The position numbers and the translations under genes were made by a program. A DNA stretch of 39,447 bases, from positions 1 through 39,447 of the forward strand of contig VGRW01000028.1 in the NCBI GenBank assembly GCA_016875225.1. Reading direction: 5' to 3'. Under the pieces are notes generated by a model, which was not told where the DNA came from, made no database searches, and saw only the letters and a list, made by a program, of their open reading frames with translations. Source of the stretch: Deltaproteobacteria bacterium (GTDB lineage: Bacteria > Myxococcota_A > UBA9160 > SZUA-336). Shown here in pieces: positions 1 to 39,447 of this stretch (positions within the stretch are counted from its first letter, which is position 1; each line of letters opens with the position of its first letter).

Positions 1-917
1 CGGATCTCGGTCCTCCGATCCCCGAGCTGCCGAGCTTCGAGGACAGGGACGAGGCGGCCGGCACGCTCGACCGCCTGGCGGGTCTTCTGCTCACGCGAAG
101 AGATGACGATCGACTCGCGCAGCTCTTCGGCCGACTGGAGGGCCGACCGTACGACGAGTTCGGCACGTCGCCGCGCGTCGCGAGACGCGCGCTCGCATTC
201 TTCAAGCTGCTCTACAAGTACTGGTTCCGCGTCGAGAGCTCCGGCCACGCCGTGATTCCCGAGAAGGAAGGGGCGATCCTGGCCGCGAATCACGGCGGGC
301 TGCTGCCGTTCGACGCCTCGATGGTGGTGGCCGACGGAATTCTCGCCGGCCAGCCGCCCCGGCTGGTCCGCACGGTGGTCGATCGCTGGGCGGGCTCGCT
401 TCCGTTCGTGAATGTCTTCTACGCGCGCGTGGGGCAGGTGATCGGAAGCCGGGAGAACGTGCGCGAGCTGCTCGACGCGAAGCAGCTCGTGCTGATCTTC
501 CCCGAGGGCATGGCGGGGATCCGCAAGCGCGCGGCGGATCGCTACGTGCTTCAGTCGTTCCATCTCGGCTTCGTCGAGGAGTCGCTGCGCCACCGTGTTC
601 CGATCATCCCGGTCGCGATCGTCGGCGCCGACGACCAGGCGCCGCTGCTCTACGACGCTCAGCCGCTCGCCAAGCTGCTCGGTCTGCCATTCTTCCCGAT
701 CACACCGACGTTCCCGCTGCTCGGGCCGATCGGACTGCTGCCCTACCCCGTTCGCTACGAGATCGCCTACGGCGAGCCGTTCCGATTCCACGAGGAGTTT
801 CCCGCCGAGACCGCCGACGATCCCCACGCCGTGCGTTATCTGGCCGAGCAGGTGCGCCGCCGCATCCAGGAGATGGTCGACCAGCGTGTCATGGCTCGGC
901 GCGCGAAGAGGGCGTGA
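1..917 (+). CDS. Lysophospholipid/glycerolipid acyltransferase (PlsC/MGAT-like), 5' end outside window
   Basis: The frame is open from base 3, so the start lies outside the window and the GTG at 252 is only an internal codon. The visible 304 residues hold an acyltransferase core: an acceptor motif NHGGLLPFD (catalytic His, with Asp seven residues on, the longer spacing of MGAT-like members rather than classical HX4D) and a phosphate-binding motif FPEGMAGIRK. A hydrophobic/aromatic stretch (FFKLLYKYWFRV) just before the core suggests membrane association. The family moves acyl chains from acyl-CoA or acyl-ACP to glycerolipids at the cytoplasmic membrane; the exact substrate cannot be read here. 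The stop overlaps the ATG of the SDR gene by one base, so the two are probably cotranscribed and may act on the same lipid. Confidence 0.88.
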   Translation, partial: DLGPPIPELPSFEDRDEAAGTLDRLAGLLLTRRDDDRLAQLFGRLEGRPYDEFGTSPRVARRALAFFKLLYKYWFRVESSGHAVIPEKEGAILAANHGGLLPFDASMVVADGILAGQPPRLVRTVVDRWAGSLPFVNVFYARVGQVIGSRENVRELLDAKQLVLIFPEGMAGIRKRAADRYVLQSFHLGFVEESLRHRVPIIPVAIVGADDQAPLLYDAQPLAKLLGLPFFPITPTFPLLGPIGLLPYPVRYEIAYGEPFRFHEEFPAETADDPHAVRYLAEQVRRRIQEMVDQRVMARRAKRA

Positions 918-1894
918 TGCGCCGCGTGCTCGTCACCCACATCGAGTCTCCGGTCGGCCGTCGCCTCGCCAAGGCGCTCTTCCACGATCCCGACGTCGCG
1001 CTCGTCGTCGGCGTCGGCACGGAGGCCGAGCCGACGTTTCTGGCTCCGTACCGCGGGAAGATCGCCTACCAGCGACTCGATCTCGCGAAGGCGCGGCATC
1101 TGCAGAGCTTCCTGCACTCGGAACGATTCGCGCGCGCGCGAGTCGACTCCGTGATCCACCTGCCATTCGCGATCGAGCAGCCCGGAGAGCGCGTGCCCGG
1201 TGGGCTACCCTCGCTGGTGTCGGAGACGCGCCGCCTCGTCGAGGAATGCGTATCGAGGCCGGCGATCGAGCGCTTCGTCTATCTCTCGAGCGTCTTCGTG
1301 TACAGCGCGGAGCCGGGCAACGTGAACCTGGTCTCGGAGAACCAGCTGCTCGGCTTCGACGGAGAGGGCGACCTCGACGTCCGAGCGTGGATCGATGCGG
1401 ACCTGATCTGCCAGGGCGAACTGCATGGCTCTGCGCTCCGGACCACGATCCTGCGCGCAGCCACGATCGTGACCGAAACCGGCGAGTTCCTGAACTCGCC
1501 GCCGCTCCGGCCAGGCCCGGCGCCGGTCGGGTACGACCCGATGCTCTCGGTGGTCTCGGAACGCGACGTCGCGCGCGCGCTCGTGCTCGCGCTGCACGCG
1601 GACCGAGCCGGGATCTACAACATCGCCAGCCACGAGATCTTCCCGCGCTCGCAGCTCCGCGAATCGGTCCGGCGTCTCGGGCCGATCGCGCTTCCCACCG
1701 CGCTCGGGGGCGCGATCTCGCTGCTCGAGCAGGCGCTCGGCCGCCGCGCTGCTCACACCACGGCATTCCACCGCTACGGAATCGTCGTGAACACGCGGCT
1801 CGCGCACGACGTGCTCGGTTTCGAGCCGCAGTACCGCATCGAGGTTCGCGGCCAGGGCGCGAGACGGCGCATCGACGCCGTTCGATGTCGCTAG
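917..1894 (+). CDS. Atypical extended-SDR (NAD-dependent epimerase/dehydratase family) protein
   Basis: This 325-residue protein has an extended-SDR layout: N-terminal beta strand MRRVLVTHIES, a mid-protein segment ERFVYLSSVFVY matching the SDR active-site strand, and a C-terminal substrate part. The usual TGxxGxxG loop is degenerate (THIESPVG keeps only the last Gly) and no YxxxK dyad is visible after the Ser strand, so it may bind nucleotide weakly or act as a binding protein. ATG 917 is preferred over GTG 914 because AGAGGG lies about five bases upstream. The ATG shares one base with the acyltransferase stop, indicating translational coupling and a likely role in lipid or polyketide-like metabolism (inference). 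Confidence 0.8.
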   Translation: MRRVLVTHIESPVGRRLAKALFHDPDVALVVGVGTEAEPTFLAPYRGKIAYQRLDLAKARHLQSFLHSERFARARVDSVIHLPFAIEQPGERVPGGLPSLVSETRRLVEECVSRPAIERFVYLSSVFVYSAEPGNVNLVSENQLLGFDGEGDLDVRAWIDADLICQGELHGSALRTTILRAATIVTETGEFLNSPPLRPGPAPVGYDPMLSVVSERDVARALVLALHADRAGIYNIASHEIFPRSQLRESVRRLGPIALPTALGGAISLLEQALGRRAAHTTAFHRYGIVVNTRLAHDVLGFEPQYRIEVRGQGARRRIDAVRCR

Positions 1895-1898
1895 CGCG

Positions 1899-3281
1899 TC
1901 AGCGCCTGGCGTCGAGGTCGCCGCGGATCAGGGCGTAGCCCTTCTCGTCGAGCTCGAAACGGGCGAAGAGCAGAGCGCCGATCAGGTAGCACGCCGCCGG
2001 GAACAGCCCGTAGAGCGCGAGGATGGTGAGCTTCACCTCTGGCGTCTGATCTACGTTCGGCACGTATCCGGAGAACGTGAGGACGAAGCCGGTCAGCGCC
2101 TGCGTGAGCCCGGTGGCGATCTTGAACACGAAGTTCCAGGCCGCAAAGTAGGCGCCCTCCTTACGCTCTCCGGTCGCGTGCTCGTCCCAGTCGATCACGT
2201 CCGCCTGGATCGACGGCGCCACGATCGCTCCGCAGCTTGCCGCGGTGCCGGCCGCGAACGCGAGCACCGTCATCAGGACGACGGCATTCTCGGAAAGGAA
2301 CAACATCGCCCCGAAGGAGACGGCCGTGAGCAGCATCGACGCGAGCCAGAGCGCCTTCTTGCCGAAACGCCGGGAGAGCGGCAGCCAGACCGGTACGAAG
2401 GCGAAGCTCGCGAACATGTAGACGCCGATCACCGCGGGCGCGAGCTCGCCGCGTTTGACGACGTACTGGGCGACGTACGGAGTCAGGACGCCGATCGTCG
2501 CCGCGCCGAGGCTCTCGATCCCGAACACGAGCAGCAGCAGGCGCGCATGCGGATTGCGCCACACGTCGCGGAACGCGCGAAATGGATGCTCCGCGCCTCG
2601 ACCCTGGAATTCGGGTCGCTCGCGCAGGCGCCAGACGGTCCAGAGGATCAGGATCGCCGTCCCGACTCCGGAGCCGAGTGCGAGCCAGAACACCGTTGTG
2701 CGCACGTCGCTCGAGCGATCGAGCGCTAGCAGACCGCCGATCGCCGCGAAGGAGCCGACGATCCAGCCGATGTGTCGGCCGCCGAAGATCCGCGTGCGGT
2801 CGTGGTAGTTGTCGGTGAGCTCCGCGCCGAGCGCCGTGTGCGGGATGATCAGGACGCTCGTCGCGAAGTAGAACACGATCACCGAGACGGCCATCCAGAC
2901 CGTCACCATGACCGGATCCAGATCCTTCGGCGGCGCCCAGATCAGGACGAACGTGAGCCCGAGCGGAAGCATGGACGCGAGCATCCATGGGCGTCGTCGG
3001 CCCATCTTCGCTTTCGTGCGATCCGACAGGTAGCCGACGATCGGGTCGACGAACGCGTCCAGCCCGCGGCCCAGCAGCAGGATCATCCCCATCACCGCGG
3101 CCGACATTCCCAGCACGTCGGTGGCGAACTTCAGGATGTAGATCGAGAGCAGCAGGAACATGAAGCCGACCCCGAAGGTCGGCGCGACATAGTCGAAGAT
3201 TGCCGACCACGAGAGAGGGCGCGCCGCGCCGGGCGCGGTAGGCGGCGTTTCGGAGTCCTCGAGGATCGGGGCGGTCGACAC
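1899..3281 (-). CDS. GPH-family (MelB-like) glycoside/sugar:cation symporter, MFS
   Basis: The 460-residue protein is highly hydrophobic with about 12 predicted membrane helices. Loop 2-3 carries the GPH/MelB signature DPIVGYLSDRTKAKMGRRRP, so it belongs to the glycoside-pentoside-hexuronide:cation symporter family of the inner membrane. The transported sugar cannot be deduced, and some GPH members in environmental bacteria carry non-sugar substrates. It starts with GTG, ten bases after the TSUP gene on the same strand, and converges on the SDR gene with a four-base gap. There is no Shine-Dalgarno sequence; instead TAGCCT sits seven bases before the GTG and includes the TSUP stop codon, suggesting its own leaderless promoter. 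Confidence 0.9.
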   Translation of the reverse strand: MSTAPILEDSETPPTAPGAARPLSWSAIFDYVAPTFGVGFMFLLLSIYILKFATDVLGMSAAVMGMILLLGRGLDAFVDPIVGYLSDRTKAKMGRRRPWMLASMLPLGLTFVLIWAPPKDLDPVMVTVWMAVSVIVFYFATSVLIIPHTALGAELTDNYHDRTRIFGGRHIGWIVGSFAAIGGLLALDRSSDVRTTVFWLALGSGVGTAILILWTVWRLRERPEFQGRGAEHPFRAFRDVWRNPHARLLLLVFGIESLGAATIGVLTPYVAQYVVKRGELAPAVIGVYMFASFAFVPVWLPLSRRFGKKALWLASMLLTAVSFGAMLFLSENAVVLMTVLAFAAGTAASCGAIVAPSIQADVIDWDEHATGERKEGAYFAAWNFVFKIATGLTQALTGFVLTFSGYVPNVDQTPEVKLTILALYGLFPAACYLIGALLFARFELDEKGYALIRGDLDARR

Positions 3282-3288
3282 TGAACGC

Positions 3289-3294
3289 AGGCTA
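3289..3294 (-). promoter_or_regulatory. Candidate -10 (TAGCCT, extended TGG) for leaderless GPH transporter mRNA
   Basis: On the minus strand TGG-TAGCCT is followed by seven bases and then the GTG start at 3281. The first three bases of the hexamer are the TAG stop of the TSUP gene. No convincing -35 is seen, but the TGn extension could compensate. The spacing would put transcription initiation on or next to the start codon. Confidence 0.45.
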
Positions 3295-4050
3295 CCACGG
3301 CGGAGCGAGACCCAGCCCGGATGCCCCGCGCCACAGGTAGAGCAGCGACAGCGCCATCACGACCCGCCCCGTCCAGCGGCGAAAACGCGCCTCGGAGAGC
3401 GACCCGAGAATCCGCCCGCCGGAGCGCGTGCCCAGGTAGGCGCACGCGACGAGCGCCGGGTAGATCCAGATCGGAAGTCCGTGCTCGAGCTCCGGCCCTG
3501 GAACGAGAAGCCCGAAGTAGAGGATCTTCAGCGCGTGTCCGGCCGTCTGCGTGACCGCCTTGGTCGCGATCACCTCGAAGCGGTCCAGCTCCGCGCGCAC
3601 GAAGAAGACGTCGAGAAGGGGCCCGGAGACGCCCGCGAGGAGATGCGCGGCGGTCACCAGCGCGCCACAGGCGGAGGCTGCGCCGCGATTCTCGAAGCGC
3701 GGCGCGAGGCGCCGCGGCAGAAGCGAGAGCGCGAGCGGGATCGCCCCGAGCAGCAGAAAGAGCACGGGCCCGGAGACCACGATCGCAAGTGACGCGAAGA
3801 ACCCCAGCGCGGCGATCGCGCCGAGCGCGTACCAGCCGAGCGAGCCGGTGTGGATGCGGTCGCGAAGCAGAAAGGCGCGAAATCCGTTCGCGAACAGCTG
3901 CGTCACGCCGTGCAGGATCATCGCGGCCTGCACCGGAAGCGCGAGCGCATAGATGCCCATCAGGAGCATTCCGCCTGCCATTCCGAGCACGGCGGAGATC
4001 ACCGACGTCGCGAACGCGCCGGCGATCACGAGCGCTGCCAGCCAGTCCAT
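3292..4050 (-). CDS. TSUP-family (TauE/SafE-like) anion exporter
   Basis: The 252-residue protein is almost wholly hydrophobic, with about eight membrane helices arranged as two similar halves, as in the TauE/SafE sulfite exporter (TSUP) family that moves sulfite, sulfonates or related anions across the inner membrane. The frame is open further upstream, but the ATG at 4050 (MDWLAALVIAG) is chosen because GGAGG lies six to seven bases before it and because the upstream part is polar and overlaps the intergenic region. It is divergent from a LysR regulator 90 bases away, a common arrangement in which the regulator controls the exporter. The substrate is not determined. Confidence 0.88.
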   Translation of the reverse strand: MDWLAALVIAGAFATSVISAVLGMAGGMLLMGIYALALPVQAAMILHGVTQLFANGFRAFLLRDRIHTGSLGWYALGAIAALGFFASLAIVVSGPVLFLLLGAIPLALSLLPRRLAPRFENRGAASACGALVTAAHLLAGVSGPLLDVFFVRAELDRFEVIATKAVTQTAGHALKILYFGLLVPGPELEHGLPIWIYPALVACAYLGTRSGGRILGSLSEARFRRWTGRVVMALSLLYLWRGASGLGLAPPW

Positions 4051-4140
4051 TCGAGCCTCCGATTCCGGAATCATCGCGTGGTGCTGACGCGTAGAAAAGA
4101 GAATAGACTTCAGCAGACTCATGCTGCATGGGAATGGATC
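4051..4140. promoter_or_regulatory. Divergent TSUP/LysR control region with inverted repeat
   Basis: This 90-base gap separates divergent genes. Back-to-back -10-like hexamers overlap at 4100-4109: TATTCT on the minus strand toward the exporter and TAGACT (4104-4109) on the plus strand toward lysR; -35 matches are weak. CATGCTGCATG at 4120-4130 is a perfect 5+1+5 inverted repeat and a candidate LysR site, and GATCATGATC (4137-4146) is a second palindrome covering the lysR start. Assignment as an operator is inferred from position. Confidence 0.45.
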
Positions 4141-5052
4141 ATGATCGACCAGATCGAGGCGCTCGCGGCCCTCGCAGAGCACGGAACGATGCGACGCGCG
4201 GCGACACGCCTGCGCATCTCGCAGTCGGCGGTGACCAAGCGCCTCGACGCGCTCGAAGCGCAGCTCGGCGCGCGCCTGCGGGAGCGGGATGGCCGACGCG
4301 TCCGGCTCACGCCGGTCGCCGAGCGATTTCTATCGCGCGCGGGGCCCGCGCTCGCGGAGCTCAGGCAGGCGGTCGTAGGGGAGCGCTCGACGAGCTCGGG
4401 CTGGCTCGTCCTGGGCGTCTCCGAGTCGATCCTCGCCAGCTGGGGGCCGCGCGTGCTCGCGGACGTCCGGGACCGCCGGCCGGAGCTGCGCCTGCGCCTG
4501 AACGCGCACCGAAGCCCGGTCGCGGTCGATCTGGTGCGCTCGGGCGAGTACACGCTCGCGCTCGTCGCGGGGATCGACGAGGCGGGAAGCGAGCTCGCGC
4601 GCGAGACGCTCTTCGAGGAGACGATGGCGATCGTTCCCTCGGGCCTCGAGAAGCTCGCGCTGCGCAGGGGTAGCGAGCTCCCGGTTCTCTCGATCGAGCC
4701 TGGATCGGCGACCGGGCGGGCGCTGCGCGTGCGCCTGTCGCGCCTTGCGCGCGAGCGCGGAATCCGGCTCGAGGTCGCGGCGACGATCCAGTCCTACACT
4801 GCCGTGGTTCAGCTGGCGCGCGCCGGGTTCGGTCACGGGCTGGTGCCGCGAACGCTCGCCATCGCGCTCGGGGTTCCGGCATCGACGCTGGTCGAGCTGC
4901 CGAAGCCGGGGCTGCATCGTCCGATCCAGCTGGTCGGCCGCGCGGCAGCTCTTTCGCGCGAGCCCGCGGCGGGATTCGCCGACGAACTGCGACAGGCGCT
5001 CGCGCGTGCCGGTCCCGTCGAATACGTGGAATCCGCGCGCCGACGGCTCTGA
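4141..5052 (+). CDS. LysR-family transcriptional regulator
   Basis: The 303-residue protein has the LysR layout: an N-terminal winged helix-turn-helix (residues 1-60, with AATRLRISQSAVTKRLDALE as the recognition region) followed by a periplasmic-binding-like effector domain. It starts with ATG at 4141 (MIDQIEALAALAEHG). It is divergent from the TSUP exporter, so it most likely controls that gene and possibly the downstream GPH transporter in response to the exported anion or a precursor (inference from arrangement). It ends 17 bases from the convergent RNase G/E gene with no visible terminator hairpin. Confidence 0.92.
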   Translation: MIDQIEALAALAEHGTMRRAATRLRISQSAVTKRLDALEAQLGARLRERDGRRVRLTPVAERFLSRAGPALAELRQAVVGERSTSSGWLVLGVSESILASWGPRVLADVRDRRPELRLRLNAHRSPVAVDLVRSGEYTLALVAGIDEAGSELARETLFEETMAIVPSGLEKLALRRGSELPVLSIEPGSATGRALRVRLSRLARERGIRLEVAATIQSYTAVVQLARAGFGHGLVPRTLAIALGVPASTLVELPKPGLHRPIQLVGRAAALSREPAAGFADELRQALARAGPVEYVESARRRL

Positions 5053-5069
5053 CGTCTGCGCCGTCGCGC

Positions 5070-6794
5070 TCAGACGATCGTCGGCTCGTCGTCCTCGGTC
5101 GCCCCCGCTGGCTCGTCGACCGGCGCCGCTTCGTTGGCACCTGCGCCCGCCTCGTAGACCTGCGGGGCGTCGAGATCGTCGGCCTTCGAGTCATCGTCGC
5201 CGAAGTCTTCTTCCAACGGCATCTGCTCGGGCGGGATCTCGAAGCCGAGGTCGCTCTCGGACGCCACCGCCGCGAGCAGCTCGACGCGCGGTCCCTCCGA
5301 GACGATCTCGTACTGCTCCGGCTGCAGCGAGCCGACTGCCTCGACGACGAGCTCGCGGCCGATCCGCGCCTGCACCTTGGCGAGCGCTTCGATCGCCTCG
5401 CCGAGCAGGATCTGCGTCACGCTCGGGTGCGCCTGCACGCGAAGCGTCGCGCCGTGCAGGTAGGTCGCGGCCTTGGGCAGATCGCGGAAGATGCGGTTGG
5501 CGATCGTCTGGCTCGACTGCAGGTAGCCCTTGCCCTCGCAGGTCGGACACGAATCGCAGAGCTGCTGGCCGAGGCTCTCCCGCGTGCGCTTGCGCGTCAT
5601 CTCGATCAGGCCGAGCTCGGAGATCTTGAGGATGTTGACCTTCGCCTTGTCCTCGCGCAGCGCCTCCGAGAGCGCGCGGTAGACCTTGTCGCGGTTCGTC
5701 GCGCTCTCCATGTCGATCAGGTCCAGGATGATCAGCCCGCCGAGATTGCGGAAGCGCAGCTGGTGGACGATCTCGCGCACGGCCTCGAGGTTCGTCTTCA
5801 AGATCGTGTCCTCGAGATTGCGGCCGCGACCGCCGGTGTAGCGGCCCGTGTTCACGTCGACCGCCGTCAGCGCCTCGCCCTGGTCGAAGATCAAGTAGCC
5901 GCCTGACTTCAGCCAGACCTTGCGGCCGAGGCCCTCTTCGATCTCGTTCTCGATCTTCCAGGCGTCGAAGAGCGGCTGCGGGTGGCTGTAGTAGTTGATC
6001 CGCGGGCGTGGCGACGCCATGAAGCGCTGCACGAACGCCTGCATCTCGCCGTAGGCCTCGGGATCGTCGACGACGATCATCTTGGTCTCGTGCGACGCCA
6101 TGTCGCGAAGCACCCGCAGGTGCAGCGGCGGCTCGCTGTGGATCAGCGCGGGAACCTCTCGGATCGCCTCCTTGCGCTTCTGGATCTCGGTCCAGAGATT
6201 CGTGAGGTAATCGATGTCGGCCTTGATGTCGGCTTCCGACACGCCGTGAGAGACGGTGCGCACGATGAAGCCGAGCTCGCCGGGCCGGTACTTCTCGACG
6301 ATCGCGCGCAGCCGACGGCGCTCGCGGTCCCCCTCGATCCGGCGCGAAACCCCCACACGGGAGACCCAGGGCATCAGGGGCAGGTGCCGACCGGGAATCG
6401 AGATCCGCGAGGTGATGCGCGCGCCCTTCGTTCCCAGCGGCTCCTTCGAGACCTGGACGACGACCTCGTTGCCTTCCTGGAGCACGTCCTCGATCTGGGG
6501 CGGCGGTCCGGAGCGGCGTCGCGAGCGTCCGCCGCCGTTCTCGTCGTCCAGGTCCGAGTCGTCGAGCTCGGCGCGGTAGTCCCCTACATAGAGGAAGCCG
6601 GCGCGCTCGAGGCCGATGTCGACGAAGGCGGCCTGCATCCCGGGCAGGACGCGCGTCACCCTACCCTTGTAGATGCCCCCGGAGACTCCGCGATCGTTGC
6701 TGCGTTCGATGTGGAGCTCGACGATCTTGTCGGACTCCCGGACGGCGACCCGCGTCTCGCGCGGGCCGACGTTCACAAAAATCTCGTTTCTCAT
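5070..6794 (-). CDS. rng: Ribonuclease G/E family endoribonuclease
   Basis: The 574-residue protein is of RNase G size, without the long C-terminal scaffold of RNase E. In order: an N-terminal S1-type region (about 1-130) with an acidic/Arg-rich insert around residues 75-95, a 5' sensor/RNase H-like part, the catalytic segment with ALTAVDVNTGRY and LIILDLIDM (two Mg-binding Asp), and the Zn-link CPTCEGKG. The last 60 residues are acidic and low-complexity. It cleaves single-stranded AU-rich RNA in rRNA maturation and mRNA decay. The ATG is preceded by AAAGGGA at good spacing. It is convergent with lysR and divergent from selA. Confidence 0.95.
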   Translation of the reverse strand: MRNEIFVNVGPRETRVAVRESDKIVELHIERSNDRGVSGGIYKGRVTRVLPGMQAAFVDIGLERAGFLYVGDYRAELDDSDLDDENGGGRSRRRSGPPPQIEDVLQEGNEVVVQVSKEPLGTKGARITSRISIPGRHLPLMPWVSRVGVSRRIEGDRERRRLRAIVEKYRPGELGFIVRTVSHGVSEADIKADIDYLTNLWTEIQKRKEAIREVPALIHSEPPLHLRVLRDMASHETKMIVVDDPEAYGEMQAFVQRFMASPRPRINYYSHPQPLFDAWKIENEIEEGLGRKVWLKSGGYLIFDQGEALTAVDVNTGRYTGGRGRNLEDTILKTNLEAVREIVHQLRFRNLGGLIILDLIDMESATNRDKVYRALSEALREDKAKVNILKISELGLIEMTRKRTRESLGQQLCDSCPTCEGKGYLQSSQTIANRIFRDLPKAATYLHGATLRVQAHPSVTQILLGEAIEALAKVQARIGRELVVEAVGSLQPEQYEIVSEGPRVELLAAVASESDLGFEIPPEQMPLEEDFGDDDSKADDLDAPQVYEAGAGANEAAPVDEPAGATEDDEPTIV

Positions 6795-7046
6795 GGAAAA
6801 TCCCTTTGGGGCACGCCCGCGAGGTACCGGTCAGGCCGTTCCGCGGAATACGCGGGCGAGCGGCGAGAGCCGGGACGCGGGTAGGGCGTGCCGTGATAAT
6901 TGGCAGAGCGGGCGGGGAGACGTCGGGGAGGACATGGGCGACGCGCGGCGATGTAGCCTGGCCCAACTCGCACTCCCGAAACCAGCAGCCCCCGGGCGGG
7001 AACCTCGACTCACTCGATCGGATTCACCGCACGACGGAGGTCGAAT
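6795..7046. promoter_or_regulatory. Divergent rng/selA intergenic region
   Basis: This 252-base gap separates divergent genes. On the plus strand GATAAT (6895-6900) is a good -10 with a weak GGGACG 17 bases upstream (6872-6877), about 150 bases before selA. Close to the genes are the rng ribosome site (AAAGGGA, minus strand) and the selA site (GGAGG, 7036-7040). A 38-codon frame starts at 6934 and its TGA overlaps the selA GTG, but its ribosome site is only two bases from the ATG, so I do not call it a gene. No terminator or riboswitch is recognised. Confidence 0.4.
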
Positions 7047-8456
7047 GTGACCGTAGATCACGGCGCTCGGGCGGTCAATCCACAGCTTCGAGCCCTGCCG
7101 GCGGTCGATCGGCTGGTCGAAGCGGCCGGATCGGGATCCGGATCGGCTCGTTGGAGCCTGCTCGCCGCGGCTCGCGAGGTGCTGGAGGAGGCGCGAGCGG
7201 CGCTCCTGCAGGGCGCGCCCGAATCGGAGGGCGAGCTCGGGACGCTGGCCGAGAGGGTCCGGGTCCGCGCGGATCGCCTCGAGGCGCCGTTCCCGCGCCG
7301 GGTCCTGAACGCGACGGGTATCGTCCTGCACACGAATCTCGGCCGCGCGCCGCTCGCGCGCGGGGCGCTCGCGAGCCTGGTCGAGGCGGCCTCCGGCTAC
7401 AGCGATCTCGAGCTCGACCTGGAGACCGGTCAGCGCGGCTCGCGGACCACGCGGGTCGCGGAGCTGCTCCGCGTGCTCTCGGGGGCCGAGGCCGCACACG
7501 TCGTGAACAACACCGCGGCGGCCCTGTTCCTGGCGGTCGACACCCTCGCCGCGGGCCGCGAGGTGATCGTATCGCGAGGCGAGCTCGTCGAGATCGGCGG
7601 GTCGTTTCGCGTTCCGGAGATCATGTCCGCGAGCCGCGCGAGACTGCGCGAAGTCGGCACGACCAACCGCACGCACCTGCGCGACTACCGCGACGCGATC
7701 GGCCCCGAGACGGGAATGCTGCTGAAGGTCCACCGAAGCAACTTCCGGATCGAGGGCTTCACCAGCGACGTCGGCCTGCGCGAGCTTGCGCCGCTGGCGC
7801 GCGAACACGGGCTGCCTCTGGTCGAGGACCGCGGCAGCGGCGGCTTCGAGGATCTGAGCGCGAGCGGCATTCCCGAGTCCGAAGTCTCCGCCGGCCTTCG
7901 CGAGGGCGCGGATCTGCTGCTCTTCAGCGCGGACAAGCTCCTGGGCGGGCCACAGGCTGGAATCGTGCTGGGCAGGCGCGAGCTCGTCGCGCGCATGCAG
8001 CGAAGCCCGCTCGCTCGCGCGCTTCGGGTCGACAAGCTGACTCTCGCCGCGCTGCACTGGACGCTGCTCGCGCTCGCCGCGGGGCGTTCAGGTGAGATCC
8101 CGGTTCTGGCGATGCTGCGCGCCACGTCGGAGGAGCTCTTGGCGCGCGCCAGCGCGCTGGCCGATCGGCTTCGCGAAGCCGGGGTGCCGCGCGTCAGCGT
8201 AGAGACGTGCCGTTCTCCCGTCGGTGGGGGAGCGCTCCCCGAGCTCGAGCTACCGGGCGCGATCGTGCGCGTCGTCCCGGATCGCCCGGCCGACGAAGCG
8301 GCCCGACGGCTGCGAGCCGGGGCGCCTCCCGTGCTCGCCCGCATCCAGCGCGACGCGCTGCTGCTCGACCCGCGCACGCTCGCCGACGAGGACTTCGCGC
8401 CGCTCGTCCTGCGGATCGCCGACGCCTGCGTTGATGCGCTCCGCCGTTCTGGCTAA
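7047..8456 (+). CDS. selA: L-seryl-tRNA(Sec) selenium transferase
   Basis: SelA is a PLP enzyme that converts seryl-tRNA(Sec) to selenocysteyl-tRNA(Sec) using selenophosphate. The 469-residue length fits the family. Visible motifs are LNATGIVLHTNLGRAPL near residue 90, the cofactor region VVNNTAAALFLA, and FSADKLLGGPQAG with the PLP Lys at residue 297. It starts with GTG, with GGAGG six bases upstream. Its presence implies selenoproteins, yet selB, selD and the tRNA-Sec gene are not in this window; selA and selB are often adjacent, so the pair is split here. The TAA stop forms the first half of a candidate -10 for the next gene. Confidence 0.96.
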   Translation: MTVDHGARAVNPQLRALPAVDRLVEAAGSGSGSARWSLLAAAREVLEEARAALLQGAPESEGELGTLAERVRVRADRLEAPFPRRVLNATGIVLHTNLGRAPLARGALASLVEAASGYSDLELDLETGQRGSRTTRVAELLRVLSGAEAAHVVNNTAAALFLAVDTLAAGREVIVSRGELVEIGGSFRVPEIMSASRARLREVGTTNRTHLRDYRDAIGPETGMLLKVHRSNFRIEGFTSDVGLRELAPLAREHGLPLVEDRGSGGFEDLSASGIPESEVSAGLREGADLLLFSADKLLGGPQAGIVLGRRELVARMQRSPLARALRVDKLTLAALHWTLLALAAGRSGEIPVLAMLRATSEELLARASALADRLREAGVPRVSVETCRSPVGGGALPELELPGAIVRVVPDRPADEAARRLRAGAPPVLARIQRDALLLDPRTLADEDFAPLVLRIADACVDALRRSG

Positions 8457-8459
8457 GGT
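8431..8459 (+). promoter_or_regulatory. Candidate promoter of the HNH gene inside the selA 3' end
   Basis: TTGATG (8431-8436) and TAAGGT (8454-8459) are separated by 17 bases, and six bases follow before the ATG at 8466. The -10 begins with the selA stop codon. Initiation 6-7 bases after the hexamer would give a leaderless HNH transcript. Confidence 0.5.
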
Positions 8460-8465
8460 ACGAGA

Positions 8466-9065
8466 ATGCTGGACGTGACCGTCCTGGTGCTGAACCGGTG
8501 CTTCCTGCCGGTCCACGTCACGTCCGCGCGCCGCGCATTCGTCCTCTTGTACCAGGGCATCGCCAGAGCGGTGGACGAGCACTACGACACGTTCGACTTC
8601 GAGGCCTGGCGAGTGCTCGCCGTGCGAGACACGGACGAGACGGTCGGCACCGTCGGCGGGCCGATCCGCGTGCCTCGGGTGGTGCAGCTCGCGCACTTCG
8701 ACCGCGTGCCGCGCCGACACGTTCGCTTCAGCCGGACGAATATCTACGCGCGCGATCGCAATACGTGTCAGTATTGCGGCCACCGCAAGGCTCGCGCCGA
8801 CCTGAACTTGGATCACGTAATCCCGCGCTCGCAGGGGGGGCGAACGACTTGGGAAAACGTCGTGTGCAGCTGCCTGGAATGCAATCGCAACAAGGGCGGG
8901 CGAACGCCCCGGCAGGCGCGAATGCGACTGTTCCGAGCGCCGCAGCGTCCGCGCTGGACTCCGATCGTTGGCATGGTCCCCCCAGGACTAACGCACCCCG
9001 CATGGGGTCCATTCTTGTCGATCCTGGATGCGACGGACCGGAATACCGAGCTGGCTGAGCGTTAG
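8466..9065 (+). CDS. HNH endonuclease family protein
   Basis: The 199-residue protein has an N-terminal beta-rich part (1-95) followed by an HNH domain: a CxxC knuckle at Cys101/Cys104, LDHVIPRSQGG with His117, WENVV with Asn131, and a second CxxC at Cys136/Cys139, ending CNRNKGGR. The Cys pairs bind a structural zinc and the His/Asn bind the catalytic metal. Proteins of this form are widespread chromosomal genes of uncertain role, probably in DNA repair or turnover; no methylase or restriction partner is near. The start has no Shine-Dalgarno sequence but a well-placed promoter (8431-8459). Its 3' end overlaps the ATPase gene by 38 bases, which links it to the following module. Confidence 0.92.
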   Translation: MLDVTVLVLNRCFLPVHVTSARRAFVLLYQGIARAVDEHYDTFDFEAWRVLAVRDTDETVGTVGGPIRVPRVVQLAHFDRVPRRHVRFSRTNIYARDRNTCQYCGHRKARADLNLDHVIPRSQGGRTTWENVVCSCLECNRNKGGRTPRQARMRLFRAPQRPRWTPIVGMVPPGLTHPAWGPFLSILDATDRNTELAER

Positions 9066-10017
9066 GCGCGGCGAGCCGACGCTCGGCTCGAAGGCGGACA
9101 ACCACGTCGTTGCTCCGCCGCCGGCGGCGCTCGTCTGGGCGGTGGGCGGCGGCAAGGGCGGCATCGGCAAGAGCTTCCTGGTCGCGAATCTGGCCACCGT
9201 CGCCGCTCGCTGCGGTAAACGCGTGATCCTGATCGACGCCGACCTCGGCGGCGCGAACCTGCACACCTGCCTCGGCGTTCGCGCAGGCGAGCGCGTCTCG
9301 CTCTCGGATTATCTCGAAGACCGGGTTCTCGAGCTCGACAAGGTCGCGATCGAGACGCCGGTCGCGGGGCTGCGGTTGATCCTCGGCGCGCTGGGCCACA
9401 CCGGGAAGGCTGAGACCACCGCGGAGCAGCGCTCCGCTCTGCTTCGCGCGGTTCGCAAGCTCCCCGCGGACCTGGTGATCTTCGACCTCGCGGCCGGCAC
9501 CGACCGCTCGACGATCGATTTCTTCCTCGAAGCCGACGAGGGCTTCGTCGTGACGACGCCCGAGCCGACGGCGATCGAGAACGCCTACGCGTTCCTGCGC
9601 GCCGCCTTCTACCGGAAGCTCTCGCACGAGCTCGCCGAGTCGACCGCGCGCGACGTGATCCGGCTCTCCATGGACCAGCGCAACGAGCGGGGGATCCGCA
9701 CGCCCTCGGACCTCCTGGTCGAGATCGACCGCATCGACAAGCTGGAGGGCGAGCGTTTCCGGCGCGTGATCGAGAGCTTCAAGCCGCATCTCGTCGTGAA
9801 CCAGGTTCGCGACAGCGAAGAAGTGAAGATGGGCTTCTCGATCCGCAGCGTCTGCAAGAAGTACTTCGGCATCGACGTGGACTACGCCGGCTACATCTGT
9901 TTCGACGACAACGTCTGGCGCTCGGTCAAGCAGCGGCAGCCGCTGGTGCTCGCCTATCCGAGCTCCGACGGCGCGCTCTACATCCGGCGGATCGTGAAGA
10001 AGCTGTTGGGGACGTGA
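9028..10017 (+). CDS. MinD/ParA-family P-loop ATPase
   Basis: The 329-residue protein carries a deviant Walker A, GGKGGIGKS (residues 41-49; signature Lys43 and Lys48), Walker A' LIDADLGGANL and the IFDLAAGTD region, so it is a MinD/ParA/FlhG-type ATPase that should dimerise on ATP binding. The N-terminal 35 residues are extended, and ATG 9028 is the only plausible start before the P-loop although it lies inside the HNH gene. No parB, minC/minE or flagellar gene is near, so a classical partition, division-site or flagellar role is not supported. It is followed four bases later by a J-domain/HTH protein, its likely partner (inference). Confidence 0.92.
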   Translation: MRRTGIPSWLSVRRGEPTLGSKADNHVVAPPPAALVWAVGGGKGGIGKSFLVANLATVAARCGKRVILIDADLGGANLHTCLGVRAGERVSLSDYLEDRVLELDKVAIETPVAGLRLILGALGHTGKAETTAEQRSALLRAVRKLPADLVIFDLAAGTDRSTIDFFLEADEGFVVTTPEPTAIENAYAFLRAAFYRKLSHELAESTARDVIRLSMDQRNERGIRTPSDLLVEIDRIDKLEGERFRRVIESFKPHLVVNQVRDSEEVKMGFSIRSVCKKYFGIDVDYAGYICFDDNVWRSVKQRQPLVLAYPSSDGALYIRRIVKKLLGT

Positions 10018-10021
10018 GAAC

Positions 10022-10669
10022 TTGAGATCGCTGGCGGAGCAGAGCTACTACGAGCTGATCGAGGCGCCCGAGGACGGGACGCCGCAGCAGATCGAACGCG
10101 CGTACCGCATCGCGCGCTCGGCCTACGAGCCGAGCTCGGCCGCGACCTACTCGCTCTACAGCGCGGAGGACTGCGCGGCGATCCTGCACCGGATCGAGGA
10201 GGCGTACGCGGTTCTCTCCGACTCTCGGCTGCGACGCGAGTACGACGCGCGGCTCCAGAACGCAGGTCCTGCGACACCGAAAAGTGTGCATTCGCCACGA
10301 GCGGAGCCGCCGAAGCCGCTGCAGCCGGTGCGGGAGGCCCGCGCGGAGCGCCCCGAGCGCCCGCGGGTCTCGCGCTCCGAACTCGACGTCGAGAACGGGA
10401 TCGCTCCCGAGAACGGCGTCTTCGACGGGGAGGTGCTGCGCCGCATCCGCGTGAGCCTCGGGATCGAGCTCGAGGAGATCTCGTCGATCACCAAGATCAA
10501 CGGCCAGCACCTGCGTTCGATCGAGGCGAACCTCTACGAGGTGCTGCCCGCGCCGGTCTATCTGCGCGGCTTCCTGAAGCAGATCGCGAAGTGCCTCTCG
10601 CTCGATCCCGCGCGCGTGGCCGACAGCTACACCGATCGCATGCGGGAGAGCGCGGCCCGGCGGACCTGA
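10022..10669 (+). CDS. Degenerate J-domain plus RodZ-type helix-turn-helix protein
   Basis: This 215-residue soluble protein starts with TTG. Residues 8-78 resemble a J-domain (YYELIEAPEDGT, then AYAVLSDSRLRREYD), but the HPD motif that stimulates DnaK is missing; that position reads SAYEPSS. A Pro/Arg-rich linker (about 85-120) leads to an HTH_25/RodZ-like domain (about 138-208: LRRIRVSLGIELEEISSITK, YLRGFLKQIAKCL). No membrane helix follows, unlike RodZ. HTH_25 domains bind DNA or, in RodZ, MreB. The gene sits between the MinD-type ATPase and an 88-residue protein, overlapping the latter by one base, so the three probably work together. The function is unknown. Confidence 0.85.
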   Translation: MRSLAEQSYYELIEAPEDGTPQQIERAYRIARSAYEPSSAATYSLYSAEDCAAILHRIEEAYAVLSDSRLRREYDARLQNAGPATPKSVHSPRAEPPKPLQPVREARAERPERPRVSRSELDVENGIAPENGVFDGEVLRRIRVSLGIELEEISSITKINGQHLRSIEANLYEVLPAPVYLRGFLKQIAKCLSLDPARVADSYTDRMRESAARRT

Positions 10670-10935
10670 TGGAGCGGGTCGTGACCGTTTCGCGCGCACG
10701 CAGGCTCGCACGGGTCTTGATCTCGGACATCGCCGCCTACGCCGGCGACCAGGTCCGAATCGGCCTCGAGAAGGACGACCTCTTCGATCGCCTCGCGGGG
10801 GAGATCGAGCACGCCCGCAGGTACTACCTGTGGCACGTGGACGAGACGGTCGCGGAGCGCGAGCAGCTGTTCGACTTCGCGCTCGTCGACGTGCTGGTGT
10901 ACGGCCACCGCCGGGTCCAGACTCACATCTGGTGA
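10669..10935 (+). CDS. Conserved small hypothetical protein (RLARVLISDIAAY motif)
   Basis: The 88-residue, charged, helix-rich protein has no signal peptide or membrane helix. ATG 10669 shares one base with the stop of the J/HTH gene and its own TGA overlaps the rluD GTG, so it is in a tightly coupled operon. The segment ARRLARVLISDIAAYAGDQV followed by a stretch rich in Glu/Arg looks like a short conserved module I have the impression of seeing in deltaproteobacterial proteins, but I cannot name a family. A role with the MinD-type ATPase module is possible from position only. Confidence 0.75.
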   Translation: MERVVTVSRARRLARVLISDIAAYAGDQVRIGLEKDDLFDRLAGEIEHARRYYLWHVDETVAEREQLFDFALVDVLVYGHRRVQTHIW

Positions 10936-11846
10936 AGTTCTCGCACCTCGTGGATTCCGAACTCGCGGGCCAACGACTCGACGTCGCCGTTGCGCGGCTC
11001 GAGCCCGCCCTCTCGCGCGCGCAGGTGCAGCGGCTGATCGAGCAGGGCGAGATCTCGGTCCCGGGCGTCGTTGCGAAGCCAGCGCACAAGCTGCGTCTGG
11101 GCGATCGGATCTGCGGCCGCGTGCCGGAGCCCGTACCGACCGAGCTCGCGCCGCAGGCGATCGAGCTCGACATCGTGTACGAGGACGCGGACCTGGTCGT
11201 GATCGACAAGCCCGCGGGAATGGTCGTGCATCCGGCTGCGGGCCACGCGAGCGGCACGCTGGTGAACGCGCTGCTCCACCACTGCCGCGATCTCTCGGGT
11301 GTGGGCGGGGAGCTGCGGCCCGGAATCGTCCATCGGCTCGACAAGGACACCTCGGGCGTCCTGGTCGCGGCGAAACACGATCGCGCGCACCGCGCGCTCG
11401 CCGCGCAGTGGAAGCAGCACTCGATCGACCGCGAGTACCTCGCGTTCGTCCGCGGCGCGCCGCGCGCAGAATCCGGCACGGTCGACGCGCCGATCGGCCG
11501 CCACCCGACCGACCGAAAGCGCATGAGCACGAGAGCGAAGGTCGGACGCCGCGCGGTCACGCACTGGCGCGTCGAGACGAGACTCCGCGAGGCGACACTT
11601 CTGCGTGTCCGACTCGAGACCGGCCGAACCCACCAGATCCGCGTACACATGGCGTCGATCTCGCTGCCGCTGCTCGGCGATCCGGTCTACGGCGGAGGCC
11701 GCGCTCGGCCGGCCGCGCTACCGATCGCCCGTCAGGCACTGCACGCGACGCTGCTCGGCTTCGCACACCCGACCACCGGTGAGCGCTTGCGCTTCGAATC
11801 GCCGCTTCCCCGTGACCTCCTCGAGCTGTTCGAGGCGCTGCGATGA
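10932..11846 (+). CDS. rluD: 23S rRNA pseudouridine synthase, RluD/RluA family
   Basis: The 304-residue protein has an N-terminal S4 RNA-binding domain (QRLDVAVARL...RAQVQRLIEQGEI) and a pseudouridine synthase domain with GIVHRLDKDTSG, catalytic Asp137. RluD modifies helix 69 of 23S rRNA in the ribosome decoding region. GTG 10932 is chosen because the reading frame before it lies within the upstream gene and the protein then begins MKFSHLVDSELAGQRLD, as the family does. It overlaps both neighbours by four bases. The rluD-pgeF pair is a common arrangement. RluC/RluA specificity cannot be fully excluded. Confidence 0.93.
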   Translation: MKFSHLVDSELAGQRLDVAVARLEPALSRAQVQRLIEQGEISVPGVVAKPAHKLRLGDRICGRVPEPVPTELAPQAIELDIVYEDADLVVIDKPAGMVVHPAAGHASGTLVNALLHHCRDLSGVGGELRPGIVHRLDKDTSGVLVAAKHDRAHRALAAQWKQHSIDREYLAFVRGAPRAESGTVDAPIGRHPTDRKRMSTRAKVGRRAVTHWRVETRLREATLLRVRLETGRTHQIRVHMASISLPLLGDPVYGGGRARPAALPIARQALHATLLGFAHPTTGERLRFESPLPRDLLELFEALR

Positions 11847-12490
11847 ACGCGCGCGGGCTGCAGCGCTCTCGCCAGCTCGACGAGATCGGCGTCGAGCACG
11901 GCTTCGGCACGCTGCACTCGGTCCCGATCACTCCGACGGACGTCGTGTTCGCGAAGCAGGTCCACGGCGCGACGCTCGTGCGCGCAGAGCCGGGCGCCGC
12001 GCGCGTCGAGGCGGACGCGCTCTGGACGGATCGGCCCGGCACGGCCGTGGGAGTCGTGACGGCGGACTGCGTCCCCATTTTGATCGCGCACCAATCCGGC
12101 CGATTCGTCTGCGCGGTGCACGCGGGCTGGCGTGGAAGCGCGGCGCGGATCGCCGCCCGCAGCGTTCGAGCGCTGGTCGAAGAGACCCGCTGCAGAGTCG
12201 AGGAGCTCCGCGCGGCGATCGGCCCGCACATCGGGCCCTGCTGCTACGAGGTCGACGGGCCGGTACTCGAGGCGATCCCGGACCCGGGCGTGTACCGCGC
12301 TTCGCCGCGCCCGGGCCGGGCGCTCCTCGACCTGTTTGCGTTGAATCGGCTGCAGCTCGAAATCGCCGGCATTCCCGAGCGCCAGATCGAGCGCATCGGC
12401 GGCTGCACGGCCTGCGACCCCGACCTCTACCCGAGCTACCGCCGCGACCGCGGATCGGGCCGGCTGCTTCACTTCGCACGCGCCCGCTAG
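11843..12490 (+). CDS. pgeF: YfiH/LACC1-family purine nucleoside phosphorylase (laccase-domain protein)
   Basis: The 215-residue protein has the family's signature segments in order: FAKQVHG, TADCVPIL, VHAGWRGS, IGPHIGPCCYEV and GGCTACDPDLYPSYRRD. The conserved His and Cys residues bind zinc. Members have been described as purine nucleoside phosphorylase/adenosine deaminase enzymes and, in E. coli, as a peptidoglycan-editing activity. Start ATG 11843 overlaps the rluD stop by four bases. Its TAG stop coincides with the -35-like TAGACG upstream of rpmE. Confidence 0.93.
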   Translation: MNARGLQRSRQLDEIGVEHGFGTLHSVPITPTDVVFAKQVHGATLVRAEPGAARVEADALWTDRPGTAVGVVTADCVPILIAHQSGRFVCAVHAGWRGSAARIAARSVRALVEETRCRVEELRAAIGPHIGPCCYEVDGPVLEAIPDPGVYRASPRPGRALLDLFALNRLQLEIAGIPERQIERIGGCTACDPDLYPSYRRDRGSGRLLHFARAR

Positions 12491-12516
12491 ACGCACGCGA
12501 GGGGCCGGGCTATCGT
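12488..12516 (+). promoter_or_regulatory. Candidate rpmE promoter
   Basis: TAGACG (12488-12493), a 17-base spacer and TATCGT (12511-12516) precede the rpmE ATG by ten bases. The leader would be only a few bases long, and no Shine-Dalgarno sequence is seen. The -35 starts with the pgeF stop codon. Confidence 0.45.
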
Positions 12517-12526
12517 GCTCGTCCCC

Positions 12527-12730
12527 ATGAAGCCGGACATCCATCCCGAGTACAAGCTGATCCGCGTCCACTGCGCCTGCGGGAACGAGTTCGTGACGCG
12601 CTCCACGGCGAACGAGATCCGCGTGGAGATCTGCTCGAACTGCCATCCCTTCTTCACGGGCAAGCAGAAGATCGTGGACACCGCCGGGAAGGTGGACCGG
12701 TTCCGGCGCCGCTACGAGAAGAAGGGCTGA
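12527..12730 (+). CDS. rpmE: 50S ribosomal protein L31 (zinc-binding form)
   Basis: The 67-residue protein begins [16 protein letters not shown] and is the Cys-containing C+ form: CxC at 16/18 and CxxC at 36/39, followed by [13 protein letters not shown] and a basic tail. bL31 bridges the two ribosomal subunits. Start ATG 12527 is chosen by the conserved N-terminus; the four codons upstream overlap the promoter. C+ forms serve as zinc stores, with a Cys-free paralogue often made under zinc limitation; none is seen here. prfA follows after 66 bases. Confidence 0.97.
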
Positions 12731-12772
12731 AATCCCGCCCTCCTCTCCCCTCCCCCTCGGGTCCGTCGTGGC

Positions 12773-12778
12773 TAACCT
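12773..12778 (+). promoter_or_regulatory. Candidate -10 (TAACCT) upstream of prfA
   Basis: TAACCT lies 18 bases before the prfA ATG, with GGAAG between them as a possible ribosome site. No good -35 is seen in the pyrimidine-rich stretch upstream (about 12730-12770). prfA could equally be read from the rpmE promoter. Confidence 0.3.
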
Positions 12779-12796
12779 GTCCCGACTGGAAGACCC

Positions 12797-13861
12797 ATGT
12801 TCGAGCGCATCGCTGAAATCGAGGCTCGCTACCAGGAGCTCGAGGACAAGCTCGGTCAGCCCGAGCTCGCCCGCGACCCGGGCAAGCTCCGCGAGCTGAC
12901 CCAGGAGCTCGCCGGCCTGCGCGAGCTGATCGGCGCCTACCGAGACTGGAAGCAGGTCGCCGCCGGAATCGCCGAGAACGAGGAGCTCGCCGGCGATCCC
13001 GATCCCGAGATTCGGGAACTCGCGAAGGCCGAGCTCTCCACGCTGCAGGACCGCCGGGTCGAGCTCGAGGGCGAGATCGTGAAGCTGCTCACGCCTCGCG
13101 ATCCGCGCGACCAGAAGAGCGTGGTGCTCGAGATCCGGCCGGGAACCGGCGGCGAGGAGGCATCGCTCTTCGCGGGCGACCTGTTCCGCATGTACACCCG
13201 CTACGCTCAGGGTCGGGGCTGGAGCGTCGAGGTCCTCTCGCTCTCCGAGGGTGACGGCGGAGGAATCCGGGAGGTGATCGCCAGCATCGGCGGCGCCGCC
13301 GTCTACGGGCGGCTCAAGTACGAGAGCGGCGTTCACCGCGTCCAGCGCGTTCCGACCACCGAGTCGCAGGGCCGCATCCACACATCGACGGCTACCGTCG
13401 CGGTCCTGCCCGAGGCCGACACCGCGGACATCCAGATCGACGAGAAGGACCTGCGCATCGACCGCTTCCGCGCCGGGGGCCCGGGCGGCCAGAGCGTGAA
13501 CACGACCGACTCGGCGATCCGCGTGACGCACATTCCGACCGGGCTCGTCGTCCAGTGCCAGGACGAGAAGTCCCAGCACAAGAACAAGGCCAAGGCCATC
13601 AAGGTGCTGCGCGCGCGGCTCTTCGATCTGGAGCAGCAGCGCATCGACTCCGAGCGCGCCGCGACCCGAAAAGGGCAGATCGGCAGCGGCGACCGCGCGG
13701 AGCGGATCCGCACCTACAACTTCCCGCAGAACCGCGTCACGGATCACCGCGTCGGCTTCACGCTTCACAAGCTCGACCGCGTGATCGAGGGCGAGATCGA
13801 CGAGCTGATCGACGCGGTGAGCACGAGCCTCGAAGCCGAAGAGCTGCGGGAGTCGCGATGA
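12797..13861 (+). CDS. prfA: Peptide chain release factor 1
   Basis: The 354-residue protein carries the peptidyl-hydrolysis motif GGQ at residues 230-232 (RAGGPGGQSVNTTDSA) and the RF1-type PxT codon-recognition tripeptide (HRVQRVPTTESQGR). RF1 reads UAA and UAG and releases the finished chain. It is followed by prmC, which methylates the GGQ glutamine, and the two overlap by four bases. UAG is a frequent stop in this window, which matches an active RF1 and argues against reassigned UAG. Confidence 0.97.
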   Translation: MFERIAEIEARYQELEDKLGQPELARDPGKLRELTQELAGLRELIGAYRDWKQVAAGIAENEELAGDPDPEIRELAKAELSTLQDRRVELEGEIVKLLTPRDPRDQKSVVLEIRPGTGGEEASLFAGDLFRMYTRYAQGRGWSVEVLSLSEGDGGGIREVIASIGGAAVYGRLKYESGVHRVQRVPTTESQGRIHTSTATVAVLPEADTADIQIDEKDLRIDRFRAGGPGGQSVNTTDSAIRVTHIPTGLVVQCQDEKSQHKNKAKAIKVLRARLFDLEQQRIDSERAATRKGQIGSGDRAERIRTYNFPQNRVTDHRVGFTLHKLDRVIEGEIDELIDAVSTSLEAEELRESR

Positions 13862-14709
13862 GCGCCGAGGAGTGGAGGCTGATGGACCTCGTGCGCTGGA
13901 CCGCGGATTACTTCCGGCAGCACGACGTGCCCTCGCCGCGGCTGGACGCGGAGCTGCTGCTCGCGCACGTGCTCGATCTGGAGCGGATGGACCTCTACCT
14001 GGCCTTCGATCAGCCGGTCGCGGCGCAGGACCGCGGGCGCTACCGCGAGCTGGTTCGCCGCCGCGCCAAGGAGCGCTGGCCGGTCGCCTACCTGACCGGC
14101 GTGCGCGAGTTCTGGTCGATGCAGTTCCGCGTCACGCCCGACGTCCTGATCCCGAGGCCCGAGACCGAGACGCTGGTGCGCGTGGCGGTCGACTTGAAGC
14201 CGAGACGCGTCGCGGAGCTCGGAGTCGGCTCCGGCTGCGTGAGTGCGGCGCTCGCGCGAGAGCTTCCCGACGCGGAGATCGTGGCGCTGGACTGCTCGCC
14301 CGCCGCGCTGGAGATCGCGCGTCAGAACCTCGCCGAGCTCGGCTTCGGCGGCCGGGTGACGCTCGTCGAGGCGAGCGGCCTCGGGGTGCTCTCGGGGCCG
14401 TTCGACCTGGTGGTCTCGAATCCTCCCTACGTCCAGGAGGCCGACCTCGCGGGTCTCGCGCCGGAGCTGCGTCACGAGCCGAGAGTGGCGCTCGACGGCG
14501 GACCGGATGGGCTGCATGCCGTTCGCCGGCTCTGCGCCGAGGCGCCCGCGCTGCTCGAGCGGCCGGGGCATCTCGCGCTCGAGATCGGCGTCGGGCAGGC
14601 CGACGCGGTGGAGGAGCTGCTTCGCGCTTCGGGCGCGGCGGCCGTCGATCGGTACCCGGACCTGGCCGGGATCCCGCGCGTCGTCGTGGGTCGCTTTCTG
14701 GAGGCTTGA
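13858..14709 (+). CDS. prmC: Release factor glutamine methyltransferase
   Basis: The 283-residue protein has the PrmC layout: an N-terminal helical domain (WRLMDLVRWTADYF..LDAELLLAHVL), then a Rossmann SAM domain with AELGVGSGCVSAALA and the substrate-binding NPPY motif at 188-191. It N5-methylates the GGQ glutamine of RF1/RF2. The ATG overlaps the prfA stop by four bases, and its TGA directly abuts the murA ATG. Confidence 0.96.
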   Translation: MSAEEWRLMDLVRWTADYFRQHDVPSPRLDAELLLAHVLDLERMDLYLAFDQPVAAQDRGRYRELVRRRAKERWPVAYLTGVREFWSMQFRVTPDVLIPRPETETLVRVAVDLKPRRVAELGVGSGCVSAALARELPDAEIVALDCSPAALEIARQNLAELGFGGRVTLVEASGLGVLSGPFDLVVSNPPYVQEADLAGLAPELRHEPRVALDGGPDGLHAVRRLCAEAPALLERPGHLALEIGVGQADAVEELLRASGAAAVDRYPDLAGIPRVVVGRFLEA

Positions 14710-15969
14710 ATGGACCAGTTCCGGATCGAAGGCGGAGTTCCACTGCGCGGATCGGTGCAGGCGAGCGGCTCGAAGAACTCGGTGCTCGCGCTGATGGCGG
14801 CGTCACTGCTCTCGGACGAGCCCGTGGTACTGGCCAACGCGCCGCGCGTCCGCGACCTGGACACCATGCTCCAGATCCTCGCGGGACTGGGCATTCGGGG
14901 CGGCTGGGAGTCGGCCGACACGCTCCGGATCGAGGGCGGCGAGCCGACCGAGATCGAGGCGCCGTACGATCTGGTTCGCACGATGCGCGCGTCCTTCATG
15001 GTTCTGGGACCTCTGCTGGCCCGCTGCGGCCACGCCCGCGTCTCGCTTCCCGGCGGCTGCGCGATTGGCGCCCGGCCCGTCGACCAGCACCTGAAGGGGA
15101 TGGCCGCGCTCGGCGCGAAGATCGAGCTGCAGTCCGGCTACGTCGAGGCGCGCGTCAATCGCCTGCGCGGCGCGCGGGTGGTCTTCGATCTGCCGACGGT
15201 GAACGGCACCCAGAACGTGCTGATGGCCGCGGTTCTCGCGGAAGGCACGACCGAGATCGAGAACGCCGCCAGCGAGCCCGAGGTCGCGGAGCTGATCACG
15301 GTGCTGCGCGCGATGGGGGCGCAGATCGAGCAGGCCGGCGCGGATCACCTGGTCGTGCAGGGCGTGACGAGCCTCTCTGGCCTGCGTCACTTCGTGGCTG
15401 GGGACCGGATCGAGGCGGGAACCCTGCTCGCGGTGGCGGCGATGCTGCCCGGGGGCGACGTCACGGTCACGGGGGTCGCCCCCGAGAGCCTCGGAGTCGT
15501 GCTCGACAAGTTCCGCGAGACCGGTCTCGAGGTGGAGGTCGGGCCGGACCGGGCGCGCGTGCGTCGCTCCGCCGGTTTTCGGGGTCTTCGCGTCAAGACC
15601 GCCCCGTTCCCCGGCTTCCCCACCGACATGCAGGCGCAGATCATGGCCATGCTGACGCAGGCCGAAGGGGTCTCGGCGATCAGCGAGAACATCTTCGAGA
15701 ATCGATTCATGCACGTTCCGGAGCTGGTCCGGCTCGGCGCGGACGTGGAGATCGACGGGAAGACCGCGGTCGTGAACGGTCCCTGCCGCCTCTCGGGAGC
15801 TCCGGTGATGGCCACCGATCTCCGCGCGAGCGCGTGCCTGGTGCTCGCGGGCCTGGCTGCTTCGGGCGAGACGCGCGTGCGGCGCGTGTATCACATCGAC
15901 CGCGGCTACGAGCGGATCGAGGCCAAGATCGCCGCGCTCGGCGGTCGCATTCGCCGCGAGGCGGAGTAG
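14710..15969 (+). CDS. murA: UDP-N-acetylglucosamine 1-carboxyvinyltransferase
   Basis: MurA makes the first committed step of peptidoglycan synthesis, adding enolpyruvate from PEP to UDP-GlcNAc. The 419-residue length is typical. Visible are the N-terminal [15 protein letters not shown] (substrate-binding KN pair), the catalytic loop [16 protein letters not shown] with Cys117 (the fosfomycin-sensitive Cys rather than Asp form), and the C-terminal [16 protein letters not shown]. It starts immediately after prmC and is followed by hisD after eight bases, so cell-wall and histidine genes share a transcript. Confidence 0.97.
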
Positions 15970-15977
15970 GCGGCCAC

Positions 15978-17300
15978 ATGGCACGAGCGGTGATCGAGCG
16001 CGTCGCGACGGGTGACGCGGGCTTCGCAGCGCGCTTCGCCGCGCTTGAGCGGCGGCGCTCGGTCGAGCGCGCCGAGCTTCAGGATCGGGTCGCGGCGATC
16101 GTGGACGACGTGCGCCGTCGCGGGGATGACGCGGTTCTCGACGCGATCGAGCGGTTCGACGGCTACCGCCTTCGACCTGAAGAGCTCGTGGTCGCAGAGG
16201 CCGAGCTCGAGGCCAGCGCAACCCAGCTGCCGCGAGACGATCACGAGGCGCTCGAGCTCGCGGCGGAGCGGGTGCGCCGGTTCCACAGCCTCCACGTACC
16301 GGAAAGCTGGACGAGTCGGGCGCCGGACGAACGGCTGGGCCAGATCGTCCGGCCGATCGCCCGCGTCGGCCTCTACGTTCCGGCCGGCGCGGCGCCGCTC
16401 GCCTCGACCACGCTGATGCTCGGGATTCCCGCAGAAGTCGCGGGCGTTCCGGAACGGCAGATGTGCAGCCCCGGAAAGCAGCTCCACCCGGCGGTCGCGG
16501 CGGCCGCGCGGCTGGCCCGCGTGACGCGCGTCTGCCGCGTCGGCGGCGCACACGCGATCGCGGCGCTGGCCTTCGGCACCGAGCGAATCCACCGCGTCGA
16601 CAAGATCGTCGGACCCGGGACCGCCCATACCCAAGAGGCGAAGCGCCAGGTCTTCGGACAGGTCGCCATCGATTCCGAGGCGGGCCCGAGCGAGGTCTTC
16701 ATCGTCGCCGACTCGGCGGCGCGCGCGGATTTCGTCGCTGCCGACCTGCTCGCGCAGGCGGAGCACGATCCGCTCGCGAGCGTCGTGCTGGCCACGCCGA
16801 GCGCCGAGCTCGCCGCCGCCGTCTCGGCGGAGATCTCTCGGCAGCTTCCCATGCTCTCGCGCGAGAGCACGGCGCGCAGGTCGCTCGGCGATCGCAGCCT
16901 GCTGATCGTGACGCGCGATCTGGTCGAGGCCTGCGAGCTCGCCAATCGCTACGGAGCGGAGCACCTGCAGCTCTGCGTGGCCGATCCGGACGCCTGTCTT
17001 GCGAGAATCGACTGTGCGGGCGCGATCTTCCTGGGCGGCTTCAGCCCGGTCCCGATCGGCGACTACGCCGCGGGCCCGAGCCACGTCCTGCCCACCGGCG
17101 GAACCGCGCGCTTCTTCTCGGTCGTCGGCGTCGAGGATTTCCAGCGCCGGATCAGCCTGATCGACCTGGGCGAGGCGGCCTTCCGGCGCATCGCGCCGGC
17201 TGCAACCCGGCTCGCGCGCCTCGAGGGCCTGGACGGGCACTCGCGCGCGCTCGAGATCCGGCTGGAGAGCCGGCCGCCCGGGCTGGACCGCAAGCCCTAG
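15978..17300 (+). CDS. hisD: Histidinol dehydrogenase
   Basis: HisD is the zinc enzyme that oxidises histidinol to histidine with two NAD. The 440-residue protein shows GLYVPAGAAPLASTTLM, VGGAHAIAALAFGTE, KIVGPGTA, LLAQAEHDP with zinc ligands Gln260/His263, AEHLQL and GDYAAGPSHVLPTGG. ATG 15978 gives MARAVIERVATG. The segment after VAGV (PERQMCSPGKQLHP) departs from the usual family sequence, and KIVGPGTAHTQ replaces the usual GPGN, but active-site residues remain. hisG, often just before hisD, is absent; murA is there instead. Confidence 0.95.
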   Translation: MARAVIERVATGDAGFAARFAALERRRSVERAELQDRVAAIVDDVRRRGDDAVLDAIERFDGYRLRPEELVVAEAELEASATQLPRDDHEALELAAERVRRFHSLHVPESWTSRAPDERLGQIVRPIARVGLYVPAGAAPLASTTLMLGIPAEVAGVPERQMCSPGKQLHPAVAAAARLARVTRVCRVGGAHAIAALAFGTERIHRVDKIVGPGTAHTQEAKRQVFGQVAIDSEAGPSEVFIVADSAARADFVAADLLAQAEHDPLASVVLATPSAELAAAVSAEISRQLPMLSRESTARRSLGDRSLLIVTRDLVEACELANRYGAEHLQLCVADPDACLARIDCAGAIFLGGFSPVPIGDYAAGPSHVLPTGGTARFFSVVGVEDFQRRISLIDLGEAAFRRIAPAATRLARLEGLDGHSRALEIRLESRPPGLDRKP

Positions 17301-17339
17301 ATCCGGTTCCCTAGCCGACTGCTCCCAAGGAGAATTCGA

Positions 17340-17927
17340 ATGAAGCGCGAGACCACGGTCGCTCGCAAGACGCGCGAGACGGAGATCACGATCGAACTTC
17401 GCCTCGACGGAAGCGGCGAGGCGCAGATCGAGACGGGCATGCCCTTCTTCGACCACCTGCTCGACTCGTTCGCGCGGCACGGCCTCTTCGACCTGCAAGT
17501 GCGCGCCAAGGGCGACCTGCAGGTCGACCAACACCACACGGTCGAGGACGTGGGAATCGTGCTCGGACAGGCGCTGCGCCGCGCGATCGGCGACGGAGCC
17601 GGCCTGCGTCGCTTCGGCTCGGCCCGGATTCCGATGGCCGATGCCTGCGTTCAGGTCGATCTCGACCTGTCGAACCGGCCCTACCTCGTGTACCGCGTGG
17701 AACTCGCGCGCGACTGGGTCGCGGACTTCGACGCGGCGCTGGTCGAGGACTTCCTGTACGCGTTCAGCAGCAACGGCGGCATCGACCTGCACGTCGAGCG
17801 GAGCTACGGCCACAACGTGCACCACGTGATCGAGGCCATCTTCAAGGGGCTCGGGCGCGCGCTCGACCAGGCCACCACGCCCGACCCGCGCATCCGCGGC
17901 GCGCTCTCCACCAAGGGCTCGCTATGA
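17340..17927 (+). CDS. hisB: Imidazoleglycerol-phosphate dehydratase
   Basis: The 195-residue monofunctional IGPD has the Mn-binding motifs FFDHLLDSFARHG, DQHHTVEDVGI and, near the C-terminus, YGHNVHHVIEAIFKGLGRAL. It dehydrates imidazole-glycerol phosphate to imidazole-acetol phosphate; the histidinol phosphatase half of enteric HisB is absent. AAGGAG lies seven bases before the ATG, the clearest ribosome site in the cluster. It overlaps hisH by four bases. Confidence 0.97.
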   Translation: MKRETTVARKTRETEITIELRLDGSGEAQIETGMPFFDHLLDSFARHGLFDLQVRAKGDLQVDQHHTVEDVGIVLGQALRRAIGDGAGLRRFGSARIPMADACVQVDLDLSNRPYLVYRVELARDWVADFDAALVEDFLYAFSSNGGIDLHVERSYGHNVHHVIEAIFKGLGRALDQATTPDPRIRGALSTKGSL

Positions 17928-18541
17928 GCGCAGCCGGCGAAGAGGTCGTGATCGTCGACTACGGGATGGGAAATCTGCGCAGCGTCTCCCGCGCGTTCGA
18001 GCGGATCGGCGCGCGCCCGCGCGTCACCGACTCGGGGAGCCACCTGCGCGCGGCGCGGCGCGTGGTGCTCCCCGGCGTGGGTTCGGTGAGCCAGGCGATG
18101 GCCGCGCTGCGGAAGGGGGGCCTCGATGACGCGATTCGCGCGCACGTTGCTGCCGGCCGACCGTTTCTGGGCATCTGCCTCGGGCTGCAGGTCCTGCTCG
18201 AAGAGGCGGAGGAAGGCGGAATCGGCCCCTGCATCGGCGTCATTCCAGGCCGAGTCGCACGCTTCCCGGAGTCCCGCGAGCTTCCCATACCTCACATGGG
18301 CTGGAACCAGGTGAAGCCGGTGGTCGATCACCCGGTGATCGCGGAGGGGTACTTCTACTTCGTGCACGGCTATCGCGCGACGAACGTTCCCGACGAGTTC
18401 TGTCTGGCGCGAACCGACTACGGTGAGAGCTTCGCCTCGGCGATCGGGCGCGGAAGCTGCGTCGGAGTGCAGTTTCACCCCGAGAAGAGCCAGCGAGCGG
18501 GCCTCGAGCTACTCGAGAGATTCTGCGCGTGGATGCCGTGA
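17924..18541 (+). CDS. hisH: Imidazole glycerol phosphate synthase, glutamine amidotransferase subunit
   Basis: HisH hydrolyses glutamine and passes ammonia to HisF. The 205-residue class I amidotransferase shows VDYGMGNLRSV, the nucleophile elbow GICLGLQ with Cys85, and GVQFHPEKS with His185/Glu187, completing the triad. The HisF-contact PHMGWNQV is present. It overlaps hisB by four bases. Its partner hisF is separated by a lipoprotein gene and hisA. Confidence 0.97.
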   Translation: MSAAGEEVVIVDYGMGNLRSVSRAFERIGARPRVTDSGSHLRAARRVVLPGVGSVSQAMAALRKGGLDDAIRAHVAAGRPFLGICLGLQVLLEEAEEGGIGPCIGVIPGRVARFPESRELPIPHMGWNQVKPVVDHPVIAEGYFYFVHGYRATNVPDEFCLARTDYGESFASAIGRGSCVGVQFHPEKSQRAGLELLERFCAWMP

Positions 18542-19134
18542 GAGCGTTGGTGCTCGCGGCCGCCGTCGGCTTGCTGCTCGGCTGTGCGGTGCCGATCTCG
18601 ACCCAGCTTCGCGAGCCGCAGCCCCCGCCTGCGATCCGCAAGATCGTGATCCTGCCGTTCGCGAGCGATCCGGTCGCCGGTGCTTCCGCAGATTCCGAGG
18701 CGGCCGCAGTGGTCACGACGCGTTTTCTTCAAGCCATGACGCAGGCGTCGAGCTTCGAGATCGTTCCGCCCGACGAGGCCGTGCGCGTGCCCGGAGTCCT
18801 CGGCCCGGCTGGCGGAGAGCTGCTGCGCCGTCAGTTCGGGGCCGACGCCATTCTGACTGGCGTGGTGCGGCGCTACGTGGAGCGGACCGGCGGGCCGGGC
18901 GGCACGAACCAGCCCGCCGCCGTCTGGTTCCAGCTCGAGCTTCGCGCGCCCGGCGGGGTGCTGCTCTGGTCGGGAGTCTACAACGAGACCCAGCGGGCCC
19001 TGTCGGAAGACCTCGGCTCCCTGGGCCGGGCCTGGCAGCGCGGCTTTCGCTGGGTGACCGCGGCAGATCTCGCGGTCTATGGTGCGAATCGGCTGGCGCT
19101 CGCGCTGGTCGCGGACGTCCGGCCGTGGAGCTGA
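18538..19134 (+). CDS. Predicted lipoprotein inside the his operon (CsgG/TolB-N-like fold suspected)
   Basis: The 198-residue protein begins with a short signal peptide ending in the lipobox LLLGC, so it should be lipid-anchored. The mature part shows KIVILPFAS, then FGADAILTGVVRRYVER, WFQLELRAPGGVLLWSG and ALALVADV, a strand/helix order that resembles lipoproteins with a CsgG or TolB N-terminal-like fold. That is a resemblance only. GTG 18538 overlaps the hisH stop by four bases; GTG 18529 is an alternative. Its 3' end overlaps hisA by ten bases. No part of histidine synthesis needs a lipoprotein, so its place here may reflect only cotranscription. Confidence 0.82.
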   Translation: MRALVLAAAVGLLLGCAVPISTQLREPQPPPAIRKIVILPFASDPVAGASADSEAAAVVTTRFLQAMTQASSFEIVPPDEAVRVPGVLGPAGGELLRRQFGADAILTGVVRRYVERTGGPGGTNQPAAVWFQLELRAPGGVLLWSGVYNETQRALSEDLGSLGRAWQRGFRWVTAADLAVYGANRLALALVADVRPWS

Positions 19135-19850
19135 TCCCGTCCATCGACCTGCGAGGCGGCCGCGTCGTCAGGCTGGAGCAGGGGGATTACGACCGCGAGA
19201 CCCGCTACGACTTCGATCCGGTCGAGGTCGCCCGCGGCTTCGAGGTTGCCGGGGCCCGACGCGTCCACGTCGTCGATCTCGACGGAGCTCGCGACGGTCG
19301 CGCCGGGAATGACGCGGAGATTCGCAAGATTCTCGCGGCCTGCCCGCGGCTTTCGGTGCAAGTCGGCGGTGGGATGCGAACCCGCGAGCGAGTCAAGGAG
19401 GTCCTTTCGGCCGGCGCAGCGCGCGTCGTGATCGGCACGGCCGCGCTCGAGCAGCCGGAGCTGCTGATGGAGCTTGCGACCCTGTTCCCGGACCGGATCA
19501 TCCTCGGCCTGGACGCGCGCGAAGGCCGGGTCGCCGTGCGCGGCTGGCGCGAGATCCGCGCCGAGACGGTCGAGCAGGTGCTGGAGCGCTTCGCGAAGCT
19601 TCCCCTCGCGGCGGTTCTGCACACGGACATCGGCCGCGACGGCCTGCTCGGCGGGCCGAACGTCGAGGCCACCGCCGCGCTCGCGCGCCGCTCGCCCTTT
19701 CCGGTGCTGGCCTCCGGCGGCGTGGGGTCGATCGAGGACCTTGAGCGGCTGGCTCGCGCGCGCGTGATTTCCGGGGCGATCGTGGGCAAGGCGATCTACT
19801 CGGGCGCGATCCGCGTCGAGGATGCGATCGCGAGGCTCCGGGCGTGCTGA
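19125..19850 (+). CDS. hisA: ProFAR isomerase
   Basis: The 241-residue (beta/alpha)8 enzyme carries [14 protein letters not shown] (catalytic Asp8), [28 protein letters not shown] (second catalytic Asp) and [13 protein letters not shown] (phosphate binding). It isomerises ProFAR to PRFAR, the substrate of HisF/HisH. GTG 19125 is the start that gives the conserved N-terminus; it lies inside the lipoprotein gene end. It overlaps hisF by seven bases. Confidence 0.95.
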
Positions 19851-20635
19851 CCAAGCGAATCATTCCCTGTCTCGATGTGAAGGACGGCCGCGTCGTGAAG
19901 GGCGTGCAGTTCGTCGACCTGATCGACGCCGGGGATCCGGTCGAGGTGGGCGCGGCGTACGACGCGCAGGGAGCGGACGAGCTCTGCCTGCTCGACATCA
20001 ACGCGTCTCACGAGAACCGCGCGACGATGCTCGACCTGGTCGCGCGCACGGCCGACCGACTCACGATCCCGTTCTCGGTGGGTGGTGGCGTGCGATCTGT
20101 CGCGGACGTTCGCGCTCTGCTTCGCTCCGGCGCGGACAAGGTCTCGGTCAACTCCGCGGCCGTCGTCCGTCCCGATCTCGTGCGAGAGACTGCCGATCAG
20201 CTAGGCTCGGCGAACCTGATCGTCGCCGTCGACGCTCGCCGCCGCGACTCGCAGGCTCCTCAGTCGGGCTGGGAGGTCTACACACACGGGGGTCGGCGCC
20301 CGACCGGGATCGACGCGGTCGAGTGGGCTGCGCGCGTCGAGGCACTCGGCGCGGGCGAGATCCTGCTCACGAGCATGGATCGGGACGGAACGCGCGACGG
20401 CTACGACTTGGAACTCACGCGCGCAGTGACTCGCGCTGTCTCGATTCCCGTGATCGCATCCGGCGGAGCCGGAACTCTCGAGCATCTGCGCGAGGCGCTC
20501 GATGACGGCGTCGCCGGCGGCGGCGCGTCGGCGGTTCTCGCCGCGAGCATCTTCCACTTCGGAACTTTCCGAGTGCCGCAGGCCAAGACCTACCTGGCCG
20601 CGCGCGGGATATTGGTCCGACCAATCACGTCGTGA
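19844..20635 (+). CDS. hisF: Imidazole glycerol phosphate synthase, cyclase subunit
   Basis: The 263-residue (beta/alpha)8 cyclase has [15 protein letters not shown] (Asp11), [20 protein letters not shown] (second catalytic Asp), [13 protein letters not shown] and [12 protein letters not shown]. It joins ammonia from HisH with PRFAR to make IGP and AICAR. It starts with GTG overlapping hisA by seven bases. This ends the his run; a gap of 332 bases follows with no clear terminator hairpin. Confidence 0.97.
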
Positions 20636-20690
20636 GCGGGCGAAACCGGCCCGACCAATCGCCATCCGGGGCCTCTGTTACGGGCAAGTG

Positions 20691-20720
20691 TTGCGCGGTC
20701 CAAAAGCCCTGTGCTAGCTT
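20691..20720 (+). promoter_or_regulatory. Candidate promoter of the rpsU-dnaG-rpoD operon
   Basis: TTGCGC (20691-20696), an 18-base spacer and TAGCTT (20715-20720) with an extended TGC just before it form one of the best sigma-70-type promoters in the window. Initiation near 20727 would give a leader of about 240 bases before rpsU. Confidence 0.5.
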
Positions 20721-20727
20721 CCGCCGC

Positions 20728-20910
20728 TGCTAGGTCATCCTTGTAAGTAGCTGAAAGAGTTGGATGTTCTGGCGATGCGAGGGGATCGGTTTCAGCCTGG
20801 AACGTGTTTCAGGACGAGTCTTCCGCCCGCAGCGCCGCGCGATGACCTGAGCAAGCCCCCCAGTCCTCCCCTTCGCTTTCTCACCTGCAGCGTGCCGCTT
20901 CGGGGACTGG
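20728..20910 (+). promoter_or_regulatory. Structured 5' leader of rpsU (candidate cis-regulatory RNA)
   Basis: The 332-base gap between hisF and rpsU has no convincing gene but strong pairing. TGCTAGGTCATC (20728-20739) pairs with GATGACCT-G-AGCA (20841-20853), twelve pairs with one bulge, closing a 100-base region. Inside, GCTGAAA (20750-20756) pairs with TTTCAGC (20790-20796), and CCTGGAACGTGTTTCAGG (20796-20813) forms a hairpin that competes for one base. Outside, CCAGTCCTCCCC (20860-20871) pairs with GGGGACTGG (20902-20910). I cannot match it to a riboswitch, 6S, SRP or RNase P RNA. A regulatory role, such as feedback by S21, is an inference. Confidence 0.45.
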
Positions 20911-20967
20911 TCGTCTGGAGTGGGGCGGGTCGAGGAAACACCGCGAGCCGTAGAGCGAGGAGTGCTT

Positions 20968-21162
20968 TTGCCTGGTGTGAAGCTGAAGGAGAACGAGTCC
21001 TTCGAGAGCGCTCTCAAGCGCTTCAAGAAGCAGTGCGAGAAGGCCGGGCTGATGTACGAGCTTCGCAAGCGCGAGCACTACGAGAAGCCGAGCGTCCGCA
21101 ACAAGAAGAAGACGCTCGCCGCCCGGAAGCGAGCGCTGAAGAAGCTCAAGGCGCAAGTTTAG
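20968..21162 (+). CDS. rpsU: 30S ribosomal protein S21
   Basis: The 64-residue basic protein begins [19 protein letters not shown] and contains [23 protein letters not shown], typical bS21. TTG 20968 is chosen over GTG 20977 because the family starts MPG and AGGAG lies five bases before the TTG. bS21 helps place mRNA near the anti-Shine-Dalgarno end of 16S rRNA. It heads the macromolecular synthesis operon with dnaG and rpoD. Its C-terminal tail is Lys/Arg-rich. Confidence 0.97.
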
Positions 21163-21169
21163 GAAGCAG

Positions 21170-21209
21170 CATGAGGCCCGAGGCAGACCCTGCCCGGGCC
21201 TTTCTCATG
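21170..21209 (+). terminator. Hairpin terminator/attenuator between rpsU and dnaG
   Basis: GGCCCG-A-GGCAG (21175-21186) pairs with CTGCCCGGGCC (21190-21200), eleven pairs with one bulged A and an ACC loop, followed by TTTCTC. CATGAG (21170-21175) and CTCATG (21204-21209) can pair outside it. The short T run suggests partial termination, which would make more S21 than primase and sigma factor, as with the terminator at the same place in the E. coli operon. Confidence 0.7.
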
Positions 21210-21258
21210 TCGGGTCGAATGCCACGTTGGTCTGAACGGGTAGGGGGCGCAGGGCGGA

Positions 21259-23046
21259 GTGGGCCGAATCCCCGAGAACGTCGTTTCGGAGATCCGCGAC
21301 CGGGCTGACATCGTCGCGATCGTCGGCCGGCACGTGACGCTCAAGAAGGCGGGCAGCCGCTTCTGGGGGCTCTGTCCTTTCCACGACGAGAAGACCGCCT
21401 CGTTCCAGGTCCACGCCGACAAGCAGATCTTCTACTGCTTCGGCTGCGGCGCCGGGGGTGACGTGTTCGCATTCCGCATGCGCACGGAGGGCCTCGACTT
21501 CCCGGACGTGATTCGCGTGCTCGGGCGCGAGCTCGGGATCGCGGTTCCCGAAACCGGCGGTGGCGACGAAGGCCAGGTGGCGGCGGCATTCCGCGCGAAC
21601 GAGGCCGCGGCCGCCTTCTTCCTCAACAGCCTGCGACGTCCGGAGGGAGAGGCCGCGCGGAAGTACCTCGCTGCGCGGGGCATCCCCGAGGATCTCGCCG
21701 AGCGATTCAGGATCGGCTGGGCGCCCGAAGGCTGGGACGGGCTCCTGCAGCACCTGCGCCGCTCGCGCATCTCGGTCGAAGAGGCCGAGCTCGCGGGTCT
21801 GATCGCCAGGCGCCCAAGCGGAGACGGCCACTACGATCGATTCCGCGCGCGGGTCGTCTTCCCGATCCTCGAGCCAACCGGTCAGGTCGCGGGCTTTGGC
21901 GGGCGGGGCCTCGGAGGCGAGCCGCCGAAGTACCTGAACACCCCCGAGACGCCCGTCTATAAGAAGAGCCGCGCGCTCTTCGGCGTGCCGCAGGCGCTCG
22001 AGGCGATCCGCGAGCGCGGGCGCGTGCTGGTCGTCGAGGGCTATTTCGACCTGCTCGCGCTGCACCGGGCGGGACTTCCCGAGGGCGTGGCTCCCTGCGG
22101 AACCGCCGTGACGCAGGCGCATGCCAGGCGAATTCGCCGCTACGCGACCGAAGTCGTGCTGCTCTTCGACGGGGACGTCGCAGGTCAGGCCGCTGCCGAG
22201 CGAGCGCTTCCCATCCTGCTCGCGGAGGGCCTTCGCGTGCGAGCGGCCTTCCTTCCGCTCGGCGAGGACCCCGACACGCTGGTCGCGAACTCGGGCGTCG
22301 CCGCGCTGCGCGCCTGCGTCGAGAGCGCGGTGCCGCTGCTCGACCACCTGATCGAGCGCGCGCTGAAGGAAGGCGCGGGCCATGCGTGGGCGGCGGCCGA
22401 TACCGCGCGAAGTGTTGCGCCCCATCTGCGCGCGCTCTCGAACCCGGTGGAACGGGCCGCCTACGTGCGCCTGCTGTCGAGCCGGCTCGAGATCCCGCCA
22501 GCCGCCCTGGAAGAGGCGCTGCGTCAGGGCGCCGAACGCGAAGCTCCGCGGCCGGTGCCTGGCGCGGCAGCGACCGCGCGCGCGCCCCGACAGGAAGAGA
22601 TCCCGCCGATCGCGCGCATGCTGATCGCCACGCTCGCCGCGCACCCCGAGACGCTCGAGCTCTTCGACGCGCTCGAATCCGACTGGCTCCCGAACGACGC
22701 CGGAGTGGAGCTGCTGGCCAAGCTGCAGGCCGCCTGCGCTTCGAGCGGTCGCAGCGGGGCGGCAAGTCTTCTGTCCCCGGACTCGCAGGAGCTCGCTGAC
22801 GAGCAGAAGGCGCTCCTCGGGCGGATCATCGCCGAGGCCCCGCAGCTCGACTCGCGCAGCGCTGCGCGCAGCGTCTCCGACTGCCTCGCGAAGCTCGAGA
22901 TCGCGAAGCTCACGGCGAGCAAGCGCGTGCTCGAGGAACGGCGTGGATCCTGCACGGATCCGGCCGAACAGAACGAGATCGACGAAGAGCTTCAGCGGAT
23001 CACGTCCCGACGGCACGATCTGCAGAAGAAGGTGCGGCAGGTCTAA
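21259..23046 (+). CDS. dnaG: DNA primase
   Basis: The 595-residue protein has the CHC2 zinc finger (Cys39, His42, Cys60, Cys63 in LCPFHDEK and FYCFGCG), the RNA polymerase core with FGGRGLGGEPPKYLNTPETP, the TOPRIM motifs VVEGYFDLLALH and LFDGDVAGQAAAER, and a helical C-terminal region for the helicase. It makes RNA primers for replication. It starts with GTG; a purine-rich stretch AGGGGGC precedes it. It lies between rpsU and rpoD, the classical operon order. Confidence 0.97.
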   Translation: MGRIPENVVSEIRDRADIVAIVGRHVTLKKAGSRFWGLCPFHDEKTASFQVHADKQIFYCFGCGAGGDVFAFRMRTEGLDFPDVIRVLGRELGIAVPETGGGDEGQVAAAFRANEAAAAFFLNSLRRPEGEAARKYLAARGIPEDLAERFRIGWAPEGWDGLLQHLRRSRISVEEAELAGLIARRPSGDGHYDRFRARVVFPILEPTGQVAGFGGRGLGGEPPKYLNTPETPVYKKSRALFGVPQALEAIRERGRVLVVEGYFDLLALHRAGLPEGVAPCGTAVTQAHARRIRRYATEVVLLFDGDVAGQAAAERALPILLAEGLRVRAAFLPLGEDPDTLVANSGVAALRACVESAVPLLDHLIERALKEGAGHAWAAADTARSVAPHLRALSNPVERAAYVRLLSSRLEIPPAALEEALRQGAEREAPRPVPGAAATARAPRQEEIPPIARMLIATLAAHPETLELFDALESDWLPNDAGVELLAKLQAACASSGRSGAASLLSPDSQELADEQKALLGRIIAEAPQLDSRSAARSVSDCLAKLEIAKLTASKRVLEERRGSCTDPAEQNEIDEELQRITSRRHDLQKKVRQV

Positions 23047-23085
23047 CTTTTTCTTCCCTCGGATGCCCAAGGAGTTCCCCCCCAA

Positions 23086-24975
<1,890 letters not shown>

Positions 24976-25017
24976 ACCGGGCATAAGCTCCAGGCGACTT
25001 TTCCCGAAGACTCCCGC

Positions 25018-27102
25018 ATGAGAAGGGGATTCCTCGGGTTCGTCTGGGCGGGCGTGTGTCTCTGGCTCTGCGGCTGCGCGACGGTTCTGTCGCCGCTGCC
25101 CGCGCTTGCGCCGCTCTGGCGGCCTGCGCCGGCGCCGGGCGCGGCGGACGGGCTGCGAATCGAGCCGCGCAATTCGAGCGCGCGTCTGGGCGAGACGGCG
25201 ACCCTTCGTGTCCTGGGCACGGGCGCGGCCGATGCCAGCTGTCAGCTCTCGGACGGGGAAGCGCTCGAGCTCGGCCCCGAGGGCATTCGATTGCCTTCGC
25301 CCGCCTTTGCCGCGCCCGTCTCCGTCCTGTGTCAGGCCGGCGAACTGCGCGCCGAGGCGCAGCTGACCTACACCGATTCGCGCACTCTTCCCGTGGCCGA
25401 TCCGTACCAGGGCGGCGTGGTGCTGTTCAAGCTTCGCGAGCTTCCGGAGCCGTTCCGCGAGCCGGTCGCGCGAGCGGGCGTCGGCCTTCCGTCCCTCGAC
25501 GCCAAGCTGCGCGCGCTCTCCGCGCTTGCGCTTCCCGCCTTCCCCTTCGATCGCACGGGCGCGCGCGATGCCGTCGGTCTCGGACTGTGGATCGCGATCG
25601 ATCTGCCCGAGCAGACCAACTTCTACCAGGCCGTGAGCTGGCTGCGCGGCGACGCGAACGTATACCCGGAGAGCTACCTGCCCGCGGATGGCGCCTTCCT
25701 GCGCGTGCGGGCCGGCGCGGACTGGCCGACTGCGCTCGGCGAAGTGACTCGTATCGTCGATCCCGAGACCGATGCCTATCGCTCGAGTGTCTCGCGCGCG
25801 AGCTCGAATCGAGTCGCGGCGAATGCCGCGCCTGGCGAGCTCGTCGCGATCGGCGCTCCGCAGGTCTGGAGCGACGAGCAGGGCGACGGGGTCAGGCTGG
25901 CGGTGATCGACACGGGCATCGACGTGAACCACGCGGCTCTGGCGGGGAACCTGCTCGACAAGGCCTCGGAGCGCGACGGCGACGATCTCGACGGGAACGG
26001 AGTCCCGGGGGATCGCTTCGGCGCGAACCTTGCGCAGCTCGCGATCGCTCGCGACGGAGCGTCGGCCCGGCTCGCGCTCGGTGTCGTTGGCGACGTCACG
26101 GACTGGGACGGCGCCTCGGATCGCACCCGGCGGACCTGGGGCCACGGAACCGCTCTCGCCTCGCTCGCCGCCGGGGCTGGCGGCGCGGGCCTGCCGCTCG
26201 GCGTCGCGCCGCGCGCGCAGATCCTCGCGGTCGACGTGCAGGAGAATCCGCGAACGAGCCTCGCCCGCGACTCCGATCAGGATCCGCGAATGGCCGACTC
26301 CGAAGCGCTGCCCGCCGAGCTGCGCAGCTCGACCTGGGCGCGCGCGGCGGGAATCGCCTACGCGGTCGGCGAGCGTGCCCGCGTGCTGACCTGCGCGTGG
26401 CCCGGCGAGCGGCCGCACTGGATCCTGCACGACGCGCTGCTCTTCGCCGAGGACAACTGCGCGATCGCGATCTGCGGTCCGGGCGACGAGCCCGGCGAGA
26501 GCGGCGCGTACCCGTCGCACTGGCGCCAGTCCTGGCTGGAGCAGAACGGCGGCGGGACGGGGGTCGTCTGGGATCCGTGGCTCGACGCGGAGAGCAGCGA
26601 CGTCCTGCTTCGCCCGCTCCGCGCGCTCGTCATCGCAGACGTGGCCGCGTCCGCAGAGCGCGCGCCGGACCTCTCGCTGCCGCAGCGCGTCCAGGTCGAC
26701 GGTCAGATCTCCGCGGCCGTGTCGAACCCGCGCAACGACCGGTCCTCGATCGCGGACCGACGCGTCGCCCCGCACGCGGGCTCGCTTGCCGCCGTGGGCC
26801 TGACCGCGGGCGCAGCGCTTCTCGTCAGCGGCTCGCGCCCGGACCTCGAGCCCTGGGCGGTCCGCGAGTCCCTGGTGAGCGGCGCCTCGCTCACGACCGG
26901 CGCCCCGGCGCTCTCGGTGGCCGGGGCCATGGCCGCGACAGGCCGGCTCGAGAACGGCGTGTGTCGCGCGCTCCTGCGCCGCGAGCCGAGCCGCGAGGCC
27001 TCGCCGTGGCCGTCGATCCGGATCAAGACCAACGCCGATCGGCCGCTGCCCGGCGCCCCGCCCGCGAGCCCCGCACCCGAGGACACGAAGCGAGGCCGCT
27101 AG
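25018..27102 (+). CDS. Divergent subtilase-like (S8) lipoprotein, possibly inactive
   Basis: The 694-residue protein has a signal peptide with lipobox WLCGC, an Ala/Pro-rich stretch, an Ig-like N-terminal region (about 45-125), a linker domain, and an S8-type core: [14 protein letters not shown] with Asp298, [14 protein letters not shown] with His376, and [13 protein letters not shown] with Ser589. The oxyanion-hole Asn of the family (AGN) is replaced: the segment reads ICGPGDE with Pro488, and the Pro after the Ser block is Val. It may be a low-activity protease or a binding protein on the cell envelope. It stands alone between rpoD and a tRNA gene; no inhibitor or export genes are near. TAAGCT (24984-24989) could be its -10. 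Confidence 0.85.
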
Positions 27103-27110
27103 GAAAGATC

Positions 27111-27187
27111 TGGTCGGGGCGGCCGGATTTGAACCGGCGACCTCTTGGTCCCGAACCAAGCGCGCTACCAAGCTGCGCTACGCCCCG
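27111..27187 (-). tRNA. tRNA-Pro (anticodon CGG)
   Basis: On the minus strand a full 77-base cloverleaf is present: acceptor CGGGGCG/CGCCCCG, D-arm GCGC..GCGC, anticodon stem CTTGG/CCAAG with loop TTCGGGA, T-arm GCCGG-TTCGAAT-CCGGC, discriminator A and an encoded CCA (27111-27113). It reads CCG codons, frequent in this GC-rich DNA. It lies opposite to its neighbours, eight bases after the protease stop. Confidence 0.97.
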
Positions 27188-27198
27188 AAGCGCGCCGC

Positions 27199-27204
27199 AG
27201 CATA
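27199..27204 (-). promoter_or_regulatory. Candidate -10 (TATGCT) of tRNA-Pro
   Basis: TATGCT on the minus strand lies 11 bases before the mature tRNA 5' end, suitable for a short 5' leader removed by RNase P. A -35 is not evident. Confidence 0.4.
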
Positions 27205-27242
27205 GCGCCCCCGGGCAGCGCCTGCTCGCTCGCCAGGGGCGC

Positions 27243-27248
27243 TATGGT
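27243..27248 (+). promoter_or_regulatory. Candidate -10 (TATGGT) for leaderless CDF transporter mRNA
   Basis: TATGGT is six bases before the GTG start at 27255. There is no Shine-Dalgarno sequence. No good -35 was found at 16-18 bases. Confidence 0.45.
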
Positions 27249-27254
27249 GTCCGG

Positions 27255-28247
27255 GTGAGTTCGGTCGCAATCAGACGCGGGGATGCCGCCGTCCGCGCGG
27301 GGGTCGTCTCGCTGGTCGCGAGCGTCGCGATCCTGGGGATGAAGGCCGCCGCGTACCTGTCCACCGGCTCGGTCGCGCTTCTCGCGGACGCGGCGGAGTC
27401 GGTCGTGAACGTGATCGCGGCGGCGCTCGTGACCTATACGGTCGCGGTCTCGCGGCGCCCGCCGGACGCGGACCACCCGTACGGGCACGGCAAGGCAGAG
27501 ACGCTCTCGGCGATGATCGAGGGCGCGATGATCTTCGCGGCGGCGCTGCTGATCGCGATCGAAGCGGTGCGCCGGATCGTGAGCGGCGCCGTGCTCGAGC
27601 ACATCGGCACGGGCGTGGCGATCTCGGCGACTGCGGGGGTCGCCAATCTCGCGCTCGGCCTGTTCCTGCTCGGCGTGGCCCGGCGCGAGCACTCGCAGGC
27701 ACTTCGCGCCGACGGCATCCACGTGCTGACCGACACCGTCACCACGGCCGCGGGAATCGCAGCGCTCGTGGTGGTGCAATTCACTGGCTACACCCTCCTG
27801 GATCCGATCGTGGCGCTGCTCGTCTCGGGGAACATCCTCTGGGCGGGCGGCGCGGTCGTGCGCCGCTCCCTCACCGGGCTTCTCGACGAGGCCGACTTCT
27901 CGCTCCTGGTCCGGCTCGCGCAGCGCATCGAGTCGGTGCGAAGGCCGGAGTGGTGCGACATCCATCAGCTGCGCAGCCGCGCGTCCGGACACCGCCACCA
28001 CGTCGATCTGCACCTGGTCGTGCCGCGCTACTTCACCATGGAAGATGCGCACCGCAGCGGCGATCTTCTCGAGGCCGAGCTCCGGCGCGCCTTCGAGAGC
28101 GAGGCCGAGTTCATCGTCCACCTCGACCCGTGTCAGCCCGCTCACTGTAGCGGCTGCGCGGTGCGCGAATGCGAGCTGCGAACCGCGGCGCTCGAGAAGC
28201 CCGTCGAGTTTTCCGCCGACCATCTGACGCGAGCCGGCCAGATCTGA
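27255..28247 (+). CDS. Cation diffusion facilitator (CDF) family metal efflux transporter
   Basis: The 330-residue inner-membrane protein has about six helices and a cytoplasmic C-terminal ZT-dimer domain. Helix 2 has ADAAESVVNV, where one usual metal-binding Asp is Asn, and helix 5 has IHVLTDTVTTA with the HxxxD pair. HPYGHGKAETLSAMIEG is the family loop. The C-terminus ends with a Cys-rich tail (Cys/His in DPCQPAHCSGCAVREC) that could bind metal. Zn or Fe efflux is likely; specificity is open. GTG 27255 fits family length and the promoter spacing. Confidence 0.93.
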   Translation: MSSVAIRRGDAAVRAGVVSLVASVAILGMKAAAYLSTGSVALLADAAESVVNVIAAALVTYTVAVSRRPPDADHPYGHGKAETLSAMIEGAMIFAAALLIAIEAVRRIVSGAVLEHIGTGVAISATAGVANLALGLFLLGVARREHSQALRADGIHVLTDTVTTAAGIAALVVVQFTGYTLLDPIVALLVSGNILWAGGAVVRRSLTGLLDEADFSLLVRLAQRIESVRRPEWCDIHQLRSRASGHRHHVDLHLVVPRYFTMEDAHRSGDLLEAELRRAFESEAEFIVHLDPCQPAHCSGCAVRECELRTAALEKPVEFSADHLTRAGQI

Positions 28248-28264
28248 CCCCGCTCTGCGCATGC

Positions 28265-28270
28265 TAGGTT
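28265..28270 (+). promoter_or_regulatory. Candidate extended -10 (TGC-TAGGTT) for leaderless nadA mRNA
   Basis: TAGGTT with an adjoining TGC lies seven bases before the nadA ATG, and no Shine-Dalgarno sequence is present. A CTGACC at 28244-28249 is 15 bases upstream, a poor -35 spacing. Confidence 0.45.
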
Positions 28271-28277
28271 TCCGGCC

Positions 28278-29573
28278 ATGCCATCCCCCCGAAGCATGAC
28301 CGTCCTTCCCGACGTGCCGATCTGCCAGACCGATCTTCCGCTCGACTGGTATCAGCCCGAGTTCAAGCCGTACGCCGAGGAGTACCTGGCGCTGCCGGAC
28401 CGCCTGCCAGGCACGGTGCTGCCGTGGATGGACGGCTACATCGAGCGCGCGCGCGCGGCGCTGGGGCCCGAGCTGATCCTGCTCGCGCACTACTACATGG
28501 GCGGCGAGATCGTGAAGCTCGTCGAGCGCTACGGAGGGCTCGTCGCCGACTCCTATCAGCTGGCGCGCGAAGCCGTGCTCCACCCCGAGAAGCGGATCTT
28601 CGTCGAGTCGGCGGTGCACTTCATGGCGGAGTCGATCGCGCTCCTCGCGCGGCCAGACCAACAGGTCTTCATCACGAATCCGAAGTCCGGCTGCACCATG
28701 GAGATGATGGCCAAGGAGTTCATGCTGGCGCCTGCGTTCGAGAAACTCCGCGCGCGCTTCGGAGACGACCTGCTGGTGGTCGCGTACATGAACACCTCGG
28801 GGCGCGTGAAGGCGCTGGCCGGGCGCACGGGCGGAGCGGTGTGCACGAGCTCGAACGCCGCCGCGATCATGCGCTGGGCGCGCGCGCAGGGGCGGCGGAT
28901 CTTCTTCGTTCCAGACCAGCACCTCGGGCGCAACGTCGCGGCGCGCGTCGGCATCGATCCGGCGCGGATCGCGCTGCTCCCGGCCGGGCACGAAGGCGCA
29001 GACGTCTCGGCCGCGCAGGTCGCGGCGCTGGACTCCGCGGAGCTGATCCTCTGGGGCGGCTTCTGCGGCGTGCACACGATCTTCAAGCCCGCGCACGTGG
29101 CCCACTGGCGCGCGCGCGGATACTCCGTCGTCGTGCACCCGGAGACGCCGAAGGAGGTCGTCGATCTGGCCGACGGTAGCGGCTCCACGAGCTGGCTCTG
29201 GTCGCACGTGATGAAGCTCGAGCCCGGGTCCCGCGTCGCGGTCGGCACGGAGGGTCACTTCGTGCGAAATCTTCGCGAGCAGTCGGCCGTTCGCGGCGTG
29301 AGCGTCGTCCACCTCGCCGACGTTCCCGACGAGCCCTTCGCCGGCTGCGGTTGCGCGACGATGTCGCGGAACGATCCGCCCCATCTCGTCGCGCTTCTCG
29401 ATCTTCTGTCGCGAGGCCGTGTTCCCGACCTGAACCGGGTGCTGGCAGGTGACATGGTCGACGAGGTCAGCGGAGCGCGAGAGCGGCTCGACGCGGCGGG
29501 TCGCGAGCGCGTCGCGAGCGACGCGCGGCGGGCACTGGAGCGGATGATCGAGATCACCGAGGCTTCACAGTGA
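28278..29573 (+). CDS. nadA: Quinolinate synthase
   Basis: NadA condenses iminoaspartate with dihydroxyacetone phosphate to quinolinate in NAD synthesis and holds a [4Fe-4S] cluster. The 431-residue protein shows LLAHYYMGGEIVKL, NPKSGCTMEM, TSSNAAAIMRWA, FVPDQHLGRN, WGGFCGVHTIF, HPETPKEVV and FAGCGCATMSRNDP, with the three cluster Cys in SGC, GFC and CGC. nadB and nadC are not in this window. It is longer than the E. coli enzyme, with about 45 extra N-terminal residues. The stop overlaps the HAD gene by four bases. Confidence 0.97.
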   Translation: MPSPRSMTVLPDVPICQTDLPLDWYQPEFKPYAEEYLALPDRLPGTVLPWMDGYIERARAALGPELILLAHYYMGGEIVKLVERYGGLVADSYQLAREAVLHPEKRIFVESAVHFMAESIALLARPDQQVFITNPKSGCTMEMMAKEFMLAPAFEKLRARFGDDLLVVAYMNTSGRVKALAGRTGGAVCTSSNAAAIMRWARAQGRRIFFVPDQHLGRNVAARVGIDPARIALLPAGHEGADVSAAQVAALDSAELILWGGFCGVHTIFKPAHVAHWRARGYSVVVHPETPKEVVDLADGSGSTSWLWSHVMKLEPGSRVAVGTEGHFVRNLREQSAVRGVSVVHLADVPDEPFAGCGCATMSRNDPPHLVALLDLLSRGRVPDLNRVLAGDMVDEVSGARERLDAAGRERVASDARRALERMIEITEASQ

Positions 29574-30250
29574 GCGGAGCGCGAGTCGGCGGATCCGCGC
29601 GCTTCCGCGCGGTGCTCTTCGATCTCGACGGAACGCTCACCGATCCGAAGCCTGGCATCACGCGCTCCGTGCAGTACGCGCTGCGCAAGCGCGGAATCGA
29701 GCCGCCCGACGCCGATCAGCTCGAGCCGTTCATCGGCCCGCCGCTCGCGCAATCGTTCAGCGAGCGGCTCGGCTTCGCTGCCGCGGAGGCCAAGCGCGCC
29801 GTCGACGACTACCGCGAGTACTTCTCGCGGCAAGGCCTGTACGAGAACTCGGTGTACGACGGGATCCCGGCTCTGCTTCGCGAGCTGCGCGAGTCGGGCC
29901 GGCGCGTCTGCCTGGCGACCTCCAAGCCCACCGTCTTCGCGGAGCGGATTCTCGAGCACTTCGATCTCGCCCGGCACTTCGATCTCGTCGTCGGCAGCCA
30001 TCTCGACGGCACCCGGGTCGCGAAGGCCGAGATCATCGCCGCCGTGCTCGCGGGACTCGGCGGAGAGGCGGCCCGCCGCGCGGTGATGGTCGGAGATCGA
30101 GAGCACGACGTGCACGGCGCGCGATCGAACGGCATCGACTCGATCGCCGTCACCTACGGGTACGGAACGTGCGAGGAGCTGCAGGCGCCGTCACCGACGT
30201 CTCTGGCCGCGAGCGTCGGCGAGCTACGGCGCCTGCTGCTCGCCGTCTAG
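29570..30250 (+). CDS. HAD-superfamily hydrolase, phosphoglycolate phosphatase-like
   Basis: The 226-residue protein has HAD motif I FDLDGTLTDP (Asp18 nucleophile, Asp20), motif II LATSKPT, motif III Lys in AKAEIIAAVL and motif IV VMVGDREHDVHGA, with a helical cap between I and II. This is the Gph/PhnX-like subfamily; substrates may be phosphoglycolate, sugar phosphates or nucleotides. GTG 29570 overlaps the nadA stop, so it may act on a NAD-pathway phosphate, though this rests on position only. Its 3' end overlaps the convergent lipoprotein gene by 27 bases. Confidence 0.92.
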   Translation: MSGARVGGSARFRAVLFDLDGTLTDPKPGITRSVQYALRKRGIEPPDADQLEPFIGPPLAQSFSERLGFAAAEAKRAVDDYREYFSRQGLYENSVYDGIPALLRELRESGRRVCLATSKPTVFAERILEHFDLARHFDLVVGSHLDGTRVAKAEIIAAVLAGLGGEAARRAVMVGDREHDVHGARSNGIDSIAVTYGYGTCEELQAPSPTSLAASVGELRRLLLAV

Positions 30251-30664
30251 CTCCTCGCCCTCGAGCTTCTCGAGCTTCCGCTCGAGTTCCTCGAGCCGCT
30301 CCTCGCGGGTCTTCACGGTCTCGACCCGGGTCGCGGGCGTGATCTTCGCCAGTCCCGGCGGAAGCTCCGCACGGCTCACCGGGAACCAGTTGCCGTTCCA
30401 GGCGAACGCGAGATACCAGCGGTTCATCGCGAAGCGGTACCAGCACTCGCTCGCCTCGCAGTAGTGCAGCGTCGGGTCGAGCGCGGGCGCGGCCTGACAA
30501 CCCTCCACGTCGGACGCCACGAGCTCCGGCGGCTGCTCCGCGACGAAGCGGTCGGGCACCGGGGTTGGCGCGGGCTCCGGCGGCTGCGGGTCGATGTGGA
30601 GCGTACCGAGGCAGCCGACCAGCAGCAGGCCCGCGGCGAGTCCAGCAAGCGCGCGACCGCTCAT
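30224..30664 (-). CDS. Small lipoprotein of unknown function with C-terminal coiled coil
   Basis: The 146-residue protein has a signal peptide with lipobox LLLVGC. A Pro-rich segment follows, then a Cys/Trp-rich middle (HYCEASECWYRFAMNRWYLA, NGNWFPVSR), which resembles small aromatic-rich repeats of envelope lipoproteins, and a charged C-terminus (about 112-140) predicted as coiled coil. No family is recognised. Its ATG overlaps the PfkB-kinase stop (ATGA), so the two are cotranscribed. Confidence 0.8.
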   Translation of the reverse strand: MSGRALAGLAAGLLLVGCLGTLHIDPQPPEPAPTPVPDRFVAEQPPELVASDVEGCQAAPALDPTLHYCEASECWYRFAMNRWYLAFAWNGNWFPVSRAELPPGLAKITPATRVETVKTREERLEELERKLEKLEGEELDGEQQAP

Positions 30665-31506
30665 GGCCCCGCTTCACCTCTACCGGACGCGCCCGCGAGG
30701 CCGTGCTCGACGTGAGCGGCGCTCCTCTGCGCAGCGAAGCCACCCGCCTCGCTCGGACTCCGTCCGCTCGCGCGCGCGTACAGGTAGGCGGCGAGAAAGA
30801 CGTCGCCGGCGCCGACCGGGAAGCGCCGCGGAACCCGTGGGGTCGCGATCTCGGTGACACCCGATCGTGTCACGACCAGCGCGCCGCGTTCGCCCCGCGT
30901 CACGAGAAGCTCGTCGAGTCCGTGCGCGCTACGAAAGGCCTCGAGGCTGCGATCCTCGAGCAGGACCGCGAGCTCCTCCTCGCTGGCCTTGGCGACGTTC
31001 ACGTGGGCCAGGTGGTCCTTCAGCTCGGGATTCGCGGCGAGCCGCGTGCCGTGCTCGCCCGCCAGCCGCACGAGACCCTGCAGGTCGATCCCCGTGAAGC
31101 CCGAGAGGGTCGCGAGCGTCTCGGCGCGAATGTCGTCGCGGTGCAGCGGGCCGAGGTGGATCGCGTCGGCGCTGCGCCACGAAGCCGGCAGATCGTCCGG
31201 TCCGATCGGATCCGAAGTCGCGAGCAGGTCGTGGCGATCCTCGCTGCCGCTGTAGTCGTTCGCGTAGGTGGTGGTGGAAGCGCTCGGCAGAGCGCAGATC
31301 TCGACTCCCGCCGCGACGAGCGGAGCGAGCAGCTCCGCGGCGTCCGCCTCGCGCACGCGTGTGACCACTCGCGTGCGCGCGCGGAGCGCGGCGAACGCGC
31401 GACCCGCGTAGTGCACCACACCTCCGGGCGAGCTCTCGCTCCCCGCCTGGAGGTCACGGGTGATCGCACCCAGCACGAGTGCGGTGACGGTCCGCGCTTC
31501 TGCCAT
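30661..31506 (-). CDS. PfkB-family carbohydrate/nucleoside kinase
   Basis: The 281-residue protein has a ribokinase-like fold with the C-terminal PfkB signature RFPVGAGDVFLAAYLYA, catalytic Asp235. The N-terminal motif is weak (GGVVHYAGRAFAAL in place of the usual GG.. NVA), and the protein is short for the family. The sugar substrate is unknown. ATG 31506 is chosen over an ATG 36 bases upstream because TAAGCT lies seven bases before it. It is divergent from the BFN-domain lipoprotein gene. Confidence 0.88.
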   Translation of the reverse strand: MAEARTVTALVLGAITRDLQAGSESSPGGVVHYAGRAFAALRARTRVVTRVREADAAELLAPLVAAGVEICALPSASTTTYANDYSGSEDRHDLLATSDPIGPDDLPASWRSADAIHLGPLHRDDIRAETLATLSGFTGIDLQGLVRLAGEHGTRLAANPELKDHLAHVNVAKASEEELAVLLEDRSLEAFRSAHGLDELLVTRGERGALVVTRSGVTEIATPRVPRRFPVGAGDVFLAAYLYARASGRSPSEAGGFAAQRSAAHVEHGLAGASGRGEAGP

Positions 31507-31513
31507 TGCCGCG

Positions 31514-31519
31514 AGCTTA
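31514..31519 (-). promoter_or_regulatory. Candidate -10 (TAAGCT) for leaderless PfkB-kinase mRNA
   Basis: On the minus strand TAAGCT is seven bases before the ATG at 31506, with no Shine-Dalgarno sequence. It supports this start over the upstream in-frame ATG. Confidence 0.45.
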
Positions 31520-31560
31520 CACCGAAGATGGTGCGTGCTCATGCGCGCCGTCGTTCGTGA

Positions 31561-31566
31561 TACGGT
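31561..31566 (+). promoter_or_regulatory. Candidate extended -10 (TGA-TACGGT) for the BFN lipoprotein gene
   Basis: TACGGT with an adjoining TGA lies 33 bases before the TTG start. It would leave a short leader that includes GGGAGG, so this gene appears to have an ordinary ribosome-binding leader, unlike its divergent neighbour. Confidence 0.35.
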
Positions 31567-31599
31567 TCCGAACCGGGGGTAGACGCGGGAGGGCCGCAG

Positions 31600-32175
31600 T
31601 TGCCGAGCGGATCCGGTTCGAGCCGATCACACCTCCGCGTGCTCGCGTTCGCGACCTGCGTGGTGCTCGCGCCGGCGTGCCAGCCAGAGCTCGCGAGCGA
31701 AACGTTGCGCGCCGTGCACGTAGCGGGAGTCCGACTCGATCCGCGGACTTACACTCCCGTCGTGGACCTCGTCGAGGACGGCGATGCCGGGCGCAGCCTG
31801 CGCATCTGGATCGGCGAGTTCGAGGCGCAGTCGATCTCGAGCGCCCTCGAGCGCGAGCCGATCGTCCGGCCCAATCCTCACGATCTGTGGAAGGACTTGC
31901 TCGAGGGCCTCGAGGGGCGCGTCAGCCGCGCGCTCGTGACGGAGCTCCGCGAGGGCACGTTCTACGCGGTGATCGAGGTGGAATCGCGCGGGCGCTCGCT
32001 CTCGATCGACGCCCGTCCGAGCGACGCGATTGCCGTCGCGCTGCGCACGGGCGCGCCGGTGCTCGTGCGCGAGTCGCTGCTCGAGGGCTCTCCGGCGATC
32101 CCCGACGACGAGGGCGCGCTCGAGATCGAGTTTCGCGGTGATCCGCGCGAAACCCGTGAGTCGCCGAGCCTGTAG
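31600..32175 (+). CDS. Exported lipoprotein with bifunctional-nuclease (BFN/DUF151) domain
   Basis: The 191-residue protein starts with TTG, with GGAGG seven bases upstream. The N-terminus is a signal peptide with a lipobox-like LAPAC. Residues about 40-160 match the BFN/DUF151 domain: LRIWIGEFEAQSISSALE, then PHDLWKDLLEGLE, FYAVIEVESRGRSLSIDARP and SDAIAVALRTGAPVLV. BFN proteins are best known from Thermotoga and plants as nucleases, usually without a signal peptide, so a lipid-anchored, exported form is unusual. A nuclease function here is unproven. Confidence 0.85.
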   Translation: MPSGSGSSRSHLRVLAFATCVVLAPACQPELASETLRAVHVAGVRLDPRTYTPVVDLVEDGDAGRSLRIWIGEFEAQSISSALEREPIVRPNPHDLWKDLLEGLEGRVSRALVTELREGTFYAVIEVESRGRSLSIDARPSDAIAVALRTGAPVLVRESLLEGSPAIPDDEGALEIEFRGDPRETRESPSL

Positions 32176-32263
32176 CGGAGTACTTGCGTCGAAAACGCCT
32201 GTGCAGCTGCGCTCCGGAGCTCCCCGGAGGGCGTATCTCCGCGATTCCTCGTCGGAAACGGCG

Positions 32264-32293
32264 TTGACTCCGGCGCTTTGCCGCTGGCATGAT
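32264..32293 (+). promoter_or_regulatory. Candidate promoter of the 81-residue protein gene
   Basis: TTGACT (32264-32269), an 18-base spacer and CATGAT (32288-32293) form a good sigma-70-type promoter in the 191-base gap after the BFN gene. A small hairpin (CTCCGG 32212-32217 with CCGGAG 32224-32229) lies upstream but lacks a T run. Confidence 0.5.
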
Positions 32294-32366
32294 CGCTGCG
32301 CGCGACGGCTCCGGTCCGCCGTCGCCAACGCCGAGTCGAAGGGATCGCGCAGATGGACGTGTGCAG

Positions 32367-32612
32367 ATGACGGGTCGAGAGATTGCGCTGGAGTTCACCG
32401 AGCTCTTCGACGACCTCGACTCCGCGGACATCAACACGATGCTCGCGAAGAACGTGAGCATGGACATGCTCGAGTTCTTCGCGTCGTACGGAGATCAGTT
32501 CGCCGACGAGTGCGCGCGCAAGGGACTCGAGCTCGATGACATGCGCGGCCGCCTGCCGAACCTGCTGATCATCGGATACATCATCCGCGTCCTCGAGGAG
32601 CGGCTGACCTAG
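32367..32612 (+). CDS. Small acidic hypothetical protein (81 residues)
   Basis: The protein MTGREIALEFTELFDDLDSA... is soluble and helix-rich, with a negatively charged first half and a hydrophobic end (LPNLLIIGYIIRVLEERLT). No signal peptide, Cys or known motif is seen. ATG 32367 is preferred because the upstream part of the frame is low-complexity and falls at the promoter. It ends 15 bases from the convergent STN lipoprotein gene. The good promoter and coherent composition support a real gene; its function is unknown. Confidence 0.7.
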   Translation: MTGREIALEFTELFDDLDSADINTMLAKNVSMDMLEFFASYGDQFADECARKGLELDDMRGRLPNLLIIGYIIRVLEERLT

Positions 32613-32627
32613 GACGGGCGGTCCGAT

Positions 32628-33968
32628 CTAGGGGTTGACCCCGGTCGCACGCCGCAGCTCCTCTTCCGTCGGCAGCCATTCGCCCAGGTCCTGCAGGAAC
32701 GCTCCCCGCCAGGCGTTCGGGTGCGCGATCTGCTTGCCGCTCAGCGGATTGACATCTCCGAGCAGCACGACGTACGGCGACACTCCGGAGCTCTTCGCGA
32801 ACGCGATCAGCGCCTGCTGCAGCGTCGTCCCGGGCGCGATCGTGATCTTCCCGCGCGGCATCTCTTCGACGATCTCGCCGCCCATCAGAATCTCGCGCGA
32901 CGGATTCTTCATGTGGGAGTTCGCCCAGCGCGCGAACTCCGGCAGGCTGCCCTCGAACTCGCCCGCCAGGAGCTCCCCGTGAAGCAGGTCGCGCCCCGCG
33001 AGGCGGTGCAGGTAGTCCCGGCTCTCGATCACCGGCACGCCGTCTTCCATCTTCCACTTGAAGTGCCAGCGCTCGGGACCCCAGCCGGACTGCGCCAGCT
33101 CGTCCAGGTTCTCCACCAGCGGCAGCTTCTGCTCGCGCTGACTCGACAGGTTCAGGAATCCGCGCGTGTTCAGGATCACCGAGCGATCGAGCACCAGGAG
33201 CGGCACCTGGAGTCGCGCGGACGTGCTCGCCAGCGCGCCCACCGTCGACTCCAGGTTGAACACCTGGGGCCGGCGCGAGGTCGAGGTTCGCGGATACCGC
33301 ACCTGGATCGTGGTGCCGACCACGGCCTTGCCCTGGGTCGGGTCGTTGATCACGTTCCCGGCCCGATACATCGTCCATCCCAGTCCCGAGGCCTGCGCGT
33401 ACTGGAGCAGCACGTCCTTGACGCTGGCCTTCTCGGCGATCTCGAACTCGACCGTGGGAGGCTCGGGGTCACCGTACACCCGCTCGATCACCACGTAGCT
33501 GGTCGGGATCGTGACCAGGATGTAATTGATGAGGTCGGCCATCGTCCCCTTGAAGCTCGACTTCGGGAGCAACGGCAGGTCGATCGGAGTCTTCGCGGTC
33601 ACGCTCAGGTTGCTGCGCACGTACAGCGTTCCGCTCGCGATCTCGTAGTCGATTCCGCCCGCGGCCTTCTTTAGCTCGCGCAGCGCGACGTCGACCGGGC
33701 CCGCCGGCTACTCGACGTCGACTCGGTACAGCCCGAGATCCGGCGTGTTGTCCTCGGTTCGGATTTCGTCGAGAACGAGCGGCAGCCCGGACTCGGCGGC
33801 AATCCGCTCGAGAGCCCAGGCGAGATCGACCCCCGCAAAGCGCATCGCCCGGATCGCGGTCGCGCCCGACGCGCTCGGCGGGGTCTCGGATCCACACGCG
33901 AGGGCGATCGCGGCAAGGCAACCCGCGAGCAGGGGAACGGCGAGGCGGCGTCTCTGGGTCATCGGCAC
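32628..33968 (-). pseudogene. STN-domain (secretin/TonB short N-terminal-like) lipoprotein gene interrupted by an in-frame TAG
   Basis: One frame runs 446 codons with a single TAG at codon 87 (33708-33710). The N-terminal part has a signal peptide with lipobox IALACG and an STN-like segment (VDLAWALERIAAESGLPLVL). After the TAG the same frame continues with VDVALRELKKAAGGIDYEIA and later SVKDVLLQYAQASGLGWTMY, two more STN-like modules, so the two halves belong to one protein. GTG 33968 is chosen since AGGAG lies eight bases upstream; ATG 33962 is an alternative. STN modules bind partners in secretin, pilus or TonB systems, but no such genes are near. Cause: true nonsense mutation, sequence error or readthrough. 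Confidence 0.78.
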
Positions 33969-33996
33969 GGTCTTCTCTCCTCGGCGAGGGATCGTG

Positions 33997-34025
33997 AGTC
34001 TACCGTGCAAACCGGCCCCCGTGAA
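33997..34025 (-). promoter_or_regulatory. Candidate promoter of the STN lipoprotein gene
   Basis: On the minus strand TTCACG (34025-34020), a 17-base spacer and TAGACT (34002-33997) fit a sigma-70-type promoter. Initiation near 33990 leaves a 22-base leader that contains AGGAG, which supports the GTG 33968 start. Confidence 0.45.
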
Positions 34026-34039
34026 CCGACGCCATCGCG

Positions 34040-34068
34040 TTGACAGCGCTAGCGGGCCGACCCAACCT
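34040..34068 (+). promoter_or_regulatory. Possible greA promoter (perfect -35, weak -10)
   Basis: TTGACA (34040-34045) is a perfect -35, but the hexamer 17 bases later (CAACCT, 34063-34068) is a poor -10. It lies 32-60 bases before the greA start. Confidence 0.3.
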
Positions 34069-34099
34069 TGGGCGCGAGGAGCGCTGACTGGTCACGAAG

Positions 34100-34564
34100 G
34101 TGCACATGACCCGCGAGGGGCACGAGATGCTGTCGGAGGAGCTCCGGCGGCTGAAAGGCGTGGAGCGTCCTGCGATCTCGGACGCGATCCGGCGCGCCAG
34201 GGAGCACGGCGACATCTCCGAGAACGCGGAGTACGACGCGGCCAAGGACAAGCAGGGCATGATCGAAGCGCGAATCCGCCAGATCGAGGACCGGCTCGCG
34301 CGCGCCGAGGTCGTGGACGTCTCGGGCCAGCCGCCCGACCGGGTTCGATTCGGGACGACCGTCGTGCTCGAGGATCTAGACTCAGGAGACGAGCTGACCT
34401 ATCGGATCGTCGGCGAGGACGAGGCCGACATCTCGAAGGGCCTGCTCTCGGTGACCAGCCCCGTGGCCCGGGCGTTGATCGGAAAACAGGTGGAAGACCA
34501 GGTGCAAGTCGTGGTGCCCAAGGGAAAGCGCTCCTACGAGATCCGCGAGATCCGCTTCTCGTGA
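34100..34564 (+). CDS. greA: Transcription elongation factor GreA
   Basis: GreA enters the secondary channel of backtracked RNA polymerase and stimulates RNA cleavage. The 154-residue protein has the N-terminal coiled coil with the acidic tip (AREHGDISENAEYDAAKDKQ, Asp and Glu at the tip) and the C-terminal FKBP-like domain (VSGQPPDRVRFGTTVVLE, ISKGLLSVTSPVARALIGK). The start is uncertain: GTG 34100, ATG 34106 (GAAGG five bases before), or even CTG 34088, which has AGGAG at perfect spacing. It overlaps trxB by four bases. Confidence 0.95.
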   Translation: MHMTREGHEMLSEELRRLKGVERPAISDAIRRAREHGDISENAEYDAAKDKQGMIEARIRQIEDRLARAEVVDVSGQPPDRVRFGTTVVLEDLDSGDELTYRIVGEDEADISKGLLSVTSPVARALIGKQVEDQVQVVVPKGKRSYEIREIRFS

Positions 34565-35499
34565 CGAAGCCCCTCGAACGGAGCAAGCTCGTGATCGTCG
34601 GCAGCGGGCCTGCGGGCTACACCGCCGCGATCTACGCCGCCCGCGCCGAGCTCGCGCCGCTGGTGGTCGGCGGCGCCGCCTTCGGCGGCCAGCTCATGAT
34701 CACGACCGAGGTCGAGAACTACCCCGGCTTTCCCGAAGGCGTGCCCGGCCCGGAGCTGATGGAGCGGCTCCAGAAGCAGGCCGAGCGCTTCGGCGCGCGC
34801 GTGCTCTTCGAGGACGCGACCGCGATCGACTTCTCGCGGCGACCGTTCGGCGTCGAGACGGATTCGCGGCGGTTCGAAGCGGAGAGCGTGATCGTGGCGA
34901 CGGGCGCGTCGGCGCGCTGGCTGGGTCTGGAGTCCGAGGCGAAGTACCTGAACCGCGGCGTCTCGGCGTGCGCGACCTGCGACGGCGCCCTCTACCGCGG
35001 CAAGGCGATCGCCGTCGTCGGCGGCGGCGACACCGCGATGGAGGAAGCCCTCTTCCTCACGCGCTTCGCCACGGTCGTGCACGTGATCCATCGCCGCGAC
35101 GAGCTGCGCGCCAGCCGCATCATGCAGGAGCGCGCGCGCCGCAACGAGAAGATCCGCTTCGTCTTCGACACCGAGATCGCGGAGGTGCTCGGCGACGAAC
35201 AGGCGGTGACGGGTCTCGCGCTGCGCAACGTGCGAAGCGGGGAGACCTCGCGGCTCGACGTCGGGGCGGTCTTCGTGGCGATCGGACACCAGCCCAACAC
35301 CCAGCTGTTTCACGGCATCCTCGACATGGATGCCGCGGGCTACCTGCGCGTGCAGTCGGGCTCGTCGCGTACGAACATCCCGGGCGTCTTCGCCTGCGGC
35401 GACGCGATGGATCCGCATTATCGACAGGCGGTGACCGCCGCCGGCACGGGCTGCATGGCGGCCCTCGACGCGGAGCGCTGGCTCGCGGCGAACGAGTAG
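34561..35499 (+). CDS. trxB: Thioredoxin reductase
   Basis: The 312-residue low-molecular-weight flavoprotein has the FAD motif VIVGSGPAGYTAAIYAARAE, the redox pair CATC (Cys137/Cys140), the NADPH-binding AVVGGGDTAMEEALFLTRF with HRRDELRAS, and the terminal FAD motif GVFACGDAMDPHYRQAV. It reduces thioredoxin with NADPH; no thioredoxin gene is next to it. Both redox residues are Cys, so this is not a selenoprotein despite the nearby selA. GTG 34561 overlaps the greA stop by four bases. Confidence 0.97.
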   Translation: MTKPLERSKLVIVGSGPAGYTAAIYAARAELAPLVVGGAAFGGQLMITTEVENYPGFPEGVPGPELMERLQKQAERFGARVLFEDATAIDFSRRPFGVETDSRRFEAESVIVATGASARWLGLESEAKYLNRGVSACATCDGALYRGKAIAVVGGGDTAMEEALFLTRFATVVHVIHRRDELRASRIMQERARRNEKIRFVFDTEIAEVLGDEQAVTGLALRNVRSGETSRLDVGAVFVAIGHQPNTQLFHGILDMDAAGYLRVQSGSSRTNIPGVFACGDAMDPHYRQAVTAAGTGCMAALDAERWLAANE

Positions 35500-35503
35500 A
35501 TCC

Positions 35504-37804
35504 TTGCGCGTCGAATTCGACCGCTACAGCCTCCGGGTCGACGGAAGGCGCCGGATCGTCCGCGCCGGCTCGCTGCACTACTTCCGACTGCCGGCGCGCG
35601 AGCTCTGGCGCGATCGGATCGCCAAGATGAAGGACGCGGGGCTGAATGCAGTCGACGTCTACTACCCGTGGAACTTCCACAGCGAGCGGCCCGGCGTCTA
35701 CGACTTCGCGGATCTGCGCGACATCGATCACCTGCACGATCTGATCGAGGCGGCCGGCCTGTACCTGATCGCGCGCCCGGGGCCGTACATCTGCGCCGAG
35801 GTCGACCTCGGCGGCCTTCCCGCCTGGCTGCTGCGCGATCCAGACCTGGCGCTGCGCTGTCGCCGGCCCGCGGGCTTCGCGTACTCGGCCCCGTACATGG
35901 CGGCGGTGCGCGAGTGGTTCGGCGCGGTGGTGCCGCGCATCGCCTCGCGCTCGAACCTGCTGCTGTTCCAGATCGAGAACGAGTTCTCGGTGCCCTCGCA
36001 CGTAGCGATGCTCTCTAGCCCGATCGCGGACCTGTTGATCCGCTGGCTGGGAGCGAAGCGGCTCGCGCGGCTCGCGAGCTCGCCGTGGCTGCGGCGGCGC
36101 GCGCTCTCGGCGGCGCTCCCGAGCGATTCCGACGACGAGCTCGGCCAGCGCAACTCGTACATGCGCGAGCTCTACGAGCTCTCGCGGCGGCTCGGCGTCG
36201 GCGTTCCGATCTTCCACAACGACGTGGCCGCGCTCTCGGGGCGCCAGCTCGACGTCGATCTGCTGGCGATCGACCGCTACCCGATCACGCGCTTCGACGA
36301 CGACTGGCGCTCGCGACCGGACACGTTCGACGACTTCGCGATCGACGAGGACGCGCTCGACGCGCACGGTCGCCTCGCGAACCCGGTCTTCTATCCCGAG
36401 CTCCAGGCCGGCTGGTACGACGGCTGGGGCGGAGTCGGCTACGCGCAGCTTCGCGAGCGGCTCGGCGCCGACTCGATCGACGCCACCACGAAAGCGGCGC
36501 TCGCCTCGCGCGGCACGCTCTGGAACTACTACGTCTACTGCGGCGGGGTGACGTTCGGGTATCTCGCGAGTCCCGACGTGTACAGCTCCTACGACTACGG
36601 CGCGCCGATCGCGGAGTCGGGCGCGATCGATTCGCGGCACGACGCGGTGCGGAGCCTGAATCGGTTCCTGCTCGAGCACGAGGAGGATCTCGCGGCGACC
36701 GATCCGGATCCGGCGCCCGAGCGCCTCTGCCCGCAGCACTTCCGCACGCGAATCGGCGCGCGGCGGCTCTACGTGTTCCTGCGCAATCCGACACGTGATC
36801 GTGTCAGCCTGAAGCTCCCCGAGGCCGAACGCGACTGGCTCGCCCCCTGGGAGACGCAGATCCGTGTCTACGACGCGACGACGCGCGAGCTGGTGGCCGT
36901 GAGCCCGGAGCTGCCCGGCGCCACTTCCGTCGCGCCCTCGCTTCCGCCGCTCCTGCCGCGGCTGGAATCCTTTCGCTTCTCGAACGCGAGCCCGCAGCTC
37001 GCGCCCGGGTACGACGATTCGTCCTGGGCGGAGATACCGGCGCGCGCGCTCGCCGAGGGCCGGATCGACCTGGATGCGCTCGGACTGCACTACGGCTGCG
37101 TCTGGTACCGCGGCACCTTCGAGGGGCGGCTCGACCGGCTGGTGCTCGACGCGCGCCACCTCTACTCGGTCTGGATCGACGGCGCGCTCGTCGCGTCAGG
37201 AGCGCAGCTCCGCAACACGCTCGGCGTCGGCGCCGACGGCGCTCGCGCCCGCTCGATCGATCTGCGCCGGGCGTTCCGAGCCGAGTCCGGCCCGCACGTG
37301 ATCGTGATCCTGGTCGAGAGCCTGGGCCACAACAAGGGCTTCGCCGACGACTTCCGCAATCCGCGCGGAATCGCCTCGCTCGACACCGGCGCGTCGCGCG
37401 TGCGCTGGCGCTTCCGCGGCGGGCTCGTTCTCGGCGAGCGCGGAATCACGCCGCGCGTCGATTTCGCGCGCATCGAGCGCGGTGGCGAGACGGAGGTCGT
37501 GCTGCCCCACGGCTGGGCCGGCGCGCCCGAGGGCGTGGGCGTGTACGAGACGAGCTTCCGGCTCCAGGGCATCGACCCCGAGCGCACCTCGCTCGGGCTC
37601 GGCTTCGATCCCGGCCGCGGCCGCGCGAATCTGTACTTGAACGGCTGGCTGATCGGCCGCGCGTGGTTCGAGCGCGGGCCGCAGCGGCGCTTCTGGCTGC
37701 CGTGGGGACTGCTCTCGCCCGACCGGGAGAACCAGCTCGCGATCACCGTCTGGAAGCGCGACGCGCGCGCGTCGCTGGGCAAGCTCAGGCTCGAGCCGAT
37801 CTAG
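35504..37804 (+). CDS. Glycoside hydrolase family 35 beta-galactosidase-like protein, no signal peptide
   Basis: The 766-residue protein has a GH35 (beta/alpha)8 N-terminal domain: AGSLHYFRLPARELWRDRI, ARPGPYICAEVDLGGLPAWL, the acid/base in LLFQIENEFS (Glu160) and the probable nucleophile in YPELQAGWYDGWGG (Glu299). Two C-terminal beta-rich jelly-roll regions (about 520-620 and 650-760) bear YLNGWLIGRAWFERGPQ, as in family members. GH35 enzymes release terminal beta-galactose. There is no signal peptide, so it is probably cytoplasmic. TTG 35504 lies four bases after trxB with a weak ribosome site; the pairing with trxB has no obvious metabolic logic. Confidence 0.9.
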   Translation: MRVEFDRYSLRVDGRRRIVRAGSLHYFRLPARELWRDRIAKMKDAGLNAVDVYYPWNFHSERPGVYDFADLRDIDHLHDLIEAAGLYLIARPGPYICAEVDLGGLPAWLLRDPDLALRCRRPAGFAYSAPYMAAVREWFGAVVPRIASRSNLLLFQIENEFSVPSHVAMLSSPIADLLIRWLGAKRLARLASSPWLRRRALSAALPSDSDDELGQRNSYMRELYELSRRLGVGVPIFHNDVAALSGRQLDVDLLAIDRYPITRFDDDWRSRPDTFDDFAIDEDALDAHGRLANPVFYPELQAGWYDGWGGVGYAQLRERLGADSIDATTKAALASRGTLWNYYVYCGGVTFGYLASPDVYSSYDYGAPIAESGAIDSRHDAVRSLNRFLLEHEEDLAATDPDPAPERLCPQHFRTRIGARRLYVFLRNPTRDRVSLKLPEAERDWLAPWETQIRVYDATTRELVAVSPELPGATSVAPSLPPLLPRLESFRFSNASPQLAPGYDDSSWAEIPARALAEGRIDLDALGLHYGCVWYRGTFEGRLDRLVLDARHLYSVWIDGALVASGAQLRNTLGVGADGARARSIDLRRAFRAESGPHVIVILVESLGHNKGFADDFRNPRGIASLDTGASRVRWRFRGGLVLGERGITPRVDFARIERGGETEVVLPHGWAGAPEGVGVYETSFRLQGIDPERTSLGLGFDPGRGRANLYLNGWLIGRAWFERGPQRRFWLPWGLLSPDRENQLAITVWKRDARASLGKLRLEPI

Positions 37805-37816
37805 CGGGTTGACGCG

Positions 37817-37846
37817 TTGCGGCGCACGCTTCGCGCGCGGTAGACT
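37817..37846 (+). promoter_or_regulatory. Candidate promoter for leaderless PAS-HisKA-REC gene
   Basis: TTGCGG (37817-37822), an 18-base spacer and TAGACT (37841-37846), followed by seven bases and the ATG. A second TTGACG at 37809 is too far from the -10. The ATG lacks a Shine-Dalgarno sequence. Confidence 0.45.
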
Positions 37847-37853
37847 GCCGCCG

Positions 37854-38915
37854 ATGCCGCTGGACAGGGCGATCCTCGAGCGCCTGATCGAGGTATCTCC
37901 CGACATCGTGGTCGCGACCGCCGCCGACGGCACGGTCCAGTACTACAACGATGGTGCACGGGAGAACCTCGGCTATTCCCGCCTCGAGATCATCGGGCGG
38001 TACGTCGTCGAGCTCTATCCGTCGCTCGAAGAGGCGCGCCGCGTGATGGCGGCGATGCGCAGCACCGAGCACGGCGGACCGGGTCGCGTCGTCAACTTCC
38101 CCACCACCTTCGTCGCCAAGGACGGCCACGAGATCGACGTCTCGATCTCGGGCGTGATCGTGTACGACGCGAGCGAGGTGGAGCAGGGGACGATCGGCTT
38201 TGCGAAGGACGTCTCCGAGATCAAACGCCGCGACCAGCTCGCGGTGCTCGGCGAGGTCGCGATCGGCCTCTCGCACGAGATCAACAACCCGCTCACCGTG
38301 ATCGAGAGCCAGATCTCGCTGCTCGAGCGGCACCTGCGCGCGAAGGGAGAGGTCGGCGAGGTCGAGCGCGTGGCCAGGATCCGCACGGAGATCCGCCGGA
38401 TCGAGGCCAATCTCCGGCGTCTGAACGAGATGGCGCAGCAGGAGAGCTACGCGAGCACCGAGTATCTCGGCCGGGCGCGGATGATCGATCTCTCCGCCCG
38501 GCCCGAAGCCGCTCCGCTCGCGCTCGAGGCCCGCAAGATCCTGGTCGTGGACGACGATCCGGCCGTGCGTGAATCGGTGAGCGAGATCCTCGCTGCCGAA
38601 GGAGCGCAGGTCGCTCTGGTCGGCAACGGCCGCGAGGCGATCGAACGGATGCGCCGCGAGCGCTTCGACCTGGTTCTCTCGGACGTCGTGATGCCCGAGA
38701 TGGACGGCTACGAGCTATTCCAAGCCGCGCGCCGCGAGGCGCCCGACACGCCCGTGGTCCTGATGACGGCCTTCTATTACGACCAGGACCACGTGATCAA
38801 GCGCAGCCGACTGGAGGGGCTCGACGGCGTGCTGTTCAAGAAGCCGGTGAACCCCGAGCGCCTGGTGAAGACGCTCGCCGAGCTGATCACGCGGGCTCGG
38901 CCTCGTCCTTCTTGA
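37854..38915 (+). CDS. PAS-HisKA-receiver protein lacking the kinase ATPase domain
   Basis: The 353-residue soluble protein has a PAS sensor domain (about 8-130: VSPDIVVATAADGTVQYYND), a HisKA dimerisation region with H-box GLSHEINNPL (His141), a linker with no N, G1 or G2 box, then a receiver domain (about 228-350): ILVVDDDPAVRES, LVLSDVVMPEMDG with phospho-acceptor Asp277, and the Lys of VLFKKPVNPE. A HATPase_c domain should sit between the two but is absent, so it cannot phosphorylate itself and may act as a phosphorelay scaffold or be phosphorylated by another kinase. It overlaps the convergent 64-residue gene by 29 bases. Confidence 0.88.
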   Translation: MPLDRAILERLIEVSPDIVVATAADGTVQYYNDGARENLGYSRLEIIGRYVVELYPSLEEARRVMAAMRSTEHGGPGRVVNFPTTFVAKDGHEIDVSISGVIVYDASEVEQGTIGFAKDVSEIKRRDQLAVLGEVAIGLSHEINNPLTVIESQISLLERHLRAKGEVGEVERVARIRTEIRRIEANLRRLNEMAQQESYASTEYLGRARMIDLSARPEAAPLALEARKILVVDDDPAVRESVSEILAAEGAQVALVGNGREAIERMRRERFDLVLSDVVMPEMDGYELFQAARREAPDTPVVLMTAFYYDQDHVIKRSRLEGLDGVLFKKPVNPERLVKTLAELITRARPRPS

Positions 38916-39081
38916 CGTTGTAGAGCTTGCCGTCGCCGGACTTGGCGAGCCAGGCGCTCTCCCACTCCTGGAGCACGGTGAACTCGTCGCCCGCCGAGAA
39001 CTGCTCCTCGGAGACGTCCTCGCCGAGGTTTGCCTGGTGCTTGTAGGTGACGCTGCGCTTGAGCTTGATTGTGTCGGCCAT
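38887..39081 (-). CDS. Small conserved-looking hypothetical protein (64 residues)
   Basis: The protein MADTIKLKRSVTYKHQANLG... is soluble, with a beta-rich pattern (FTVLQEWESAWLAKSGDGKL) and charged ends, perhaps a small SH3-like barrel. No family is recognised. It is read from an ATG preceded by TATAAA six bases upstream and has no Shine-Dalgarno sequence. It lies downstream of a ComF-like gene whose stop is inside that hexamer, and its 3' end overlaps the PAS-HisKA-REC gene by 29 bases. Confidence 0.78.
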   Translation of the reverse strand: MADTIKLKRSVTYKHQANLGEDVSEEQFSAGDEFTVLQEWESAWLAKSGDGKLYNVKKDEAEPA

Positions 39082-39087
39082 GCCGGC

Positions 39088-39093
39088 TTTATA
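39088..39093 (-). promoter_or_regulatory. Candidate -10 (TATAAA) for leaderless 64-residue protein mRNA
   Basis: On the minus strand TATAAA is six bases before the ATG at 39081 and is the best match to the -10 consensus among the leaderless candidates. The TAA stop of the ComF-like gene is bases 3-5 of it. A -35 is not evident. Confidence 0.55.
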
Positions 39094-39447
39094 GCAGAGG
39101 CGCGGCCGGGGCTTCCACGGCGGGCGTGCCCGCCGCCGCGGCGAGCGTGATCCGCCGCGCGCCGCTCACACGGCGCAGGCTGCGCGCGGCCTCGATCAGC
39201 GTCGCGCCGGTCGTGGCGACGTCGTCGAGCAGCAGCACGCGCAGCCCCGCGAGCTCCCCGGGCCGCGCGCGAAAGCTCGCGGCCACGTTCGCGCGGCGCG
39301 CGGCGATCGAGAGCCCCGTCTGAGGCGGCGTTCTGCGTGCGCGCGCCAGCGCCTTGCCGGCGACCCGGGCCCCTGTCGCGCGCGCGAGCGCTCGGGCTAG
39401 GCTGAAGACAGGGTCGCTACCCTCGCTGCGCACCCGCGAGACGTGGC
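39089..39447 (-). CDS. ComF-family amidophosphoribosyltransferase-like protein, 5' end outside window
   Basis: Only the C-terminal 119 residues are visible; the frame is open to the window edge. It has the phosphoribosyltransferase motif VLLLDDVATTGATLIEAA and the upstream TPPQTGLSIAARRANVAASF that is typical of ComF proteins. ComF helps take up transforming DNA or acts in its processing in competent bacteria; in many others its role is unclear. The start and any zinc-finger part lie outside. It is followed by the 64-residue gene on the same strand, whose -10 overlaps this stop. Confidence 0.85.
   Translation of the reverse strand, partial: HVSRVRSEGSDPVFSLARALARATGARVAGKALARARRTPPQTGLSIAARRANVAASFRARPGELAGLRVLLLDDVATTGATLIEAARSLRRVSGARRITLAAAAGTPAVEAPAAPLL

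What the first reader, a model, noticed from the sequence alone, without database searches (positions are those of the whole stretch)
32628..33968. STN-domain lipoprotein gene broken by one amber codon
The halves 33711-33968 and 32628-33707 lie in the same frame with only TAG at 33708-33710 between them, and STN-like repeats continue on both sides with no loss of codon character. A promoter and ribosome site are intact. Either the gene died very recently, the base is an error (TAC to TAG is one change), or the codon is read through.
Basis: seen in the sequence. Interest (0 to 1): 0.55.

Follow-up and report, generated by a model that had tools for sequence, protein, structure and literature searches.

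The report
Lipoprotein gene cut by stop codon
A gene for a secreted repeat protein, whole in six related bacteria, carries a single stop codon here, which most likely means it was recently switched off in this strain or that one base of the assembly is wrong; this is ordinary.

Summary
A 446-codon frame on the minus strand (GTG 33968 to TAG 32628) is interrupted once, by TAG at 33708-33710 (codon 87). Six syntenic orthologues in the same GTDB family are uninterrupted and all have leucine there, so the amber is private to this genome. The gene is still constrained after the stop: 25 of 26 columns invariant in the six are kept, coding signal is full, and it evolves no faster than its sister. In a 439-kb sample no other stop combined strong coding on both sides with no nearby start. 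Nothing points to amber recoding: RF1 is intact in the same window, TAG ends 14 of 37 window genes, none of 41 tRNAs has anticodon CUA, tRNA-Sec has UCA, and no PylS passes its cut-off. No reads or second strain were available, so a true recent nonsense allele (preferred) cannot be separated from a consensus error. One relative lacks the gene between intact flanks, so its loss seems tolerated. The protein appears to be an STN/N0-fold lipoprotein built as A-B-A'-B', with no Pfam or NCBIfam family. Ordinary; low interest.

The parts
32628..33968 (-). whole interrupted gene, GTG start to terminal TAG; predicted lipoprotein with STN/N0-like repeats
   Evidence: one internal TAG; aligns over its length with six uninterrupted orthologues
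33708..33710 (-). in-frame amber codon TAG, codon 87, in a column where all six orthologues have Leu
33711..33713 (-). codon 86 GAG (Glu), the other departure beside the amber: Asp in all six orthologues
33894..33896 (-). Cys25, candidate lipidation site after a hydrophobic leader
   Evidence: Cys at a similar place in five of six orthologues; lipobox rule recalled, no predictor run
33977..33982 (-). GAGGAG, Shine-Dalgarno-like, 8 bases before GTG 33968
   Evidence: read directly
33603..33857 (-). module A (residues 38-122), STN/N0-like fold; the amber lies in it, at the end of a predicted strand
33345..33572 (-). module B (residues 133-208)
   Evidence: matches module B' at 98.4% (hhalign, E 4e-15)
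33009..33263 (-). module A' (residues 236-320)
   Evidence: matches module A at 79.7% (E 1.5e-5)
32757..32987 (-). module B' (residues 328-404)
33618..33620 (-). first possible restart codon after the amber (GTG, codon 117); it would lack a signal peptide and nearly all of module A
   Evidence: no convincing ribosome site seen
34100..34564 (+). greA, divergent neighbour, conserved in the six orthologous loci
32361..32612 (+). conserved 83-aa ORF, convergent neighbour, conserved in the six orthologous loci
12797..13861 (+). prfA, release factor 1, which reads UAG and UAA; intact
   Evidence: TIGR00019, 507 bits against a cut-off of 423

Best explanation
The gene carries a genuine, recent nonsense mutation that is private to this genome. 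Release factor 1 ends translation at codon 87, so the cell makes at most an 86-residue lipoprotein stub with part of the first STN-like module. The rest is not made: the first possible restart (codon 117) has no good ribosome site and would lack the export signal. The allele is a null that is tolerated, because the gene is dispensable in this family. Shown: the amber, its absence from six orthologues, continued constraint on both sides, intact RF1, no sign of amber recoding, a relative without the gene. Inferred: that the base is real, that the stub is inactive, and that the mutation is recent.
For: One internal stop and no other lesion in 446 codons. Six syntenic orthologues intact with Leu at codon 87. 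25 of 26 invariant columns kept after the stop and 6 of 7 before it. No acceleration against the sister G001: window-only matches to an outgroup exceed G001-only matches for 4 of 5 outgroups. TAG ends 14 of 37 window genes and 69 of 190 long ORFs in the sample. RF1 intact. None of 41 tRNAs reads UAG. tRNA-Sec has UCA. No PylS over cut-off. G004 has GreA, TrxB and the 83-aa ORF but a Ribonuc_L-PSP gene in the slot.
Against: No reads, second assembly or second strain of the species could be examined, so a consensus error is not excluded. The very lack of further decay is also what an error would look like. Only six orthologues, the nearest 46% identical, so 'recent' is coarse. G004 may never have had the gene.
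Confidence: 0.62

Rival explanations
1. The base is wrong in the assembly, or is a minority variant taken into the consensus of what looks like a metagenome-assembled genome. The gene is intact in the organism and makes the full lipoprotein.
For: The gene shows no other sign of decay. The genome is fragmented, 182 contigs. Codon 86 beside the amber also departs from a column invariant in the six relatives, so neighbouring bases are unusual.
Against: In 439 kb no other in-frame interruption of this kind was seen, at about 90% sensitivity for interior points of long ORFs, so such errors are not common here; frameshifts were not surveyed. The site is over 5 kb from the contig end.
Confidence: 0.28
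2. The amber is read through at a useful level, as a low-output switch, by near-cognate tRNA, giving some full-length protein.
For: Constraint continues after the stop. In-frame stops in bacterial genes with dN/dS below 1 have been reported as frequent and mostly short-lived (PMC7918605; abstract, first part of Results and first part of Discussion read).
Against: TAG is not conserved: 0 of 6 orthologues. RF1 is present and TAG is a common terminator. No unusual RNA structure after the stop (z 0.61). No suppressor tRNA found; the tRNA set is incomplete (no tRNA-Trp among the 41), so this is not proof.
Confidence: 0.06
3. Two separate genes: a short lipoprotein and a downstream protein restarted at GTG codon 117.
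For: A GTG lies 29 codons into the downstream frame, near the edge of module A.
Against: The first 25 codons after the stop keep full coding signal and align with the orthologues. There is no clear ribosome site before GTG 33620. The restarted product would have no signal peptide.
Confidence: 0.03

Closest known systems
Single-nonsense (recent) pseudogene or nonsense polymorphism in bacteria; compare Belinky et al. 2021, PMC7918605 (abstract, first part of Results and first part of Discussion read)
   Same: One in-frame stop in an otherwise constrained gene; relatives intact; expected to be short-lived
   Different: Here the stop is seen in one genome only, so not even the orthologous stop in two or more species required in that paper is met
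STN / secretin N0 domain (as in FecA, PupB, DotD, GspD, InvG, PilQ)
   Same: Residues 40-122 of the read-through model superpose with these chains (Z 4.5 to 6.1, 71-99 residues aligned, rmsd about 2-3)
   Different: No Pfam or NCBIfam match; no secretin barrel or TonB receptor follows; the protein ends after an A-B-A'-B' array

Membership tests
Recent nonsense pseudogene | in-frame stop absent from orthologues | tested here: met
   0 of 6 orthologues have a stop there
Recent nonsense pseudogene | the lesion is real in the organism's DNA | not testable with these tools
   no reads or second strain held
Old, decayed pseudogene | relaxed constraint or further lesions | tested here: not met
   no second lesion, 25 of 26 invariant columns kept after the stop, no acceleration; hence recent if real
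Programmed amber readthrough or recoding | stop conserved at the site in relatives | tested here: not met
   Leu in 6 of 6
Programmed amber readthrough or recoding | tRNA that reads UAG | tested here: inconclusive
   none of 41 tRNAs has anticodon CUA, tRNA-Sec has UCA; the tRNA set is incomplete
Pyrrolysine decoding | PylS over its cut-off in the genome | tested here: not met
   best 21 bits against 178
Genome-wide amber reassignment | TAG no longer used as terminator, RF1 lost or altered | tested here: not met
STN / secretin N0 domain | STN/N0 fold or significant match to a family profile | tested here: inconclusive
   no convincing Pfam or NCBIfam match; the comparison supports the fold for residues 40-122, from a low-confidence model (pLDDT 59)
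Lipoprotein | leader followed by lipobox Cys | tested here: inconclusive
   hydrophobic leader and Cys25 read; no signal-peptide predictor available

The most novel reading that the evidence does not exclude
The amber is a live regulatory stop: this species makes mostly an 86-residue lipoprotein stub and a small, useful amount of the full STN-repeat protein by UAG readthrough with RF1 present.
Probability: 0.05. Interest if true: 0.45.

Novelty: new member of a known kind. Interest (0 to 1): 0.12.

Why it matters
Mostly as a caution: a clean gene with one in-frame stop in an assembled environmental genome is not by itself evidence of recoding. The side result, an STN-fold lipoprotein family without a Pfam or NCBIfam entry, kept beside greA in one bacterial family and absent in one relative, may interest people working on envelope proteins of uncultured bacteria.

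Tried and rejected
Amber reassignment, pyrrolysine and UAG-selenocysteine were considered and rejected. RNA structure after the stop: nothing unusual. Old pseudogene: rejected. Second copy in the genome that could make the gene redundant: only one match. The '1 TAG' reported for G006 is that gene's terminal stop (the match begins on it).

Failures: the first two versions of the in-frame-stop survey failed their own control because antisense ORFs had entered the training set (my reading); only the third is used. The pattern search was badly designed (arms in the wrong order) and says nothing. The second fold (residues 36-214, pLDDT 53.8) was worse than the first and was not searched. Foldseek alone gave no match at E 0.001 or better. 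PDB sequence search: nothing significant. The E. coli stretch was not needed. The paper lists were seen as listings; one paper was opened (PMC7918605).

Full report
What is there. On the minus strand, GTG 33968 opens a frame of 446 codons that ends at TAG 32628-32630 and is interrupted once, by TAG at 33708-33710, codon 87. A GAGGAG ribosome site lies 8 bases before the GTG. A sigma-70 scan of 33900-34200 found no promoter-like site, so 'promoter intact' is neither shown nor excluded.

Relatives. A search of 97 genomes with the downstream part found seven matches, the window's own and six others. A profile search of 90 genomes of the class found the same seven, all in the window's own GTDB family: 7 of 11 family genomes and 0 of 79 others. 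The six others are G001 (same genus, 46% identical), G009, G006, G005, G010 and G007. Each has one uninterrupted frame over both sides of the amber. G006 is the record JAFDDB010000072.1, 'Deltaproteobacteria bacterium isolate Meg19_02_Bin_157'. The six are orthologues by place: an 83-aa ORF and a BFN-domain gene on one side and GreA on the other were found in all six loci (GreA in L005 only as 19 residues at the contig end), TrxB in three (G001, G009, G006), the other three loci reaching less far.

The site. At codon 87 all six have leucine (CTG four times, CTC, CTT), and at codon 86 all six have Asp where the window has Glu.

Constraint. Leaving out codon 87, the window keeps 25 of 26 columns after the stop that are invariant in the six, and 6 of 7 before it (lost: D86E, L345F). 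Against five outgroups the window is not faster than G001; residues shared with the outgroup only by the window outnumber those shared only by G001 for four of five. The coding score is strong right after the stop (16.0 over 25 codons). These say that the lesion is recent, or not real.

How unusual in this genome. In the window plus twenty 20-kb stretches (439 kb), 1848 stops with at least 50 open codons on both sides were scored; 37 have coding signal on both sides. Thirty-five have an in-frame start 0-19 codons on, as adjacent genes do. One weak case has 28, and the window amber has 29 with strong scores. Sensitivity on 570 interior points of long ORFs was 0.90 at the threshold used. Frameshifts were not surveyed, and the training ORFs come from the same sample.

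Decoding. RF1 is intact in the same window (TIGR00019, 507 bits, cut-off 423). TAG ends 14 of 37 window genes (gene list chosen by eye) and 69 of 190 long ORFs of the sample. All 41 tRNAs found by the Rfam tRNA model were read by ARAGORN; none has anticodon CUA. The set lacks tRNA-Trp, so it is incomplete. The genome has tRNA-Sec with anticodon UCA and SelA in the window, so it appears to decode UGA, not UAG, as selenocysteine. PylS is not over its cut-off (21 bits against 178). The RNA after the stop folds no better than shuffles (z 0.61).

What the protein is. No Pfam or NCBIfam family matches any of the seven members convincingly. The fold model of the read-through protein is of low confidence (pLDDT 59), but residues 40-122 superpose on STN/N0 domains of FecA, PupB, DotD, GspD, InvG and PilQ with Z 4.5 to 6.1. 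Z of this size can also be a common arrangement: anti-sigma and phage baseplate chains score alike. Profile comparison of the modules shows A-B-A'-B': A with A' 79.7% (E 1.5e-5), B with B' 98.4% (E 4e-15), all other pairs under 4%, and 20 column shuffles of B against A at most 4.5%.

Dispensability. G004 of the same family has the 83-aa ORF, GreA and TrxB, but a Ribonuc_L-PSP (RidA-like) gene in between and no significant match to the lipoprotein there (best E 0.05 over a short stretch). This is one genome, and it may never have had the gene. G002, G003 and G008 lack both the gene and the 83-aa ORF in the data held; they are 58%, 73% and 89% complete.

Judgement. A recent nonsense allele is preferred (0.62) over a consensus error (0.28); readthrough (0.06) and a split gene (0.03) are unlikely. 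The weights between the first two are judgement, not measurement: the data at hand cannot separate them. Either way the finding is ordinary.

Noticed in passing
7047-8456 (+): SelA gene (512.7 bits); with tRNA-Sec (UCA) at G000:C7:43481-43575 the organism appears to decode selenocysteine.
   Followed up: partly
32361-32612 (+): Conserved 83-aa ORF with no Pfam or NCBIfam match, present in 8 of 11 genomes of the family, next to the lipoprotein gene in every genome that has that gene.
   Followed up: partly
33708-33713 (-): Two adjacent codons, 86 and 87, both depart from columns invariant in six orthologues.
   Followed up: partly
L085:3355-3747 (-): In G004 a Ribonuc_L-PSP family gene occupies the place of the lipoprotein gene between the 83-aa ORF and greA.
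   Followed up: yes
14011-14101 (-): ARAGORN tRNA-Pro (tgg) call inside what looks like the prmC gene that the Rfam tRNA search did not report; probably spurious.
   Followed up: no
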